A stretch of DNA of 64,000 bases from Chryseobacterium sp. S0630. Its GTDB lineage: Bacteria > Bacteroidota > Bacteroidia > Flavobacteriales > Weeksellaceae. The stretch's first letter is position 1; the number at the start of each line of letters is the position of its first letter. The notes beneath the pieces are model-generated. The model ran no database searches. It saw only the letters and a program-made list of their open reading frames with translations, and had not been told where the DNA came from. This document shows, piece after piece, positions 1 to 64,000 of this stretch. The stretch spans positions 62,001 to 126,000 of the forward strand of contig NZ_JAMZGF010000005.1 in assembly GCF_024158915.1 (NCBI RefSeq), written 5' to 3'. The position numbers were made by a program, and so were the translations under genes.

Positions 1-2
1 GA

Positions 3-47
3 ATCACAAAAGAAGAAGAACGTATTCAATGGAACTCAAATAATTGA
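3..47 (+). CDS. possible C-terminal tail of an upstream gene (partial)
   Basis: In frame 3 the first bases read ITKEEERIQWNSNN followed by TGA, which could be the end of a protein that begins before the window. Frame 2 also gives a short tail that stops at 43, so the choice of frame is uncertain. No family can be named from 14 residues. Confidence 0.25.
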   Translation: MTKEEERIQWNSNN

Positions 48-93
48 TACTGCATTTTGTAAAACACAAACTCACACCCAAACTTTGAACTTT

Positions 94-270
94 ATGAAAC
101 CACAGCTTATCATATTTGCTATTTTAATTGCCGGATTTATCGGTTATAATATCTTTTTCCAGTCGCCCGATGACAAAACCAATACGGTAATTAATATTCT
201 TTTTGCCAGTATTCTTTTTGGATATATTTCTTTTATGGCTTACACTCTTTTGAAAAAAATGAAAAAATAA
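94..270 (+). CDS. small two-helix membrane protein, unknown
   Basis: A 58-residue protein starting MKPQLIIF. It has two hydrophobic helices, roughly residues 4-20 and 33-52, separated by a short polar loop (SPDDKTN) and ending in a lysine-rich tail (KKMKK) that suggests a cytoplasmic C-terminus. I prefer the ATG at 94 to the in-frame TTG at 85. It lies 273 bp upstream of nuoA on the same strand, but the nuo -7 box lies between them, so it is probably not part of the nuo operon. I do not recognise the family; function is unknown. Confidence 0.55.
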   Translation: MKPQLIIFAILIAGFIGYNIFFQSPDDKTNTVINILFASILFGYISFMAYTLLKKMKK

Positions 271-512
271 GTGATAAACATAGCTCAATAGGAGCTTTAA
301 TCGCTTGCTTTTATTCCCCAATAAATAAATTCAAAATATCCGCAGTGTACATGATGGGATATAATTTTTCCAGAGTTACTACAAAGAAAGGGGAAAAACA
401 TCACAAAAAAATAATCATAAAAAGCTAATTTTTATTGATTCTAAATTACCGATTTAGCTGATTTTAATCCGACTTTTAAGCCGATTAATTTCATGCTTTC
501 TTGTTTATTCGC

Positions 513-520
513 TAAATTTG
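513..520 (+). promoter_or_regulatory. -7 box of the nuo operon promoter
   Basis: TAAATTTG is a perfect match to the Bacteroidota -7 consensus TAnnTTTG and lies 23 bp before the nuoA ATG. No TTG is found at the expected -33 distance (only a T-rich run near 489-492). The 271-512 stretch upstream is non-coding and AT-rich, with nothing else recognisable. Confidence 0.65.
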
Positions 521-543
521 CAAATTGAGATAATAATGCAAAA

Positions 544-915
544 ATGAATTTACCTGAAAGTTATATTCCAATCCTTATCCAGGCTGGTGTAGCAGTAGGA
601 TTTGTAGCTGTTTCTTTGCTTGGAGCACATTTCTTAGGTCCACAGCAGAAAAAAGGAAACTCTGTAAAAAACCAAAGCTGGGAATGTGGAGTTCCTGTAG
701 AAGGAAATGCAAGAACACCGTTTTCTATCAAGTACTTCCTGACTGCGGTATTGTTCGTACTATTCGATATTGAAATCGTATTCTTTTATCCTTACGCTGT
801 CAACTTCAGAGAATTCGGCATGGAAGGTTTCCTTGCTGTGCTTACATTCGTTGCGATCTTCTTCGTAGCGTTTTTCTATGTCTGGAAACGAGGCGCGCTG
901 GATTGGGATAAATAA
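544..915 (+). CDS. nuoA: NADH-quinone oxidoreductase subunit A
   Basis: Small membrane subunit of respiratory complex I (NDH-1), which oxidises NADH and reduces menaquinone while pumping protons. The 123 residues are the usual length and carry three transmembrane helices (about 10-30, 64-85, 96-114). The loop between helices 1 and 2 has the conserved ECGV (47-50), and helix 2 has the acidic LFDIEIVF motif (73-80). First gene of a same-strand 14-subunit operon that runs to 14927; a clear -7 box precedes it by 23 bp. Family identity is secure. Confidence 0.97.
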   Translation: MNLPESYIPILIQAGVAVGFVAVSLLGAHFLGPQQKKGNSVKNQSWECGVPVEGNARTPFSIKYFLTAVLFVLFDIEIVFFYPYAVNFREFGMEGFLAVLTFVAIFFVAFFYVWKRGALDWDK

Positions 916-938
916 ATTTTAACATTAAAAGATTGAAT

Positions 939-992
939 AATTTAATCATTGAAAAACAGAGATGATTAAATTTTATAAACACTTTAATCTTT
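939..992 (+). repeat. nested inverted repeats in the nuoA-nuoB spacer
   Basis: AATTTAATCAT (939-949) and ATGATTAAATT (962-972) form a perfect 11-bp inverted repeat. AAAGATT (928-934) and AATCTTT (986-992) form an outer arm. The RNA could fold as a long hairpin between the first two cistrons; there is no U-tract after it, so it does not look like a terminator. Confidence 0.6.
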
Positions 993-1010
993 AAATATCA
1001 ACAAAAGAAA

Positions 1011-1571
1011 ATGTCAGATAAAAAACCAGTAATAAGAACAGATGCACCTGCTCCCGAAGGCTATGAAGGAGAAGGGTTTTTCGCAACAAAACTGAGCAGT
1101 GTAATCGGGATGGCAAGAAAGTTTTCACTTTGGCCGTTACCCTTTGCAACCTCTTGTTGTGGTATCGAGTTTATGGCTACCCTGAACCCGACTTATGATG
1201 CTTCAAGATTTGGTATGGAAAGAAACTCTTTCTCTCCAAGACAAGCAGATATGCTGATGGTTTGCGGAACTATATCAAAGAAATTAGGACCAGTCCTAAA
1301 AGAAGTTTACACTCAGATGGCTGAGCCGAAATGGGTGGTAGCAGTTGGAGCTTGTGCTTCCAGCGGTGGTATTTTTGATACGTATTCTGTACTTCAGGGA
1401 ATTGATAAAATTATTCCGGTAGACGTTTACGTTCCTGGATGTCCTCCAAGACCTGAACAGATCATTGAAGGCGTAATGCAGGTACAGGCTCTTGCAGAAA
1501 GCGAAAGCATCAGAAGAAGAGATATGCCTGAATATCAGAAATTATTAGATTCTTACAACATAAGCAACTAA
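1011..1571 (+). CDS. nuoB: NADH-quinone oxidoreductase subunit B (cluster N2)
   Basis: Peripheral-arm subunit that binds the terminal 4Fe-4S cluster N2, the immediate electron donor to quinone. The N2 ligands are visible: the tandem Cys49-Cys50 (TSCCGIEF), Cys115 (GACASSGG) and Cys144 (VPGCPPRPE). At 186 residues it has normal length. It follows nuoA after a 95-bp spacer with a potential hairpin and precedes nuoC by 6 bp. Subunit order A-B-C-D matches the standard operon. Confidence 0.97.
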   Translation: MSDKKPVIRTDAPAPEGYEGEGFFATKLSSVIGMARKFSLWPLPFATSCCGIEFMATLNPTYDASRFGMERNSFSPRQADMLMVCGTISKKLGPVLKEVYTQMAEPKWVVAVGACASSGGIFDTYSVLQGIDKIIPVDVYVPGCPPRPEQIIEGVMQVQALAESESIRRRDMPEYQKLLDSYNISN

Positions 1572-1577
1572 ACGGAA

Positions 1578-2072
1578 ATGACAAACGAATTTGTATTAGA
1601 AGCCATCACAAGAGAATTTCCGGAATCTGTCATTTCAAGCTCAGAACCGTATGGAATGCTGACTATTGAAGTGAAGAAAGAAGATATTAAGAAAATCATT
1701 CACTATCTGAAAGATTCATCACTGGAATTTAATTTCCTTACGGATATCTGTGGTATTCATTATCCTGAATTCCCTGAAAAGGAAATTGGTGTTGTTTACC
1801 ATTTGCATAATATGATGGCCAATTTCAGATTACGTCTGAAAATCTTTATGTCCAGAGAAAATATTGAAGTAGACTCTCTTGTAGAGCTCTATGCAGGAGC
1901 CAACTGGATGGAAAGAGAAACGTATGATTTCTATGGGATTAAATTTAAAGGACACCCGGATCTTAGACCTATTTTAAATATGGAAGATCTTGGATACCAC
2001 CCAATGTTGAAGGAATATCGCCTTGAAGACGGTACAAGAACCGACAAGAACGATAGCATGTTCGGAAGATAA
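1578..2072 (+). CDS. nuoC: NADH-quinone oxidoreductase subunit C (30 kDa)
   Basis: 30-kDa-type subunit of the hydrophilic arm. The family signature is seen as WMERETYDFYGIKFKGHPDLRPIL around residues 112-135, cut here as ERETYDFYGI and HPDLRPIL. Its 164 residues match a stand-alone NuoC rather than the NuoCD fusion of enterobacteria; nuoD is a separate gene 62 bp downstream. It starts 6 bp after nuoB, so translation is probably coupled. Confidence 0.96.
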   Translation: MTNEFVLEAITREFPESVISSSEPYGMLTIEVKKEDIKKIIHYLKDSSLEFNFLTDICGIHYPEFPEKEIGVVYHLHNMMANFRLRLKIFMSRENIEVDSLVELYAGANWMERETYDFYGIKFKGHPDLRPILNMEDLGYHPMLKEYRLEDGTRTDKNDSMFGR

Positions 2073-2134
2073 AAAAGCGAATGGCCAATGGCAGCTAGCC
2101 AATAGCCAGAAGCAAATAGCTAAAAGCAATCATT

Positions 2135-3358
2135 ATGAAAGATAACTCATTATCTAATATACTAAACCAGTACGAAAGTAAGGAACAGATTGACGGACAA
2201 TTATATACCCTGAATCTAGGACCTACCCACCCTGCTACGCACGGGATTTTCCAGAATATCTTAACGATGGACGGAGAAAGAATCCTTCACGCAGAGCAAA
2301 CAGTAGGATATATCCACAGAGCATTTGAGAAAATTTCTGAAAGAAGAAACTATTCTCAGATCACTACCCTTACAGACCGTATGAATTACTGTTCTGCACC
2401 CATCAATAACTTAGGTTGGCACATGACAGTAGAGAAGCTGATTGGCGTGGAAGTTCCAAAACGTGTAGACTATATGCGTGTTATCTTGATGGAGCTAGCC
2501 AGAATCGGTGACCACCTGATCTGTAACGGGGTAACCGGAATGGACTCAGGAGCGATTACAGGTCTTACTTATATGTTCATCGAGAGAGAACGTATTTATG
2601 ATATGTATGAGCAGATCTGCGGAGCCAGAATGACAACCAATATGGGAAGAATCGGAGGTTTTGAAAGAGATTTCACACCTAAGTTTCATGAGTTGTTGAA
2701 AGACTTCTTAAAAACTTTCCCACCAAGATTCAAAGAATTCTGTACTCTATTAGAAAGAAACAGAATTTTCATGGACAGAACCATCGGTACAGGAGCTATT
2801 TCTGCCGAGAGAGCTTTAAGCTATGGTTTTACAGGTCCAAACTTACGTGCAGCAGGTGTAGATTATGATGTAAGAGTTGCACAGCCTTATTCCTCATACG
2901 AAGATTTCGACTTCATTATTCCTGTAGGAACTTCAGGAGATACTTACGACCGTTTCATGGTTCGTCAACAGGAAATCTGGGAATCAATCAAAATTATCAA
3001 ACAAGCATACGAAAATCTTCCGGAAGGACCATTCCATGCGGATGTTCCTGATTTCTATCTTCCTGAAAAGGCAGATGTATATCAGAAAATGGAAGCATTG
3101 ATCTACCATTTCAAAATTGTAATGGGAGAAACTGATGTACCGAAAGGAGAAGTTTACCATGCTGTAGAAGGTGGAAACGGAGAATTAGGTTTCTATCTTG
3201 TGAGTGACGGAGGAAGAAGCCCTTACAGACTTCACTTCAGAAGACCATGCTTCATCTACTATCAGGCCTACCCTGAAATGATTACAGGTTCTGTAATTTC
3301 AGATGCCATTGTAACGATGTGTAGTATGAATATTATTGCGGGAGAATTAGACGCATAA
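2135..3358 (+). CDS. nuoD: NADH-quinone oxidoreductase subunit D (49 kDa)
   Basis: 49-kDa subunit that forms the quinone-binding cavity with NuoB. Typical family features: [10 protein letters not shown] (28-37), the GYIHRAFEK segment, [13 protein letters not shown], and the C-terminal GELDA-type ending (here IIAGELDA) that lacks the arginine seen in many homologues. Length of 407 residues is standard. The spacer before it (2073-2134) is built of repeated near-identical words (AGCCAATAGCC-like), a pattern also seen before nuoF. Confidence 0.97.
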
Positions 3359-3478
3359 TTATAAGATAAAAGAGGAAAGATAAAAGACTTTCTTCATATT
3401 TAAATATAAATTGAATTTAGAACACGAATTTCAGAGTCTATTCTCTCTTTTTCTATGTTCTTTAATCTTAGATAAAAA

Positions 3479-3988
3479 ATGAGCGAAACAATAGCTTTTA
3501 AACCGGAAAGTTTAGCACAGGTACACAAAATTATCGCAAGATATCCTGAAGGAAGACAGAAATCTGCTCTTCTTCCCGTACTTCACTTGGCACAGAAAGA
3601 ATTCGGAGGATGGTTAGATGTTCCTGTGATGGATTATGTTGCCGGACTATTAAGTATCCAACCGATCGAAGTATATGAAGTGGCAACTTTCTATACCATG
3701 TTCAATATGAAGCCGGTAGGTAAATATGTTTTGGAAGTTTGCAGAACAGGACCTTGTATGGTTTGTGGAAGCGAAAAAATTCTGGATCATATCAGAACAA
3801 AACTGAATATTAAGGACGGAGAGACTACTGAAGACGGTATGTTCACCTTAAAGCCTGCTGAATGTCTTGGAGCATGCGGATATGCACCAATGCTGCAGCT
3901 TGGAAAATTCTTTCATGAAAATTTAACGATAGAAAAAGTAGATGAAATCCTTGATCTTTGCAGACAGGGACAAGTTGCTTTAGACTAA
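3479..3988 (+). CDS. nuoE: NADH-quinone oxidoreductase subunit E (24 kDa)
   Basis: Thioredoxin-fold subunit of the NADH dehydrogenase module that holds the 2Fe-2S cluster N1a. The four ligands are Cys88 and Cys93 (CRTGPC) and Cys129 and Cys133 (CLGAC). At 169 residues it is normal. It is separated from nuoD by 120 bp of AT-rich non-coding sequence and from nuoF by 102 bp; both spacers lack obvious promoters, so co-transcription with the rest is the simple reading. Confidence 0.97.
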   Translation: MSETIAFKPESLAQVHKIIARYPEGRQKSALLPVLHLAQKEFGGWLDVPVMDYVAGLLSIQPIEVYEVATFYTMFNMKPVGKYVLEVCRTGPCMVCGSEKILDHIRTKLNIKDGETTEDGMFTLKPAECLGACGYAPMLQLGKFFHENLTIEKVDEILDLCRQGQVALD

Positions 3989-4090
3989 TAGAAATTTTAA
4001 ATTCTAAATTTTAGATTTTAAATTATTCACTTAACGTTTAATCATAATTAATGCAAGAAGCCAAAAGCCGATTGCAATAAGCAAATAACA

Positions 4091-5449
4091 ATGAGTAAAA
4101 AACTTTTACTTAAAGACGCACATATAGAAGGTATTCGCTACTTTGAGACTTACCGTAAACAGGGAGGTTACACTGCAGCAGAAAAAGCCTTGAAAATGAC
4201 TCCTGACGAAATTCTTGAAGAAGTAAAAGCTTCAGGACTACGAGGTCGTGGTGGAGCTGGATTCCCAACAGGAATGAAATGGAGCTTTTTGGCTAAGCCT
4301 GAAGGTGTTCCAAGACACCTTGTTGTGAATGCGGATGAATCTGAACCTGGAACATTCAAGGACAGATATCTGATGGAGTTCCTTCCTCATTTATTGATAG
4401 AGGGAATGCTAATTTCTTCTTACTGTTTAGGTTCCAATACTTCTTATATCTACATCCGTGGAGAATATTCATGGATTCCGGATATCCTTGAGGAAGCTAT
4501 TGAAGAAGCTAAAGCAGCAGGATTTTTAGGTAAAAATATTTTAGGAACTGGTTTCGATCTTGAAATCTATGTACAGAGAGGTGGTGGAGCATATATCTGC
4601 GGTGAAGAAACTGCATTGCTTGAATCCCTTGAAGGAAAAAGAGGTAATCCAAGATTAAAACCGCCATTCCCGGCTGTAAAAGGTCTTTGGGAGAGACCAA
4701 CGGTGGTAAACAACGTTGAATCTATTGCTGCAATTGTTCCGATCATTGATATTACAGGTGCTGAATACGCTAAAATTGGTGTTGGAAGATCTACAGGAAC
4801 GAAATTGATTTCTGCTTGTGGAAACATCAACAAACCAGGTGTATACGAAATCGATATGACAATCACGGTGGAAGAATTCATCTATTCTGATGAATATTGC
4901 GGTGGTATTAAAGATGGTAAAAAATTAAAGGCTTGTATTCCTGGAGGAAGTTCTGTTCCGATTGTTCCGGCTAATTTATTGCTGAGAACCGTGAACGGAG
5001 AGCCAAGATATATGAACTATGAATCATTGGCAGATGGTGGTTTTGCTACCGGAACGATGATGGGTTCAGGAGGTTTCATCGTTTTGGATGAAGACCAGTG
5101 TATTGTAGATCACACCATGACATTGGCAAGATTCTACAACCACGAAAGCTGTGGACAATGTACTCCTTGCCGTGAAGGAACGGGATGGATGTACAAGATT
5201 TTAAAGAAAATCGAGAAAGGAGAAGGAAAAATGGAAGATATCGATCTACTTTGGGATATCCAGAGAAAAATCGAAGGAAATACGATTTGTCCATTGGGTG
5301 ATGCCGCAGCTTGGCCGGTTGCAGCAGCGATCCGTCACTTCAGAGATGAATTTGAGTGGCACGTGAAAAACCCAGAATTGTCTCAGACACAAAACTATGG
5401 ATTGGCACATTATGCAGATCCTATCCCGGCTGTTGAAAAGAATGCGTAG
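4091..5449 (+). CDS. nuoF: NADH-quinone oxidoreductase subunit F (51 kDa)
   Basis: Catalytic entry point for NADH, carrying FMN and 4Fe-4S cluster N3. The FMN/NADH-binding glycine-rich motifs are GRGGAGFPTG (52-61) and GGGAYICGEETAL near residue 165. The N3 ligands are Cys354, Cys357, Cys360 (CGQCTPCREG) and Cys400 (TICPLGD). The 452 residues match the family. Only 5 bp separate its stop from the next gene, a predicted exported protein rather than nuoG. Confidence 0.97.
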   Translation: MSKKLLLKDAHIEGIRYFETYRKQGGYTAAEKALKMTPDEILEEVKASGLRGRGGAGFPTGMKWSFLAKPEGVPRHLVVNADESEPGTFKDRYLMEFLPHLLIEGMLISSYCLGSNTSYIYIRGEYSWIPDILEEAIEEAKAAGFLGKNILGTGFDLEIYVQRGGGAYICGEETALLESLEGKRGNPRLKPPFPAVKGLWERPTVVNNVESIAAIVPIIDITGAEYAKIGVGRSTGTKLISACGNINKPGVYEIDMTITVEEFIYSDEYCGGIKDGKKLKACIPGGSSVPIVPANLLLRTVNGEPRYMNYESLADGGFATGTMMGSGGFIVLDEDQCIVDHTMTLARFYNHESCGQCTPCREGTGWMYKILKKIEKGEGKMEDIDLLWDIQRKIEGNTICPLGDAAAWPVAAAIRHFRDEFEWHVKNPELSQTQNYGLAHYADPIPAVEKNA

Positions 5450-5454
5450 GTAAG

Positions 5455-6366
5455 ATGAAAAAATTATTGGTTGTCGGCTTAATGATGTCGAATCTTGTAT
5501 TTGCACAGAACAAGAAGAGTGATACTGCAAATTATAACAGATCCGTTGAAGAGGATTTGTCATATTTAGTGAGTGAGAAAGAGCAGATTAAAGCTGAAAA
5601 AAAGGAAAAACCTTTACCATTAAGCAAAAAAGGTCAGGTTTTCGTATTTTATGGTTGGAACAGAGCAGCTTATAGCAATTCTGACATCCATTTTACAGGA
5701 AACGGATACGATTTTCAATTGAATAATGTAACCGCACAGGACCGACCTACAAAATTTGGAATTGTCTATTTTGATCCAAGCTGGTTTACTGTAACACAGT
5801 ATAATTTCAGAATAGGATATTTCATTAAAGACAATTTAGCTTTGGTACTTGGGATAGACCATATGAAATATGTAATGGATCAAAACCAGACTGTAGGTTT
5901 CAAAGGACATATTTCAGATCCTGAATATGCAGCAATGGTTCAAAACGGGCAGGTAAATCTTGCAGATGAGAAGTTCCTTACTTTTGAACATACAGACGGA
6001 CTTAATTATGAAAACTTAGGTCTTGAAAAATACAAAAATCTTGTTCATAAGAAGAATATAGATTTAGTATGGTCTTATGGAGCCGGAATCGGGTTTATGT
6101 TTCCGAAAAGTAACGTAAAACTTTTTGGAAATGAAAGAAGTGACCGTTTTCACGTTGCAGGAATGGGAACCGATATCAGATCCAGTCTTAACTTAGTATT
6201 CTGGAAAAACTGGATGCTGAGATTAGAAGGAAAAGCAGGATATATCAATATGTGGGACATCAAAACCACGTTGAATAATAAGCCGGACAAAGCACGTCAG
6301 GATTTTGTTTTCGGACAGGTTCTGGGAGGAATTGGATATACATTTAATACAAAGAAATATAAATAA
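5455..6366 (+). CDS. predicted exported barrel-like protein inside the nuo operon
   Basis: 303-residue protein with a Sec signal peptide (MKKLLVVGLMMSNLVFAQ, cut after FAQ). After a charged linker rich in Lys and Glu (about 30-60) the rest has alternating hydrophobic/aromatic strands and Gly-rich turns (for example VWSYGAGIGFMFP, GQVLGGIGYTFN at the C-terminus), which is typical of an outer-membrane beta-barrel. The start is 5 bp after the nuoF stop and nuoG begins 41 bp after its end, so it must share the nuo transcript. It has no cofactor motif and no resemblance I can see to a complex I subunit. Function unknown. Confidence 0.75.
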   Translation: MKKLLVVGLMMSNLVFAQNKKSDTANYNRSVEEDLSYLVSEKEQIKAEKKEKPLPLSKKGQVFVFYGWNRAAYSNSDIHFTGNGYDFQLNNVTAQDRPTKFGIVYFDPSWFTVTQYNFRIGYFIKDNLALVLGIDHMKYVMDQNQTVGFKGHISDPEYAAMVQNGQVNLADEKFLTFEHTDGLNYENLGLEKYKNLVHKKNIDLVWSYGAGIGFMFPKSNVKLFGNERSDRFHVAGMGTDIRSSLNLVFWKNWMLRLEGKAGYINMWDIKTTLNNKPDKARQDFVFGQVLGGIGYTFNTKKYK

Positions 6367-6407
6367 CAAAGCCTATTGCTTAACGCATAAAGCTTAAAGC
6401 ATATCAT

Positions 6408-7406
6408 ATGAGCGAAGAAGTTAAAAAATTCAAAATAACTATAGACGGACAGACTACTGAAGTTTTGCCTGGTACTTCTATTCTGGAAGCTGCAAGACAA
6501 ATCGGTGGTAAATCTGTACCTCCTGCAATGTGCTACTACAGCAAGTTGGAAACCAGTGGAGGAAGATGTAGAACTTGTCTGGTAGAAGTTTCTAAAGGAT
6601 CTGAAGCAGACCCACGTCCTATGCCAAAATTAGTAGCAAGCTGCAGAACTAATGTAATGGACGGGATGGAAGTAAAAAATCTTACTTCTGAGAAAGCTCA
6701 GGAAGGAAGAAAAGCGGTTACCGAATTCTTATTGGTAAACCACCCGCTGGACTGCCCTATCTGCGACCAGGCAGGAGAATGTCATCTTCAGGACTTAGGA
6801 TATGAGCATGGTGTAGAAAACACAAGAACAGAATTCGAAAGAAATACTTACGAAGCTGATGATCTTGGACCGAACATCAAATTAAATATGAACCGTTGTA
6901 TTCTTTGCGCAAGATGCGTACTGACAGCTAACCAGCTTACAGAAACAAGAGAACACGGTATCCTTTTCAGAGGAGATCACGCTGAAATTTCAACGTATTT
7001 AAATAAAGCCTTAGACAATGACTTCATTGGAAACGTTATCGACGTTTGCCCTGTAGGAGCATTAACAGACAGAACAGCACGTTTTGCAAGCAGAGTTTGG
7101 TTTACAAAACCGATGAACGCAACTTGTAAATGTGATAAGTGTTCTGGAAAAGCTGTTGTATGGTTTAAAGGAGACGAAATTGTAAGAGTTACGGCAAGAA
7201 AAGACCAGTGGGGTGAAGTAGAAGAATTCATCTGCGATACATGTCGTTTCGAAAGAAAAGCCTTATCAGACTGGAACATCGAAGGTCCTAGACATATCGA
7301 CAGACATTCTGTAATTTCATTGAACCACTACGAAAAGCCTAAAGATGAGCTAAGAGTTTTAGACAATCCGATGGCTAAAGAAATCAGTGAAAAAGACGAA
7401 AAATAA
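6408..7406 (+). CDS. nuoG: NADH-quinone oxidoreductase subunit G, short form
   Basis: Electron-wire subunit of complex I. Ligands seen: Cys42, 54, 57, 79 for a 2Fe-2S cluster (N1b type); His112, Cys116, 119, 125 for the His-ligated cluster N5; Cys164, 167, 170, 214 for N4. A further set Cys240, 242, 245, 276, 279 (CKCDKC and CDTC) lies where other NuoG proteins begin the molybdopterin-oxidoreductase-like part. The protein stops at 332 residues, so the large C-terminal domain of the roughly 900-residue enterobacterial NuoG is absent. I believe short NuoG is usual in flavobacteria, so this is probably not a truncation. Confidence 0.93.
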   Translation: MSEEVKKFKITIDGQTTEVLPGTSILEAARQIGGKSVPPAMCYYSKLETSGGRCRTCLVEVSKGSEADPRPMPKLVASCRTNVMDGMEVKNLTSEKAQEGRKAVTEFLLVNHPLDCPICDQAGECHLQDLGYEHGVENTRTEFERNTYEADDLGPNIKLNMNRCILCARCVLTANQLTETREHGILFRGDHAEISTYLNKALDNDFIGNVIDVCPVGALTDRTARFASRVWFTKPMNATCKCDKCSGKAVVWFKGDEIVRVTARKDQWGEVEEFICDTCRFERKALSDWNIEGPRHIDRHSVISLNHYEKPKDELRVLDNPMAKEISEKDEK

Positions 7407-7514
7407 AATTTGAAAATGAGGTAATTTGAAAATGAGAGTCTCTGTTGGTGTGATTGCTATAATTTCCATCTTCCAGCTCCCATCTTCTAACCTTTAACAT
7501 CTATAAAAATAAAA

Positions 7515-8579
7515 ATGGATTTACTTACATTTAAACTTATACTTGTACTAGCACTTTTCCTGCTATCACTTACGATTGCAGCCTACTCTACCTGGGCAGA
7601 AAGAAAAGTAGCCTCTATCATGCAGGATAGAATTGGTCCCAACAGAGCCGGACCTTTCGGATTACTGCAGCCTCTTGCTGACGGTGGAAAATTCTTCTTT
7701 AAAGAAGACTTTACGCCAGCCAATGCAGAAAGATTCCTTTTCGTATTAGGGCCAGCTTTGGTAATGTTTATTTCATTGATTACAGGAGCTGTGATTCCTT
7801 GGGGTAAAAGTTTAAATATTGCAGGTACTTCTTTTGATCTTCAGGTAGCAAACATCGATGTTGGTGTACTTTTCATCATCGGTATGGCTTCCATTGGGGT
7901 TTACGGAATTATGATCGGAGGTTGGGCTTCGAACAACAAATACTCATTATTAGGTGCTATCCGTGCTTCTTCTCAGATGATTTCTTATGAATTGGCGATG
8001 GGATTAGCACTTCTTTCTATCATCATGATGTCTGGAAGTTTGGATTTAAAAGAAATCACTGAAAGTCAGACTACCGGAAAATTATGGGGAGTTATTCCTT
8101 GGGTTTCAGGATTGAACTGGAACATTTTCTACCAGCCGATTGCATTCCTTGTTTTCTTTGTCGCTGCTTTGGCAGAAACCAACAGACACCCGTTCGATTT
8201 ACCTGAGTGTGAATCTGAATTGGTAACAGGATACTCTACAGAATACTCTTCCATGAAGTTAGGGTTATATATGTTCGGAGAATATGTGAACATGTTTATT
8301 TCCAATGCTTTTATGGTTGTTCTTTTCTTCGGAGGGTATAACTATCCTGGTATTGAATGGGTAACTCAGAACTGGGGAGAAAATGCTGCAGGAATCTTGA
8401 GCGTTGTAGCATTCCTTACAAAAACAGTAATCGGAATTCTGATCTTCATGTGGATCAGATGGACACTTCCAAGATTCAGATATGACCAGTTAATGCACTT
8501 AGGATGGAAAACATTAATCCCAATGGCATTGGTAAACCTATTAATTACAGGAGCTGTAATTTTAGCATTTGCAAACTAA
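7515..8579 (+). CDS. nuoH: NADH-quinone oxidoreductase subunit H
   Basis: Membrane subunit that joins the peripheral arm and forms part of the quinone tunnel. Conserved segments: WAERKVASIMQDRIGPNRAG near residues 28-47, LADGGKFFFKED (57-68), and ETNRHPFDLPECESELV near residue 221. About eight transmembrane helices; 354 residues is the expected size. The spacer before it (7407-7514) contains tandem-like words (AATTTGAAAATGAG twice). Confidence 0.97.
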   Translation: MDLLTFKLILVLALFLLSLTIAAYSTWAERKVASIMQDRIGPNRAGPFGLLQPLADGGKFFFKEDFTPANAERFLFVLGPALVMFISLITGAVIPWGKSLNIAGTSFDLQVANIDVGVLFIIGMASIGVYGIMIGGWASNNKYSLLGAIRASSQMISYELAMGLALLSIIMMSGSLDLKEITESQTTGKLWGVIPWVSGLNWNIFYQPIAFLVFFVAALAETNRHPFDLPECESELVTGYSTEYSSMKLGLYMFGEYVNMFISNAFMVVLFFGGYNYPGIEWVTQNWGENAAGILSVVAFLTKTVIGILIFMWIRWTLPRFRYDQLMHLGWKTLIPMALVNLLITGAVILAFAN

Positions 8580-8730
8580 GAAATTTGAAAATGAGCTGAT
8601 TTGAAAATTTGATAATGAAATCAAAGTTTTATCTTTAGCGTATCATATTCAATCATCAATATTAAATAATTAAGATAACAGACAAGATTAGTCTAAAATC
8701 TAATGTCTAACATCTAATATCTATAATTAA

Positions 8731-9288
8731 ATGAAACTTACAAACAGATCAAAAGTTGTTTCCAATAAAGAAATGACCCTTGCTGAAAAAATCTACCTTC
8801 CTGCCATCTTTACAGGGATGGGGATTACATTTAAGCATGCTGTAAGAACCGTGATAAAGGGTGCTCCCGCAGTATATTCGTATCCGGAAGTACAGAAACC
8901 AAGAACCACCATCTGGAGAGGTCAGCACGTTTTGAAAAGAGACGAAGAAGGCAGAGAAAGATGTACAGCTTGTGGACTTTGTGCGGTAGCTTGTCCTGCA
9001 GAAGCCATTACGATGACTGCTGCTGAAAGAACTAAAGAGGAAAGAGGTCTTTACAGAGAAGAGAAATACGCTTCAGTATATGAAATCAATATGCTAAGAT
9101 GTATTTTCTGTGGTATGTGTGAAGAAGCTTGTCCTAAATCTGCCATCTATCTTACCGACAGATTGGTAGACGTAGAAACCAACAGAGGTTCTTTCATTTA
9201 CGGAAAAGATAAATTAGTTGAAAAAATAAATGAAAGGATTGATATCACGACAAGACAATCCGAGAAACAAAAAAATGCGGTAAAATAA
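8731..9288 (+). CDS. nuoI: NADH-quinone oxidoreductase subunit I
   Basis: Ferredoxin-like subunit with clusters N6a and N6b that relay electrons to N2. Two CxxCxxCxxxCP motifs are visible: Cys78, 81, 84, 88 and Cys124, 127, 130, 134. 185 residues. Its stop codon overlaps the nuoJ start by one base (TAATG at 9286-9290), a sign of translational coupling. A 151-bp spacer of repeated TCTAAnATCTAA-like words separates it from nuoH. Confidence 0.97.
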   Translation: MKLTNRSKVVSNKEMTLAEKIYLPAIFTGMGITFKHAVRTVIKGAPAVYSYPEVQKPRTTIWRGQHVLKRDEEGRERCTACGLCAVACPAEAITMTAAERTKEERGLYREEKYASVYEINMLRCIFCGMCEEACPKSAIYLTDRLVDVETNRGSFIYGKDKLVEKINERIDITTRQSEKQKNAVK

Positions 9289-9785
9289 TGGATCAGTTTT
9301 TATTTTTCTTGGTGGCGTTTTTAGCAGTGGCAAGTGCTGTTTACTTTGTATTTGCAAGAAATCCTCTTTATGCTATTTTGTCATTAATTGTTACGATGTT
9401 TTCAATTGCCGGAATGTACATTCTTCTCAATGCACAGTTCCTGGCAATCATCCAGATTATAGTGTACGCAGGTGCTATCATGGTACTTTTCCTTTATATC
9501 TTAATGATGCTTAACCTTAATAAGCAAGACGAAAGTAAAAAGAACAATACTTTAAAATTTGTTGGAGTTTTTACAGCAGGTCTTCTTTTGGTAGGTGTAT
9601 TAGGAGTTTTCAGAGGAGTAAAAGACAATCACATTGTTGTTGAAAATGTAGACAGAGGTGTAGGTCTTACCAAAAATCTGGGTAGACTTTTGTTTAATGA
9701 ATATGTTTTACCGTTTGAGCTTGCTTCCATCCTAATTCTGGCAGGTATTGTAGGCGCGGTATTAATCGGTAAAAAAGATTTATAA
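9288..9785 (+). CDS. nuoJ: NADH-quinone oxidoreductase subunit J
   Basis: Membrane-arm subunit with five hydrophobic helices across 165 residues. The family stretch NPLYAILSLIVTMFSIAG is at about 25-42 and the VYAGAIMVLFLYILMML helix follows at about 59-75. The start ATG overlaps the nuoI stop by one base, and nuoK starts 4 bp after its end. Likely to contribute the pi-bulge helix that couples quinone chemistry to proton movement, as known for the family. Confidence 0.96.
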   Translation: MDQFLFFLVAFLAVASAVYFVFARNPLYAILSLIVTMFSIAGMYILLNAQFLAIIQIIVYAGAIMVLFLYILMMLNLNKQDESKKNNTLKFVGVFTAGLLLVGVLGVFRGVKDNHIVVENVDRGVGLTKNLGRLLFNEYVLPFELASILILAGIVGAVLIGKKDL

Positions 9786-9789
9786 AATT

Positions 9790-10119
9790 ATGGGAGAAGT
9801 AAATACATTTATACAAAGCATCCCTTTGGACTACTTCATCATTCTTTCATCAGTATTGTTCTGTTTGGGAGTAATGGGAGTATTGCTTAGAAAAAATGCT
9901 ATTGTGATTCTGGGCTGTGTAGAGCTTATGCTGAATTCTGTAAACCTTTTATTGGCAGCTTTTTCAGCGTATAAAGGCAACGGCGACGGACAGCTTTTAG
10001 TTTTCTTCATTATGGTGGTAGCTGCTGCTGAAGTAGCAGTAGGTCTGGCAATTATTGCGATGCTATATAGAAACACCCGTTCTGTAGATGTGAGTATATT
10101 TAATAAATTAAGAGGATAA
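9790..10119 (+). CDS. nuoK: NADH-quinone oxidoreductase subunit K
   Basis: 109-residue, three-helix subunit of the proton-pumping arm. The family shows conserved glutamates in helices 2 and 3: here CVELMLNSVNLLL and AAAEVAVGLAIIAMLYR. Located 4 bp after nuoJ and 2 bp before nuoL, so J-K-L form a tightly packed block. Confidence 0.97.
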   Translation: MGEVNTFIQSIPLDYFIILSSVLFCLGVMGVLLRKNAIVILGCVELMLNSVNLLLAAFSAYKGNGDGQLLVFFIMVVAAAEVAVGLAIIAMLYRNTRSVDVSIFNKLRG

Positions 10120-10121
10120 GA

Positions 10122-12035
10122 ATGGAGAATCTAGTATATGCAATAGTACTTTTACCACTTTTAGGGTTTCTTATTAACGGGCTATTCGGGAAAAATCTTC
10201 CAAAAATATTGGTAGGATCTTTGGCTACAGCTATGGTTTTCGGATCTTTCTGTATTGCTGTAAGTATTTTCATGAATTTCAATTCTGAAAGCCAGCCTGT
10301 TATTGTAAAAGCTTTTGAATGGTTTAGAGTAAACGGAGTTCAAATCAATTTTGGATTCCAGATTGATCAGCTTTCTTTAATGATGGTGATGATCATTACG
10401 GGTATCGGTTCACTGATCCACTTATACTCTATCGGATATATGAGTCATGATAAAGGATTCTATAAGTTTTTTACTTACCTGAATCTTTTCATCTTCTCGA
10501 TGTTACTTTTAGTAATGGGAAGCAACTACCTTATCCTGTTTATCGGATGGGAAGGTGTAGGTCTTTGTTCTTACCTGTTAATCGGATTCTGGTATACTAA
10601 CGAAGAATACGGTAAAGCAGCAAGAAAAGCTTTCATCATGAACAGAATTGGTGACCTTGCGTTATTGATCGGTATTTTCATGATCGCTTCTCAGACTAAT
10701 GCTGTAGATTATCTTTCTGTAGCAGAAAACGCTTCAAAATTTGAATTAGACGGAACAGTGATTATCTTTATCACAGCGAGTTTATTCATCGGTGCTACCG
10801 GTAAATCTGCTCAGGTTCCATTATATACATGGTTACCGGATGCGATGGCGGGACCAACTCCTGTATCAGCGTTGATCCACGCGGCAACGATGGTAACGGC
10901 AGGTATCTACTTAGTGGTAAGATCCAACTTCTTATTTACTTTAGCACCTACAGTACAGGGAGGAATTTTATTCATCGGATTCTTAACGGCTGCTTTGGCA
11001 GGATTTTATGCACTACGTCAGAACGACATCAAAAAAGTATTGGCATACTCTACAGTTTCACAGCTTGGATTTATGTTCATCGCTTTAGGTCTTGGAGCAT
11101 ATACAACAGCAATGTTCCACGTAATGACGCACGCTTTCTTCAAAGCTTTATTATTCTTGGGTGCAGGTTCTGTAATCCACGCTATGAGCAACGAGCAGGA
11201 TATGCGTTTCATGGGAGGTCTTAAAAAATATATTCCTCTTACCCACGCTACATTCCTTATCGGAACATTAGCCATCTCAGGTTTCCCTTTACTATCAGGG
11301 ATGATCTCTAAAGACGAAATTTTAGTAGCAGCTTTCGCTAAAAACCCTGTTTACTGGGTAATCTTATTTGTTTTAGCGGCAATGACTGCAACTTATATGT
11401 TCAGACTATACTACCTGACATTCCACGGAGAATTCAGAGGTACAGAAGAACAAAAACACCACTTACATGAAAGCCCTTCTAATATGACATTACCATTGAT
11501 CGTATTGGCTATTCTTTCTGTAATCGGAGGTTTTATCAACCTGCCACACTTCATCGGTCACGGCCATTATGCTAAACTGATGGAATGGTTAAAGCCAGTT
11601 CTTACGGAACAAAGCTACAGCCAGATGGAAGCTACTCTTTCAGGAGTACCTTTCAATACTGAAATGATCTTATTAGCAGCTACAGTATTAATGTTCTTCA
11701 CTGTATGGTTCATCGTTAGAAATACTTATGTAAGTAAGAAAAAGATGGCTGTTGCAGAGGAAAACTATACCGGATGGGAAAAGCTTTCTGCTAAGAAATT
11801 ATACGTTGACGAACTTTACAACGCATTGATTGTAAAAACTGTTGAAGGATTAGGACGCGGAGGAAAAATGTTTGATAAGGGTATCTTAGACCGTTTTGTA
11901 AACTTTGTAGGTGATGGTGCTGAAGACAGCGGAAAAGCTATGAAGCGTGTACAGAACGGAAATGTAGAGACATATATCCTTATCATGTCTTTAGCTGTGG
12001 GAATTATATTAATTGTTAACTTTTTATTACAATAA
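10122..12035 (+). CDS. nuoL: NADH-quinone oxidoreductase subunit L
   Basis: Largest antiporter-like proton-pumping subunit, 637 residues, with the long C-terminal lateral helix region expected for NuoL. Motifs seen: IGWEGVGLCSYLLIGFW near 142-158 with the key glutamate, the GKSAQVPLYTWLPDAMAGPTPVSALIHAATMVTAG stretch (cut: AQVPLYTWLPDAMAGPTPVS) around residue 230, and THAFFKALLFL. Two bases separate it from nuoK and two from nuoM. Confidence 0.97.
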   Translation: MENLVYAIVLLPLLGFLINGLFGKNLPKILVGSLATAMVFGSFCIAVSIFMNFNSESQPVIVKAFEWFRVNGVQINFGFQIDQLSLMMVMIITGIGSLIHLYSIGYMSHDKGFYKFFTYLNLFIFSMLLLVMGSNYLILFIGWEGVGLCSYLLIGFWYTNEEYGKAARKAFIMNRIGDLALLIGIFMIASQTNAVDYLSVAENASKFELDGTVIIFITASLFIGATGKSAQVPLYTWLPDAMAGPTPVSALIHAATMVTAGIYLVVRSNFLFTLAPTVQGGILFIGFLTAALAGFYALRQNDIKKVLAYSTVSQLGFMFIALGLGAYTTAMFHVMTHAFFKALLFLGAGSVIHAMSNEQDMRFMGGLKKYIPLTHATFLIGTLAISGFPLLSGMISKDEILVAAFAKNPVYWVILFVLAAMTATYMFRLYYLTFHGEFRGTEEQKHHLHESPSNMTLPLIVLAILSVIGGFINLPHFIGHGHYAKLMEWLKPVLTEQSYSQMEATLSGVPFNTEMILLAATVLMFFTVWFIVRNTYVSKKKMAVAEENYTGWEKLSAKKLYVDELYNALIVKTVEGLGRGGKMFDKGILDRFVNFVGDGAEDSGKAMKRVQNGNVETYILIMSLAVGIILIVNFLLQ

Positions 12036-12037
12036 TA

Positions 12038-13531
12038 ATGTCTTGTTTGTTATTAACATTATTACTATTACCTCTAGTAGGTTCGGGATTAGTTTTTGCC
12101 TGGAAGAATAATTCCAGCAAATATTTGGCGCTTGGAATTGCATTGGTACAAATGCTCCTTACGTTCTATATATTATCGGATTTTGATTTTACTCCGACAG
12201 TAGACAGCGTATTGCAGCACGAGATCAATTATCCATGGTCACAATTTATGAAGAGCTCTCTTCACTTCGGTATCGATGGGATGAGCATGCTTCTTTTATT
12301 ATTGACCAACATTCTGGCTCCAATCATTATTTTATCATCTTTCAATGAAAATGTAAACTACAGAAATACATTCTACGGACTGATTCTGTTGATGCAGTTC
12401 GGTCTTGTAGGAGTGTTCACTTCTTTAGACGGATTGTTATTCTACATTTTCTGGGAAGTAACTTTGATTCCAATTTGGTTCATTGCCGGACTTTGGGGAC
12501 AAGAGAATAAAAGGTTCGAGTTCACTACGAAATTCTTCGTATATACATTCGTTGGATCATTATTTATGTTAGCCGGATTGATCTATGTGTACAACCACTC
12601 TGCATCATTCGCTTTAACAGATTTATATAATGCTCAGCTGAATGAAGTACAGCAGACTGTGGTATTCTGGTTTATTTTCTTTGCTTTTGCAGTGAAATTA
12701 CCGGTATTCCCTTTCCATACTTGGCAGCCTGACACGTATACCTACTCTCCTACTCAGGGATCCATGTTATTATCAGGGATCATGCTGAAGATGGCAGTAT
12801 ACGGTGTAATGCGTTATTTACTTCCAATCACTCCACTTCCTATAGCTGGAATTTCCGGACAGATCGTAATTATTCTTGCTATTGTAGGAATTGTTCACGG
12901 TGCGTTGATCGCTATTATCCAAACGGATATGAAGAGAATCATTGCGTATTCTTCTTTCTCTCACGTAGGATTGATGGTAGCAGGTATCTTTGCTTCTGCA
13001 GTAGTTACTTTAAGAGGAACTTTCAATGTAGAAGGAGCTGAAGGAGCTTTGGTACAGACATTTGCTCACGGTATCAACGTAGTAGGTTTATTCTACTGTT
13101 GTGATATTTTATATAAGAGATTTAAATCAAGAGACATCAGACAAATGGGTGGTTTAGCTAAAGTAGCGCCTAAGTTTGCTGTATTGTTTCTGATCATTAT
13201 ATTAGGTTCAATGGGAGTTCCATTAACCAATGGATTCATCGGGGAATTTATTTTGTTGAAATCAGTTTATGATTTTAACGGAACAGCGGCAGTAATTGCT
13301 GGTCTTACGGTAATTCTTTGTGCAGTGTATTTATTGAGATTCTACGGAAAAGCGATGTTTGGAGAAGGAGATGAAGCCGTTTTAAGTACAGCAAAAGATT
13401 TATCAGGTGTAGAATTTTCTGTATTGGCAAGTTTAGCGGTTTTTGTGATTTTACTAGGTATTTTCCCACAACCGGTAATCGACATGGTGAGTAGTTCGGT
13501 GAAGTTTATCTACCAATCAATGGTAAGTTAA
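12038..13531 (+). CDS. nuoM: NADH-quinone oxidoreductase subunit M
   Basis: Second antiporter-like subunit, 497 residues and about 14 helices. Typical features: FFGIDGMSMLLLLLTN-like segment (here HFGIDGMSMLL), the helix FWEVTLIPIWFIAGLWG carrying the key glutamate, and the proton-channel stretch PVFPFHTWQPDTYTYSPT. It begins two bases after nuoL and is followed by nuoN after 16 bp. Confidence 0.97.
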   Translation: MSCLLLTLLLLPLVGSGLVFAWKNNSSKYLALGIALVQMLLTFYILSDFDFTPTVDSVLQHEINYPWSQFMKSSLHFGIDGMSMLLLLLTNILAPIIILSSFNENVNYRNTFYGLILLMQFGLVGVFTSLDGLLFYIFWEVTLIPIWFIAGLWGQENKRFEFTTKFFVYTFVGSLFMLAGLIYVYNHSASFALTDLYNAQLNEVQQTVVFWFIFFAFAVKLPVFPFHTWQPDTYTYSPTQGSMLLSGIMLKMAVYGVMRYLLPITPLPIAGISGQIVIILAIVGIVHGALIAIIQTDMKRIIAYSSFSHVGLMVAGIFASAVVTLRGTFNVEGAEGALVQTFAHGINVVGLFYCCDILYKRFKSRDIRQMGGLAKVAPKFAVLFLIIILGSMGVPLTNGFIGEFILLKSVYDFNGTAAVIAGLTVILCAVYLLRFYGKAMFGEGDEAVLSTAKDLSGVEFSVLASLAVFVILLGIFPQPVIDMVSSSVKFIYQSMVS

Positions 13532-13547
13532 TTTGATATTTTAAGAA

Positions 13548-14927
13548 ATGAGTGTTTTAATTATTGTTTTCCTAACGGCAGTTATTGCGTTATTTTCAGG
13601 AGTTTTTGAACAAGGAAAATTCGCAAGATACATTGGGATTTTGGGATTAATCATTGCATTGTATGTAAGTTTTATGCCGGAATGTTCGTTCTTCGACCAT
13701 TACAAGCATATGTACGAGTACAGTGACAATACCGCATTATTCACTAAAATATCAATCGTAACAACTTTATTGTTATTCTTCCTGGGAGGTTTTGCTTTCA
13801 GCAACCACAGAAGCCACCAGTCAGAATTATATGCATTGATGCTATTCGCATTATGTGGAGGAATCATCCTTTTCGGATACCAGAATCTGGTAACGATGTT
13901 CTTAGGAGTTGAGATCCTTTCTATTCCATTATATGTAATGGCTGGAGCTAATAAAACTGATCTTAGATCCAACGAAGCTTCTATTAAATATTTCCTTATG
14001 GGTGCATTCGCAACAGGTTTCTTACTGTTCGGTATTGCGTTCATCTACGGAAGTGCAGGAAGTTTTGATTTATACAAAATCCACGATTTCGGGGTAGCTA
14101 ATTCAGGGAATGTAATGTTCATCTTAGGAGTATTACTAATTCTTTGTGCATTGGCATTTAAGGTAGCTTTAGCACCTTTCCACATGTGGAGTCCTGATGT
14201 ATATGCAGGTTCTCCTTCATTAATCACAGCTTTCATGGCAAGTGTAGTAAAGATCTCAGGATTCTTTGCTCTGTTCAGATTGATGACGCTTGGTTTCGCA
14301 GGAGTAACTCACGAATGGATTAATGTTTTAGGAGTATTCTTAATCATTACATTACTTTTGGCAAACGTTATGGGTCTTGCTCAGACGAATGCAAAAAGAA
14401 TGTTGGCATACTCTTCAGTATCTCACGCAGGATATATCGGATTGGTATTCTTCGGAATGACAAGCCTTTCTACGTATAACCTGGCATTTTATTTATTTGC
14501 TTATTCTTTATCTACAGTAGGTGTTTTCATGTGTCTGATCTGGGTAGAGAAATTAAAGAGAGAAACTTCTTTCGGAGCCTTCAAAGGATTGGCGAAGACT
14601 GAACCTTTATTAGCAACAGCAGCAACGATCTCTATGCTTTCAATGGCAGGAGTTCCGTTAACAGCTGGTTTCATGGGGAAATTTGCTTTATTCTCCCAGG
14701 CTATGAACGGTGCAGCTTTCTTAGTATTAGTAGCCGTGTTAGGTTCTGCCCTATCTATTGCTTACTATTTAAGACTGATCATTGCGATGTTCTTCTTTAA
14801 AGAATCAACATTCAAATCATCAGAAAAAGTAACCCTTACTTACAACATCATTGCAGTGGTTGTTATTGCTTTGATTATCATTCTTGGAGTTTTCCCGGAT
14901 CTATTTGCAAGAATATTCGGATTATAA
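13548..14927 (+). CDS. nuoN: NADH-quinone oxidoreductase subunit N
   Basis: Third antiporter-like subunit and last gene of the operon, 459 residues. Recognisable stretches are LFGYQNLVTMFLGVEILSIPLYV with the conserved Glu, KVALAPFHMWSPDVYAGSP, and KRMLAYSSVSHAGYI. It is followed within 25 bp by a strong intrinsic terminator, marking the end of the transcription unit. All 14 subunits are therefore present in one block. Confidence 0.97.
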   Translation: MSVLIIVFLTAVIALFSGVFEQGKFARYIGILGLIIALYVSFMPECSFFDHYKHMYEYSDNTALFTKISIVTTLLLFFLGGFAFSNHRSHQSELYALMLFALCGGIILFGYQNLVTMFLGVEILSIPLYVMAGANKTDLRSNEASIKYFLMGAFATGFLLFGIAFIYGSAGSFDLYKIHDFGVANSGNVMFILGVLLILCALAFKVALAPFHMWSPDVYAGSPSLITAFMASVVKISGFFALFRLMTLGFAGVTHEWINVLGVFLIITLLLANVMGLAQTNAKRMLAYSSVSHAGYIGLVFFGMTSLSTYNLAFYLFAYSLSTVGVFMCLIWVEKLKRETSFGAFKGLAKTEPLLATAATISMLSMAGVPLTAGFMGKFALFSQAMNGAAFLVLVAVLGSALSIAYYLRLIIAMFFFKESTFKSSEKVTLTYNIIAVVVIALIIILGVFPDLFARIFGL

Positions 14928-14951
14928 AACGACCTTATTATAAATGATATT

Positions 14952-14983
14952 AAAACCTTCCATTTAATGGGAGGTTTTTTTGT
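14952..14983 (+). terminator. intrinsic terminator of the nuo operon
   Basis: Stem AAAACCTTCCA (14952-14962) pairs with TGGGAGGTTTT (14968-14978) with one G-U pair and a five-base loop, then the T-run continues. It lies 24 bp after the nuoN stop. Confidence 0.88.
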
Positions 14984-15082
14984 TGATATAATCACTTTAA
15001 AATTTAATTATCACTTATCGTAGAATTACTACAGTTTATCTTTTTAAAATTTTATAGATTTACATTATTTGAAAAAAAACTG

Positions 15083-16111
15083 ATGATGAAAAAAGATTTT
15101 ATCAAATATAAAGTCAAGTCAAATGATAGTCTCAGCTCTATTGCATTTCGTATGAATATGAACAAACACGATCTAAAGGAGTTTCATAATCAGAACTGTG
15201 GTAAGATGGATAAGTTGTGGTTTGAAAGCCTGAGGGGAGTCGAGTTTATTTTGATACCTATAGACTATGTTTCTAAAGAAGAACAAGAGGACCAACTACA
15301 AAAAAGACTTCCTAGTGTCCAAGATTTAGTCTTGTTTCATGCTGGTGAATATAATATCACAGAGAATATACAAGAATTAAATAAAGATCAACTAGAATTT
15401 AATTATAAAGTCAATATTGAAATAGAGCAGAAGACAACCCAGATTATTGCTAAAACGAGACAAAAAAACTTCAAAAAAAACAACTGCACACCAGATGACA
15501 AAGTAAGTTCCCTTGCGCTAGCTTGTATGGAAACAGTCTCTCCTATTCCATTTATTATATCACCACATGGAAAAATATCTTCATTTGCCGGTCATAAAAC
15601 TTTAGTACAAAATTTCAAAGATAATCAAACAGCGATCAGAGATTTTTTTACAGGTGCGCCTTCAAAAGCTTATATTGATTTATTCTATGAAAATATCTCA
15701 AATGAAAAATATTTTCTAAAACAGATAAGCTCTACCTTATTAAATGAAGTATTATTTCCTGATATAAATTGGTTTAGCAGAAAATCAAGCTGGGTAGAAC
15801 GTTTCAAAATATACCACAATTCTTTTTCCTTGAAATTTGATTTTAATGCAGAATATTTTCATGAAAATATAGAATATGTTGAAACAGTAATTAAAGGAAT
15901 AATTGCAGAAAATTGCAGTCTTCATGAATTAATAAAAGGATCTCGTTTTGAAAATGAAAAACAGGAAGATAGTATAAACACCAGTATAGAAATTCATTAT
16001 TTCACAAATAAATTTACTAAACAATTAGCGGAAGCAAGCGCCACAATATGTATTTGTAATAGGAATGAACTATTTTATAAACACCACTTAAATCTAAAAA
16101 CACAAAAATGA
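15083..16111 (+). CDS. LysM-like N-domain protein of an effector cassette
   Basis: 342 residues, no signal peptide. The first ~55 residues (YKVKSNDSLSSIAFRMNMNK ... VEFILIP) look like a divergent LysM domain; the remaining ~285 residues match nothing I recognise. The same LysM-like beginning recurs in the next gene, whose start overlaps this stop by 4 bases (ATGA). Cassette position suggests a chaperone, adaptor or spike-loading partner for the PAAR-like protein, but that is inference. A second ATG follows at 15086. Base composition is clearly more AT-rich than the nuo genes just upstream. Confidence 0.7.
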   Translation: MMKKDFIKYKVKSNDSLSSIAFRMNMNKHDLKEFHNQNCGKMDKLWFESLRGVEFILIPIDYVSKEEQEDQLQKRLPSVQDLVLFHAGEYNITENIQELNKDQLEFNYKVNIEIEQKTTQIIAKTRQKNFKKNNCTPDDKVSSLALACMETVSPIPFIISPHGKISSFAGHKTLVQNFKDNQTAIRDFFTGAPSKAYIDLFYENISNEKYFLKQISSTLLNEVLFPDINWFSRKSSWVERFKIYHNSFSLKFDFNAEYFHENIEYVETVIKGIIAENCSLHELIKGSRFENEKQEDSINTSIEIHYFTNKFTKQLAEASATICICNRNELFYKHHLNLKTQK

Positions 16112-16956
16112 AAATTTATATCACAAAGAACAATGATACTTTTGCCGATATTGCCCAAAAGTTCAATATAAAAGATGAGAACTATTTAAAAACTTTTCAT
16201 AATCTTTCATGTCCGGAAAATGATATTATACATGGACATTTGACAACAGGAAAAAAAATTTGTATTCCTGAAGACCAACAGTTTTTAGTCAATGATAAAA
16301 ACATCAAATCATACGAAGATAAAAATTCTGATACACAGAAAAATAATACTACAACTCATCCTGATGATAATGAAAAGTCAAACGAAGATTCATCTGAAGA
16401 AGGGTTAGGGAATACTTCTTCAAAAAATCAAAAGGAGACTGAAACTAAACGGGAAAATAAAAACTCGAATGAACATACTGGAAAATATTTTGTTATTCAA
16501 AAAGGTATATGCCAATGTAATCAGGGGTTCAAATTTCCAAGATTTAAAGTGACAAGTCATCAAAAACATTACTGGAATAGTGCAGAAGGTCAAGATGATT
16601 ATTTGGCTGTAACAGAAGATGATTTACAATTTGATCCATCTGTGCAACCTTTCGGTCAATGTAAACTAAAGCCGAGTTCTGGAGGATATCTACCTTGTAC
16701 CTATGCTCCCGCAGGAAAATGGCAGAAAACTTATGAAAAAGTGAGGGTAATGGGAAAAAGTTGTCTAACAGAAATTTCTGAATTGATGTGCACTACCGGC
16801 GGAAAAATTACGGTCCTGAAGCATGGGCAACAAAACGGAATCAGCAAAACACAGATTGCCAATGCTGATTCTCAGGAACAGCATATTTATAATCCCGTAG
16901 TGAACATTGATGAGCTGAAAGAAGAGATTGATAGTGAAAATAGTTATGCACATTAA
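16108..16956 (+). CDS. LysM plus PAAR-like (DUF4280) spike protein
   Basis: 282 residues. N-terminal LysM-like domain (about 1-55), a low-complexity linker rich in Asn, Asp, Ser and Glu (about 65-125), then a DUF4280/PAAR-like domain (about 130-265). The latter is recognised by KGICQCNQGFKFPRFKVTS, FGQCKLKPSSGGYLPC, GKWQKTYEKVRVMGKSCL and LMCTTGGKITVLKHGQ, with its spaced Cys residues. PAAR-like proteins cap the spike of contractile injection systems (T6SS and relatives) and carry effectors. It overlaps the upstream LysM gene by 4 bp and is followed after 12 bp by the effector candidate. No other secretion-system gene lies in the window. Confidence 0.8.
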   Translation: MKIYITKNNDTFADIAQKFNIKDENYLKTFHNLSCPENDIIHGHLTTGKKICIPEDQQFLVNDKNIKSYEDKNSDTQKNNTTTHPDDNEKSNEDSSEEGLGNTSSKNQKETETKRENKNSNEHTGKYFVIQKGICQCNQGFKFPRFKVTSHQKHYWNSAEGQDDYLAVTEDDLQFDPSVQPFGQCKLKPSSGGYLPCTYAPAGKWQKTYEKVRVMGKSCLTEISELMCTTGGKITVLKHGQQNGISKTQIANADSQEQHIYNPVVNIDELKEEIDSENSYAH

Positions 16957-16968
16957 AATTATAAGGCA

Positions 16969-19221
16969 ATGTCAAAAAAAGGTGTAGCAAAAATAACAGG
17001 TCCCACAAATCCACAAATTGGTGCTTCGGCATCCTATTCAGTTACAGAATGGTATAAGGAAACTCCTGCCAGTCAACGAAATGGAAATAATATCACCTGG
17101 GAACTCTTCAGAAAAAGAAATAATGGAAGTTACACTTCTACCAATATTAAAAAGAAAGGAGCAACAGGGACTTTTACTTTTGAAGAAAAGGCTCTTGGAC
17201 AGGAATTCTTTGTAGAGGGTTATCTGAATTCTCCTGAAAAAAAAGGTAATACTATTATTTACATAAAGCCTACTAAAGGATTACCTAAAATTATATCATT
17301 GACACTTCTTGACAGCAATAAAAAAAAGATTACAATAAAACCCAAATATGGCCAGACTATAGTTGCAGAAATAAAAACGCAGAATATGTTTAAAGAAAAG
17401 CTGCTTTTGCAGGTCTGGGAACGAGATACAACAGCAGAAAGCGGCCACAACAAAGACGAAAATACACTACTTTATGAAAAAGAAATTGCAGTTAATGCTA
17501 ATGGAGTAAATGATGAAAATATAGTCCTTACTGAATTGATGATGAAAAAAGCTCAGGGAAGTGGAATATCTTTTATGATAGATGGAGGAGAACATGAATA
17601 CTATTTGGTAGTTAAACATAATAATATTTCCACTTTCAGTCCACAAACAGTTCAGGTTCTGAATCAAATCATTACAGTAAAAGGAAATGGAATCAACCCT
17701 CCACCGGAAAACCCGGAGACCGCCACTAATGTGGGGCAGGATCCAGATCAGCAAGGTTCTGAAGGAAAGTGCCCGAGGTGTGAAAAAGATTTTACTTGGA
17801 ATGAAATAAAAGAAATATTTGGAGAAAGTGACAAAACTTTCAGAATGGATTGTATTAATTGGATTAATAAATATAAATTAGATTTTGGAATAAATACATG
17901 TGCAAAAAAAGCTCATTTTCTAGCTCAAATTGCAGCAGAAACCCATTTTAGAGAAAAAGAAATGGCTGAAGGAAATGTAAAATATATTCCCAGAAATATC
18001 CGAGGTGGTACTTTTGGGGAACGTGGTAAACTATTGGATAAAAGAGGACAAATTGAAGAATTCTGTAATGAAAGGCCCGATCAAAAAAAACTCTTCAGTT
18101 TTTTATATGCGGCAGAAAACGGATTTGGAAACGGTAATGGAAATGAAGCCAGCGGAGATGGCTTTAACTTCCGGGGAAAAGGCTTGATTCAATTAACGGG
18201 CAAAGGTAATTACAAATCTGCAATGGGCTTGATTAAAGAATATGTTCCCGCAAAAATCTATAACGAATTAATATCCACTGAAAAAAGGAGAAAGCACTTT
18301 GATAAATTTGAATTTGAAGAAAACAGAAAAGAGAAAACCATAAAAGATGTAGATCTATTCGATTTTATTACTTACTATGACATGCCCACAGAGCCCAAAT
18401 ATGCAGTTCTCAGTGCATTGGCAGATTGGAAAGGTAAAGGATTGAGCAATTCCACATTAATGGTTAATGATGTAAAAAATGTAAGACCCGTTAGAAAAAA
18501 AATAAATGTAGGTTTAAAAAATCTGGATGTGGCCACTGATTTCTTTAAAAAAAGTGTGTCTCATTTAAAAGTAAATGAATGTACATTAGGCAAGAACAAA
18601 TCAATTGCCACTGAAAAAGGGACGGTAATTTTAGTGTCCGGCACCGATAAGAAAAGTGAAAAAGATCCCGCACAAAATATATATTGGATCATGTACAAGA
18701 CAACAGTTTACAAAGATATTACGCTAGCAACATTCAAAAAACTTAAAGGAGAAAATAAACTACCTAACCCGGACTATACAACATACTTAAGTAGAGATAC
18801 ACATCAAACTTATTCCAAATCTTCTAATGAAACCTTTAAACATTCGGATAAAAGATTTGGAAAATATAATGAAATTCCTCCTGGTGAATATTTCCTGGTT
18901 CCAGGTTTAGATAGTCAAAAATATTTAGTTTATGTAATTGATTCTGAATCAAAATCTGCAGGTGATGAAAATGGAATAAATGGACCTGATGGGGCAAGAG
19001 GAGGAGTTGCCCTGCATCATTATTGCCCACGCTTTTCAGTAGGTTGTTTCACATTCAATTCTGGAAAAGATACAACACCTGTTAAAAACTTTGTTAAAGA
19101 AATATCCGATTTAAATTTAGGCGATAACAGACCTGTACATTTTATTGTTGAGCCGCGTCAAGTAAAAGAATCACAATGGGATAACCCAGCATATGGAACC
19201 ACAAAATGGACAGGAATTTAA
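16969..19221 (+). CDS. putative bifunctional cell-wall effector: GH19-like plus L,D-transpeptidase-like
   Basis: 750 residues, no signal peptide. About 1-250: two beta-rich, Ig-like stretches. About 268-560: glycoside hydrolase 19 (chitinase/lysozyme) fold, shown by HFLAQIAAETHF with candidate catalytic Glu324, and GNEASGDGFNFRGKGLIQLT with Glu393 in the position of the second catalytic acid. About 580-750: a domain with PPGEYFLVPG and then HHYCPRFSVGC (His683/684, Cys693), resembling the His...(S/T)xGC active site of L,D-transpeptidase/DUF5675-type proteins. Lack of a signal peptide, position after a PAAR-like gene and a lipoprotein gene 12 bp downstream fit an injected antibacterial effector. 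The domain calls are by eye. Confidence 0.72.
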   Translation: MSKKGVAKITGPTNPQIGASASYSVTEWYKETPASQRNGNNITWELFRKRNNGSYTSTNIKKKGATGTFTFEEKALGQEFFVEGYLNSPEKKGNTIIYIKPTKGLPKIISLTLLDSNKKKITIKPKYGQTIVAEIKTQNMFKEKLLLQVWERDTTAESGHNKDENTLLYEKEIAVNANGVNDENIVLTELMMKKAQGSGISFMIDGGEHEYYLVVKHNNISTFSPQTVQVLNQIITVKGNGINPPPENPETATNVGQDPDQQGSEGKCPRCEKDFTWNEIKEIFGESDKTFRMDCINWINKYKLDFGINTCAKKAHFLAQIAAETHFREKEMAEGNVKYIPRNIRGGTFGERGKLLDKRGQIEEFCNERPDQKKLFSFLYAAENGFGNGNGNEASGDGFNFRGKGLIQLTGKGNYKSAMGLIKEYVPAKIYNELISTEKRRKHFDKFEFEENRKEKTIKDVDLFDFITYYDMPTEPKYAVLSALADWKGKGLSNSTLMVNDVKNVRPVRKKINVGLKNLDVATDFFKKSVSHLKVNECTLGKNKSIATEKGTVILVSGTDKKSEKDPAQNIYWIMYKTTVYKDITLATFKKLKGENKLPNPDYTTYLSRDTHQTYSKSSNETFKHSDKRFGKYNEIPPGEYFLVPGLDSQKYLVYVIDSESKSAGDENGINGPDGARGGVALHHYCPRFSVGCFTFNSGKDTTPVKNFVKEISDLNLGDNRPVHFIVEPRQVKESQWDNPAYGTTKWTGI

Positions 19222-19233
19222 AATAAATTAGTA

Positions 19234-20367
19234 ATGAATAAGAATCTGCCACAAATAGTATTATTAATATTCACATTATCCTGTGGACAAAATAAAACGA
19301 ACAAACAAATGAATTCACAAAATAAAGCTCCCTATAACCTGGTTGAAGAAGGTGATAACACTAAGTTCAATTATGATAATCTTTCACCAGATATTATCAA
19401 TTACGGAGCTAAATCTTTAGAAAACTTCAATTATAAATTTCCTGATTCTGAATTATTTTCCAAAAGAATATCAGAAGTTTACGGGGTAAATATTGATGAA
19501 TATACCAATAGGATTGTCGCCCTAAGAATGTCAGATTTTCCGGAAATTGCTATTAAAAATAAAGCTTACATACTAATACAGGATAGCGATTCAGATGCTA
19601 AATATTCTATCACGCCAGATATTTTATATCAGTATAATAAATTTATTATTTATAAAGATAAAACGGCGTTAAAAATCCTGAAAATGAGAGATCCTTATCT
19701 TGCAAAAGATCTGGTTTTATATTACGGATATAATGAAGATAAAGATCTTGTAAGTTTTGCTCTAAAAGATTTTGATTTTTCAAACATAACATCTTTCCAC
19801 GAATTAATTTTCGGAAGAAAAAATAAAAATCAACAATTTGTACTTAGAAACGGCATAGTGAATGATATTGAACAGATTGTTTATAAAGGCAAAACCAAAG
19901 AGATACTTTCTGAAGCAAAGGAAGGAAACGGCTACGACTCATTGGGAGAAATCCTGAATATGATGTATAAAAATCAATTCGACTATGCAGAATGTGATAA
20001 AAGCATTGCTTTTTTATGTGAGAAATCATTAAATGTAGGTGATATTGGAGATGTTCAGAGTTTTATCAATAAAAACAAAGAATTCATTAGAAAGTTAGAA
20101 CACAACAGTTTTTATGGTAATGAAAGATTAAAAACATTTTGTGAAAACTTAGAAATATTCAATGGTCAGGAAGACAGTAAAATAATTAGTGATCCTGATG
20201 GATATACCAATCTAAGAAAAGATAAAAATACATCTTCTGAAGTTTTACAAAAAATAAAATCAGGTGAACAGATAAAGGTTTTAGATCAAAGTGGAGATTG
20301 GTGGCTTGTGGAAACAAAGGATGGAAAACAAGGCTATATTCATAAAAGTAGAATAAAGAATGATTAA
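19234..20367 (+). CDS. SH3-domain lipoprotein, candidate immunity protein
   Basis: 377 residues with a lipoprotein signal (MNKNLPQIVLLIFTLSCGQN, lipidated Cys at about 17). The middle ~280 residues are not recognised. The last ~60 residues form a bacterial SH3 domain (YTNLRKDKNTSSEVLQKIKSG ... WWLVETKDGKQGYIHKS; long motif shown in parts). It begins 12 bp after the GH19/transpeptidase-like gene. A periplasm-facing lipoprotein next to a cell-wall-degrading effector is the usual arrangement for an immunity protein; that role is inferred from context only. Confidence 0.6.
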   Translation: MNKNLPQIVLLIFTLSCGQNKTNKQMNSQNKAPYNLVEEGDNTKFNYDNLSPDIINYGAKSLENFNYKFPDSELFSKRISEVYGVNIDEYTNRIVALRMSDFPEIAIKNKAYILIQDSDSDAKYSITPDILYQYNKFIIYKDKTALKILKMRDPYLAKDLVLYYGYNEDKDLVSFALKDFDFSNITSFHELIFGRKNKNQQFVLRNGIVNDIEQIVYKGKTKEILSEAKEGNGYDSLGEILNMMYKNQFDYAECDKSIAFLCEKSLNVGDIGDVQSFINKNKEFIRKLEHNSFYGNERLKTFCENLEIFNGQEDSKIISDPDGYTNLRKDKNTSSEVLQKIKSGEQIKVLDQSGDWWLVETKDGKQGYIHKSRIKND

Positions 20368-20676
20368 TACGTAATAAAATATATTTTGGTAATAACATTT
20401 AGACGATTTTTCTTTCTTTTCACCATTGTCAACATTTTTAACTATAAAGCTTTTCTATAGTCAATGGAAGCTATTATTTTATTAAAACTAGATTACTATT
20501 TAAAAAAAGCTCAGACATATTTATAAAAAGAAACAGAGATTCACTAAATTCAATATTCTTTTTAAGAATTTTACTATAAAACAAAAATAAAGCGAAAGAA
20601 AAGGCTATTTTCAATAATTAATAACAAATGTATAAATAGTGATTTTTTCATAACTTTACTTTAAATTTTTCAGCTC
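20368..20676 (+). other. 309-bp AT-rich gene-free stretch
   Basis: No open frame of note and no RNA gene seen. It separates the accessory cassette from the GAF gene. TAACTTTA at 20651-20658, one base off the -7 consensus and 18 bp before the TTG at 20677, is a weak promoter candidate. Confidence 0.5.
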
Positions 20677-22989
20677 TTGGCTAATCTCTATAAAAAAGAC
20701 TCTCCCTTTCAGGTTTATATATCATTCAAAAAATATTTGGATGTTCTGGAACATATCCGGTATAATGACAGATTGGAATACAGGGTCAATTATGCAGAGT
20801 CTTTACTAGAGAGCACCAGAAATTTTAAAGAACTTAGAGAAGGTTTTAATGACACTACCCTTCTTGAAAAACATGAAGACCTCATCAGACTACTTCTTGC
20901 TGATCTTTTTCCAACAGGCCTCACCAGAAACGAAATAAAAGCAGCAAGTATTCCGCTTTCCAACATTACTTTCAACTATACCGAAAGGTTTAAAGATATT
21001 CTGAAAGACGCAGGAAAAGACTTCGAAATAGAACTCAGGAATATTTCAGATAATGAATTTTATGTATTCTGTTGCTGTCTGATTCTTCAGAGCTACTTCA
21101 AAAAAGATATTAAAAGTACCATCCCGTTTTATTATGATATTCCCAATAAGCAGGGAATCATGAAGCATTATAAAATTACGGTCAATTCAGATTTTACAGA
21201 AATTACTCCTACAGAAGATGCCAAAATTCCGTCTGATGATGTTCTGGATATGCTGCTGGAAAATCTTGATGACTTTAAGCTTTGGAAGAAATATTTCCCA
21301 TCTCAATCCTGGATATTGAAAGGATTTACCATTATTTCACTGGTAGACTGTACCTCTGAAGTTGCCCTTTCTGATCTGAAATCAAGCATGATTGAAATTG
21401 ATCCGGAAAATATGAATCCCAACGAAAATCTCACAGAAATTTTCAAATCTTACTTTGATGTTCCTGAGCTAAGTTTTGGGCTGATGACTTTCAATAAAAA
21501 GGAACAGAAACTGGATAAGCTCCCGATTTATGAGAGTCTTCTTACGAATCATATCCTGGATTTCTGGATCAATGCATTTGATGAAGAAACTCGTAAGAGT
21601 ACTTTTAATAATTTAAATCATAATTCAAAGCCTGTAGTTGTTTCCAATGTAAACAACCTGGACGAGAATGTCAAGCTGCTTCCTTCCTTCAGTATTTTAA
21701 AGGATAATAATGTGAACAGTTTCATGGTAATTCCTATCATGAAAGATGGTGAGCTCCTTGCTATCATGGAATTCACCTCTCCTATTGCCGGAAGTTTCAA
21801 TGGTTTAAAGCTTAAAAAACTGGAGTTTTTCACCGATATGGTTCTTTTCTCTCTGAATAGATTTTACTTTGAGAAAAACTATCAGATAGAAGCTATTATT
21901 CAGCGTGAATATACAACCATCCACGACAGCGTGGTGTGGAAATTCAGAAATGAAGCTGAAAAATATTTTACAGCATCGCTTGGAAAAAAAATATATACTT
22001 TAAAGCAGATTGCATTTAAAAATCTGACTCCTTTGTTTGGGGTTTCAGATATCCGTTCTTCTTCTGAAAAACGTTTTAATCTGATGCTGCAGGATCTTAA
22101 TCAACAAATTGAATGGCTGAATGAGGTTTTGGTACTCACCAATTCCGATTCAGAAAAATTTGTACTGGCGCTGGATGTTTTTGAGAATGAGATCAACAAT
22201 GAGATCAAAGCGGATACAGAACAACGTTTCCAGAGATTATTAAGGGAAGAAATTCATCCTTTCCTCCAGGGTAAACTGGAAGTAAGAACCTCAAGAGAAA
22301 TAAAAACTAAAATCAAAGACTATTTTTCACACATCTTTACTTCTACAGATCTGTTTTATCACCACAGGAAAAACCTTGATGATTCTATCACTCTGGTCAA
22401 CCGAAAACTGGCAGATATGCTGGACGAAAGCCAGGTAAAAGCACAGGAAATTTTCCCACATTACTATGAAAGATTCAAATCTGACGGTGTGGAACATAAT
22501 CTGTACATTGGTACGGCCATCTCTCCTGAGCTTCATTATACATCAAAAGTTGTTCACAAACTGAGGTACTGGCAGCTAAAGACCATCTGTAAAATGGAAC
22601 TTGAATTTCAGTCGTTCAAAAAATATCTTCCTGTACAGCTGGATATCGCTTCGCTGATCTTTGTGTATAATGAAAAAATAGACATCCGTTTCAGAATGGA
22701 TGAAAAACGCTTCGATGTAGACGGAGCCTACAATTCCTATTATGAAATTATCAAAAAACGTCTGGACAAGGCGCATGTCAAAGATTCTTCTGAACGCATC
22801 ACTGCACCCGGAAAAATCACCATCGTCTATTTCGGAATGGAAAATCAAAAGGAATACCTTGACTACATTTCAAAACTTCAGAAAAAGGGAGTTTTACAAC
22901 ATGACATAGAATTTTTAAAAGTAGAGGATCTTCAGGGAATTACAGGATTGCTGGCGTTGAGGGTTTCTTTTACGCTTCCGCAGGAATAA
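20677..22989 (+). CDS. GAF-domain-like cytoplasmic protein, TTG start
   Basis: 770 residues, no signal peptide or transmembrane helix. The segment about residues 240-400 (SYFDVPELSFGLMTF ... VIPIMKDGELLAIMEF) looks like a GAF domain: a small-molecule or redox sensory fold. The rest is largely helical and unrecognised. I know long GAF-annotated proteins of this type from Chryseobacterium but not their role. No ATG lies near the N-terminus; the first plausible start is TTG at 20677, which gives ANLYKKDSPFQVYISF after Met. Confidence 0.65.
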   Translation: MANLYKKDSPFQVYISFKKYLDVLEHIRYNDRLEYRVNYAESLLESTRNFKELREGFNDTTLLEKHEDLIRLLLADLFPTGLTRNEIKAASIPLSNITFNYTERFKDILKDAGKDFEIELRNISDNEFYVFCCCLILQSYFKKDIKSTIPFYYDIPNKQGIMKHYKITVNSDFTEITPTEDAKIPSDDVLDMLLENLDDFKLWKKYFPSQSWILKGFTIISLVDCTSEVALSDLKSSMIEIDPENMNPNENLTEIFKSYFDVPELSFGLMTFNKKEQKLDKLPIYESLLTNHILDFWINAFDEETRKSTFNNLNHNSKPVVVSNVNNLDENVKLLPSFSILKDNNVNSFMVIPIMKDGELLAIMEFTSPIAGSFNGLKLKKLEFFTDMVLFSLNRFYFEKNYQIEAIIQREYTTIHDSVVWKFRNEAEKYFTASLGKKIYTLKQIAFKNLTPLFGVSDIRSSSEKRFNLMLQDLNQQIEWLNEVLVLTNSDSEKFVLALDVFENEINNEIKADTEQRFQRLLREEIHPFLQGKLEVRTSREIKTKIKDYFSHIFTSTDLFYHHRKNLDDSITLVNRKLADMLDESQVKAQEIFPHYYERFKSDGVEHNLYIGTAISPELHYTSKVVHKLRYWQLKTICKMELEFQSFKKYLPVQLDIASLIFVYNEKIDIRFRMDEKRFDVDGAYNSYYEIIKKRLDKAHVKDSSERITAPGKITIVYFGMENQKEYLDYISKLQKKGVLQHDIEFLKVEDLQGITGLLALRVSFTLPQE

Positions 22990-22993
22990 AAAA

Positions 22994-23015
22994 ATCCGGA
23001 ATATACATCCCGGAT
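22994..23015. terminator. hairpin between convergent genes
   Basis: ATCCGG (22994-22999) pairs with CCGGAT (23010-23015). A run of seven A lies on its left side, giving a U-run for minus-strand transcripts, and the gene ending at 23022 on the minus strand stops just before it. It may also serve the plus-strand GAF gene. Confidence 0.55.
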
Positions 23016-23021
23016 GATTAT

Positions 23022-23606
23022 TTATCTTTTCTCTTCAATAAAAATACTGATTTCAAATTCCTGTTTTACAGGATATTTATAAACTTTAGCAGAATACCAG
23101 TTGTCAAGTTCTTTTGATTGAAATAAACGTTCTATTTCTTTCTTTGAAGCTTCATCTGTATACTTTATGAAATCAATTTTTTCAATCGCATTTTGTTTTC
23201 CTATTGTTACGCGAAGTCTGTTTTCTCCTTTCTGTGCATTTGCCTGAACCTTAAATTTTTCAAATAAGATTTTGCGAAAATTGTCTATTCCGGTCTTAAA
23301 ACCTGCATAATTAGGCTCAAACAGCTCTATATCATCAATACAGTTCCCATTTATTTTCTGGCATTTTTCCAGAGATGTTACAGCTTCTGATTTTAATGAA
23401 TCAATTGCTTTTCTTTCTTCTGATGTAGATGGAAGTATTTTTATATTCTCTAATGTTGAAATATAATGAATTAGTGCTTCTGATTTTACAGAGTGTAACG
23501 TATCATTTTTAATAACTTTTCTAGTATGTGCTACTCCTTTAATCTCTTGCGAAGATACTTTGGATAGAAAAAGAATTGAGTAAATCAACATTAATTTCTT
23601 CATCAT
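23022..23606 (-). CDS. exported protein, unknown (third gene of set)
   Basis: 194 residues with a Sec signal peptide (MMKKLMLIYSILFLSKVSSQ). The mature part is charged and has a C-terminal segment (YPVKQEFEISIFIEEK) that reads like a TonB C-terminal-type or energy-transducer-like beta strand end, but I would not assign it. It overlaps the upstream gene by one base (position 23606), so the two are translationally coupled. Last gene of a three-gene minus-strand set of exported proteins. Function unknown. Confidence 0.6.
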   Translation of the reverse strand: MMKKLMLIYSILFLSKVSSQEIKGVAHTRKVIKNDTLHSVKSEALIHYISTLENIKILPSTSEERKAIDSLKSEAVTSLEKCQKINGNCIDDIELFEPNYAGFKTGIDNFRKILFEKFKVQANAQKGENRLRVTIGKQNAIEKIDFIKYTDEASKKEIERLFQSKELDNWYSAKVYKYPVKQEFEISIFIEEKR

Positions 23607-24013
23607 TAACGATATACTTTTATCCCTTTTATGATTTTACTTCCATAAAAATTTCTTTCTTCATTGGTGAATAAGGCATTATTTAATTCTTGGAAATATC
23701 TGGTTTCATGTCTTAAAATTGGAGTTTCCCATTCTATTGATAAAGTAACTACATTATGAAAAGAAGCTTCTTTATCACAAAAATTAAAATCAGTTGAAAA
23801 ATTATAATATTTAGTTCTAAAATTTGGGACAGGCCAAACCGTTTTAGGTTGAATTTGTGTCATATCATTTAATAACTTAGAAAAAGGCTTCCCTATATAA
23901 CTTGTTTTATTAACTTCAAATTGCTTTAAATAATTCAACGTATCTAGTTGAGCAAAACTTTTAATGAATAGACAAAAAGTAATCATTAATAATATTTTTG
24001 ATATTTTTTTCAT
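23606..24013 (-). CDS. small exported protein, unknown (second gene of set)
   Basis: 135 residues with a signal peptide (MKKISKILLMITFCLFIKSFAQ). The mature protein of about 113 residues is rich in aromatic residues and has no motif I recognise. It lies 6 bp after the lipoprotein gene and overlaps the next gene by one base, so the three are almost certainly one transcript. Perhaps a partner or inhibitor of the lipoprotein, but nothing in the sequence shows this. Confidence 0.6.
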   Translation of the reverse strand: MKKISKILLMITFCLFIKSFAQLDTLNYLKQFEVNKTSYIGKPFSKLLNDMTQIQPKTVWPVPNFRTKYYNFSTDFNFCDKEASFHNVVTLSIEWETPILRHETRYFQELNNALFTNEERNFYGSKIIKGIKVYR

Positions 24014-24019
24014 TGGTAA

Positions 24020-25516
24020 TTATTTTAAATTGCAGTCTATTGTTTCTTTATATATTATTTTTGTTGGGTCTGTTGGATCAGGTAATTCTTTCACATAAAT
24101 TGGGCTAAAATTACCCGAACTATCTTTTTTACTTATACCAATTCCCATTCCATATTTTCCTATTACAAAAGCTGTTGCAAGTTCCATTGATTCTTCATCA
24201 GATTTTTTTGAAACACTAAAAAAATAATTATATACTAAATTAAAGTCTTTTCCAATATTCATTGATGTATTCCAGTTTTGACTTGTCATATCAAAATAAG
24301 TAAGCTCGGGATAAGTTGTTGTAAAATTAGCAAAAGCCGTAGGATTTGTGATCGTATATACGTAAGTTGCTCCTGTATAAGCCCCATTAGTATAGTAATA
24401 ATTAAAATTAGGATTAATATTATGAACTTTCCAAAACCAATAAATATCTCCAGGGGAAGCTACATCATAAGTTACTGATGTGTGGTTATGTATACCTCCT
24501 TCCACAACAAAATCAGGATTTGTTGCAGGCATTGGTACACTAGCCCCAGAAGAGCTTCCTAAAATGATACTTGAAACTTTATAAATACCTGAAGGATTTT
24601 TACCAAAAGTAAAAGCTTTTTCAACAGTTGAAGTAGAAATACCTGACTTCATTGTATTATTTTGTAAATCAACTACAGATTCATTTAAAAGGGTTTTTGC
24701 TTTTGCATTTTCAGTAATAATTTTTTTACAAGGTCCACTAGGAAGTGGTAAATTAGGGATTGTAGGTGTACCATTATTATTTCCTCCTGATCCTCCAAAA
24801 GGTCCACCACCTCCACCAGTTCCATCATCACCCAATCCAGTTGTAGCTGGAAGAGCTTTACATCTATGGACAACTACTGTTACCCGTGTGGAAGGCTGAT
24901 CTGCTTTACAGGGACCTCCTTGCGTTTTTGGAAGCTCTCCATTGAAATGCTGTCCTTCACTGCAGGAAGTATAATAGGATTCCTCTACCCATTCACAGGA
25001 GATATCTGACTTCCCAACTAATCCACCATTGTAAGTTCCCGGATTAAGTTCTTCTACGGTCAGTTTTCCTTTTGTATCCACAGAGCCTCCATTGGCCAGA
25101 ATTTGCTTTTCCTGTAGGGTAAAGTGATAAGTAATTAAAAGTTCTTTGTAAGTCCCATCAGGAAGTAGACTTAGCACAAGGTTTTCCAAAGGTGCATCCT
25201 CAGCAGCATTATCCCTTGTAAGATGAAAAGTATAACTGTGAACATCAGGCCCTCGTTCTATGTAAATCACATCATCTGTATTTACAGAAACCCCATTACT
25301 GTACTTTACAGCTTTCCCTGAAACATAGGTTTCTAATGTTTTAAATTTCTCATTGACTTTTTTAAGCTCAGGAATAAGATTAGTCTTGTGCTTACTTTCA
25401 TCCAGTGAAATTCTTTTGTAAGTATACCGCAGAGCATTCCTGTCATTAGGATTCTCCTGCTGATCTGGGAAATAATCATTCCTGCAGGAATGTATTGCAA
25501 GGCTAAAGACTATCAT
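24020..25516 (-). CDS. large lipoprotein with JAMM-like HxH motif; signal peptide interrupted
   Basis: From the internal ATG at 25516 the protein is 498 residues and begins MIVFSLAIHSCRND, with a lipobox-type Cys at 11. A Gly/Pro-rich linker (about 225-255) divides an N-terminal part with several Cys from a C-terminal domain containing GGIHNHTSVTYDVASPGDIYWF-like sequence. Its HNH...SPGD pattern resembles the HxH(x7-8)SxxD zinc site of JAB/JAMM proteins. In-frame sequence upstream, ATG at 25549 then MTKKLLS, an amber codon, and LLL, completes a normal lipoprotein signal peptide, so the natural start appears to be 25549 and the gene carries a nonsense codon. Confidence 0.6.
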   Translation of the reverse strand: MIVFSLAIHSCRNDYFPDQQENPNDRNALRYTYKRISLDESKHKTNLIPELKKVNEKFKTLETYVSGKAVKYSNGVSVNTDDVIYIERGPDVHSYTFHLTRDNAAEDAPLENLVLSLLPDGTYKELLITYHFTLQEKQILANGGSVDTKGKLTVEELNPGTYNGGLVGKSDISCEWVEESYYTSCSEGQHFNGELPKTQGGPCKADQPSTRVTVVVHRCKALPATTGLGDDGTGGGGGPFGGSGGNNNGTPTIPNLPLPSGPCKKIITENAKAKTLLNESVVDLQNNTMKSGISTSTVEKAFTFGKNPSGIYKVSSIILGSSSGASVPMPATNPDFVVEGGIHNHTSVTYDVASPGDIYWFWKVHNINPNFNYYYTNGAYTGATYVYTITNPTAFANFTTTYPELTYFDMTSQNWNTSMNIGKDFNLVYNYFFSVSKKSDEESMELATAFVIGKYGMGIGISKKDSSGNFSPIYVKELPDPTDPTKIIYKETIDCNLK

Positions 25517-25549
25517 AAGCAGCAGCTATGAAAGTAGTTTTTTCGTCAT
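25514..25549 (-). pseudogene. interrupted signal-peptide start (amber codon)
   Basis: On the minus strand ATG (25549-25547) begins MTKKLLS, then TAG (25528-25526), then CTG CTG CTT and ATG (25516-25514) in the same frame. Lys-Lys followed by a hydrophobic core up to SLAIHSC is a textbook lipoprotein signal, broken only by this one codon. Either a recent nonsense mutation, a sequencing error, or translation restarts at 25516 without the basic n-region. Confidence 0.7.
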
Positions 25550-25691
25550 AATTTTGTGTTTTTAAAATAGTTAAAGTTTCAATACTTAAAAAAGCATGAG
25601 CAATATAAAGAAAAAATACTATGAAGCATTACGGGTTTCCACAATTCTTTTATAAATAACAGAAATACCTAATCTAGGAAAAAATTTTGTG

Positions 25692-26615
25692 CTAATCTAC
25701 AAAATAAGTATCCGGCTTCTTCAATTCACCTTGCGGAATTCCGGCCTGCTCAAAAATAGAAAACTCAATCGTGCGGCAGATGCTGTTCAGGGCAAGGTCG
25801 TTTTCTTCTTCACCGAAAGGTTCTCCAATCTCCTGGATAATGGCATCAAGAGCAATAAAAGTATAGCTGATCAGCAGAACAATTAATGGCATCATCCACC
25901 CCAAAGAATCTACCAACCCGAAAGGAAGCCAGAAACAATACAGATAAACGGTGCGATGCAGCAAAACACTATAAGCAAAAGGCAATGGAGTATTATAAAT
26001 TCTCTCGCAGCCTCCGGAAATATTAGAAAACTGATTCAGCTGATGATCCATAGAAGTCATCACAATGGTGTCAATATTACCTTTTTTATTCTGTTCATTA
26101 AGCCAGTCGGCGATAAACCCAAGAATAATACTGGGAATAAATTTTTTATGCTTCACCTGTTCCAATTGTTCAGGAGAAAGCAACCGCTCAAGATGTTCTG
26201 TCCCTGTTTTATCTCTCAACTGAAAGTTCAGTGACCAGGAAAATGCAGAAATCAGCTTAATGATTCTTTCTTTTTCCTCTTTAGCTTCAGGAGAAGAATC
26301 ATTTACTAAGGATAAGATCTGTCTTGTGAGAGATCTGGTCTCAATCACAAGTAATCCCCAGAGTTTCCGTCCTTCCCAGAAACGGTCATAGCTCGCAGAA
26401 TTACAGAAACCCATAAATATAGCAAGTGCCAATCCTATCAATGTAAAAATGGTAGGATTGAGATGTACTTTATAATCGAATATTCTCCCTTTGAAAAAAT
26501 AGATAGCCAGGGAAAACAGCGTGATAATGGAAAGCTGAACAACAATTTTCTTTAATACGGAACCTCTCCATATAAATAACATTTTCAGCCAATTGGTACG
26601 CTGTCTGACGATCAT
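25692..26615 (-). CDS. bestrophin-like (UPF0187) membrane channel
   Basis: 307 residues with about four transmembrane helices and the bestrophin-family features RTNWLKMLFIWRGSVLKKI at the N-terminus, SYDRFWEGRKLWGLLVIETRSLTRQ (cut) around residue 75-95, and the C-terminal IGEPFGEEENDLALNSICRTIE segment. Family members form pentameric ion channels. It starts 17 bp after the stop of the HD/Pycsar-effector-like gene on the same strand, so the two are probably co-transcribed. Confidence 0.88.
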   Translation of the reverse strand: MIVRQRTNWLKMLFIWRGSVLKKIVVQLSIITLFSLAIYFFKGRIFDYKVHLNPTIFTLIGLALAIFMGFCNSASYDRFWEGRKLWGLLVIETRSLTRQILSLVNDSSPEAKEEKERIIKLISAFSWSLNFQLRDKTGTEHLERLLSPEQLEQVKHKKFIPSIILGFIADWLNEQNKKGNIDTIVMTSMDHQLNQFSNISGGCERIYNTPLPFAYSVLLHRTVYLYCFWLPFGLVDSLGWMMPLIVLLISYTFIALDAIIQEIGEPFGEEENDLALNSICRTIEFSIFEQAGIPQGELKKPDTYFVD

Positions 26616-26632
26616 TTGTGTGTATATTTTAA

Positions 26633-27808
26633 TTAAAGACTAAGAAAAGCCACCCCGAAAGATAAAACGGAAATAATAATCCCCGCCATAAAGATCTTAT
26701 AGGTAATGGATAAAAGCTTGTATTTTCTGTTAAGAACTTTCCCAAGATAATACAGATCTTTCACCATAGAATCGTAGATATAATCCCTGTCTTTAATAAG
26801 GTCTTTCATCGCATTGTTATAATCGTCAAATAACATCTGCTGAAAGTTCCCAAAGAACAGTAGGTTTACTTTTCTGTTAGTAATATCCTCAGAAGTAAAT
26901 GTTGATTTTGTGACATTCGGTTTTGTGGATAAAATCGCAAATATGATTGTCAGTACGCTAGACAGTAATAATATGAAGCTTGGAAGAATCAGATGCGAAT
27001 TCTTAGGAGCATCCAGTTTCGGTACCAATACAGAAAGACAAACTGAAATAATAATGGCATTTACCGATAAAAGAATATTGGCTTTGCTGTCTGCAATATC
27101 ACTTAATCTTGTATGGTTATTCAGCGTCACTCTGAATAAAGTATCCACACTTCTGTCCGATTTTTCTTTTTCTTTTTTACCTTCTGAAACCTCCTTTTTA
27201 CTTTCTTTTTTCTCTTCTTCTTTTTCCAGCTTCTTCTCGATCTTTTTAATATTTTTCTTTTTCAGCGGTTCCCAGTTTTCTTTGGCGTAATCCGTATAAA
27301 AAGTATGCTTATTTTTCAGCATGTCCAGATTTCCGGCATTCCATTCTTCATTGGAAAAACATCTTACATTGGTAAGCTCCCATTCTTTTCTCAAAGCATC
27401 GGAAATATCACTGTAATCATGTCCCGCAAAATGGCTGAAGTCTGCATCCTTTACAATTTTTTCCAGTAAATTCTGAGGTTCATACTGTATTTTCGTAGCC
27501 AAAATTAGTTTTTCAACGGCTGCAATATAGTCTTCCGGATAGTTTTCCTGGTGTAAAAAGGCTTTCATCACCTCTACACTCCTTTCCTCATGGTTCAGGG
27601 CACATTCTATATACCCTGTATCATGAAACCATAATGCAACAAGTACCTTCTCCTGATCCTCTTCAGAAACAGGAGTGTTTTTCATGATTTCCTCAGCCTT
27701 ATTAACAGTATAGGCAGTATGGATAAAATTATGATAAAAATATACCGAAGATAACTTATCTTTGAATAAGATTTCAACATAATTTTTAGCTTTTTGTAAA
27801 ATGCTCAT
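26633..27808 (-). CDS. HD-domain protein fused to a Pycsar-effector-like membrane domain
   Basis: 391 residues. About 1-130 is an HD phosphohydrolase: His30, the His62-Asp63 pair (ALWFHDTGY) and an Asp in DADFSHF (121/123). About 183-220 is a highly charged Lys/Glu coiled linker. The C-terminal part (about 225-391) matches the Pycsar effector transmembrane family (PycTM, formerly DUF5706): TLFRVTLNNHTRLSDIADSK, then two hydrophobic helices (NILLSVNAIIISVCLSVLV and ILLLSSVLTIIFAI), and a third helix near the end. PycTM effectors are triggered by cyclic pyrimidine nucleotides in phage defence. No cyclase gene is in the window. Its start lies only 26 bp from a divergent gene. Confidence 0.82.
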   Translation of the reverse strand: MSILQKAKNYVEILFKDKLSSVYFYHNFIHTAYTVNKAEEIMKNTPVSEEDQEKVLVALWFHDTGYIECALNHEERSVEVMKAFLHQENYPEDYIAAVEKLILATKIQYEPQNLLEKIVKDADFSHFAGHDYSDISDALRKEWELTNVRCFSNEEWNAGNLDMLKNKHTFYTDYAKENWEPLKKKNIKKIEKKLEKEEEKKESKKEVSEGKKEKEKSDRSVDTLFRVTLNNHTRLSDIADSKANILLSVNAIIISVCLSVLVPKLDAPKNSHLILPSFILLLSSVLTIIFAILSTKPNVTKSTFTSEDITNRKVNLLFFGNFQQMLFDDYNNAMKDLIKDRDYIYDSMVKDLYYLGKVLNRKYKLLSITYKIFMAGIIISVLSFGVAFLSL

Positions 27809-27834
27809 CCCTGAAATTTTGTTAATGTAAATTT

Positions 27835-30800
27835 ATGAATTTATCCTTTAAAACTCATCTAAAAAATACTTCTATTGTTCTTCGAACGGTAATGTCCGCA
27901 GGAGTCCTTTATTCCTGTGCTACCTATAACGTGCAAAAGGGCAAAAACTTATTTGAAGTAAAAGATTCCGAAATAAAATCTGAAAATGATTTTAAACTCT
28001 TTCTGATTGGAGATGCTGGAAACTCAGATGAACCTCAGGCACAAAAAACACTGAATTTACTGAAAAGTAAGCTGGATTCTGCTGACAGTAACTCTATGCT
28101 GATCTTTCTGGGCGATAATATCTATCCCAATGGGATGCCTAAAGAAACAGATAAAGATTACCCACTGGCTAAGCAGAAACTGGAAAATCAGCTTGCCATT
28201 ACCAAAAATTTCAAAGGGAAAACCCTTGTAATTCCGGGAAATCATGACTGGTACAGTGGACTGGAAGGATTGAATACTCAGGAAAGTCTGGTAAAAAAAT
28301 ATCTTGACGATAAAAAAGCATTTCTACCCAAAAACGGATGTCCTATTGACGATATCAATATTTCTAAAGATATTAAGCTTATCGCCATTGATACGGAATG
28401 GGTAATTACAAACTGGGACAATCATCCGGGAATTAACAAGAACTGCAATATTAAAACCCGTGAAGATTTTTTCACAGAGTTTAAAGATCTAATCATTAAA
28501 AATCAGGGTAAAAAAATAATTGTTGCCCTACACCATCCCATCATCAGTAGTGGAACACATGCAGGTTTTAATTCTGCAAAATCTCATCTCTTTCCCTTAA
28601 AGAGTAAAGTTCCTGTACCTGTGGTGGCAAGTGTAATCAATATATTAAGAAGTTCATCAGGAGCCAGCCCTGAAGATATCAACAATCAACATTATGCAGA
28701 TCTGGCCAACAGATTGAAAAGTATTGTTCAGGATAAAGAAAATATTATTTTCGTATCCGGCCATGACCATAATCTGCAATATCACGAAGATGGAAACTTA
28801 AGACAGATCATCAGTGGCGCAGGTTCTAAAACAGATCCTTCTACCATTGTAGAAAAAACAGACTTTTCCTATGGAGGCAGTGGTTTTGCAGTTTTAAATT
28901 TCAGAAAAGATGAAAGTACAGATGTGGAGTATTTTTCTACTAAAGATGCTCAACTTCAAAAACTGACTCATATTTCCGTGATTTCCAAACCGGATGTGTT
29001 TGTTAATAATTTCCCTAATTCTTTTCCTGCAACATTCTCTTCAACCATTTACCCGGTACCGCTTACCGAAAAAAGAAAGTTTTACCGTTGGCTTTGGGGA
29101 GACCATTACAGAAGATATTACGGAATTCCCATTGAAGCTCCAACAGCTAATCTTTCTGAATTGAATGGTGGATACATTCCTTTCAGAGAAGGTGGAGGAA
29201 ACCAGTCCAACAGTTTGCGATTGAAGTCTGCAGACGGACAGGAATTCGTGATGCGTGGCGTGAAAAAAAGCGCGATCCGTTTCTTAAATAATATGGCTTT
29301 CCAGAAAAGCACATTGGGAGAAGAACTTGCAGATACTTATCCTGAAAAATTCTTACTTGATTTTTATACCACCAATCATCCGTTTACTCCATTTACGATT
29401 GGAAATATGTCTGAAAAACTGGGCATTTTCCACAGTAATCCTAAACTGTATTATATTCCTAAACAAAAGGCTTTGGGAACCTATAATGAGAATTATGGAG
29501 ATGAAATGTATATGATTGAAGAACGTTTTTCTTCAGATCCGAAAACACTGGCTTCTCTCGATAATGCAAAAGATATTGTTTCTACAGATGATGTATTAAA
29601 AAACCTCAGCAAGAGTAATAAATATTCTGTAGACAGAGAATCTTACATCAGAGCAAGGTTATTTGATATGCTTATCGGAGACTGGGACAGACACTCAGAT
29701 CAATGGAAATGGGCGCAATATGATGAGGGTGATAAAGTGATCTATAAACCCATTCCAAAAGACAGGGATCAGGCTTTCAGTAAATATGACGGGGCAGCTT
29801 TCAGAATTATTATGAATGTTCCGGCCATCCGCCATATGAAAACCTTTACAGAAGACATCAGCAGTGTCAAATGGCTTGCCATGGAACCTTACCCAATGGA
29901 TCTTGTATTCTTAAAAGGCTCAGACCAGAATGAGTGGGAAACCCAGGCAAAATATATTCAGGAACATCTTACGGATACGGATATTGATGATGCTTTTCAT
30001 AATCTTCCAAAAGAGGTGCAGGATGAAACGATTGCTGAAATCCAGAGAAAACTGAAAATAAGAAAAACAAAACTTCAGAGCTATGCCGCTCAGTACTATG
30101 ATGTATTGCTGAAAAAAGTTCCTTTGGCGGGAACGGTAAACCCTGATAAGTTTGTCATCACCAAAAACGGACATTCAGTACTTGTACAGCAATATTATCT
30201 GGGTAAGAATAAAGACCAGAATGAACTGGTTTTTGAAAAGACCTATCATGATTCGAAAACAAAAGAATTATGGATCTATGGACTTGAAGATGATGATACT
30301 TATGTAGTAACAGGAAGCGGAAATCCTAAAATGAATATCAGACTGATTGGTGGCTATAACCATGATACCTATAACGTTGCAGATGGAAGAAAAGTGAAGA
30401 TTTATGATTTTAAATCTCAGAAAAACACCTATAATGACGGCAATGCAACAAAGAATATTACGGATGATTATGATATCAACAGCTATAATTATAAGCATCC
30501 TAAATATAATTCTGTTGCCGGATATCCAAACCTGGATTACAACCCGGATGATGGTGTTATTGTAGGAGTTCTGGCTAATTATACGGTGAATAATTTTATC
30601 CGTGACCCATTTACTCAGAGACATAGCTTAAAAGCTAATTTTTATACAGCAACTGCAGGATTTAGCCTTACATACAAAGGGGTATTTAAAAAGGCAATCT
30701 CAGGTTGGGATATCAACCTTGATGCATTTTATACGACTCCGAGATTCTCTCAAAACTTCTTTGGACTTTCCAATGAAAGTGAATATGACAAAGAGGATAC

Positions 30801-31551
30801 GGAAAGAGAATACAACAGAGCCAGAATATCCAAGTTTAACTTCGCACCTTCTATCTCTCAAAAGAGCTGGATGAATCTCAGCCACCAGTTTCAACTGACT
30901 TTTGAAGATAATAAAGTACAGAGAAAAGCTGACCGTTTCATCAATCAGTCTCCGGATGTAAGACCTGGCGTATTTAACAGCCAGCAGTTTGTAGGAGCCA
31001 ATTATACCTTTGGCTATAAAAATGCAGATAATACAGCCTTCCCTACTCTTGGATTGGAGTTTATGTTGAATGCAGACTGGAAAGCAACACTCTCTGATTT
31101 TAATAAAAACTTTGTTACCGTAAAAGGAAAACTTGCCATTGACCACAGAATTGATAAAAAGGGAACATTTGTATTCGCCAATTCCAGCAATGTGATGTGG
31201 ATCAATAATAATAATTTTGAATTCTACCAGGCTGCAGCTATTGGAGGCAATAATGGAATGAGAGCCTTCAGAAATGAAAGATTTTCAGGAAGATCATATT
31301 TTACCAATAACTCGGAAATCCGATGGGATTTCGGACGGGTAAGAAATAATATTGTTCCTGCAAACATGGGAATTCTTATCGGATATGATATCGGCCGTGT
31401 ATGGAATGACAATGAAAACTCCAGAAAATGGCATCAGTCTGCCGGTGCCGGTGTATGGCTGAGTATTGTGGAAATGATGTCTGCAAGATTGAATTATTTT
31501 TATGGCTCAGACGGTGGAAGGATTTCTGCCGGAGTGGGAATGAAATTTTAA
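27835..31551 (+). CDS. metallophosphoesterase fused to an outer-membrane barrel
   Basis: 1238 residues. A lipoprotein-like signal (GVLYSC, Cys28) precedes a calcineurin-type phosphoesterase (about 50-330) with GDAGN (59-63), GDNIYP (93-98), GNHDW, LHHP and GHDHNLQ metal motifs. A middle part (about 420-800) is less clear; a kinase-like SYIRARLFDMLIGDWDRHSDQWKW stretch (cut: LIGDWDRHSDQWKW) is notable. The C-terminal ~350 residues look like a BamA/surface-antigen beta-barrel ending in ISAGVGMKF with a terminal Phe. Probably an outer-membrane-anchored enzyme acting in phosphate or lipid turnover; substrate unknown. Confidence 0.8.
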   Translation: MNLSFKTHLKNTSIVLRTVMSAGVLYSCATYNVQKGKNLFEVKDSEIKSENDFKLFLIGDAGNSDEPQAQKTLNLLKSKLDSADSNSMLIFLGDNIYPNGMPKETDKDYPLAKQKLENQLAITKNFKGKTLVIPGNHDWYSGLEGLNTQESLVKKYLDDKKAFLPKNGCPIDDINISKDIKLIAIDTEWVITNWDNHPGINKNCNIKTREDFFTEFKDLIIKNQGKKIIVALHHPIISSGTHAGFNSAKSHLFPLKSKVPVPVVASVINILRSSSGASPEDINNQHYADLANRLKSIVQDKENIIFVSGHDHNLQYHEDGNLRQIISGAGSKTDPSTIVEKTDFSYGGSGFAVLNFRKDESTDVEYFSTKDAQLQKLTHISVISKPDVFVNNFPNSFPATFSSTIYPVPLTEKRKFYRWLWGDHYRRYYGIPIEAPTANLSELNGGYIPFREGGGNQSNSLRLKSADGQEFVMRGVKKSAIRFLNNMAFQKSTLGEELADTYPEKFLLDFYTTNHPFTPFTIGNMSEKLGIFHSNPKLYYIPKQKALGTYNENYGDEMYMIEERFSSDPKTLASLDNAKDIVSTDDVLKNLSKSNKYSVDRESYIRARLFDMLIGDWDRHSDQWKWAQYDEGDKVIYKPIPKDRDQAFSKYDGAAFRIIMNVPAIRHMKTFTEDISSVKWLAMEPYPMDLVFLKGSDQNEWETQAKYIQEHLTDTDIDDAFHNLPKEVQDETIAEIQRKLKIRKTKLQSYAAQYYDVLLKKVPLAGTVNPDKFVITKNGHSVLVQQYYLGKNKDQNELVFEKTYHDSKTKELWIYGLEDDDTYVVTGSGNPKMNIRLIGGYNHDTYNVADGRKVKIYDFKSQKNTYNDGNATKNITDDYDINSYNYKHPKYNSVAGYPNLDYNPDDGVIVGVLANYTVNNFIRDPFTQRHSLKANFYTATAGFSLTYKGVFKKAISGWDINLDAFYTTPRFSQNFFGLSNESEYDKEDTEREYNRARISKFNFAPSISQKSWMNLSHQFQLTFEDNKVQRKADRFINQSPDVRPGVFNSQQFVGANYTFGYKNADNTAFPTLGLEFMLNADWKATLSDFNKNFVTVKGKLAIDHRIDKKGTFVFANSSNVMWINNNNFEFYQAAAIGGNNGMRAFRNERFSGRSYFTNNSEIRWDFGRVRNNIVPANMGILIGYDIGRVWNDNENSRKWHQSAGAGVWLSIVEMMSARLNYFYGSDGGRISAGVGMKF

Positions 31552-31860
31552 TCTGGTCATTAAAAAAAATCTCATTTTTGAAATGAGTACCGCAGTCAAA
31601 AATTTAACATAAAACACTGTTTAACAATATATTAAACTATTTAAAATTAAAAATTTGAAAAAATTTCAATTTTAATAAAATTTAATAATTCAAATTTTCA
31701 ACTCACACTTTTTACTGATAAAATAAATATGGCTTTTAAATAAAGGCCATATTTTCAGCTATATAAGTCAAAACCAGACATAGTTCAATATGATTATCAA
31801 TTCCTTAAAAAATAGACATTTTAAAAACATTTTATATTTGTGGCAACAAAAAATCAACAA
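31552..31860 (+). other. 309-bp AT-rich gene-free stretch with two hairpins
   Basis: Contains CTCATTT/AAATGAG (31571-31577 and 31581-31587) and AATATGGC/GCCATATT (31726-31733 and 31746-31753), the second followed by TTT and a possible late terminator of the barrel gene. The end holds the promoter of the next gene. No coding sequence seen. Confidence 0.5.
31833..31840 (+). promoter_or_regulatory. -7 box before the C1q-like gene
   Basis: TATATTTG matches TAnnTTTG exactly and lies 20 bp before ATG 31861. An in-frame GTG at 31840 overlaps this box and so would lie upstream of the transcription start, which argues for the ATG at 31861. Confidence 0.65.
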
Positions 31861-32583
31861 ATGATGAAAAAAAAGCTACTGTATATGGCATTATTTGTCA
31901 TGTTCATACACTTAAATGCACAGATAGGGATTAAAACTCCAACTCCACAACATACTCTGCATGTAAATGGTTCTCTTCAGGTAGTTAAAGATCTGAATGT
32001 AGGCGGAGATGACAGAACAAAGGGAAATTCAGGAAACAAAGGCGAGGTCTTAATGTCCAACGGAGCGGGAAATGCTCCGGTTTGGAAAACGATTGAATCT
32101 GAAAACTTTCTAAAGGTGGTTTATGTGGGAAACAAAACAAATATCAGCCCTGCAAGTGGAAGCTATACAGGAACGCATTCTACACCGGTGAACACTCATG
32201 AAAGCTATTCGCAAACCTATGTTTTCAATGTGAGTAATAAGATTGATAATGCTTATTTAACGTACAATTCTACAACGGGGCTTTTCACTGTAGTAAAACC
32301 TGGATTTTACAATATTGTTCCTTATGCTACCTATGATCTTAATTTAAATCCATCAGGGCAAACTGCAGGAACAGCTAATTCATACATACAAAAAGTTTCC
32401 CCTACACTTACAACGCTTGCGGGTATCTCTACAGGCCATGGAGAGCGTACTACAGGATTAAATCATAATCTTTCCTCCATTAACTTTTTTGATACAGGAG
32501 AAACCTTTAGGATACGCTGCCGTTATACTCAGGATTTCAGATTATCAAGCGGAAATATTCATATTTCGTATCTGACTCCGTAA
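31861..32583 (+). CDS. secreted C1q/TNF-like beta-sandwich protein, unknown
   Basis: About 240 residues with a signal peptide (MMKKKLLYMALFVMFIHLNAQ). The mature start IGIKTPTPQHTLHVNGSLQV is the phage-tail-fibre/adhesin-like motif common in exported Bacteroidota proteins. The C-terminal part (YLTYNSTTGLFTVVKPGFYNIVPYATY; key: TGLFTV, PGFYNI) resembles the C1q/TNF-like fold. Probably a surface or extracellular protein; no enzyme motif. Start chosen at 31861 because the upstream GTG lies in the promoter. Confidence 0.65.
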   Translation: MMKKKLLYMALFVMFIHLNAQIGIKTPTPQHTLHVNGSLQVVKDLNVGGDDRTKGNSGNKGEVLMSNGAGNAPVWKTIESENFLKVVYVGNKTNISPASGSYTGTHSTPVNTHESYSQTYVFNVSNKIDNAYLTYNSTTGLFTVVKPGFYNIVPYATYDLNLNPSGQTAGTANSYIQKVSPTLTTLAGISTGHGERTTGLNHNLSSINFFDTGETFRIRCRYTQDFRLSSGNIHISYLTP

Positions 32584-32626
32584 ACAATACAAACGTCAAT
32601 CACTTCATTAACATTTCATATATTTA

Positions 32627-32660
32627 AAAACCCCACAGATTTCTCTGTGGGGTTTTATTT
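32627..32660. terminator. bidirectional terminator
   Basis: AAAACCCCACAGA (32627-32639) pairs with TCTGTGGGGTTTT (32644-32656). It lies between two converging genes, with A- and T-runs on either side, so it can stop transcripts from both. Confidence 0.88.
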
Positions 32661-32666
32661 ATTCAT

Positions 32667-33476
32667 TTATGGTACTGGAAAGTATAATAATATTTGCCCA
32701 TTGGCATCGTATTTATAGTTCCATGTTTTTATTGATGTTTTTGGAGGAATACTAAGAACTAAGTTTACAACAGTAGTTTCTTTTTTTCTGAAATTATTAA
32801 CGGATAAACTTTTCTCAAAAAAAGTATCATTGATCAGATAAAGTTTTTTAAATGGATTAGCTGCACTATCAAAATCAGAATATATAGTGGTGGTCATCTT
32901 ATTATCTACTCCATTTATTCTTTCCAAAAACTCGCTTTTAGTAAGATTGCTGCTGTTATCATAATAATAGGTTGTGAAATATTCGTAGTTTCCAGGACCA
33001 GGAAATACCAAATGGGCACTTTTTAATTTATCCTGTTCATAAGTATAAGTTTTTGCAAAAGATAGAGAACTTGTGCCAGTACTATTATTTACATAATAAT
33101 GTTCTTTCTTTGAAAGTCTATTATTATCCATTGTATAATGATATTCGTTATGCCCTACAGCATTTGCCTCCTCCAATTGACTTACAACTACTTTATTATT
33201 AGTATAAGATAATTTAGTGATATGATCAGCAAAAAACAAATTTTCAAATTGTACATATATTGGATAAAACCTGCCTTTAATATTAGTTAACTTATCATTT
33301 TCAAAGGTAAATTCATAAAACTCTTTAGGATTAAGGGTTCCAGCACCATCTGAACAATATGTGTACGCTTTTTCTGTCTGTATAACCGGAGGCGGTGGAG
33401 TGTCTGCTGGAGTATCATCACTACTGCTGCATGAAAACAGACTTAATGCAAGTGAAAGGTAAAGTAATTTTTTCAT
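32667..33476 (-). CDS. lipoprotein, unknown
   Basis: 269 residues with a lipoprotein signal (MKKLLYLSLALSLFSCSSSDD, Cys16) and a Pro-rich spacer (PADTPPPPV) after it. The mature part repeats an aromatic pattern (YEFTFENDKLTNIKGRF, YHYTMDNNRLSKKEHYY, YTYEQDKLKSAHLVF) of roughly 40-residue beta-hairpin units, as in YD-repeat-like or RHS-like beta sheets. Likely faces the cell surface or periplasm. Function unknown. Confidence 0.65.
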   Translation of the reverse strand: MKKLLYLSLALSLFSCSSSDDTPADTPPPPVIQTEKAYTYCSDGAGTLNPKEFYEFTFENDKLTNIKGRFYPIYVQFENLFFADHITKLSYTNNKVVVSQLEEANAVGHNEYHYTMDNNRLSKKEHYYVNNSTGTSSLSFAKTYTYEQDKLKSAHLVFPGPGNYEYFTTYYYDNSSNLTKSEFLERINGVDNKMTTTIYSDFDSAANPFKKLYLINDTFFEKSLSVNNFRKKETTVVNLVLSIPPKTSIKTWNYKYDANGQILLYFPVP

Positions 33477-33509
33477 GGTTGGTTAGTTTATTTTTTATAA
33501 ATATATAAT

Positions 33510-34385
33510 TTAATTTAAAGAAAAAGTATACACATTTCCACCTTCATTCTTCCCTTTCTCATCGGCAATCATTAGCGTTTTATCATCAAAGAATACCATA
33601 GCTTCTTTTTGGGAATTATGATTCAAAGGGATTTTCTGAATTTTTGCAGCACTGAAATTGTCTGCTGTAAATCCAGTAAGAACGTGTACATTTTTATGGG
33701 TAAGCAATACAATTTTATCTTTTGTACTGTTGATGGTAGCAGAGGTAATAGCTGCATCATTATACCCTCCATTAAGTTTTAATGTTCCTATTAACTTCGC
33801 TTCAAAATCACCTTCTTTATTGGGTACCTGGAATACAAGGAAAGTTCCGTCAAAACCTTTGCTTCTGTTTTTGGTGAATAAGTAAAAATTACCATCCTTT
33901 TCAACAAAAGCTTCACAGTCATACAAAAGATTTGATTTTTTTGGAGGAAACTCCGTCTGTCCCTGATAATGGAATTTAGTTGTCTGAACAACCTTGGCAG
34001 CAATTTGTTTGGTATCTTTTAAATCTGTTTTTAAAATCGCCAGATCCTGCCTGTTATTGTCATTATTTCCAAAATCTCCGATATAAATATTTCCCTGAGG
34101 ATCAGATATAATATCTTCCCAGTCTGTATTTTCAGCATTTTCTACCGGTATTTTTGCCAGCATATCGCCTTTATCACTCAGCCCGTATATTGCATTTTTA
34201 TTTCCTCTGTCTTCTATCGCCCAGATTGTTTTCTTATCCTTTGATAAAGTAATTCCGGAAACTTCCTTCAACTTTTTAGGTAAGGTAAACTGAACTTTCA
34301 ATTCATCCTCGTTAGTGGGAGAATTCTGAGCTTTTGGATTGCAGCTCAATAAAAGCAAGGCGGGTAAAATAAGAAAGCGTAACAT
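33510..34385 (-). CDS. beta-propeller lipoprotein (SdiA-regulated-like)
   Basis: 291 residues with a signal LILPALLLLSCNPK (Cys15). Repeated segments (KEVSGITLSKDKKTIWAIEDRGN, GNIYIGDFGNNDNNRQ, KIVLLTHKNVHVL, MVFFDDKTLMIADEKGK) have the spacing of a beta-propeller, and the ALDRGN/EVSGI start matches proteins annotated SdiA-regulated. A secreted sensor or binding protein is plausible; no catalytic residues can be named. Confidence 0.65.
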   Translation of the reverse strand: MLRFLILPALLLLSCNPKAQNSPTNEDELKVQFTLPKKLKEVSGITLSKDKKTIWAIEDRGNKNAIYGLSDKGDMLAKIPVENAENTDWEDIISDPQGNIYIGDFGNNDNNRQDLAILKTDLKDTKQIAAKVVQTTKFHYQGQTEFPPKKSNLLYDCEAFVEKDGNFYLFTKNRSKGFDGTFLVFQVPNKEGDFEAKLIGTLKLNGGYNDAAITSATINSTKDKIVLLTHKNVHVLTGFTADNFSAAKIQKIPLNHNSQKEAMVFFDDKTLMIADEKGKNEGGNVYTFSLN

Positions 34386-34442
34386 ATTTATTTTTTATTT
34401 TTTTAACTGAATATAAGAAGCATTAATTGTTCCAATCGGCAA

Positions 34443-35210
34443 CTATGAAAGTTTTTTTGCCTTTTCCCAAAGAACATCCATTTCTTCCAGAGACATATCT
34501 GCCAGTTTTAAATCCTGATCTTCGGCAAGTCCTTCCATCTTTTGAAATCTTGAAATAAACTTAAGATTGGTTCTTTCCAACGCAGAATCCGGATTAATAC
34601 CTGAAATTCTTGCATAATTAATCAAAGAGAAAAAAACGTCGCCAAGTTCCTGTTCTTTTTTATCCAAATCCGTCTCCGCATGGAACTCCTGAATCTCTTC
34701 ATCTACTTTTTTCCATGCATCTTCTGCATCATGAAACTCAAAACCTATTCCCTTCACCTTGTCCTGGATTCTGTAGGCTTTCACTAAACTTGGCAGGCTT
34801 TTCGGAACTCCACCCAAAATAGATTTGTTCCCTTCTTTTAATTTTAATTTTTCCCAGTTCTGTTTCACTTCTTCTTCATCTTTCACTTCAACATCTCCAT
34901 AGATATGAGGATGACGGAAAATCAGCTTTTCATTCAGGGAATTAATCACATCTGCGATATCAAAACTTTCTTTTTCAGAACCTATTTTAGCATAAAAAAC
35001 CAGATGAAGCAGAACATCACCCAGTTCTTTTTTTACTTCCTGTAAATCTTCCTGTAAAATAGCATCTGAAAGCTCGTAGGTTTCTTCAAGGGTAAGATGG
35101 CGAAGTGATTGTAATGTCTGTTTCTGATCCCACGGACATTTTTCACGCAAATCATCCATAATATCCAGTAATCTTCCGAAGGCGTCCAGTTTCTCTTGTT
35201 TCGTATTCAT
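34443..35210 (-). CDS. mazG: nucleoside triphosphate pyrophosphohydrolase
   Basis: House-cleaning enzyme that hydrolyses (d)NTPs to NMP and pyrophosphate. Two MazG repeats are visible: CPWDQKQTLQSLRHLTLEETYEL with EELGDVLLHLVF (about residues 25-75), and the second with EELGDVFFSLINYAR (EQELGDVFF) near 200. 255 residues from ATG 35210. The upstream -7 box at 35236-35243 sits 25 bp before this ATG, while an upstream in-frame start at 35234 would touch it, so 35210 is preferred. Confidence 0.92.
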   Translation of the reverse strand: MNTKQEKLDAFGRLLDIMDDLREKCPWDQKQTLQSLRHLTLEETYELSDAILQEDLQEVKKELGDVLLHLVFYAKIGSEKESFDIADVINSLNEKLIFRHPHIYGDVEVKDEEEVKQNWEKLKLKEGNKSILGGVPKSLPSLVKAYRIQDKVKGIGFEFHDAEDAWKKVDEEIQEFHAETDLDKKEQELGDVFFSLINYARISGINPDSALERTNLKFISRFQKMEGLAEDQDLKLADMSLEEMDVLWEKAKKLS

Positions 35211-35235
35211 AAATAATGGGAAATTCAATCTCATA

Positions 35236-35243
35236 CAAATGTA
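35236..35243 (-). promoter_or_regulatory. -7 box before mazG
   Basis: On the minus strand this reads TACATTTG, a perfect TAnnTTTG match, 25 bp upstream of the mazG start at 35210. Confidence 0.6.
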
Positions 35244-35318
35244 AGGGATATTCGGACATCATTACAAACGTTGGAAGTAAAAGTTGCGGAGAGCAGAATT
35301 CGGATAGATTCGATATAT

Positions 35319-35351
35319 AAACCTAACAGATTTTCGAAACCTGTTAGGTTT
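35319..35351. repeat. 11-bp inverted repeat (AAACCTAACAG)
   Basis: AAACCTAACAG (35319-35329) is perfectly repeated in reverse as CTGTTAGGTTT (35341-35351) around an 11-base spacer. It lies between mazG and the DUF5606 gene and could act as a hairpin; no T-run on either side. Confidence 0.6.
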
Positions 35352-35390
35352 GGAATATTAGCACACAATTATCTTTTGTCTGAAAAAACA

Positions 35391-35424
35391 AAAAACCTTG
35401 TCCGGAAATTCCAGACAAGGTTTT
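35391..35424 (-). terminator. terminator of the ruvX-def-DUF5606 unit
   Basis: AAAACCTTGTC (35392-35402) pairs with GACAAGGTTTT (35414-35424); the loop also contains GGAAATTCC. It sits 23 bp after the DUF5606 stop codon and works in either direction. Confidence 0.85.
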
Positions 35425-35446
35425 GTATTTTTAATTCAAAAATGAA

Positions 35447-36001
35447 TTATCCTTGTTTTCTGTGTGTACTCTTAGGAGCTGATTTTGCAGCGGAAGTAGC
35501 TTTTACTTTTGGAGCAGCTGGTTTTTCTGCTTTTGGAGCTTTTTTAGCTTCTTTTTCAATGCTTACTTCTTCAGCTGATTCACCTTCCAAAGTTTCAGGC
35601 TCTGCTTTTACAAAGCTATCCGGAGTGATATATCCTGCTTTATGAAGGATGTTGTACCACTGAGCCAATTTCTTGATGTCAGAAGAATATACTCTTTCTG
35701 TATCATAGTTAGGAAGTGATTCCAGCATAAAATCTTTCAAATCTGCATCAGAAGATTTGTGAGAAATTGTTTCCTTATAGTCGTTGTTCTTAGCAATATT
35801 TTCAAATACTTCAAACAAAGGAACTTCTTTCTCAAATGTAAACATGGCAATATTGTCCAATAAACTTACCTGGCTTGAGTTTCCAATGCTTACTTTTTTC
35901 TTGTTGGTAACATCTTCAATGATGAATCCGTTTCTTAATTGAGAAACTAATTTGAAAAGTCCTGGTTTTCCAGAAATTGAAATTATTTTTTCTAACAGCA
36001 T
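35447..36001 (-). CDS. DUF5606 family protein with Lys/Ala-rich tail
   Basis: 184 residues from ATG 36001 (MLLEKIISISGKPGLFKL). The first ~130 residues match the flavobacterial DUF5606 family, with ITPDSF near 125; the last ~50 are low-complexity Ala/Lys/Pro (KAPKAEKPAAPKVKATSAAK) ending in a basic tail, suggesting binding to nucleic acid or a flexible linker. An in-frame ATG at 36034 gives eleven extra residues that do not fit the family. It follows def after 74 bp on the same strand. Function unknown. Confidence 0.75.
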   Translation of the reverse strand: MLLEKIISISGKPGLFKLVSQLRNGFIIEDVTNKKKVSIGNSSQVSLLDNIAMFTFEKEVPLFEVFENIAKNNDYKETISHKSSDADLKDFMLESLPNYDTERVYSSDIKKLAQWYNILHKAGYITPDSFVKAEPETLEGESAEEVSIEKEAKKAPKAEKPAAPKVKATSAAKSAPKSTHRKQG

Positions 36002-36075
36002 AATTTTATTTTTTGTAAATTCTGCAATCAGCACTAGCTTTTTGCTTTTTATTATTCGTTTTAATCCTTATTTAA

Positions 36076-36648
36076 TTATTTTGGAAATCTCATTTTGTAA
36101 CCGATGTTCACGTCACCCTGAGAGATTTTAGTCAGCTTACCTTTTACGAGTTTCTTCTTCAGAGCGCTCAGGTGATCGGTAAACAGAACTCCTTCAATGT
36201 GGTCATATTCATGCTGAATTACGCGGGCTCTAATATCGGAAAAAGTTTCTGTATGTTTCACAAAATTTTCGTCATAATATTCAATAACGATTGTTCCTTT
36301 TCTTTTCACATCTTCTCTTACATCCGGGATAGAAAGACAACCCTCATTGAACTTCCATTCTTCCCCTGATTCTTCAAGAATCTGGGCATTGATGAAAACT
36401 TTTTTGAACTCTGCCAACTCATCTTTAATATCTTCATAATCCTCATCTTCTGCAAGAGGCGTCACATCTATTACAAACAGACGGATATCCAAACCAATCT
36501 GTGGCGCTGCAAGACCTATGCCATTTGCGCTGTACATGGTTTCGAACATGTTATCTATCAGTTCCTGTAATTCGGGATAATCTTTGTCTATATCTTTTCC
36601 TACTTTTCTCAAAACAGGATCCCCAAAAGCTCTTATCGGTAATATCAT
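36076..36648 (-). CDS. def: peptide deformylase
   Basis: Removes the formyl group from the initiator methionine of new proteins. All three family motifs are present: GIGLAAPQ (43-50), EGCLSIP (102-108, Cys104) and HEYDH (146-150, metal-binding His146 and His150 with catalytic Glu147). 190 residues. It overlaps ruvX by 4 bases, so translation is coupled to the upstream gene. Confidence 0.97.
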   Translation of the reverse strand: MILPIRAFGDPVLRKVGKDIDKDYPELQELIDNMFETMYSANGIGLAAPQIGLDIRLFVIDVTPLAEDEDYEDIKDELAEFKKVFINAQILEESGEEWKFNEGCLSIPDVREDVKRKGTIVIEYYDENFVKHTETFSDIRARVIQHEYDHIEGVLFTDHLSALKKKLVKGKLTKISQGDVNIGYKMRFPK

Positions 36649-37061
36649 CTTAATCTTTGTTCTAAAAAATTCTGCAATATGATTGTTGCACTTACTTTAT
36701 CTATTAATCCTTTTTCCTGCCTCTTTTTCTTGTTTTTTCCACTTTGGGAAATAAAAAATGAAGCCATTTTGGAGGTAAACCTTTCATCAAAACGATGAAC
36801 TGCAATATCGGAAAATTCTTTTTTAAATTCTTCTATGAATTTTAAAATATCGGTTTCCACTTCAGAAACATTTCCTTTCAAATCTATGGGAAGCCCAACT
36901 ACCACTTCATCTACCTTGTTTTCATTGAAATATTTTTTCAAAAATTCCATTAAAGAACGGTTCTCTACAGTCTCCAGCCCACTGGCTATAATCTGCATAT
37001 CATCGGTTGCAGCGATGCCACAACGAGCCTTTCCGTAGTCTATTGCAAGGATTTGTCCCAT
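36645..37061 (-). CDS. ruvX: Holliday junction resolvase-like RuvX/YqgF
   Basis: 138-residue RNase H-fold protein. Motifs: ILAIDYGKARCGIA at the start (catalytic Asp7), VVGLPIDLKGNVSE in the middle, and DERFTSKMA (strand with the second acid). Reported roles are 16S rRNA/Holliday-junction-type processing. First gene of a ruvX-def-DUF5606 set. Its -7 box lies only 7 bp from the ATG, so the mRNA may be leaderless. Confidence 0.93.
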   Translation of the reverse strand: MGQILAIDYGKARCGIAATDDMQIIASGLETVENRSLMEFLKKYFNENKVDEVVVGLPIDLKGNVSEVETDILKFIEEFKKEFSDIAVHRFDERFTSKMASFFISQSGKNKKKRQEKGLIDKVSATIILQNFLEQRLR

Positions 37062-37068
37062 AAGTTTG

Positions 37069-37076
37069 CAAATTTA
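37069..37076 (-). promoter_or_regulatory. -7 box of ruvX, unusually close to the start codon
   Basis: Minus-strand TAAATTTG matches TAnnTTTG exactly. Only 7 bp lie between it and the ATG of ruvX, whereas most such boxes here are 13-34 bp away. Confidence 0.6.
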
Positions 37077-37176
37077 GTAAAATTTACTGATTTTATTCAT
37101 AACGCAGTTTTTTTATATAAATCATGTTTTATTCCATTATTTTTTTTATAATTTTAATCTTCCAAAAAACAATTAT

Positions 37177-37653
37177 ATGAAGAAACTCATCCTCGTTAGA
37201 CATGCAAAAAGCGACTGGCCGGAGGAAACGGAGGACTTTGACAGACCTTTGGCAGACAAAGGTTTGGAGGATGCTATGCACATGTCCAGATTCCTGAAAA
37301 GCAATAATATTTCTATAGACCATTTTGTATCGAGCCCTGCGGTTCGTGCACTGAATACCTGTAAAATCTTTAATCAGGCCTATCAGCTGAAATGTTCTAC
37401 TGATGAAAAACTATATAACCCTTCGGAAAGAAGCTTTGAATCTGTAATTTATGATCTGGATGACAACCTGAATTCAGTTGCCTTCTTCTCTCACAATAAT
37501 GGAATTTCCAATTTTGCCAATTCCATTTCTGAGGATATTTTCCATTTTCCCACTTGCGGAGTTGCCGGTTTTGAAGTAGACTGTGAATCCTGGGCAGAAT
37601 TCGACGGTGCTAAAAAGAAACTTCTTTTCTTTTATGAACCAGGGAAAATATAA
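37177..37653 (+). CDS. sixA: SixA-type phosphohistidine phosphatase
   Basis: 158 residues of the histidine phosphatase superfamily. The N-terminal RHAKSDWP motif (8-15) carries the catalytic His, and FFSHNNGISNFAN later carries the second His. Family members remove phosphate from phosphohistidine in signalling proteins. The 3' end overlaps the next gene by 20 bp in another frame, so the two are likely co-transcribed. Confidence 0.9.
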   Translation: MKKLILVRHAKSDWPEETEDFDRPLADKGLEDAMHMSRFLKSNNISIDHFVSSPAVRALNTCKIFNQAYQLKCSTDEKLYNPSERSFESVIYDLDDNLNSVAFFSHNNGISNFANSISEDIFHFPTCGVAGFEVDCESWAEFDGAKKKLLFFYEPGKI

Positions 37654-38527
37654 TTTCACTTTTCTATTTTTTTATGTCACAATAATTACGCTTCTTTTCT
37701 CTTGCCAGAAACAGAAGAAAAGTTACTATGAATCTATTGCACTGAATGATATCAAACTTTCCTCTTCTCCAAAACCCGGAAGCTGGCGGTATAATCATGA
37801 TGAGCATTTCCAGACATTTGAAGATTTTCAAAAATTAAAAAAGATAAAACCTGTATCTGGAAAAAACACTATTTATCTTCAGCCCATCGGGAAATTTGAT
37901 GAACTTCAGAAAAAAGAAATAACACTTACTCAACAATATTTGAAAAACTATTATCAGCTGGAGACAAAAGTACTTCCTGTTTTATCAAACAGTATTTTCC
38001 CCAGCAATGTCAAAAGAATTTCAAAAGAAGGGAATGAACAGATTCTTGCAGGATATGTACTGGACAGCATTCTGATCAAAAGAAAACCAAAAGACGCTGT
38101 AGTACTGATGGGAATTACCGAAAAAGATCTTTTCCCAAAACCGGAGTGGAACTATGTTTTCGGACTGGCTTCTTATGAAAATGGTGTAGGAGTAACTTCG
38201 ATGTACAGATTTGCAGGTGGTCATTTAACTGATTCTAATTTTAATGAAAGTCTTCTAAGATTAATAAAAATCAGTTCACATGAAATTGGTCACATGTTTG
38301 GAATCAGCCATTGTCTGAATGCTAATTGCGTGATGAATGGAACCAATTCATTAACTGAAACTGATTATCATCTTGCCAGAGCCTGTTCGTTATGCCAAAG
38401 AAAATTGAATTCAAGCATACATTACAACAATAAAAAAAGATTACTTGAACTAAAAAATTTCTTTGAAAAGCAACATCTTAACACAGAGCTTACTTTAGCA
38501 AATCAGGACCTGAATCTTGTGCAATAA
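37634..38527 (+). CDS. archaemetzincin-like zinc metalloprotease (lipoprotein)
   Basis: 297 residues from ATG 37634 with a lipoprotein signal (MNQGKYNFTFLFFYVTIITLLFSCQ). The catalytic zinc motif is HEIGHMFGISHC (HExxHxxGxxH) followed by CVMNGTNSL and CSLCQRKL, the Cys-rich segment diagnostic for archaemetzincins. An upstream in-frame ATG (37583) lies inside sixA and is less likely. It overlaps sixA by 20 bp. Being anchored outside the cytoplasm is unusual for this family but I am not sure it is unique. Confidence 0.85.
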   Translation: MNQGKYNFTFLFFYVTIITLLFSCQKQKKSYYESIALNDIKLSSSPKPGSWRYNHDEHFQTFEDFQKLKKIKPVSGKNTIYLQPIGKFDELQKKEITLTQQYLKNYYQLETKVLPVLSNSIFPSNVKRISKEGNEQILAGYVLDSILIKRKPKDAVVLMGITEKDLFPKPEWNYVFGLASYENGVGVTSMYRFAGGHLTDSNFNESLLRLIKISSHEIGHMFGISHCLNANCVMNGTNSLTETDYHLARACSLCQRKLNSSIHYNNKKRLLELKNFFEKQHLNTELTLANQDLNLVQ

Positions 38528-38552
38528 ACCAATATATCTTTTACCGACTGCT

Positions 38553-38604
38553 TATTCCCCTCCACCGGAGGGGTGGCAAAAAATTTATTTTTTGACGGGG
38601 TGGT
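38553..38604 (+). repeat. dispersed intergenic repeat, copy 1
   Basis: Begins with hairpin CCCCTCC/GGAGGGG (38557-38563 and 38567-38573), then GGTGGCAAAAAATTT...TTTTTGACGGGGTGGTT. The same text in reverse orientation, with variants, is at 62976-63030. Neither copy codes for anything. Confidence 0.75.
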
Positions 38605-38610
38605 TATCTT

Positions 38611-38628
38611 CAGCTAAAGCCCGTTTCC
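38611..38628. repeat. GCTAAAGCCCGTTTC repeat, copy 1
   Basis: CAGCTAAAGCCCGTTTCCTATT (38611-38632, given in part) matches the sequence at 62426-62443 (GGCTAAAGCCCGTTTCTATT), a palindromic unit AACGGGCT-AA-AGCCCGTT in the other copy. This copy has lost most of the left arm. Confidence 0.6.
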
Positions 38629-38770
38629 TATTAAATTATATCAGTTCTAATTTTCAATCATTATTAAAATCAGTGTTATCTGTGAATAAATTAGTGGCAT
38701 TCGTAGTTAACAAACAAAAAAGAACAGACCGAAGCCCATTCTTTTTAATATTTTTCTAAGATTTTATCTT

Positions 38771-40315
38771 TTACTTTCTTTTCAAATCCAGATCATCAAA
38801 ATCAAAACTGAAATCCGTCACATCAGAGATCGCTTTCAATTTTGCAGATTCTGCTTTTCCGTTTTCATCATAGCTGAAAATAATGTAGGCATCCGCATCA
38901 TAACTTCTGTCGTCCCATTTGATGATGAAAGAATTATTGGAATAAGGAAGCAATTCTCCTTTTAATCTTGGTGAATTTTTACATGAAATTCTGTAGGTAT
39001 TTCCCTGCTGGGCAATGTCTACATCACCAAACCAAACATCGTTATACGTTCCTGTGAACTGCTCTGCTTTTGGTTGCAGCGCTTTTTCTTTTTTGAAGGC
39101 TTCAGACTTTGCAAAAGCATCTTTCTTCTGTTTGTTGAATTCAGCTTCCATTTTAGACATTCTGTCACCATAGGTTTTCAGCCAGTTTCTGTCGGTAACC
39201 CCAAGATAAGAATCTTTCACGGTATTGGTAATCGTGTTGAAGGCTGCTCCTGATTGCTGATTTGTCAAGACTACAATTCCCAACTTCATATCAGGAATTA
39301 AAGTAAACTGTGTAACCGTTCCAATCAAACCACCGGTATGTTGTACTTGCTTATGCCCTTTTACATCACTCAGAAACCATCCTAAACCATATCCGTAAAA
39401 ACTTGTATCATATGGATTTTTTGCAGCCACTCTATCTGGAATTTGCAAGCTCCATAACTGTTGTACATTCTTATCAGAAACCAGCTTTTTACCATCTTTT
39501 GTAGTGAAGTTATTTAAAAGACATTCTGCCCAGGTTGTCATATCTTTGATATTACTCATGATTCCTCCAGCTGCATTGCCTGTCTCATTCCAGTCATGAG
39601 GAACAGCAATTGCTTTTCCGTCTACCGGAGCGTGTGCGTCAATTTTGTTTGCTGTAGCTTTTGCTCTGTTGTAGCTTCCGAAACTTGAAGTCATGCCTAC
39701 AGGTTTCATAATTCTTTGCTCAATAAACTCTGCCCAGCTTAATCCGGAAACTCTGTGAATGACTTCTCCGGCCACAATAAACATGATATTGTTATAATCT
39801 AATTTTGTTCTGAAAGGATTCTCCGGTTTCAGGTATCTCACATTGTGAACGATATCATTAACAGTTAAATTTCCTCCTTCCGGAAAAAACATTAGATCTC
39901 CCTGTCCAAGTCCTAATCCAGCTCTGTGAGTGATAAGATCTTTGATCGTTACATTCTGAGAAACGTAAGGATCATACATTTGAAACTCAGGAATATATTT
40001 TGAAACTTTATCATCCCAGTTCAGTTTTCCTTCATCTGCTAAGATGGCTAATGCTGTACAGGTAAAGCCTTTTGAGTTGGAAGCAATCCCTACTAGCGTA
40101 TTGTCATCCATCGGCTGCTTTGTTGTAAGAGAACGTACACCAAACCCTTTGGAATAGATCATTTTTCCATCTTTCACAATTCCTACCGACATTCCCGGTA
40201 CATCAAAGGTTTTCAGGGTATTTTGGATCAGTTCATCCAGTTTTTTTTCTTCCACCTGCGCATTGGCCAATCCAACGGTCAAAAGAAAAATGAAAAAAGA
40301 AAGTTTACGTTTCAT
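38771..40315 (-). CDS. serine hydrolase (beta-lactamase class C-like, penicillin-binding fold)
   Basis: 514 residues with a signal peptide (MKRKLSFFIFLLTVGLANAQ). The SxxK nucleophile motif is SNSKGFT (about 80-86), YxN is YNN in KLDYNNIMF, and HTGG stands where KTG is expected, as in class C and carboxypeptidase-type enzymes. A C-terminal beta-rich DUF3471-like domain (about 395-510) follows. Probably a periplasmic peptidase or esterase rather than an antibiotic-resistance enzyme; substrate unknown. Confidence 0.85.
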   Translation of the reverse strand: MKRKLSFFIFLLTVGLANAQVEEKKLDELIQNTLKTFDVPGMSVGIVKDGKMIYSKGFGVRSLTTKQPMDDNTLVGIASNSKGFTCTALAILADEGKLNWDDKVSKYIPEFQMYDPYVSQNVTIKDLITHRAGLGLGQGDLMFFPEGGNLTVNDIVHNVRYLKPENPFRTKLDYNNIMFIVAGEVIHRVSGLSWAEFIEQRIMKPVGMTSSFGSYNRAKATANKIDAHAPVDGKAIAVPHDWNETGNAAGGIMSNIKDMTTWAECLLNNFTTKDGKKLVSDKNVQQLWSLQIPDRVAAKNPYDTSFYGYGLGWFLSDVKGHKQVQHTGGLIGTVTQFTLIPDMKLGIVVLTNQQSGAAFNTITNTVKDSYLGVTDRNWLKTYGDRMSKMEAEFNKQKKDAFAKSEAFKKEKALQPKAEQFTGTYNDVWFGDVDIAQQGNTYRISCKNSPRLKGELLPYSNNSFIIKWDDRSYDADAYIIFSYDENGKAESAKLKAISDVTDFSFDFDDLDLKRK

Positions 40316-40333
40316 TGTTTATTTTAATTTTCC

Positions 40334-40341
40334 CAAATTTA
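40334..40341 (-). promoter_or_regulatory. -7 box before the serine hydrolase
   Basis: Minus-strand TAAATTTG, an exact TAnnTTTG match, 18 bp from the start codon at 40315. Confidence 0.6.
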
Positions 40342-40402
40342 CTAAATATTACGCATGCTAATTTTAGCCGTGCTAAAACTTTACGATAAATCAGCAGTAT
40401 TC

Positions 40403-40870
40403 ATGAAAAAGCCTATTTGTATCTGTATTTTCTCTCTTTTCGCAATCAGTGGTATCAAAGCCCAGGACAGAACTTCCAATCCTTTACTTTTACAGACCTG
40501 GAATCTCAGTAAAATGGACACCTATATTTATACCTATGAAAAACAGGATGGTTTTGAAGCAAGAAGAGAAGGAATAAGATTTCAGAAAAATGGAAAAATC
40601 ACAGGAAATCTGATTAAATCTACCTTAAGATATGATACCCTGGAAGAACCTGTAAATAAAAAAAATGAAAAGCCAGACCGTTATATCGGGAGCTGGAAAA
40701 AAGCTTCAGATTCTACAGTGACGTTAGTTTTCCCTTCTAATACCAATATGACCGGTACTTTTGTTATTTCAAAGCTTACAGAGAATCAACTGAAACTGAA
40801 AAAGGTTTTCAGCGCAGATATTGAAAAGAAAATGGATTCTATCAGAAAAACAAAAAATATTACTGATTAG
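40403..40870 (+). CDS. exported protein, unknown
   Basis: 155 residues from ATG 40403 with a signal peptide (MKKPICICIFSLFAISGIKAQ). The rest has the look of a small beta-barrel fold of the lipocalin type: LLQTWNLSKMDTYIYTYE, GIRFQKNGKITG, RYIGSWKKASDSTVTLVF, with the W...G pattern of such proteins. An upstream in-frame ATG at 40355 would put sixteen extra residues before the signal. Function unknown. Confidence 0.65.
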   Translation: MKKPICICIFSLFAISGIKAQDRTSNPLLLQTWNLSKMDTYIYTYEKQDGFEARREGIRFQKNGKITGNLIKSTLRYDTLEEPVNKKNEKPDRYIGSWKKASDSTVTLVFPSNTNMTGTFVISKLTENQLKLKKVFSADIEKKMDSIRKTKNITD

Positions 40871-40899
40871 GATCTCCTGTGAATTGATAAAAGCTTCTT

Positions 40900-40907
40900 T
40901 ATATTTG
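40900..40907 (+). promoter_or_regulatory. -7 box before the 40929 gene
   Basis: TATATTTG, exact TAnnTTTG match, 21 bp before the ATG at 40929. Confidence 0.6.
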
Positions 40908-40928
40908 CAGTCTTAAAAAAATAGTAAA

Positions 40929-41378
40929 ATGACAGTTAACAGATTATTGACTTTCTTCTTATTGATGATAAGCTGTAATTTATACTTCTCTCAGGATGTA
41001 ACCATCAAAGACGATAAAGTTTTACTGGATGGAAAACAGATCCTGAAAGCTGAAAAGATCAATGTAGCACAATATTCATTTTTCTCCATGAAAGATGATG
41101 AGGAAGTTCTTCTTTACAGATATATGGATAATGAAACGCCAAGTTATGTAAGTGATGATTATTTTATCCTGAATTTTCTGACAGAAAAGGTAAAGGTAGA
41201 ATCTACTGATATCGGTAAAATTGCCAATTTTATGAATTCTAAAAAAGGGATGGAAAAGCTGGTGAAATGGTTATTGAAAGAAAGAGTCATTAATCATGAC
41301 GGAGCACTGAATCCCGACCGTGTAGCCATTTTCAAAGATAAATACAACGAAAACATTACTGAAAGAACCCTTAGATAA
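40929..41378 (+). CDS. exported protein, unknown
   Basis: 149 residues with a signal peptide (MTVNRLLTFFLLMISCNLYFSQ). The mature part has no motif I recognise; it is charged and carries MKDDEEVLLYRYMDNETPSY. Its stop overlaps the next gene's ATG by one base, so it is expressed with the phosphodiesterase that follows, which suggests but does not prove a shared task. Confidence 0.6.
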   Translation: MTVNRLLTFFLLMISCNLYFSQDVTIKDDKVLLDGKQILKAEKINVAQYSFFSMKDDEEVLLYRYMDNETPSYVSDDYFILNFLTEKVKVESTDIGKIANFMNSKKGMEKLVKWLLKERVINHDGALNPDRVAIFKDKYNENITERTLR

Positions 41379-41875
41379 TGACAAAAGTTCTTCTCCTCTC
41401 CGACTCTCATTCTTATATTGATGACCGAATTCTGGAATATGCTTCTCAGGCTGATGAAGTATGGCATTGCGGAGATTTCGGAAGTCTGGATGTGATTGAA
41501 CAGCTTGAAAAAATAAAACCACTGAAGGGTGTTTACGGAAACATTGATGATGCTAAAATTCAGGCTGAATTTCCGGAAGTGAACCGTTTCTTTTGTGAAA
41601 AACTGGAAGTTTTGATGATCCATATCGGAGGTTATCCGGGAAAATATACTCCACTTACAAAAAAAGAAATTGCAGAAAAAGCTCCGAAATTATTTATTTC
41701 AGGACACTCTCATATTTTAAAAGCAATGTATGACGAGAAAAACAGCCTTCTTCATCTTAACCCGGGAGCTTGCGGTAAACAGGGCTGGCATAAAGTGAGA
41801 ACTATGATGCGCTTTGTGGTAGACGGTGAGGAAATCAAAGATCTGGAGGTCATTGAACTGGGACCAAGAGCCTGA
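41378..41875 (+). CDS. YfcE/MJ0936-type metallophosphoesterase
   Basis: 165-residue phosphoesterase with the metal motifs SDSHSYID (8-15), HCGDFGS (34ff), GNIDD in place of GNHD/GNCD (VYGNIDD), IHIGGYPG, and SGHSHI near 112-117. Family members are small Mn-dependent phosphodiesterases. It shares one base with the previous gene and ends 95 bp before the Smr gene. Confidence 0.88.
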   Translation: MTKVLLLSDSHSYIDDRILEYASQADEVWHCGDFGSLDVIEQLEKIKPLKGVYGNIDDAKIQAEFPEVNRFFCEKLEVLMIHIGGYPGKYTPLTKKEIAEKAPKLFISGHSHILKAMYDEKNSLLHLNPGACGKQGWHKVRTMMRFVVDGEEIKDLEVIELGPRA

Positions 41876-41905
41876 CGGGGTGAGAGGGTTTGAGAATTTG
41901 AGAGT

Positions 41906-41936
41906 TTGTGTTCATCCATTTTACTTTCTACCTTTG
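41906..41936 (+). promoter_or_regulatory. complete promoter of the Smr gene
   Basis: TTG (41906-41908), a 20-bp spacer and TACCTTTG (41929-41936) fit the Bacteroidota -33/-7 pattern (TTG, 17-23 bp, TAnnTTTG) exactly. The ATG lies 34 bp downstream. Confidence 0.75.
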
Positions 41937-41970
41937 CAGAAATATTGGGTTCAGATAAGTCTTAAAAATT

Positions 41971-42465
41971 ATGAAGATCGGCGATAAGGTTTCGGTAGTA
42001 GATGAAGATTTAAACGGAGTAATTACTTCCGTGAAGGGAAATATTGTCGTTTTTAAAGATGAATATGGTTTTACTCATCAATACCCTAAAGAAAAACTGG
42101 TTCCTAAAGATGCTGATCTTTATGAAAATATCAGAGTCGTAAGAAAAGCGGAACCTAAAAAAAATATTTCTAAGAAACATCAGAAAAATCATTTGGTTTT
42201 AGACCTGCATTTTCATAATTTGGTAAAGAATCCCAATGATTATGACAGTTTTGAAAGATTGTTTATTCAAAAGGAAAAACTGATTGAAGTGATTGAGTTT
42301 TGCAGAAAAAACAACCTGAAGAGACTGGAAATTGTTCACGGCATTGGTGACGGGACTTTGCAGAGGATGGTTCGGGATGTATTGGAAAGCCAGGTCAATA
42401 TTGATTTTTATAATAAGGAAATACTTCACCATCAATCGGGTGCGGTAATGGTAGAATTTCACTAA
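41971..42465 (+). CDS. Smr-domain protein
   Basis: 164 residues. The first ~55 (MKIGDKVSVVDEDLNGVI ... EYGFTHQYPKEKLV) form a small beta-barrel-like region. The C-terminal ~90 are an Smr domain: LDLHFH and IVHGIGDGTL (the LDxH and GxG motifs). Smr domains nick or cleave DNA or RNA; stand-alone versions are found in ribosome rescue and recombination. It has its own promoter and its stop codon is part of the next promoter. Confidence 0.85.
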   Translation: MKIGDKVSVVDEDLNGVITSVKGNIVVFKDEYGFTHQYPKEKLVPKDADLYENIRVVRKAEPKKNISKKHQKNHLVLDLHFHNLVKNPNDYDSFERLFIQKEKLIEVIEFCRKNNLKRLEIVHGIGDGTLQRMVRDVLESQVNIDFYNKEILHHQSGAVMVEFH

Positions 42466-42470
42466 ATTTG
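42463..42470 (+). promoter_or_regulatory. -7 box overlapping the Smr stop codon
   Basis: TAAATTTG begins with the stop codon TAA of the Smr gene and lies 13 bp before the ATG at 42484. Confidence 0.55.
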
Positions 42471-42483
42471 CAGGAATTGAAAT

Positions 42484-43200
42484 ATGAACGTACTTAATTT
42501 ACTTTTTACCAAAGACGGATTGATTTGCCAGATTGTTAAAAACAAAAACATTCTGGAGGAAAAGTCTTATTTCGTTACTGAAGAGACACCAGCCAATCTT
42601 ATTGAACAAAAGCTGGACGAGGTTCTTATTAAGCAGCGCTATGAAGAAATCCATGTGATTTCAGCATTGAATCACTTCACCCTGATGCCGGAAGGTTTTT
42701 CCGAGCATGATGCAGGATTTGACCTGATTGCTTTCAACGCTCCCACAGACAGAGAAAAGGAAGAACTGATGCTTTCTATCAACAAGAAATTCAACATTCA
42801 GTTTTATTATACTTTCCCGAAAAATTACTATAAAAAAATAAAGGAACTGGCGATACCGGCTCATTTTAATTTCTCCGGAGAAAAGTTTCTAAGTTCTGTC
42901 AATAATAAAGCAGGTAAAGAAATTCACATCAATCTGTATCATAATCAGTGTGAGTTTTTTGCGATTGATAATAAAAAAATCATTCTTTATAATAATCTGG
43001 ATGTGAATTCTGAAGTAGATTTCCTTTACTTCATTATGTTTACATTGAGCAAGATCGGTTTCGGAATCAATGAAACCACCTTTTATGCTTATGGAGAAAC
43101 TACGGAAAATGAAACGTTTATTTCCGAACTTCAGAAATTTGTTAAAAACCTGAAAATTGTTTTTGACAATATTCCCAACAAGAATTTTATACTTAACTAG
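42484..43200 (+). CDS. DUF3822 family protein
   Basis: 238 residues, no signal peptide. N-terminal LLFTKDGLICQIVKNKNILEE and C-terminal FGINETTFYAYGETTENE fit the flavobacterial DUF3822 family, which has an actin/ASKHA-like fold. Often found next to rsmD in this group, as here: rsmD follows 65 bp downstream. Function unknown. Confidence 0.75.
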   Translation: MNVLNLLFTKDGLICQIVKNKNILEEKSYFVTEETPANLIEQKLDEVLIKQRYEEIHVISALNHFTLMPEGFSEHDAGFDLIAFNAPTDREKEELMLSINKKFNIQFYYTFPKNYYKKIKELAIPAHFNFSGEKFLSSVNNKAGKEIHINLYHNQCEFFAIDNKKIILYNNLDVNSEVDFLYFIMFTLSKIGFGINETTFYAYGETTENETFISELQKFVKNLKIVFDNIPNKNFILN

Positions 43201-43210
43201 GTTGCAGGCC

Positions 43211-43229
43211 GCAGGTAATAGTCACCTGC
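43211..43229. repeat. hairpin GCAGGT/ACCTGC
   Basis: GCAGGT (43211-43216) pairs with ACCTGC (43224-43229) in the spacer before rsmD. No T-run follows, so it is not an obvious terminator. Confidence 0.5.
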
Positions 43230-43265
43230 TCCCTATAATCTACAACCTAAACCCTAACAAAAAAT

Positions 43266-43838
43266 ATGTTCAGAATCATATCAGGCAAATGGAAAGCCAA
43301 AAAAATTGCCGCTCCTAAAAACTTTGAAGTAAGACCTACAACCGATTTTGCGAAAGAGGCTTTATTCAGCATTCTGGAAAACAAATACGATATGCAGTCG
43401 ATTTCCGTGCTTGATCTTTTTGCAGGAATTGGCTCTATTACCTTTGAATTTGCTTCCAGAGGATGCCAGAATGTAACGTCTGTGGAATTGAATCCAAAGC
43501 ATACCGCATTTATCAACTCCACTGCTTCTGAGCTTGACATGGCACTTCAGATCAATGTACAGAGAGGTGATGTTTTTGACTGGTTAAAAAAATTCAGAAA
43601 TAAAAAATCGTTCGAAATTGTTTTTTCTGATGCTCCTTTTGAAATGGAAGAGAAAAAATACCACGAGCTGATTTCTCTGGTTTTAAACAATAAATACCTG
43701 AAAGAAAACGGAATTCTTATTGTAGAGCACCAAAGCCGTATGAAGCTTGAACATCCTAATTTAATAGATACCCGAAAATACGGAAACGTAAGTTTCAGTT
43801 TTTTTGAACCAAATAAAGAAGATAATCAGGAACTTTAA
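43266..43838 (+). CDS. rsmD: 16S rRNA (guanine(966)-N(2))-methyltransferase
   Basis: 190-residue Rossmann methyltransferase. Start MFRIISGKWKAKKIAAPKN and RPTTDFAKEALFSIL fit RsmD, with the SAM motif LDLFAGIGSITFE. The substrate-binding motif usually written DPPY/F appears as SDAPF, a Pro-to-Ala change. Convergent with hxlR; the two stop codons overlap within a terminator loop. Confidence 0.9.
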   Translation: MFRIISGKWKAKKIAAPKNFEVRPTTDFAKEALFSILENKYDMQSISVLDLFAGIGSITFEFASRGCQNVTSVELNPKHTAFINSTASELDMALQINVQRGDVFDWLKKFRNKKSFEIVFSDAPFEMEEKKYHELISLVLNNKYLKENGILIVEHQSRMKLEHPNLIDTRKYGNVSFSFFEPNKEDNQEL

Positions 43839-43858
43839 TTCCTGATTATTTTTTTTGA
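43822..43858. terminator. bidirectional terminator with both stop codons in its loop
   Basis: ATAATCAGGAA (43822-43832) pairs perfectly with TTCCTGATTAT (43839-43849), followed by T8 on the plus side. The loop bases 43833-43838 include the TAA of rsmD (43836-43838) and the complement of the hxlR stop (43835-43837). Confidence 0.8.
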
Positions 43859-44182
43859 TATTACGGGAGATTCTTCACCCCATTTTGTTATAGCTTCTAA
43901 CACGGGTAAAAGTGTCTTTCCAAAGTCTGTCAATTCATATTCTACCACTAAAGGAGGTTTTTCCGTAAAAACTTTTCTGTCTACAATTCCGTCTTCTTCC
44001 AATTGTTTTAGCTGTAAACTCAACGTTCTTTCCGTAATGGTAGGAATGGATTTTCTTATCTCGTTATAACGCTTAGCTCCACCAATAAGATGGTGTAAAA
44101 TTACTGCTTTCCACTTCCCTCCTATAAATTTCATTGTCACACTGGTACAGCAGGGATACGATTTATTATCTATTGTATACAT
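43835..44182 (-). CDS. HxlR-family transcriptional regulator
   Basis: 115-residue winged-helix protein. HxlR features: CCTSVTMKFIGGKWKAVILHHL at the N-terminus (Cys13 and Cys14 in CC are candidates for redox sensing), SIPTITERTLSLQLKQLEEDG, and DRKVF...PPLVVEYELTDFG. Divergent from a nitroreductase gene with two mirrored 18-bp sites between them; it probably controls both. Confidence 0.9.
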   Translation of the reverse strand: MYTIDNKSYPCCTSVTMKFIGGKWKAVILHHLIGGAKRYNEIRKSIPTITERTLSLQLKQLEEDGIVDRKVFTEKPPLVVEYELTDFGKTLLPVLEAITKWGEESPVISKKIIRN

Positions 44183-44200
44183 TTTTATACTATCATTTTT
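44183..44200 (-). promoter_or_regulatory. candidate operator, copy 1 (next to hxlR start)
   Basis: TTTTATACTATCATTTTT. It touches the hxlR start codon and is the exact reverse complement of 44247-44264. Confidence 0.6.
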
Positions 44201-44208
44201 TACCGTTA

Positions 44209-44239
44209 TTGCAAAGTTAAGAAACTTAAATTACTTTTG
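44209..44239 (+). promoter_or_regulatory. promoter of the nitroreductase gene
   Basis: TTG (44209-44211), 20 bp, TACTTTTG (44232-44239): complete consensus. The -33 TTG directly abuts the hxlR -7 box. Confidence 0.7.
44212..44219 (-). promoter_or_regulatory. -7 box of hxlR
   Basis: Minus-strand TAACTTTG matches TAnnTTTG; 29 bp before the hxlR ATG. It interlocks with the nitroreductase promoter. Confidence 0.65.
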
Positions 44240-44246
44240 TAACTAT

Positions 44247-44264
44247 AAAAATGATAGTATAAAA
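44247..44264 (+). promoter_or_regulatory. candidate operator, copy 2 (next to nitroreductase start)
   Basis: AAAAATGATAGTATAAAA, ending 2 bp before the ATG at 44267, the exact reverse complement of copy 1. Overlaps the dyad ACTAT-N7-ATAGT (44242-44258). Confidence 0.6.
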
Positions 44265-44266
44265 TT

Positions 44267-44866
44267 ATGAACTTTTTAGACCAAATGAAAAACAGGTATA
44301 CTGTAAAAAAGTATAACCCACAGGGAAAAATCAGTGAAGAACAAATTGCAACACTTCAGGAGATTTTAAATTTAAGTCCTTCATCCATTAACAGCCAGCC
44401 ATGGAATTTTATCTTTGTGAATGATCCGGAACTGAAAAGGCAATTAGGGGAGAAGTCTTATTTCAATAAAGAAAAAGTGTTGGACAGCAGCCATATTATT
44501 GTCTTTCAGGTGATCAAAAATATAGAAAACTTTGAAAAGCAAATTGAAGAAAATCTTCCGGAAGGTTCTGTTAATTATTACCGGACTATGGTAAAACCTA
44601 AAGGAGAAGATGCCATAAAATCATGGCTTGGCCATCAGGTCTATTTATCATTAGGAGTACTTTTGTCTGCATGTGCAGCAATGGGAATAGATTCTACGCC
44701 AATGGAGGGAATTGAACCTGAAGGATATGACGCTGTTCTGAATAATGAAAAATATGAAACTTTATTTGCTGTAGCCATCGGGGAAAGAGATGAAGCAGAT
44801 GCCAATCAGCCTAAATTCAATCCTAAGAAAAGACTGGATGCTGAAAAGGTAATTGTGGAGGCATAA
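44267..44866 (+). CDS. nitroreductase family flavoprotein
   Basis: 199 residues of the NfsB-like FMN nitroreductase family: KNRYTVKKYNPQGKISEEQ at the N-terminus, LSPSSINSQPWNFIFV (FMN phosphate contact), and a C-terminal GERDEADANQPKFNPKKRL-type end. Reduces nitro compounds or quinones with NAD(P)H. Divergent from hxlR and likely repressed by it. Confidence 0.9.
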   Translation: MNFLDQMKNRYTVKKYNPQGKISEEQIATLQEILNLSPSSINSQPWNFIFVNDPELKRQLGEKSYFNKEKVLDSSHIIVFQVIKNIENFEKQIEENLPEGSVNYYRTMVKPKGEDAIKSWLGHQVYLSLGVLLSACAAMGIDSTPMEGIEPEGYDAVLNNEKYETLFAVAIGERDEADANQPKFNPKKRLDAEKVIVEA

Positions 44867-44910
44867 TTTTAAACACGAATTTCACAAACTATTTCACAAA
44901 GAACACAAAT

Positions 44911-44947
44911 AAAAAGTCTGCTTCAATAGAGAGGCAGACTTTTTTAT
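44911..44947. terminator. bidirectional terminator
   Basis: AAAAAGTCTGC (44911-44921) pairs with GCAGACTTTTT (44934-44944), followed by more T. Between the converging nitroreductase and murI genes. Confidence 0.88.
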
Positions 44948-45778
44948 TTATAATACTTTCAATTCTAAATCAATTGTTTTTCCGAAGAACTTCTTTGAAA
45001 TTTTCTCGAAATTCTTGGTAATATCCGAAAGATAGAAATGATAATTCGGTTTTGAATTGTGATCATTTAGGAGGTTATACTTATCCAAAATGATCTTCAG
45101 GTGATTGGCCACAATATTCGGAGAGTCTATTACACGTACTCTGTTTCCGTAGTACTGCTTGATTTCATCAATTAAAAGAGGATAATGAGTACAACCCAGA
45201 ATCAACGTTTCGATATTCTTTAATTTATTATTACTTAAATAATTATAAATAATAGCATGAGTAATCGGATGATTTTTAAAACCTTCTTCAATGGCAGGAA
45301 CCAATAATGGTGTTGCCAATTCGTCTACTTTGATCCATTTATTATGTTTTCGGATGCTCTTTTTGTAAAGCCCTGAATTCACAGTTGCTTTGGTAGCAAT
45401 TACTCCTACATTATTATGGATTTCGTAAGAAACTTTTTCAGCAACAGGATTAATAACATCTATGACCGGAACTTTTCCTGCAACAGACTGCATGACCTCA
45501 TTCAAAGCATTCGCAGTTGCCGTATTACAGGCAATAACAATGGCTTTGCAATTCTGCTCCAGCAGAAAATTGGTAATCTTTGTAGAATATTCAATAATCG
45601 CATCCTTGGATTTTTCTCCGTATGGAAGATGCTTTGTATCTCCAAAATAGATCAGATCTTCGTTAGGAAGAAGTCTTTTAATTTCTTTGGCAACGGTAAG
45701 ACCTCCTACCCCGCTGTCGAAAATTCCGATAGGCTGGCTTGGTGAAAGATGTGAATAATCTTGTTTTTTCGTTTTCAA
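44948..45778 (-). CDS. murI: glutamate racemase, TTG start
   Basis: Makes D-glutamate for peptidoglycan. Motifs: IGIFDSGVGGLTVAKEI near the start (catalytic Asp), VIACNTATANAL (first Cys), and LILGCTHYPLL (second Cys). No ATG lies near the N-terminus: an upstream in-frame TTG at 45799 sits in the -7 box, whereas TTG 45778 gives MKTKKQDYSHLSPSQPIG and lies 18 bp after it. 276 residues. Confidence 0.93.
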   Translation of the reverse strand: MKTKKQDYSHLSPSQPIGIFDSGVGGLTVAKEIKRLLPNEDLIYFGDTKHLPYGEKSKDAIIEYSTKITNFLLEQNCKAIVIACNTATANALNEVMQSVAGKVPVIDVINPVAEKVSYEIHNNVGVIATKATVNSGLYKKSIRKHNKWIKVDELATPLLVPAIEEGFKNHPITHAIIYNYLSNNKLKNIETLILGCTHYPLLIDEIKQYYGNRVRVIDSPNIVANHLKIILDKYNLLNDHNSKPNYHFYLSDITKNFEKISKKFFGKTIDLELKVL

Positions 45779-45796
45779 ATGAGTTGAAATTTTATA

Positions 45797-45804
45797 CAAA
45801 AATA
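45797..45804 (-). promoter_or_regulatory. -7 box before murI
   Basis: Minus-strand TATTTTTG, an exact TAnnTTTG match, 18 bp from the TTG start at 45778. Confidence 0.6.
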
Positions 45805-45838
45805 GTGAATTTTATGGCATCCTGTATACATCCAGCTA

Positions 45839-46963
45839 TTATACAATAAACAAATCCGAAGCAATTCCGTCTGCCATAAACCAATGTTTTTCAGGAATTT
45901 TTAAATGATCGTTCTCTATGATCAAAATACCTTCCTCTATTTTAGATTTAGTTTCTCTCTGAAAGTGTTCTAACATTCTCTCTGAAAATTTAGTTTTTAA
46001 ACTTTCCAGATCAACGCCCCAAATGGTACGCAAACCAATCATAATCATTTCATTAAACTGATCTTCCTGAGAAAGGATTTCTTCCTCTTTGGCAAGAAGT
46101 TTATCATTCAGTTTTTTAATGTACTGCTGATTATTGGCTACATTCCAGCTTCTGACATCAAATCCGTTATAGGAATGTGCTGATGGTCCTATTCCAAGAT
46201 ATTCATTGTATTTCCAATAGGCAGAATTGTGTCGTGAGTAGAAACCAGGTTTGGCAAAATTAGACACTTCGTAATGTTCAAAACCATTGTCTTTTAAAAA
46301 GTTGGAGAGATAATAGAATTCTTTGTTTTGCTCTTCTTCTTTGGGACTTTTTATTTTCCCTTTTGAAATCCAGTTTTCCAAAGCTGTTTTAGGCTCAACC
46401 GTCAATGCATAAGATGAAATATGAGGAACTTCTAAAGCAATTGTCTTATTCAGGTTTTCTTTCCAGATTTCAAGATTGGAAGTGGGTGAACCATAGATCA
46501 GGTCAATACTCAGGTTTTCAAAGCCAAAATCCTGTGCCCGTTTGATGGAACTTTCTGCTTCGGAAGCACTGTGAGCTCTGTTCATCAGTTTCAGATCTTC
46601 TTCAAAAAAGCTTTGAGTTCCAATAGAAAGTCGGTTTACAGGTGTTCCTACCAGTTGTTTTAAAAAGTTTTTATCCAAATCATCGGGATTGGCTTCCAGA
46701 GTGACTTCAATATCTTTTTCAAAACTGAAATATTTCAGAACATCATCTATTAAAGAACGGATCTCATCCACTGAGAGAATAGAAGGAGTTCCACCTCCAA
46801 AATACAGGGATTTCAGATTTTTATTCTGTAACTCATCTTTTCTTAATAGTATTTCAGTTTTCATGGCACGAAGCATTTCATCCTTGAAATTCAGGGATGT
46901 TGAAAAATGAAAGTTACAATAACTGCATTTTTGTTTACAGAACGGAATGTGAATATATATCAT
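45839..46963 (-). CDS. hemW: HemW-type radical SAM heme chaperone
   Basis: 374 residues. Radical SAM motif CKQKCSYCNF (CxxxCxxC: Cys9, 13, 16), GGGTPSIL, and NRLSIGTQSF; family members formerly called coproporphyrinogen dehydrogenase but lack its key residues and deliver heme. Starts just after a hairpin that ends the porP gene. Confidence 0.92.
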   Translation of the reverse strand: MIYIHIPFCKQKCSYCNFHFSTSLNFKDEMLRAMKTEILLRKDELQNKNLKSLYFGGGTPSILSVDEIRSLIDDVLKYFSFEKDIEVTLEANPDDLDKNFLKQLVGTPVNRLSIGTQSFFEEDLKLMNRAHSASEAESSIKRAQDFGFENLSIDLIYGSPTSNLEIWKENLNKTIALEVPHISSYALTVEPKTALENWISKGKIKSPKEEEQNKEFYYLSNFLKDNGFEHYEVSNFAKPGFYSRHNSAYWKYNEYLGIGPSAHSYNGFDVRSWNVANNQQYIKKLNDKLLAKEEEILSQEDQFNEMIMIGLRTIWGVDLESLKTKFSERMLEHFQRETKSKIEEGILIIENDHLKIPEKHWFMADGIASDLFIV

Positions 46964-46991
46964 AAAAAAAGCTCTGAAAAATTTCAGAGCT
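46964..46991 (-). terminator. terminator of porP, overlapping the hemW promoter region
   Basis: AGCTCTGAAA (46970-46979) pairs with TTTCAGAGCT (46982-46991), with a minus-strand U-run at 46964-46970. The porP stop is 23 bp upstream. Confidence 0.8.
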
Positions 46992-46999
46992 CAAATTTA
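46992..46999 (-). promoter_or_regulatory. -7 box of hemW inside the porP terminator region
   Basis: Minus-strand TAAATTTG, next to the terminator hairpin; transcripts would start within its stem. Confidence 0.55.
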
Positions 47000-47014
47000 T
47001 TTAAATTAAATTAA

Positions 47015-47965
47015 TTAGTATCTAAATCCTCTAGCATTAATGAAGTTGTCGAAGTTATACCCCAGACCAATCATGAAGCTGTTTCCTCCATAGCTCTGGA
47101 TGTCAGACAATCCAAGGTTATAAGTAGCTCCGATCATGAATTTGTTGAATCTTACTTTTACAATTGGAGAGATACTCAGGTTCTGATTGTCAAATCTGTT
47201 CTGAACCGTTCTGTAGCTTACCCCGAAAGAGAATGCGTTGATATCATTAGAGAATGTCGCCATCAAGTTCCAGTCGACCATTCTCGTTGAGTTTGTATTA
47301 AGGTTAATCAATGCTGAAGGTGCTAATGTAATGTTGTCAGCAATGTTCCAGTTGTATCCTAAATTTAAGAAGAATTTAATTGGAGAAGGCTCGTAGTTGT
47401 TTACGATAGAAGCATCATTACTTAATGCGATATCATTTACGGAAACACCCCCGAATAAACCTCTGTAGGTAGCAGCCAAACCGAAGTTTGCATATACCAT
47501 AAAGATATTACTTTCTTCACCTCTTAATAATGGGTCACCACCTTCTTCAGTATTGATTTTTGAATAATCAAAATTCATGTTATAGAAGTTAACACTTGTA
47601 CCGAAAGAGAACTGGTCTTTTCTGTCTCCTTCACTACTCAGTGGAATAAAATATGAAGCACCAGCCGTGATACCACCCGCAGAGATCGGTCCGTTACTGT
47701 CTCTGAACACGGAAATACCAGCACCTACTCTATCAAAGATATTCGCATTCATCCCGATTGACTGAACATTGGGAGAATTACTGAATTTTGAAAATTGTTG
47801 TTGATAATTGGCGTTGAGCTGTACGTAATCTGTTTTTCCGTATTGAGCTGGGTTGAACAGGAACTCACCATCCAAAAGATATTGCTGATAGTATGGTAGT
47901 GATTCTTGTGCTTTGTATGCATTTGACAAAAGAGCTAAACATACGATAGCATATAGTTTTCTCAT
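47015..47965 (-). CDS. PorP/SprF family type IX secretion protein
   Basis: 316 residues from ATG 47965 with a signal peptide (MRKLYAIVCLALLSNAYKAQ). QYLLDGEFLFNPAQYG is the PorP/SprF N-terminal signature; the rest is a beta-barrel (alternating FGVSYRTVQNRF, IGATYNLG) ending IGLGYNFDNFINARGFRY. Helps attach or export T9SS substrates to the cell surface. Single gene without neighbouring T9SS genes. A TTG at 47983 in the same frame is upstream but within the leader. Confidence 0.9.
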   Translation of the reverse strand: MRKLYAIVCLALLSNAYKAQESLPYYQQYLLDGEFLFNPAQYGKTDYVQLNANYQQQFSKFSNSPNVQSIGMNANIFDRVGAGISVFRDSNGPISAGGITAGASYFIPLSSEGDRKDQFSFGTSVNFYNMNFDYSKINTEEGGDPLLRGEESNIFMVYANFGLAATYRGLFGGVSVNDIALSNDASIVNNYEPSPIKFFLNLGYNWNIADNITLAPSALINLNTNSTRMVDWNLMATFSNDINAFSFGVSYRTVQNRFDNQNLSISPIVKVRFNKFMIGATYNLGLSDIQSYGGNSFMIGLGYNFDNFINARGFRY

Positions 47966-47988
47966 AACAAATCTTGATTTCAATTCAA

Positions 47989-47996
47989 CAAATATA
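47989..47996 (-). promoter_or_regulatory. -7 box before the PorP/SprF gene
   Basis: Minus-strand TATATTTG, exact match, 23 bp before ATG 47965. Confidence 0.6.
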
Positions 47997-48016
47997 AAAA
48001 AAATCTCAATATATTT

Positions 48017-49090
48017 TTAGTTTTCTAAATAATTTCTCCATTTTTTTACAGCATCCGCCATATCTTTGGGCATTGGGCTCTCAAAATATAATTCCTTTTT
48101 TGTTGTTGGGTGTATAAATCCAAGGGTATGTGCATGAAGAGCATGTCTTGGCAAAATTTCAAAAACATTTTTAATAAATTGCTTGTATTTTGGAAGATTT
48201 ACCCCTCTTAAAGGCGTATGTCCTTCATATCTTTCATCATTAAACAAAGTATGCCCTATATGTCTGAAATGCGCCCTGATCTGATGCGTTCTTCCCGTTT
48301 CAAGCTTACATTCCACCCAGGTCATATACTTGAATCTTTCGAGCACCTTATAATGGGTCACTGCGTGTTTTCCCTGGCTGCCATCTTCATAAACAGACAT
48401 CTGCATTCTGTTTTTAGGATGTCTTCCGATATGGCCTCTGATTGTCCCCTCTTCATCCTGCATATTTCCCCATACAAAAGCCCAATACAGTCTTTTCGTA
48501 GTTCGGTTAAAGAATTGTTTTGCCAGGAAGCTTAATGCATATTCATTCTTGGCAATCACCAACAGTCCGGAGGTATCTTTATCAATTCTGTGAACAAGCC
48601 CTACTCTGTCAAGATCGGATTTCTCACCATTCTTCTCAAAATGGAAGGCCAGTGCATTCACCAATGTTCCGTCCCAGTTTCCAAATCCTGGGTGTACCAC
48701 CATTCCCGCTTCTTTATCCACTACAACAAGGTCATCATCTTCATAAATGATATTTACAGGAATATCCTGCGGAATAATAACATTTTCTCTCGGAGGATGG
48801 GTAAGCAGTACAGAGATCTGATCTCCCGGTTTTACACGGTAATTCTGCTTCACCGCCGTTCCGTTCACTATCACATTTCCGGCTCTGCAGGTCTGTGAAA
48901 TTTTATTCCTTGAAGAATTCTGTCTGTAAATTAAAAGGAACTTATCAATTCTTAATGGTTCCTGCTTGCTGTCAACAGTGATATTAAGATGTTCATACAA
49001 ACCTTTATTTTCCTCGTCAATATCGATGTTCTCAATACTGTTGGAATCTAATAATTCTTCATCTAAAAAATCGTCGTTATCTTCTGACAT
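48017..49090 (-). CDS. RluA-family pseudouridine synthase (RluD-like)
   Basis: 357 residues from ATG 49090 (MSEDNDDFLDEE). An S4-type RNA-binding domain (about 40-95, PLRIDKFLLIYRQNSSRNKI) precedes the catalytic domain with GLVHRIDKDTSGLLVIAKN (catalytic Asp in RIDKDTSG) and GRTHQIRAHF. Modifies rRNA uridines. The acidic N-terminal tail is unusual in length but common in flavobacteria. Follows the PASTA gene after a hairpin. Confidence 0.92.
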   Translation of the reverse strand: MSEDNDDFLDEELLDSNSIENIDIDEENKGLYEHLNITVDSKQEPLRIDKFLLIYRQNSSRNKISQTCRAGNVIVNGTAVKQNYRVKPGDQISVLLTHPPRENVIIPQDIPVNIIYEDDDLVVVDKEAGMVVHPGFGNWDGTLVNALAFHFEKNGEKSDLDRVGLVHRIDKDTSGLLVIAKNEYALSFLAKQFFNRTTKRLYWAFVWGNMQDEEGTIRGHIGRHPKNRMQMSVYEDGSQGKHAVTHYKVLERFKYMTWVECKLETGRTHQIRAHFRHIGHTLFNDERYEGHTPLRGVNLPKYKQFIKNVFEILPRHALHAHTLGFIHPTTKKELYFESPMPKDMADAVKKWRNYLEN

Positions 49091-49112
49091 TGTTTTATAT
49101 TTTTTACACAAA

Positions 49113-49140
49113 AGGCTTCAACATTTTATAGTTGAAGCCT
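49113..49140 (-). terminator. hairpin after the PASTA gene
   Basis: AGGCTTCAAC (49113-49122) pairs with GTTGAAGCCT (49131-49140), perfect 10-bp stem. A modest U-run follows on the minus strand. Confidence 0.6.
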
Positions 49141-49163
49141 GTATTTTTGATATTAGTCTGATC

Positions 49164-50261
49164 TTATTCTACGACAACCTTCTTAGCTTTTGGCTTTTGA
49201 GCAGGCTGTTGTGTTGTTGTTGCTGTGGCAGGTTTAGCTGTACTTCCAGCTGTATGAGTACCGTTCCCTGCAGATGTTTTAGGTTTTTCAACAGTTGCAG
49301 CAGCTGGTTTAGCTGCTGTAGTCTGAGTTTTAGGGGTCTCTGTCTTCGGAACTTCCGGTTTTGGAGTTTCTCTTTTAGGAGCTGGAGCGGGTACTACCGG
49401 AGCATCATAACTTGGCTCACTATGCACTTCTTCATATCGTACCGGAGGAAGTGAAGTATCCACTTTCATACGATAAATAGAATTCAACTGCTCTACTTTT
49501 GCTCTTAATTCTGCCGGAGTTTTCTTACTTGCCCAAAGGTCAATCTGCATTCCCTGATCACGAACATCTCCGGAAGCCGGATCCTGATAATAAATAATAT
49601 CAGATTCATCTTTACTTCCATCTTCATGCTCTACCAGTCCTACTTCAAACATACTCTTGGCAATTACAACTCTTGCTTCTTTTACCGTAAGTCCTACAAC
49701 ATTCGGAATAGAAATATTTCTCATTGGCCCCGATCCTACCACAACATCAATCGTAGAGAATCTTGGTAAACGGGTACCTGGGTTCACAGCGTTTCCTTTA
49801 TACAATATTCTTAAAAGGGCATCTTTCTGAATACTAGGCTCATAAATCGTATCACCGATTTTAAGACCTACCTGATCCAATCTCTGGAATGCCAGTCCTG
49901 AATATTTATTAATAACATTCGGCACCGCAATAGGAGCCCATGTTCTCGGATTTACTTTAAGCGTTACAGTTCTTCCGTCTTTTACACGGGAACCTGGCGC
50001 AGGATATACCTGCAATACCTGGAATGGTCTGTATTTCGGGTCGTAATTGGCACTGTCTACTTCATATTCCAGTCCTGTATCATCTAATATTTTAACGGCA
50101 TCATGTACCGATTTATTTACAATATTGGGAACAGGAATTTCCTGACCGTGGTTAGTATGGTACTCCAACCAGCGAAATGTGAGCCATACCAGCCCAACGA
50201 AAACACCGATGGCTACTACTAAATTCAGTAAAACTTTCCAATTGAAAAGTGATTTAAGCAT
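49164..50261 (-). CDS. PASTA-domain membrane protein
   Basis: 365 residues from ATG 50261 (MLKSLFNWKVLLNLVVAIGVF): one transmembrane anchor (about 8-29), then three PASTA domains (about 37-110, 115-185, 190-260) with the IPVPNIVNKSVHDAV, IAVPNVINKYSGLAF and ISIPNVVGLTVKEAR starts, and a Pro/Ala/Lys/Thr-rich C-terminal tail. PASTA binds muropeptides; here without a kinase. The earlier ATG at 50330 lies upstream of the -7 box, so it is not used. Confidence 0.9.
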   Translation of the reverse strand: MLKSLFNWKVLLNLVVAIGVFVGLVWLTFRWLEYHTNHGQEIPVPNIVNKSVHDAVKILDDTGLEYEVDSANYDPKYRPFQVLQVYPAPGSRVKDGRTVTLKVNPRTWAPIAVPNVINKYSGLAFQRLDQVGLKIGDTIYEPSIQKDALLRILYKGNAVNPGTRLPRFSTIDVVVGSGPMRNISIPNVVGLTVKEARVVIAKSMFEVGLVEHEDGSKDESDIIYYQDPASGDVRDQGMQIDLWASKKTPAELRAKVEQLNSIYRMKVDTSLPPVRYEEVHSEPSYDAPVVPAPAPKRETPKPEVPKTETPKTQTTAAKPAAATVEKPKTSAGNGTHTAGSTAKPATATTTQQPAQKPKAKKVVVE

Positions 50262-50287
50262 ACTTAAAAATACTTTAATTATAACCG

Positions 50288-50295
50288 CAAATATA
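50288..50295 (-). promoter_or_regulatory. -7 box before the PASTA gene
   Basis: Minus-strand TATATTTG, exact match, 26 bp before ATG 50261. Confidence 0.65.
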
Positions 50296-50387
50296 GCTAA
50301 TAATTTTAGAATGGACTTTTTATTTAACACAATTCATTTTTGATTTTAAAATTTGCCGATTTCCCATATTGCATTGCATAAAATGAT

Positions 50388-50395
50388 TAAATTTG
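50388..50395 (+). promoter_or_regulatory. -7 box before ddl
   Basis: TAAATTTG, exact match, 22 bp before ATG 50418. Confidence 0.65.
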
Positions 50396-50417
50396 CCTTA
50401 ATTGATACTATATGGTT

Positions 50418-51401
50418 ATGAATAAAAAAAGTGTTGCCGTAGTGATGGGAGGCTATTCTGATGAATACGTCGTTTCTTTAAAAAGCGGACAATTGATTTA
50501 TGATTCTCTGGACAGAAATCTCTATGACGTATATAAAGTAGTAGTCCTTAAAGATGAATGGTATTTTTTAGGTGAAAATGATAAAAAACATGCCATCAAC
50601 AGAGGTGATTTTTCTGTGACTTTAGATAATGGTGAAACCTTAAAATTTGATGCCTGCTTCAATATTATCCACGGAACTCCGGGAGAAAATGGAATTCTTC
50701 AGGCATACTGGGATGCAATCGGCCAAAAATATACAGGTTGTGATTTTTACCAGAGTGCACTTACTTTCAATAAAAAAGACACTCTTGCTGTATTATCAAA
50801 ATACGGAATTCCTTCCGCAAAAAGTATTTATTTAAGAAAAGGCGAAGACATCAATGTAGATGAAATTGTATCAGAGCTTAACCTTCCCCTGTTTGTAAAA
50901 CCAAACCAATCCGGATCTTCTCTGGGAATTTCCAAAGTAAAAGAAAAATCTGAATTGATTGCTGCTACTGAAATTGCCTTCAAAGAAGATAATGAAATCC
51001 TGATCGAAAGTTTCCTGGATGGAATGGAAGTTTCTGTGGGAGTTATTGATTTTAAAGGAGAAACTATTGTATTAGGGATTACGGAAATTGTTCCTACCAA
51101 TGAGTTCTTCGATTATGAAGCGAAGTATGAAGGTGCTTCTGAAGAAATTACGCCTGCAAGAATTGATGAAGAAACTACAAAAAGAGTGGAAGAAATTGCC
51201 AAAAGAGCTTACAATTCATTAGGAATGAGTGGTTTTTCAAGAAGTGAATATATTCTGATGAACGGAATTCCTTACATGCTGGAAATGAATACCAACCCAG
51301 GATTCTCTCCTGCCAGTATTCTTCCTCAGCAGGCAAGACATTATGGAATTTCCATCATGGATCTTTGTGGAAATGAAGTAGAAAAAGCACTTAATAAGTA
51401 A
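50418..51401 (+). CDS. ddl: D-alanine--D-alanine ligase
   Basis: ATP-grasp enzyme making the D-Ala-D-Ala end of the cell-wall peptide. Features: SVAVVMGGYSDEYVVSLKSG at the start, IIHGTPGENGILQAYW, LFVKPNQSGSSLGISKV (ATP loop), and EMNTNPGFSP near the C-terminus. 327 residues from ATG 50418; ATG 50412 adds two. Divergent from PASTA, another cell-wall gene. Confidence 0.95.
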   Translation: MNKKSVAVVMGGYSDEYVVSLKSGQLIYDSLDRNLYDVYKVVVLKDEWYFLGENDKKHAINRGDFSVTLDNGETLKFDACFNIIHGTPGENGILQAYWDAIGQKYTGCDFYQSALTFNKKDTLAVLSKYGIPSAKSIYLRKGEDINVDEIVSELNLPLFVKPNQSGSSLGISKVKEKSELIAATEIAFKEDNEILIESFLDGMEVSVGVIDFKGETIVLGITEIVPTNEFFDYEAKYEGASEEITPARIDEETTKRVEEIAKRAYNSLGMSGFSRSEYILMNGIPYMLEMNTNPGFSPASILPQQARHYGISIMDLCGNEVEKALNK

Positions 51402-51496
51402 ATATAGAAGTTAGAAATTAGAGGTTAGAAGTTAGAAATAATAAATACATAGCTTTTAACTCATAATACACTACTCAAAATCATAACTCGTACAAC

Positions 51497-51961
51497 ATGA
51501 AAATTGCTGTTTTTCCAGGGTCTTTTGACCCGATTACACTAGGACATTACGACATTATAGAAAGAGCGGCACCGCTATTTGATAAATTAATCATCGCTAT
51601 CGGGCAGAACTCTCAGAAAAAATATATGTTCCCTCTTGAAAAAAGAATGGAATTTATTCAGAACTCTGTAGCAGAATTTCCCAATGTGGAAGTAGACTCC
51701 TTCGAAGGCTTAACGGTAGATTACTGTTTTGAAAAAAATGCACAGTATATCATCAGAGGATTAAGAAACCCGGCTGATTTTGAATTTGAAAAAGCAATTG
51801 CCCATACCAACAGAACTTTAGCTCACAAAAAACTGGAAACCGTATTCTTACTGACTTCTTCAGGAAAATCTTTCATCAGCAGCAGCATTGTAAGGGAAGT
51901 TATTAACCACGGCGGCGAATATGAACTGATGGTTCCGGACTCTGTGAGAGTGGAAAGATAA
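51497..51961 (+). CDS. coaD: phosphopantetheine adenylyltransferase
   Basis: 154 residues, coenzyme A synthesis step 4. PGSFDPITLGHYDII carries the HxGH-like nucleotide motif (TLGHY), and ISSSIVREVI is the second (SSSxVR). The gene ends 4 bp before the inverted repeat of the next element. Confidence 0.95.
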   Translation: MKIAVFPGSFDPITLGHYDIIERAAPLFDKLIIAIGQNSQKKYMFPLEKRMEFIQNSVAEFPNVEVDSFEGLTVDYCFEKNAQYIIRGLRNPADFEFEKAIAHTNRTLAHKKLETVFLLTSSGKSFISSSIVREVINHGGEYELMVPDSVRVER

Positions 51962-51964
51962 ATA

Positions 51965-52392
51965 TAAGTAATGAGCAATAAGTAATGAGTAATTTTGATA
52001 GGGTAGATTTTAACCAAATTTTCCGGGAAAGAACCAAAAACTTTTCTATTGCTATCATTAAAACTCTTTCTTCATTACCTTTTTCGGATGACATTTCAAT
52101 AATTAGAAAACAAATTATCAGATCTTCAACTTCTGTGGCAGCCAATTACAGAGCGGTATCCAGAGCAAGATCGGAGAAAGAGAAATCTGCTAAAATATGC
52201 ATCGTAGTCGAAGAAATTGATGAAACTCAACTTTGGCTTGAAATTATTGAAGAATTAGAATATGTAAGTCCGGAAAAAATTTTACATTTAAAAACAGAAT
52301 GTGAAGAACTTGTAAAAGTTATGACTACCTATAAGTTTAAATTATCTCAAATTTAAATGGCATAATTTTTATTACTCATTGCTCATTACTTA
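51965..52392 (+). repeat. inverted-repeat-flanked unit containing an S23-type gene
   Basis: TAAGTAATGAGCAAT (51965-51979) and its perfect inverted copy ATTGCTCATTACTTA (52378-52392), 15 bp each. An inner copy AATGAGTAAT (51984-51993) matches ATTACTCATT (52371-52380). The unit is 428 bp and holds one gene whose ATG lies within the left repeat. Confidence 0.7.
51985..52356 (+). CDS. four-helix-bundle protein (S23 family)
   Basis: 123 residues, all helical: FSIAIIKTLSSLPFSDDISI, IRKQIIRSSTSVAANYRAVSRA (cut), SAKICIVVEEIDETQLWLEI. This is the fold of the 23S rRNA intervening-sequence protein and of diversity-generating-retroelement Avd. Many free-standing copies exist in Bacteroidota with unknown function. 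No reverse transcriptase or 23S gene nearby. The ATG lies inside the left inverted repeat. Confidence 0.85.
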   Translation: MSNFDRVDFNQIFRERTKNFSIAIIKTLSSLPFSDDISIIRKQIIRSSTSVAANYRAVSRARSEKEKSAKICIVVEEIDETQLWLEIIEELEYVSPEKILHLKTECEELVKVMTTYKFKLSQI

Positions 52393-52405
52393 TCATTCAT
52401 AATAT

Positions 52406-53038
52406 ATGCACGAACAGTTCAATTTTGCGATAGAAGTCCTTGGGACCATTGCCTTTTCCATGTCCGGAAGTTTTGCAGCGATGCAGAAACGGCTTGATCC
52501 GTTCGGAGTGCTTATTATTGCATTTGTAACTTCTGTGGGAGGAGGAACTGTAAGAGATCTGTTACTGGATATCCCTGTATTCTGGATGCATGATATTCTT
52601 ATGTGTACCCTGATTCTGGCGACCAGTATTTTTTCCATGATATTCAAATCTCTTGAAAAGAACTTTAAGGTAACCTTATTTATTTTCGACAGCTTCGGGC
52701 TTGGACTATTTACCATTATCGGAGTTCAGAAAGGATTAAATGCTGGAATTCATCCTATGATCTGTATTGCATTAGGAACTATTACAGGCTGTTTCGGAGG
52801 GATTATCCGGGATATATTACTCAATAGAATTCCATTAATTTTCAGAAAGGAAATTTATGCCACAGCATGTATCGTAGGTGGAGCAGCATTTTTGCTGATG
52901 ACCCAATATACCACACTGTCATACACTTTCATTCAGATTTTCACCATTTTACTCATCGTTGCCATTCGAACTTTCGCAGTGAAATACCACTGGCAGATGC
53001 CAAAATTTTACGGATATGATCAAAACTCGGAAATGTAA
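52406..53038 (+). CDS. TRIC-type (UPF0126) cation channel family protein
   Basis: 210 residues with about seven helices. Two UPF0126 repeats: GTIAFSMSGSFAAMQKRLDPFG...VGGGTVRDLLLD and SFGLGLFTIIGVQKGLNAG...FGGIIRDILLN. Such proteins form trimeric cation channels. 14 bp after the S23 inverted repeat. Confidence 0.9.
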   Translation: MHEQFNFAIEVLGTIAFSMSGSFAAMQKRLDPFGVLIIAFVTSVGGGTVRDLLLDIPVFWMHDILMCTLILATSIFSMIFKSLEKNFKVTLFIFDSFGLGLFTIIGVQKGLNAGIHPMICIALGTITGCFGGIIRDILLNRIPLIFRKEIYATACIVGGAAFLLMTQYTTLSYTFIQIFTILLIVAIRTFAVKYHWQMPKFYGYDQNSEM

Positions 53039-53080
53039 TTTAAAAACCATTCTTGTTCGATAAAATTTAAATAGAATTAA

Positions 53081-53227
53081 CAGGTCGCTCCTCCGGAGCT
53101 TTATTTTATGGGGATTTCATTTTTCTACTAACAGCAGATCCCGATGGGATCAAATTTAGCTCCAATGGGAGCTGACTGTTAATAGAACGTATTTGTTTTA
53201 AAATGAGAGCTCCGGAGGAGCGACCTG
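53081..53227. repeat. nested palindromic element
   Basis: CAGGTCGCTCCTCCGGAGCT (53081-53100) is repeated in perfect reverse as 53208-53227. Inside are hairpins GATCCC-GAT-GGGATC (53137-53151) and AGCTCC-AATG-GGAGCT (53158-53173), framed by TAACAG (53129-53134) and CTGTTA (53176-53181). Non-coding; the rest of 53039-53349 shows nothing but a terminator. Confidence 0.85.
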
Positions 53228-53297
53228 CTAATTCATAGCGTAAATATTAATATTTTCAATGTATTTATACTTTTTATCGGACAGTAATGGGTCGTAC

Positions 53298-53330
53298 AAA
53301 AAAGACTGTCCTTTTAGGACAGCCTCTTTT
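53298..53330 (-). terminator. terminator of the TPR-like gene
   Basis: CTGTCCT (53306-53312) pairs with AGGACAG (53316-53322), with a minus-strand U-run. The gene's stop is at 53350. Confidence 0.7.
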
Positions 53331-53349
53331 ATATTATTTGTTAGATTGA

Positions 53350-53919
53350 CTAGAAGAATTTTCCTCTGTTTCTCATATTTGGATTATGCATATGCTTCTG
53401 CATGGTTGGCATTTTCAACTGATCTTTCATCATTTTGATCTGATCTGTCATCATTCCTGCGCTGTCTAGTCTTTTTGCCTCTTCCAGCAACTTCTGACCT
53501 TCCTGCTTTCTTCCTTTAGAAATAGCAGCTGCTGCAAGATTCAAAGTAGCCATTGCTCTGTCGTGTTTCATATTCAAACCATACTCTAAAGCCTTCTTCA
53601 TGAAAGGTTCTACTTTAGCAGGGTGATCCTGAGCTTGTGTCAGTCCTGATAAATAGTGAAAATATCCATACTGAGTCTTATGAAGTTGTCCTTTATAATC
53701 TGTTATCTTGGATAACCATTCTCCGGCTTTTTCCATATTTTGTTTTCTCAATTGCCAGAATGCCAACAAGATATACTCATTTTTAAAGAAGAGTAAGATA
53801 GGAAATGCAGCCAAAAGAAAAACAACAATACCCCATCCAAGATTTCTTGTGAAAATCATCATATAAAGTCCTAACAGGATAAGAACTGCTGCTACTGCAA
53901 TTTTTATGTATTTATTCAT
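53350..53919 (-). CDS. membrane protein with TPR-like C-terminus
   Basis: 189 residues: two transmembrane helices (about 5-25 and 27-47) followed by a helical region (YFHYLSGLTQAQDHPAKVEPF, ATLNLAAAAISKGRKQEGQKLL) with TPR-like repeat character, and a Met/Asn-rich C-terminal tail. A protein-interaction role is likely; no more can be said. Confidence 0.7.
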   Translation of the reverse strand: MNKYIKIAVAAVLILLGLYMMIFTRNLGWGIVVFLLAAFPILLFFKNEYILLAFWQLRKQNMEKAGEWLSKITDYKGQLHKTQYGYFHYLSGLTQAQDHPAKVEPFMKKALEYGLNMKHDRAMATLNLAAAAISKGRKQEGQKLLEEAKRLDSAGMMTDQIKMMKDQLKMPTMQKHMHNPNMRNRGKFF

Positions 53920-53937
53920 TATTAAATTTTAGAAGTG

Positions 53938-53945
53938 CAAAGATA
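53938..53945 (-). promoter_or_regulatory. -7 box before the TPR-like gene
   Basis: Minus-strand TATCTTTG, exact match, 18 bp before the start. Confidence 0.6.
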
Positions 53946-54068
53946 ATAAATTTAGAGCTTAAAGTTCAAAAAGTCAATTGTGAATGGTCAATTCGCTGCG
54001 CTTATTAATTTTTGTATCTGTAAGAAAATTCACGATTCACTTTGCGAAGCAAAATTGACTATTGACAT

Positions 54069-54566
54069 CTAATCTTCTTTTTTGATTTTTTCAAACGTCT
54101 GGAAACAGAAATCATAGCCATTCTTTTCATCTTTCTCATGGCAGATTTCGTTGGTCATTTTCCAGATTTTAGGATCTATTTTCGGAAAGAATGTATCAGC
54201 CTGAAGATCTGCTTTCACCAAAGTAACTTCAAGTCTGTCCACAACATCCATAGTCTGCTCATAGATATTTCCTCCTCCGATAACAAAAACTTCTTCGTCA
54301 ATCTTCTTAGCAAATTTCAATGCTTCTTTGATGCTTCCTACGATAAGAATTCCTTCCTCAAACCAGTCTTTCTTTCTTGACACAACAATGTTGGTACGGT
54401 TCGGAAGAGCTTTTCCAATACTTTCATAGGTCTTTCTCCCCATAATAATCGGATGCCCTGAAGTAATATCTTTAAAATGTTTCAAATCTTTGGGAAGATG
54501 CCAAAGCAACTGGTTTTCAAAACCAATTTCATTTTTCTCTCCCATTGCCACCACTATTGTTGTCAT
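54069..54566 (-). CDS. folA: dihydrofolate reductase
   Basis: 165 residues. Motifs: IVVAMGEKNEIGFENQLLWHLPKDLKHF (catalytic Asp in the LPKDL segment), GRKTYESIGKALPNRTN, and VIGGGNIYEQ. Reduces dihydrofolate for thymidylate and purine synthesis. Shares a short divergent promoter region with the LemA operon. Confidence 0.95.
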   Translation of the reverse strand: MTTIVVAMGEKNEIGFENQLLWHLPKDLKHFKDITSGHPIIMGRKTYESIGKALPNRTNIVVSRKKDWFEEGILIVGSIKEALKFAKKIDEEVFVIGGGNIYEQTMDVVDRLEVTLVKADLQADTFFPKIDPKIWKMTNEICHEKDEKNGYDFCFQTFEKIKKED

Positions 54567-54581
54567 TCAAATAATTTTTTA

Positions 54582-54589
54582 CAAAATTA
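54582..54589 (-). promoter_or_regulatory. -7 box of folA
   Basis: Minus-strand TAATTTTG, exact TAnnTTTG, 15 bp before the folA start. It is 12 bp from the plus-strand -7 box of LemA. Confidence 0.55.
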
Positions 54590-54601
54590 GCACATAATTT
54601 G

Positions 54602-54609
54602 TATATTTG
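54602..54609 (+). promoter_or_regulatory. -7 box of the LemA-TPM operon
   Basis: TATATTTG, exact match, 30 bp before the LemA ATG. Confidence 0.6.
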
Positions 54610-54639
54610 GTTAGCACAAAAAATTTAAAAAAATAAACT

Positions 54640-55245
54640 ATGAAAAATAAAGGATGTCTGGGTGCAGGAACCATTGGTATTGCCCTTCTTATTATTGTTG
54701 CTATTCTATTCTTCTGGGGAAAAAGCGGATATAACAGCTTTGTCAACAAAGAACAGACGGTAAACGCAAAATGGTCTAATGTAGAGACTGTATATCAGAA
54801 AAGAGCGAACCTTATTCCTAACCTGGAAAGAACCGTAAAATCGTATTCAAAATTTGAGCAGGAAACTTTAACACAAGTTGTGGAAGCTCGTTCTAAAGCA
54901 ACTTCTATCAATATTGATCCTACGAATATGACCGAAGCTGATCTGGCAAAATTCCAGGCAGCACAAGGAGAATTATCGGGTGCATTAAGCAGATTGATGG
55001 CTGTAGTAGAGTCTTATCCTAACCTAAAAGCAGATCAGCAGTATATCAACTTCCAAAGAGAATATACCGCTATCGAAAACAGTATCAGAACTGAAACGGT
55101 TTACTATAATGATGCTGCGAAGGATTACAACACTTCCATCAAGACTTTCCCGAATAATATTCTGGCGAATTTCACCAACTTCAAAGAAAAACCTTATTTC
55201 AAAGCTGACGCAGGCGCTCAGAAAGCCCCTGAAGTATTCAAATAA
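54640..55245 (+). CDS. LemA family membrane protein
   Basis: 201 residues: one transmembrane helix (about 9-26) and a helical coiled-coil domain with NSFVNKEQTVNAKWSNVETVYQKRANLIPNLERTVKS (key: VYQKRANLIPNL), the LemA signature. Role unknown, often with TPM-domain proteins as here. Two bases before the next gene. Confidence 0.93.
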   Translation: MKNKGCLGAGTIGIALLIIVAILFFWGKSGYNSFVNKEQTVNAKWSNVETVYQKRANLIPNLERTVKSYSKFEQETLTQVVEARSKATSINIDPTNMTEADLAKFQAAQGELSGALSRLMAVVESYPNLKADQQYINFQREYTAIENSIRTETVYYNDAAKDYNTSIKTFPNNILANFTNFKEKPYFKADAGAQKAPEVFK

Positions 55246-55247
55246 TA

Positions 55248-55676
55248 ATGGGTAATTTCCTAACAAATCAACAGATCGCTTCCCTTGTGGAAGCGATTCA
55301 ATCTGCGGAAGATCATTCTACAGGAGAGATCAGAGTGCATATTGATTCCAACACGGAAAACCGTGATGCCAGAACTGCATTTGATGTTTTCAAAAAACTG
55401 GATATGGATAAAACAGCAGACAGAAATGCAGTGCTTTTCCATGTCAATTTTGAACAAAAATACCTTACCATCATTGGAGATATTGGAATTCATGAAAAAG
55501 TAAAACAGTCTTACTGGGATCATCTTCACGATTATATCACCGCTGAATTTGCCAAAGGAAATTATTATCAGGCGCTGAAAAGTGCTATCCTGGAAACAGG
55601 ACTTGAACTCAAAAAACATTTTCCTGTAGAAGGAGAAAATCCAAACCAACTCCCAAATGAAATTACGTTCTCTTAA
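55248..55676 (+). CDS. TPM-domain protein (first)
   Basis: 142 residues, no signal peptide. TPM fold: AIQSAEDHSTGEIRVHIDSN and DIGIHEKVKQSYWDHL. Cytoplasmic partner of the LemA and following TPM proteins, presumably for a membrane complex. Overlaps the next gene by 20 bases. Confidence 0.88.
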   Translation: MGNFLTNQQIASLVEAIQSAEDHSTGEIRVHIDSNTENRDARTAFDVFKKLDMDKTADRNAVLFHVNFEQKYLTIIGDIGIHEKVKQSYWDHLHDYITAEFAKGNYYQALKSAILETGLELKKHFPVEGENPNQLPNEITFS

Positions 55677-56472
55677 AATAGTATTTTCATTTTTACTACT
55701 CTGCTTTTACACTTTTGTATCAGCACAATACACCATTCCTGAAAAGCCTGCAGTGCTCTATCCTGTTTTTGATGAAGCCGGATTGCTTTCTCAGCAGGAA
55801 AAAGATGCACTTAATAATAAACTAATCAAGTTTGCAGATTCTACCTCAACGGAAATTGAAGTCGTCATCATCCGCTCTACCAAAGGGGAAGATGTGAATT
55901 TTCTGGCAACCATGTTCGGGGAAAAATGGAAAATCGGAAAAAAGGGTGTGGATAACGGAGTGGTTTTCCTTATTGCCACAGAAGACAGAACCATGTCTAT
56001 CCAACAGGGACGTGCTGTAGAGCAATATCTTACTGCTTCAGTAGCAGGACAAATCTTAGATTACATCGTCACTCCAAATTTCAAGAAAGGACTTTGGTAT
56101 GATGGAATCAATGGTGGAACCTCAGCTATTATGGAGGCTGTTGAAGGAAAATTCAAACCTGTAGCTACAACAGCTCCTTCCGGTAATGGAAGTGCCTTTA
56201 AAGTTCTTATCATTGCTTTTATTATTTTCATCATTATTGCTATCCTTTTTGGAAACAGAGGAGGCGGACGTGGTGGAAATAATGACGACGATGATGATGT
56301 GATCATTACCAGAAGAGGACGCAGAAATTATCCTGGCGGTTTCTTCCCATTCCCAGGCGGCTTCGGAGGAGGTGGCTTTGGCGGTGGAAGTTCCGGCGGC
56401 GGTGGCGGCGGATTCGGAGGCTTCGGCGGTGGCGGAAGTTTTGGAGGCGGTGGCGCATCCGGAGGTTGGTAA
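55657..56472 (+). CDS. TPM-domain protein with Gly-rich tail (YgcG-like)
   Basis: 271 residues with a signal peptide (MKLRSLKIVFSFLLLCFYTFVSAQ). A TPM domain (about 30-160: LSQQEKDALNNKLIKFADST, KGVDNGVVFLIATEDRTMSI), one transmembrane helix (about 185-203), a short acidic run and a Gly/Phe-rich C-terminus (GGFGGGGFGGGSSGGGGG). This is the YgcG-type layout. Terminator follows. Confidence 0.9.
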   Translation: MKLRSLKIVFSFLLLCFYTFVSAQYTIPEKPAVLYPVFDEAGLLSQQEKDALNNKLIKFADSTSTEIEVVIIRSTKGEDVNFLATMFGEKWKIGKKGVDNGVVFLIATEDRTMSIQQGRAVEQYLTASVAGQILDYIVTPNFKKGLWYDGINGGTSAIMEAVEGKFKPVATTAPSGNGSAFKVLIIAFIIFIIIAILFGNRGGGRGGNNDDDDDVIITRRGRRNYPGGFFPFPGGFGGGGFGGGSSGGGGGGFGGFGGGGSFGGGGASGGW

Positions 56473-56501
56473 ATTAATAAGTCAATTTAAAATTTATATA
56501 G

Positions 56502-56530
56502 AAATCAGATCATCACGATCTGATTTTTTT
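56502..56530 (+). terminator. terminator of the LemA-TPM operon
   Basis: AAATCAGATC (56502-56511) pairs with GATCTGATTT (56517-56526), followed by T. Confidence 0.88.
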
Positions 56531-56667
56531 ATTTAAAATCTAAAATAACCTCATTTTTTTAACTTTTATTAATGGTAAATTGACCTTTACGTATTAAAAA
56601 ATTAACAAAAGCGTTAAAAAAATACCGTTTATTCAATATTTTTCTTATATTTACTGAAAACAGGATT

Positions 56668-57189
56668 ATGAAGAAGACGCTGGTAGTATTTGCACACCCT
56701 TATCTGGAGCACTCCAATTCGAATGTAGAGCTCATCAATTTCTACGTTCGCCACCAGCATTATACCCTAAGAGATCTTTACGAAGAATATCCTGACTTTC
56801 ATATCGCAGCTTTCCGGGAAAGAAAGCGTCTTAAAAATTACGAACGTTTTGTTTTCCAGTTTCCCCTGATATGGTTCGGAATGCCTCCTCTTCTCAGATT
56901 ATGGATTGATGAAGTTTTCGACAGAGACTGGCTTAAAGAAGGTGAACATAATCCTCTGGAAGGAAAAGAAGTCTATATTCTCGTAACCACCGGCGGAAAA
57001 GAAAGATCTTTCAGTAAAACCGGCACTTATCAATATACCATAGATGAACTCATCAGCGGGCTTATTGTTTCATTAAAGGTCTTCAAAGCAGATATTAAGC
57101 ATATCAAAATCGTATACGAAGCCAACAAGCTCTCTAAAAAAGAAATTATTTTACATAAAAAAGAATTTACAGAACTCCTCAATCAATAG
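56668..57189 (+). CDS. KefF-like NAD(P)H-dependent quinone reductase
   Basis: 173-residue flavodoxin-fold protein: VVFAHPYLEHSNSNVELINF (FMN site), FQFPLIWFGMPPLLRLWIDEVF, and LVTTGGKERSF. KefF-type ancillary protein, co-transcribed with the antiporter 3 bp downstream. TATATTTA (56646-56653) is a weak -7 candidate. Confidence 0.9.
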   Translation: MKKTLVVFAHPYLEHSNSNVELINFYVRHQHYTLRDLYEEYPDFHIAAFRERKRLKNYERFVFQFPLIWFGMPPLLRLWIDEVFDRDWLKEGEHNPLEGKEVYILVTTGGKERSFSKTGTYQYTIDELISGLIVSLKVFKADIKHIKIVYEANKLSKKEIILHKKEFTELLNQ

Positions 57190-57192
57190 CAT

Positions 57193-59082
57193 ATGGAATC
57201 CAGCTTAGCGATGAACACATTAATTTTTCTCGGTGTAGCCATTATTATGGTTCCATTAGCCAGGAAATTTGGGTTGAGTTCTGTCATCGGTTATATTTTA
57301 GGAGGAATTATCATAGGTCCTTATGCCCTTAAACTTACAGGAAACAATGTCAATGACATTATGCATGCCAGCGAGTTTGGAGTGATCATGCTTTTGTTTT
57401 TGGTAGGTCTGGAACTGGAGCCCCGGAAATTCTGGGAAATGCGAAAGAAAATAATGGGTCTGGGACTGTCTCAGATGGCTCTTACCATTCTTCTGCTTTT
57501 CCTGGTATTCACAAGCGTAGGCTGGAGAGTAGACAAAGCGATAGCTATTGCCATGTGCTTTGCTCTATCTTCCACTGCCATTGTTCTGCAGACTTTACAG
57601 GAAAAAAATAATCTCAAAACTACCGCTGGAGAAGCTTCATTTTCTACCCTGTTGTTTCAGGACATTTCGGTGATTCCTATTCTTGCAATATTGCCTATTC
57701 TGGCCAATTATAAAGCCAAGCATCATGACAATGAAATTCAGATTCTGATCCAGAAACTCCCGGAGTGGCTTCAAGCCGGAACGGTTATTTTTGGAGTGGC
57801 ATTGCTTATTTTGCTGGGTAGATATGTCTTTGTTCCTTTCCTGCGTTATGTTTCAAAATCAGGAATGTCAGAGCTATTGACTGCTTCTTCATTATTTTTG
57901 GTTATTGGGGTTTCAGAGCTGATGGTTGTTATTGGCCTTTCCCCTGCATTAGGAGCTTTCCTCGCTGGAGTAATGCTTGCCAACAGTGAATTCCGTCATG
58001 AGCTGGAAGCACAAATAGATCCTTTCAAAGGCCTGCTTTTAGCTGTTTTCTTTGTGAGTGTAGGATCAACCATTAATTTTAATATCATTCAGAAGGATCC
58101 CTTATTTATTTTCAGTACTGTTTTTGCCGTGCTGGCCGTAAAATTTGTGGTTTTATATGTAATCGGAAAGTTTTTCAGGATAGATACTCCTCAAAGTCTT
58201 TTTTATGCTTTTGCCCTTTCTCAGGTAGGAGAATTTGCATTTGTACTGCTTAACTATGCATCAGACCTTTATCTTTTAGGTCCTGAGATGAATGCTCAGA
58301 TGATGGCTGTTACGGCAATCACCATGTGTATCACTCCTATTCTTCTGATCATTAATGACAAGTTTATTACTCCAAAATTTATTAAAGAAATTCCCGAAGA
58401 GGAACATGATTATAATATTCTCGACAGCAATGTGGCTCAAAAGAAAATCATTATTGTAGGTTTTGGGCATTTCGGAAGTACAGTAGGACGTCTTTTAAAA
58501 GCCAATAAAATACCAGCTACCGTTTTGGATCGTGATTCTGACCGTGTTAAACTGCTAAGAAGCTATGGTTTTAAAGTGTATTATGGTGACGCAACGAGGA
58601 TTCCTATTTTAAGGGCTGCCGGAATTGAAGATGCTGAAATTCTGGTTTTATGTCTGGATGATCCGGATGATAATAAATTCATTGCGGAACTTGTCCGTGA
58701 ACATTATCCTAAAGTAAAAATTTTTGTAAGAGCAAAAAATAGGATTGATGCCTATGATTATCTGAACAATGGCGTCAATCATATTTACCGTGAAACACTA
58801 GGAACAGCTGTGGATATGGCCGTGGATGTACTTCATGAAACAGGAATGAGAAAATATGCTGCAAGACGTCTTGGCCAAAGGTTTATGGCTATTGATAAAG
58901 CATCTGTCCGAAAGCTGGCAAAAATGAAGGAAAACAATGATGACATTACTCTGTTTACCACAAAAGAAATCCTCCAGCGTGAGGAGGAATTATTAGCATA
59001 CGATAATCTTAATTTTGATAATAAAAACTGGGAAGGTTCCTCATCCACCGATGAAGAAGATGAGGAAGAATCCCAGGATTAG
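57193..59082 (+). CDS. KefC-type CPA2 potassium/proton antiporter
   Basis: 629 residues. About 12 helices (to ~385) with the CPA2 motif IGYILGGIIIGPYAL and VGLELEP; then a RCK/TrkA-N domain with the nucleotide motif IIIVGFGHFGSTVGRLL near 418, and an acidic C-terminus (STDEEDEEESQD). Pairs with KefF for toxic-electrophile-gated K+ efflux. Confidence 0.92.
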   Translation: MESSLAMNTLIFLGVAIIMVPLARKFGLSSVIGYILGGIIIGPYALKLTGNNVNDIMHASEFGVIMLLFLVGLELEPRKFWEMRKKIMGLGLSQMALTILLLFLVFTSVGWRVDKAIAIAMCFALSSTAIVLQTLQEKNNLKTTAGEASFSTLLFQDISVIPILAILPILANYKAKHHDNEIQILIQKLPEWLQAGTVIFGVALLILLGRYVFVPFLRYVSKSGMSELLTASSLFLVIGVSELMVVIGLSPALGAFLAGVMLANSEFRHELEAQIDPFKGLLLAVFFVSVGSTINFNIIQKDPLFIFSTVFAVLAVKFVVLYVIGKFFRIDTPQSLFYAFALSQVGEFAFVLLNYASDLYLLGPEMNAQMMAVTAITMCITPILLIINDKFITPKFIKEIPEEEHDYNILDSNVAQKKIIIVGFGHFGSTVGRLLKANKIPATVLDRDSDRVKLLRSYGFKVYYGDATRIPILRAAGIEDAEILVLCLDDPDDNKFIAELVREHYPKVKIFVRAKNRIDAYDYLNNGVNHIYRETLGTAVDMAVDVLHETGMRKYAARRLGQRFMAIDKASVRKLAKMKENNDDITLFTTKEILQREEELLAYDNLNFDNKNWEGSSSTDEEDEEESQD

Positions 59083-59083
59083 T

Positions 59084-59911
59084 TTATTGGATGTTTACGC
59101 TTCCACCGCTACTTTCGTCTTTTATCACACTCTTAAGCTCTCCTTTTTTCGAGATATCCACACTTCCTCCGGATGAAGCACCTGCATTCACACTGGAAAC
59201 AGCACTGATATGAATACTTGCTCCACTGGAAGCATCAGCTTCTACATTATCAGCAATAACTCCTTTTGCAGAAACGCTGCTTCCTGAAGAAGCACTTACG
59301 TCTACCTTTTTTGCTTTACCGGAAAGATCAAGAGTTGATCCTGATGAAGATTCAATATCAAGGTTTACTGCCCATATTTTCCCATCGAAGCTGCTGCTGC
59401 TGCTTACATTGATGGCCATATCATTAGCCTCAAGATCTCCGGAAATACTTCCTGCACTTGATGCTTCAACATCTGTTTTTTCCTGAGTAAATTTATCTTT
59501 TATAATAATTCTCGCAGCTGAATCAGCAACAAGCTTACTAAAATCTTTTGTATAAATTTTAGCTGTCACTTTGCTGATGTTCATCACTCTGATCCCCGGC
59601 TTATAATGAATATGCAGTTTTCCGCCATCATTTTCCACCAGAATTTCGTCAATGATACTTTGAGGTGCCGAGATTTCCACTTTCTCGGTTTCAGATTTTA
59701 TAATTTCTGCTTCAATAGCCTGTGAAACCTGAATTTCATCAAAGTCTCCGTTAAATTCTTTATGCTGTATCGGGCCGTTTTCTTTGCTGACTACTTTCTC
59801 TACCCAATTACTTCTGTCTCCTTCTCTGTCTCTGTTTCGGTTCTCATGTTTATCATTACATGAGGCCAATGCCGCTAAGGCTGAAAAAATAAATAAAGTC
59901 CTTGTTTTCAT
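59084..59911 (-). CDS. GIN-domain (DUF2807) exported protein
   Basis: 275 residues with a lipoprotein-like signal (TLFIFSALAALASCND, Cys18). The beta-helix domain has repeating ASSGSSVSAKGV, ASSGASIHISAV, ASSGGSVDISKK strands typical of DUF2807. Likely an exported surface/adhesion-like protein. Ends one base from the antiporter stop. Confidence 0.88.
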   Translation of the reverse strand: MKTRTLFIFSALAALASCNDKHENRNRDREGDRSNWVEKVVSKENGPIQHKEFNGDFDEIQVSQAIEAEIIKSETEKVEISAPQSIIDEILVENDGGKLHIHYKPGIRVMNISKVTAKIYTKDFSKLVADSAARIIIKDKFTQEKTDVEASSAGSISGDLEANDMAINVSSSSSFDGKIWAVNLDIESSSGSTLDLSGKAKKVDVSASSGSSVSAKGVIADNVEADASSGASIHISAVSSVNAGASSGGSVDISKKGELKSVIKDESSGGSVNIQ

Positions 59912-60168
59912 GCTTATTTCTTTTGTTAATTATTTTTGTTGGTTTCTTTCATTAAATGACAACTAATTTATGAAAAATATTACATTACATTTGAAAATAC
60001 TGCAACTGTATGCAATACTGATTTTTCAGAAAAGACATTCCCGATTCATAGGTACTTAAAAGATTCATTGTAAAACACTCATACAACAGGTTACATAAAT
60101 ACATTCGCCAAAATACATCCTATGATGCAAGTTTTTAATATCTTTATGCTTTAATAACAACTATATTT

Positions 60169-62310
60169 ATGAAGAATATTTCATCGGTATTATTAATTTC
60201 TGCCTTGGCGTTCAATCAATCTTGTACTACAATGAAACAGACCGATATTCAACAGGAGCTACCTGCACCTGATCCCTCTTTATCTTCAAATCCTTTTATG
60301 AAGAAGAGCAAGCTTCAGTACGAAGCTCCGGAGTTTGACAAAATCAAAAACGAACACTTCAAACCTGCTTTTAATTATGGTTTAAAGCAACATGAAGCTG
60401 AAATTATAAAAATTGCCAATAATCCGGCTGCTCCTACTTTTGAAAATACTATCGTTGCATTGGAAAAAAGTGGTGAAGTACTGAGAAGAGCACAAATTGT
60501 ATTCTCAAACCTTACCAGTGCGAATACAAACCCTGTTTTGCAGGCTTTGGATGAAGAATATGCACCTATCTTTGCTGCACATTCTGATAAACTATACCTG
60601 AATGAAAATCTTTTTAAAAGAATACAATCCATCAAAGAAGATGGTCTGGATTCTGAAAGCAAAAGACTTTTACAATATTATAAGCAGAATTTTGAAATCG
60701 CAGGAGCAAACCTTTCTGCAGCTGATAAAGAAAAATTAAAGCAGCTTAATCAGGAACTGGCTTCTCTTTCTACTCAATATGCCAACAAATTACTGGAAGC
60801 AAGAAAGCAGGGAGGTGTATTTTTCTCTGACGCAAAAGAGCTTGACGGACTTTCTGCAGATGAAATCGCTGCTGCAGCAGCTGACGCCAAAACGGCAGGA
60901 CAACCAGGAAAATATCTTCTGGCTTTACAAAATACAACGCAACAGCCTCTTCTTCAGAATTTAAAAAACAGAGCTACGAGAGAAAAACTTTTCAAAGCTT
61001 CATGGACCAGAGCTGAGAAAGGAGATGCCAACGATACGAGATCTACCATCGAGCAGCTTGCTAAACTAAGACTGAAGAAAGCACAGATTTTAGGCAAGAA
61101 AAACTTTGCGGAATGGAAACTTCAGGATCAAATGGCAAAAACGCCTGAAGCAGCAACTAAGCTTATGAATCAGATTGCTACTCCGGCAGTGGAAACAGCA
61201 AGACGTGAAGCAAAAGATATTCAGGATCTTATTGATCAGCAGAAAGGAGGTTTCAAAGTAGAACCTTGGGACTGGAATTTCTATGCTGAACAGGTAAGAA
61301 AAGCTAAGTTTGATCTTGATGAAAGTGAAATAAAACCTTATTTTGAAATCACAACCGTTCTTGAAAAAGGAGTTTTCTTCGCTGCTGAAAAATTCTACGG
61401 ACTGACTTTCAAAAAAAGAACAGACCTTCCGGTTTATCATCCGGATGTTGTAACATATGAAGTTTTCGATCACGATGGAAAATCTATCGCTATTTACTAT
61501 CTGGATTTCTATACAAGAGATTCTAAAAACGGTGGAGCATGGATGAGTAATTTTGTAGAACAGTCTTACTTATTAGGAACAAAACCTGTAATTGTTAACT
61601 GCTATAATTATCAGAAACCGGCACCAGGAAAACCTTCATTAATCAGCTATGATGATGTTTCAACGATCTTCCATGAATTTGGTCACTCTATTCACGGAAT
61701 GTTTGCCAGCCAGAAATATCCTTCACTTTCAGGAACGAATGTACCGAGAGACTTCGTAGAATTCCCATCTCAGATCAATGAGCACTGGGCTTTAGATCCG
61801 GTTGTTCTGAAGAATTATGCTGTACATTATGAAACAAAACAGCCTATTCCACAGGCTTTGGTAGATAAGATCAAAAAAGCATCTACTTTCAATCAAGGGT
61901 ACATGACTACAGAGTTAGTTTCTGCTGCTGAACTTGATATGGATTGGCATACAGTAAGCAATGACAGCCAGTTTATTCCTGTTCTGGATTTTGAAAAACA
62001 ATCTTTAGCAAACCATGGATTCAATTTGGCAACAGTTCCGCCAAGATATCACACTCCTTATTTTGCTCACATCTGGGGAGGTGGATATTCTGCAGGATAC
62101 TACGCCTATTTATGGTCTGAAACATTGGATAATGATGCATGGGAATGGATCAGTAAAAATGGAGGGTTAACCAGAGAAAATGGTGACCGTTTCAGAAAAT
62201 ATATTCTTTCTGTAGGAAATTCTGTAGACCTGAATCAGGCATTCAGAGACTTCACAGGACATGATCCGGATATCAAACCTTTATTGAGAAACAGAGGGTT
62301 TATTAAATAA
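60169..62310 (+). CDS. dcp: M3 family metallopeptidase (dipeptidyl carboxypeptidase-like)
   Basis: 713 residues with a lipoprotein-like signal (ALAFNQSCTTMKQ, Cys19). Zinc site HEFGH (502-506) with downstream Glu in VEFPSQINEHW; the C-terminal HIWGGGYSAGYYAYLWSE substrate loop is M3-typical. Degrades peptides. Terminator follows. TATCTTTA (60139-60146) is a weak -7 candidate. Confidence 0.9.
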   Translation: MKNISSVLLISALAFNQSCTTMKQTDIQQELPAPDPSLSSNPFMKKSKLQYEAPEFDKIKNEHFKPAFNYGLKQHEAEIIKIANNPAAPTFENTIVALEKSGEVLRRAQIVFSNLTSANTNPVLQALDEEYAPIFAAHSDKLYLNENLFKRIQSIKEDGLDSESKRLLQYYKQNFEIAGANLSAADKEKLKQLNQELASLSTQYANKLLEARKQGGVFFSDAKELDGLSADEIAAAAADAKTAGQPGKYLLALQNTTQQPLLQNLKNRATREKLFKASWTRAEKGDANDTRSTIEQLAKLRLKKAQILGKKNFAEWKLQDQMAKTPEAATKLMNQIATPAVETARREAKDIQDLIDQQKGGFKVEPWDWNFYAEQVRKAKFDLDESEIKPYFEITTVLEKGVFFAAEKFYGLTFKKRTDLPVYHPDVVTYEVFDHDGKSIAIYYLDFYTRDSKNGGAWMSNFVEQSYLLGTKPVIVNCYNYQKPAPGKPSLISYDDVSTIFHEFGHSIHGMFASQKYPSLSGTNVPRDFVEFPSQINEHWALDPVVLKNYAVHYETKQPIPQALVDKIKKASTFNQGYMTTELVSAAELDMDWHTVSNDSQFIPVLDFEKQSLANHGFNLATVPPRYHTPYFAHIWGGGYSAGYYAYLWSETLDNDAWEWISKNGGLTRENGDRFRKYILSVGNSVDLNQAFRDFTGHDPDIKPLLRNRGFIK

Positions 62311-62317
62311 ATCAATG

Positions 62318-62350
62318 GAAGCATTCTTTAATTAGAGTGCTTCTTTTTTT
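62318..62350 (+). terminator. terminator of the M3 peptidase gene
   Basis: GAAGCATTCT (62318-62327) pairs with AGAGTGCTTC (62334-62343) with one G-U pair, then T7. Confidence 0.85.
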
Positions 62351-62384
62351 TACGTATTTGCGATACATAAAATTTTCTATGTTT

Positions 62385-62443
62385 CGGCTGAAGCCGGTGG
62401 ATTTTTGTTTATTTATTTTGAACGGGCTAAAGCCCGTTTCTAT
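62385..62443. repeat. GCTAAAGCCCGTTTC repeat, copy 2, with adjacent hairpin
   Basis: CGGCTGAAGCCG (62385-62396) and AACGGGCTAAAGCCCGTT (62421-62438) are two palindromes. The second matches the 38611 region. Confidence 0.65.
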
Positions 62444-62519
62444 TGAATATATAATAATTCAACATATTAATTCCATTATAAAATTCAAATAGGCAGAAGT
62501 CCTTTCTAATGAGATTCAT

Positions 62520-62527
62520 TATTTTTG
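62520..62527 (+). promoter_or_regulatory. -7 box before ychJ
   Basis: TATTTTTG, exact match, 24 bp before ATG 62552. The in-frame TTG at 62525 overlaps it and is not the start. Confidence 0.6.
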
Positions 62528-62551
62528 CATTCAAAATTTAAAATACGATAT

Positions 62552-62929
62552 ATGAACTGTCCATGCTGTTCAGGAAAATCCTACGAAGATTGCTGCAAAC
62601 CTTATCATACCGGAGAAAAACACGCTCCTACTGCTGAAGCTCTGATGCGCTCAAGGTTTTCTGCTTTTGCCATTCCGAATGGGGAATATCTGATGGAGAC
62701 TACTCTTCCGGGAAAAAGAAAATACCATAATAAGAAAGATCTTCAGGAATGGGGAGAAATCAATCAATGGACAAAACTGGAAATCATCCGGACTCCGGCT
62801 TTAAACCATGTAGAATTTAAAGCTTATTATACGGATCAGGACGGCCATCCACAAGTTCATCATGAGTTTTCTGTTTTTCAGAAAATGCATGAACGTTGGT
62901 ATTATGTTTCTGGAGAGTTTTTGGATTAG
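62552..62929 (+). CDS. YchJ family SEC-C motif protein
   Basis: 125 residues starting MNCPCCSGKSYEDCCKPYHTG, a Cys-rich SEC-C zinc motif, then APTAEALMRSRFSAFAIPNGEYL and a C-terminal YVSGEFLD. UPF0225/YchJ family, function unknown. Confidence 0.88.
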   Translation: MNCPCCSGKSYEDCCKPYHTGEKHAPTAEALMRSRFSAFAIPNGEYLMETTLPGKRKYHNKKDLQEWGEINQWTKLEIIRTPALNHVEFKAYYTDQDGHPQVHHEFSVFQKMHERWYYVSGEFLD

Positions 62930-62975
62930 TAAAGCTGTTGAGGAAATATATTGTGGAGTAATGCTTTGCGTATAG

Positions 62976-63030
62976 AACCACCCCGTCAAAAATTCTTTGA
63001 ATTTTCGCCACCCCTTCAGAAGAGGAGAAT
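62976..63030 (-). repeat. dispersed intergenic repeat, copy 2
   Basis: AACCACCCCGTCAAAAATTC...GCCACCCCTTCAGAAGAGGAGA, the reverse complement of the 38553-38604 element with variants. Confidence 0.75.
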
Positions 63031-63071
63031 GCCAGGCATTCAATACCTATTATAATTATAACCTTATAAAT

Positions 63072-63107
63072 AAAAATGAGCCACAGATAATTCTGTGGCT
63101 CATTTTT
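63072..63107. terminator. bidirectional terminator
   Basis: AAAAATGAGCCACAGA (63072-63087) pairs perfectly with TCTGTGGCTCATTTTT (63092-63107), between converging genes. Confidence 0.9.
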
Positions 63108-63151
63108 TATCTCTAAAAAATATCCGAAAAACCGGACATTTTTTTATTTTT

Positions 63152-63652
63152 TTAGTGAGCTTCGTTTCCGTCAACTCCGTGAGCGTGACCATGTGCCAAC
63201 TCTTCTTCAGTTGCAGGACGAGTGTTTAAAACTTCCACCTGGAAATCTAAAACTTTACCCGCCATTGGGTGGTTAAGGTCTGCCACTACAACTTCCGGAG
63301 TAATTTCTACTACAAAAGCCTGGAAGTTATTCCCCTGATTGTCTGATAAAGGAAGAATAGCTCCTACAGGTGGAAGCCCTGATTCTTTGAACATTTCCAC
63401 AGGTAATTGTGCAATAGCATCCGGTTGTCTTTCACCGTAAGCTTCTTCAGGCTGAATTGTAAAGGCAGCTGTATCTCCAGCTTTCAAACCAAGGATATTC
63501 TGTTCAAATTTAGGAATCATCATTCCTACACCATACAAAAATGTAAGCGGATTTTCTGTTGTTGTTTCTTCTACAAGAATCTTACTTCCATCTGGTTCGA
63601 TAGTATGAAGTATATACTTTACAGCTACAACGTGATTGTTTTCGATTGTCAT
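63152..63652 (-). CDS. SlyD-like FKBP peptidyl-prolyl isomerase
   Basis: 166 residues. FKBP core with ENPLTFLYGVGMMIPKFEQNILGLKAGD, the inserted flap PEEAYGERQPDAI, and a short His-rich end (HGHAHGVDGNEAH) resembling SlyD's metal-binding tail but shorter. Protein-folding helper. Confidence 0.92.
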   Translation of the reverse strand: MTIENNHVVAVKYILHTIEPDGSKILVEETTTENPLTFLYGVGMMIPKFEQNILGLKAGDTAAFTIQPEEAYGERQPDAIAQLPVEMFKESGLPPVGAILPLSDNQGNNFQAFVVEITPEVVVADLNHPMAGKVLDFQVEVLNTRPATEEELAHGHAHGVDGNEAH

Positions 63653-63694
63653 ATTTTTTCTTTTTTTCGTGATTTTGTTTCACGATTAATAATA

Positions 63695-63702
63695 CAAATA
63701 TA
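63695..63702 (-). promoter_or_regulatory. -7 box before the SlyD-like gene
   Basis: Minus-strand TATATTTG, exact match, 42 bp before the start. The leader between contains hairpin CGTGA/TCACG (63668-63672, 63680-63684). Confidence 0.5.
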
Positions 63703-63798
63703 ATGTTTTTGAAATGATTCAGTGAGCATGGAGGCTGGAGGTTGGAAGAAGGAAGTTATGAAAAGCATAAAGAAATGGAGATCTTCTTTTTACAGCCT

Positions 63799-64000
63799 TT
63801 ATTTTTTTCTACTTTCATCTCTTTTTTTCTGTCTCAGCATAAAGAGATACAGGCTTTCCACCTTTGTTCTGGCCCACGGTGTTTTCCGCAGAAACTTCAG
63901 GGAAGAGTTGATACTTGGGTTATCTGTAAAACATTTTATATTGATCTGTTCGCCCAGCCTTTCAAAACCTTGATAGTATTCTACCAGTTCTTCAAGGATA
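63799..64000 (-). CDS. VF530-family DNA-binding protein, partial
   Basis: The reverse strand gives 66 residues then TAA, running off the window edge: ILEELVEYYQGFERLGEQIN ... SLKFLRKTPWARTKVESLYL. The LERLG..INI..F..NPS....LKFLRKTPWAR pattern is the VF530 (DUF2132) family. The N-terminus is beyond 64000. Confidence 0.85.
   Translation of the reverse strand, partial: ILEELVEYYQGFERLGEQINIKCFTDNPSINSSLKFLRKTPWARTKVESLYLFMLRQKKRDESRKK

Follow-up and report, generated by a model that had tools for sequence, protein, structure and literature searches.

An intervening sequence (IVS) of 428 nt in the 23S rRNA of Coxiella burnetii carries an ORF for the protein S23p and is bounded by a 28-bp terminal stem (PMC4990558). 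Two or three GACAGAT heptamers, depending on the strain, precede the ATG, and an RNase III site lies at the start of the first heptamer repeat (PMC4990558). The authors of that 2016 paper think it probable that S23p is not produced in vivo, and they call the functionality and origin of rRNA IVSs unclear (PMC4990558). For PF05635 proteins in general, the open-access literature surveyed names no known function. Their likeness to the DGR protein Avd has already been published (PMC10053308), and in Flavobacterium psychrophilum an IVP-annotated gene shifts by log2 −2.38 in biofilm (PMC5787105), a figure which suggests that transcripts of the S23 family exist.

Here we describe an S23 gene in the spacer between two protein genes of a Chryseobacterium genome, located in a stretch of 64,000 nt that was analysed as a whole (the window). 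We are confident that the locus is, in its anatomy, one instance of a recurrent insert, IVS-like in plan, between same-strand protein genes. Among the papers listed by searches of an open-access library, which largely lacks subscription journals and preprints, no title or abstract opening describes S23 genes with inverted heptamer arrays outside rRNA.

The S23 insert at the coaD locus

The S23 gene, of the 23S rRNA IVP four-helix-bundle type, occupies positions 51985-52356 of the plus strand and encodes 123 aa with matches to PF05635 and TIGR02436 that, at 58.1 and 80.4 bits, exceed the respective cut-offs of 33.8 and 24. As the preliminary description had it, this is a lone S23-type gene within inverted repeats, placed between coaD (51497-51961, plus strand; TIGR01510, 176.7 bits) upstream and, downstream on the same strand, a membrane protein gene matching PF03458 (52406-53038, plus strand), which we take to be the gene called UPF0126. 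The entire stretch from the coaD stop to the UPF0126 start measures 444 bp (51962-52405, plus strand). The perfect 15-bp terminal inverted repeats reported earlier are indeed present (51965-51979, plus strand, and 52378-52392, minus strand), and each gains one matching base outwards to give 16 bp, counted from 51964 and to 52393. They are the core of longer inverted 7-bp arrays around the S23 gene: the left arm consists of about four GTAATGA-type heptamers (51964-51993, plus strand; repeat search, and Tandem Repeats Finder at periods 7 and 14), and the right arm is a similar array in inverted orientation (52371-52401, minus strand; repeat search, and Tandem Repeats Finder at period 7). Shifted to a second register, the two arms align with 96% matches across 23 nt (51964-51986 with 52371-52393) and with 77% across 31 nt. 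Since the inverted-repeat score of the locus is 23 and a score of at least 20 occurs in just 3 of 381 control ORFs, the arms are not due to chance. Two details of the earlier account need adjustment. The ATG (51985), which had been put in the left repeat, lies outside the 15-bp copy, five bases (51980-51984) intervening, but inside the longer array at 51964-51993, and the spacers given as 4 bp and 13 bp are 3 bp on the left and, as claimed, 13 bp (52393-52405) on the right. No target-site duplication was found by eye, the empty and filled spacers being too diverged for comparison. Folded as RNA, positions 51950-52412 reach −104.6 kcal/mol against −78.5 ± 6.3 for shuffled sequences (z −4.1). 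Judged by the features of an IVS, the locus has the inverted stem and the heptamers by the start codon (51964-51993); as the rRNA location that defines the class is lacking, we do not class the insert as an rRNA IVS. Elsewhere in the window, the spacer directly upstream of coaD holds an AAATTAG-type heptamer array without an S23 gene (51400-51439, period 7, 5.6 copies), and downstream of UPF0126, at 53080-53230, inverted, GC-richer GGTCGCTCCTCCGGAGCT-type copies lie on either side of a stretch.

The AlphaFold2 model of the S23 protein, built with 29 sequences, has four helices at a pLDDT of 91.4. Its top PDB matches, 2RLD and 2GSC (Foldseek TM, query, 0.77-0.81), place it with the four-helix-bundle type and are also its only clear matches by sequence. 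The next folds were Avd (4DWL) and the DGR reverse-transcriptase ribonucleoprotein (8UB7/8UB8), at TM 0.75-0.79 and E 0.005-0.01. Because its fold matches that of Avd, and on this ground only, we infer that the S23 protein may bind RNA. No nuclease family or fold appeared among its matches to Pfam/TIGRFAM profiles or in Foldseek, and no defence link in the form of a PADLOC match. A DGR has a reverse transcriptase (RT) and template/variable repeats beside avd, whereas the neighbours here are coaD and the PF03458 gene, with no RT. An RT adjoining the cassette was rejected as a candidate, since both RVT_1 ORFs that the genome has sit on other contigs (L396, G000:C87; L397, G000:C47). One has a group II-like model as its best match, without reaching the cut-off of that model (203.9 of 300 bits), and the other a Drt2-like one, just short of the cut-off (377.2 of 390).

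Recurrence in the genome, the genus and other bacteria

A profile search found 13 PF05635 genes in the genome (5.38 Mb in 139 contigs); for one of them, L001, the nearest named relative comes from Chryseobacterium sp. CH21 (98%). We scored the arms of each as the best local match between 180 nt upstream and the reverse complement of 200 nt downstream; 381 ORFs of this genome, taken from 457 kb, served as controls. Scores of at least 18 were obtained for 9 of the 13 S23 genes vs. 4 of the 381 controls. The other four (L001, L003, L007 and L009) scored only 13-14, a score of at least 14 being reached by 36 of 381 controls, and the best alignment of L001 lies outside its array. One of the four high-scoring controls, a gene at L124:15804-16415 whose inverted flanks span about 43 nt and score 29, seems from its sequence to resemble a REP-associated transposase gene; by eye, we presume it to be of the REP-associated tyrosine transposase-like type.

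Short-period repeats were seen by eye in the flanks of all 13 copies, with a unit that varies from copy to copy. One common terminal repeat for all S23 copies was therefore rejected, as units differ between S23 lineages. Taken literally, the expectation that the repeat of the coaD locus would flank other S23 genes fails, the heptamer unit being lineage-specific; what does recur is the inverted-array architecture. The same terminal repeat at other copies, as an insertion sequence or MITE would have it, was not found, the arms differing between lineages. When arrays of period 4 to 15 were counted in 457 kb, period 7 gave 41 and its double, 14, gave 25, the rest lying between 0 and 12. With up to 3 mismatches allowed and overlapping matches in long arrays counted, a genome search with the left arm of the coaD locus gave 61 near matches, and one with the pattern read backwards 11. 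Strict ungapped pairing of period-7 arrays genome-wide gave a strong inverted partner for 4 of 78 (control, 1), and local alignment took its place. Two same-strand spacers with hairpins of z about 4 were also noted, at 916-1010 of the window and at L109:18033-18130, the latter with clear heptamers and no S23 gene. If the anatomy is common, it could explain part of the spacer heptamer repeats in the genus Chryseobacterium.

All 25 genus genomes scanned, our own included, contain PF05635, with 3 to 18 matches each. Among the matches listed, 40 further genus copies were hand-picked, mainly for high scores and thus non-randomly; 16 of these have an arm score of at least 18 and 28 of at least 16. 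In three genomes two S23 genes share a strand at a distance of about 1.6 kb (G004:C6:178260/179877, G012:C72:102588/104206 and G022:C2:2304550/2306166), which suggests that two successive gaps of an operon each carry a cassette. Both neighbours are co-directional with the S23 gene in 13/13 cases in our genome and in 40/40 of the further copies among the matches listed, vs. 227/372 control genes. Grouped by flanking genes, these 53 copies represent 21 sites, for which the same-strand arrangement has a chance figure of 0.61^21 = 3e-5; some of the 21 may be a single site with diverged flanks, as for L004 and L335, the closest protein pair. The sites include groES/groEL, purC/purF and queA/rlmN, by gene names read from translations. 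Outside the genus the co-directional bias is weaker (55/71 of the best 80 loci, 9 having no readable neighbour on one side). The bias could mirror only the need of a promoterless gene.

These best 80 S23 loci come from a wider scan with two S23s of this genome as queries, a choice that favours canonical members. By their titles they belong to Bacteroidota, Patescibacteria, Planctomycetes, Acidobacteria, Nitrospirae, Proteobacteria, Clostridia and others. The arm score is at least 18 in 50 of them and under 18 in 30, shuffled sequences giving about 7 to 14, mostly near 9. A period of 7 at 16/20 or more was found in 52 of their 160 arms vs. 14 of 446 control windows, and a period of 8 at that level in 21 of 160 vs. 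4 of 446 windows from the same loci. With the threshold relaxed, an arm of period 7-9 is present in 58 of the best 80 elements vs. 23 of 446 single windows; having two arms each, the elements are at an advantage in this comparison. In our genome, 8 of the 13 copies pass the relaxed test. When 15 of the best 80 loci, those with odd neighbours or weak arms, were scanned with Rfam at gathering scores, none had its S23 gene inside rRNA, and the link to rRNA IVSs is therefore carried by one published element. Near one S23 gene, in a candidate division KSB1 bacterium, there are two Acido-Lenti-1 RNAs (L200:2486-2531 and 3059-3104).

Occupied and empty sites and their history

Relatives do have empty sites between coaD and UPF0126, as the idea of an insert leads one to look for. 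The family survey gave 38 UPF0126 matches in 37 of 40 genomes, of which 30 loci were read. In 13 loci, from 13 genomes of 11 other genera, the gap is 0-49 bp and holds no insert; another 13 were left out of the empty count, 7 for lack of a scripted UPF0126 start and 6 for lack of an upstream coaD. Three loci, from our own genome and two other genera, have a gap of S23 size with similar heptamers, and one congener has an 86-bp palindrome in the gap. The two empty gaps of more than 40 nt (43 and 49 nt) gave a hairpin z of about 0. Within the genus, presence is likewise variable and not universal: scored by motif, with a remnant (G034) counted as absent, S23 is recognisable at the coaD locus in 27 of 60 genomes, 18 copies being intact and 9 broken (no ORF of 105 codons, for which draft-assembly errors may be responsible), and not recognisable in 33. 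Intact copies are under purifying selection, with a median dN/dS of 0.095 over the 101 of 153 pairs with dS under 1.5.

Most S23-less alleles of the genus contain a palindrome that is shorter and as a rule built from another heptamer, a state that a simple insert/empty model does not predict. Short S23-less gaps with a hairpin z above 3 number 24/33 at coaD, 7/13 at groES, 16/16 at queA and 9/22 at purC; in background gaps of a sampled genome the figures are 12/85 for same-strand, 7/16 for convergent and 3/21 for divergent gaps. Thus queA/rlmN resembles the coaD picture, groES/groEL and purC/purF less clearly. In some S23-less coaD alleles (L045, L072 and others), a conserved core lies between the arms and can be read as a short ORF starting MAKNLLKQ or similar.

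Alleles for stem analysis were picked for length and integrity (18 of the 27 with S23, 19 of the 33 without). With RNAalifold, 13 arm pairs close the S23-bearing element, 4 of them with both-sided changes, as do 3 of 43 predicted pairs outside the arm stem; for one arm pair, 9 of the 18 alleles have A-U and 8 have G-C. The S23-less stem has 15 pairs, 2 with both-sided changes, and a covariation term of only −0.23. Arms of the same allele fit each other better on average than swapped arms do, both with S23 (mean 18.4 vs. 16.9, reached by 1 of 2000 permutations) and without it (16.2 vs. 14.0, 0 of 2000). Own arms exceed the swap median in 17/27 and 21/33 alleles, respectively, and are the single best fit in 2/27 and 4/33. 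Relatedness inflates both the arm-swap and the covariation tests, and we regard arm covariation as modest; conversion of a DNA hairpin could produce the same pattern.

On a 30-genome tree from the coding flanks of the three other sites, with allele states set by eye and remnants assigned by judgement, S23 presence at coaD changes at least 11 times; for groES, queA and purC, the flanks of which are in the tree, the minimum is 10, 8 and 5 changes. An aligned coaD + UPF0126 tree of 60 genomes needs 18 presence changes, the shuffled mean being 19.9 with 23% of shuffles as low, and presence on this tree is therefore close to random. Divergence of the coaD S23 copies correlates with that of their flanks (r 0.75, 25 copies) and with that of unlinked genes (r 0.85, 15 copies). 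In a quick S23 protein tree (118 columns, long branches), coaD, groES and purC each form one clade, two copies from other genera joining the coaD lineage together with an other-site copy, L013; queA has two changes because its copy from our genome was entered twice (own_L011). Since divergence follows flanks and unlinked genes and clades are formed per site, each site appears to hold an old S23 lineage, often lost or replaced, and since S23 tracks species divergence and clusters by site, spread appears to happen seldom, or else chiefly from one homologous site to another. Much of the patchiness of S23 is accounted for by repeated loss. Homing by frequent transfer was weakened as a candidate, as coaD S23 divergence fits species divergence.

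Movement between sites, as read from the sequences, is apparently rarer but visible. Over 210 different-site pairs, S23 protein similarity correlates with arm similarity (r = 0.36, 0 of 2000 permutations). Among the 12 closest protein pairs, the top arm score of 59, vs. an all-pair median of 20, belongs to L002 (purC) with L312, which in its genome (G022) lies about 105 kb away from the purC copy of that genome. The suggestion of a miniature mobile cassette can thus be kept in part: the insert comes and goes, and S23 and arms are related together between sites, but the per-site lineages are old and speak against frequent hopping on the genus time scale.

Proposed explanation and relation to known systems

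We propose that the insert belongs with the S23-bearing 23S rRNA IVS as a selfish cassette, here lodged in a protein-gene spacer, and consider the full mechanism about evenly balanced between right and wrong. The operon transcript would carry the cassette with S23 read in sense, and the arms would pair with each other in the RNA to form a stem that closes the S23 mRNA. RNase III would cut this stem, by analogy with the cut published for the Coxiella IVS, and owing to this cut the neighbours would be little disturbed. The S23 protein, if Avd-like in function, may bind the RNA of its own cassette and aid its spread, perhaps with help from a reverse transcriptase in trans. A broader version, which we put forward only tentatively and consider doubtful, is that S23 genes are the coding part of bacteria-wide IVS-like elements of operon transcripts: their arms of 7- to 9-nt units would be cut out, an Avd-like pentamer would recognise its own arm repeat, and RNA or RNP would spread via a host RT, with rRNA IVSs as rare landings in rRNA and S23-less heptamer palindromes as non-autonomous offspring. 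If the shared anatomy holds, orphan PF05635 genes gain one testable explanation and a tie to the rRNA IVS.

A REPIN- or MITE-type DNA palindrome, which we consider unlikely, would have its inverted arrays moved by a transposase in trans (e.g. RAYT), with S23 as cargo or helper and the S23-less palindromes as the non-autonomous form. Such palindromes do occur at the same sites, with z above 3 in 24/33, 7/13, 16/16 and 9/22 short gaps vs. 12/85 in the same-strand background; by eye, a TACAAAG-type heptamer is found at both groES/groEL and queA/rlmN, and the genome has a RAYT-like gene with inverted flanks (L124), so named from its sequence by eye. The arm families, however, have no end sequence in common, whereas the REP sequences of REPINs are described as strongly kept (PMC3116915), and the sense-only orientation of S23 is unexpected for a DNA element blind to transcription. 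Operon hairpins with a role for the host seem to us less probable still: here, the arrays would be fast-turnover hairpins for processing or stabilisation and S23 a passenger or a binding regulator. By eye, nearly all congeners keep an array, palindrome or remnant at the four sites, stems are kept with some compensatory changes, and groES/groEL and purC/purF are among the sites. Yet 13 genomes from 11 other genera have coaD and UPF0126 just 0-49 bp apart, with z about 0 in the two gaps scored (43 and 49 nt), unit sequence and presence vary between close species, and 9 of 27 coaD S23 copies are broken.

We find it improbable that the insert is a homing-like DNA parasite, in which S23 would aid copying into an empty homologous site by flank recombination, without an RNA step. 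The site-specific S23 clades, the minimum of 11, 10, 8 and 5 presence changes at the four sites on the 30-genome tree and the coexistence of intact, broken and S23-less states agree with it; against it, the S23 matches include no nuclease family or fold, and S23 divergence follows species divergence and fits loss better than repeated homing. Finally, a chance meeting of an ordinary small gene with slippage-made simple repeats is hardly credible: slippage can expand one arm (as in G021) and inverted scores of at least 14 are also found in 36/381 control ORFs, but slippage yields no inverted partner some 380 bp off, and scores of at least 18 occur in 9/13 S23 genes vs. 4/381 controls and in 50 of the best 80 loci across phyla.

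Of the systems that resemble the proposed cassette, the GxxExxY (TIGR04256) genes are likewise small, with an arm score of at least 18 in 15/32 and same-strand neighbours in 29/31 (L104-L108 and L339-L365; 5 in our genome), but their protein is unrelated to S23 and their repeats are different, some being common to several sites by eye. The TAACTGA repeats of Beggiatoaceae, Cyanobacteria and five Bacteroidetes are tandem heptamers too, located for the most part between genes and close to start codons (PMC4679880); unlike the S23 arms they repeat one fixed unit directly, an inverted arrangement being reported in one case, and the main text does not use the terms '23S', 'intervening' or 'four helix' (PMC4679880). 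With REPIN/RAYT systems the S23 element shares that it is short, extragenic and inverted, with a hairpin and non-autonomous copies (PMC3116915), but it has no internal transposase, and its arms are lineage-specific 7-bp arrays. The S23 model is predicted to be close in fold to the Avd of DGRs (TM 0.78 to 4DWL and 0.75 to 8UB7), although identity is 8-10% with Foldseek E of 0.005-0.01, and S23 is flanked by coaD and the PF03458 gene with no adjoining RT.

The Coxiella IVS differs from the coaD element in that the latter lies in a protein-gene spacer, has another unit, and carries heptamers in both arms, those of Coxiella being described upstream of the ORF (PMC4990558); excision, too, is only proposed for the coaD element. 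The two have in common an S23/PF05635 ORF, a length of about 430 nt, an inverted stem and heptamers by the start codon (PMC4990558), and S23 inserts as a group share with the IVS a sense orientation in the host transcript and a sporadic presence (PMC4990558).
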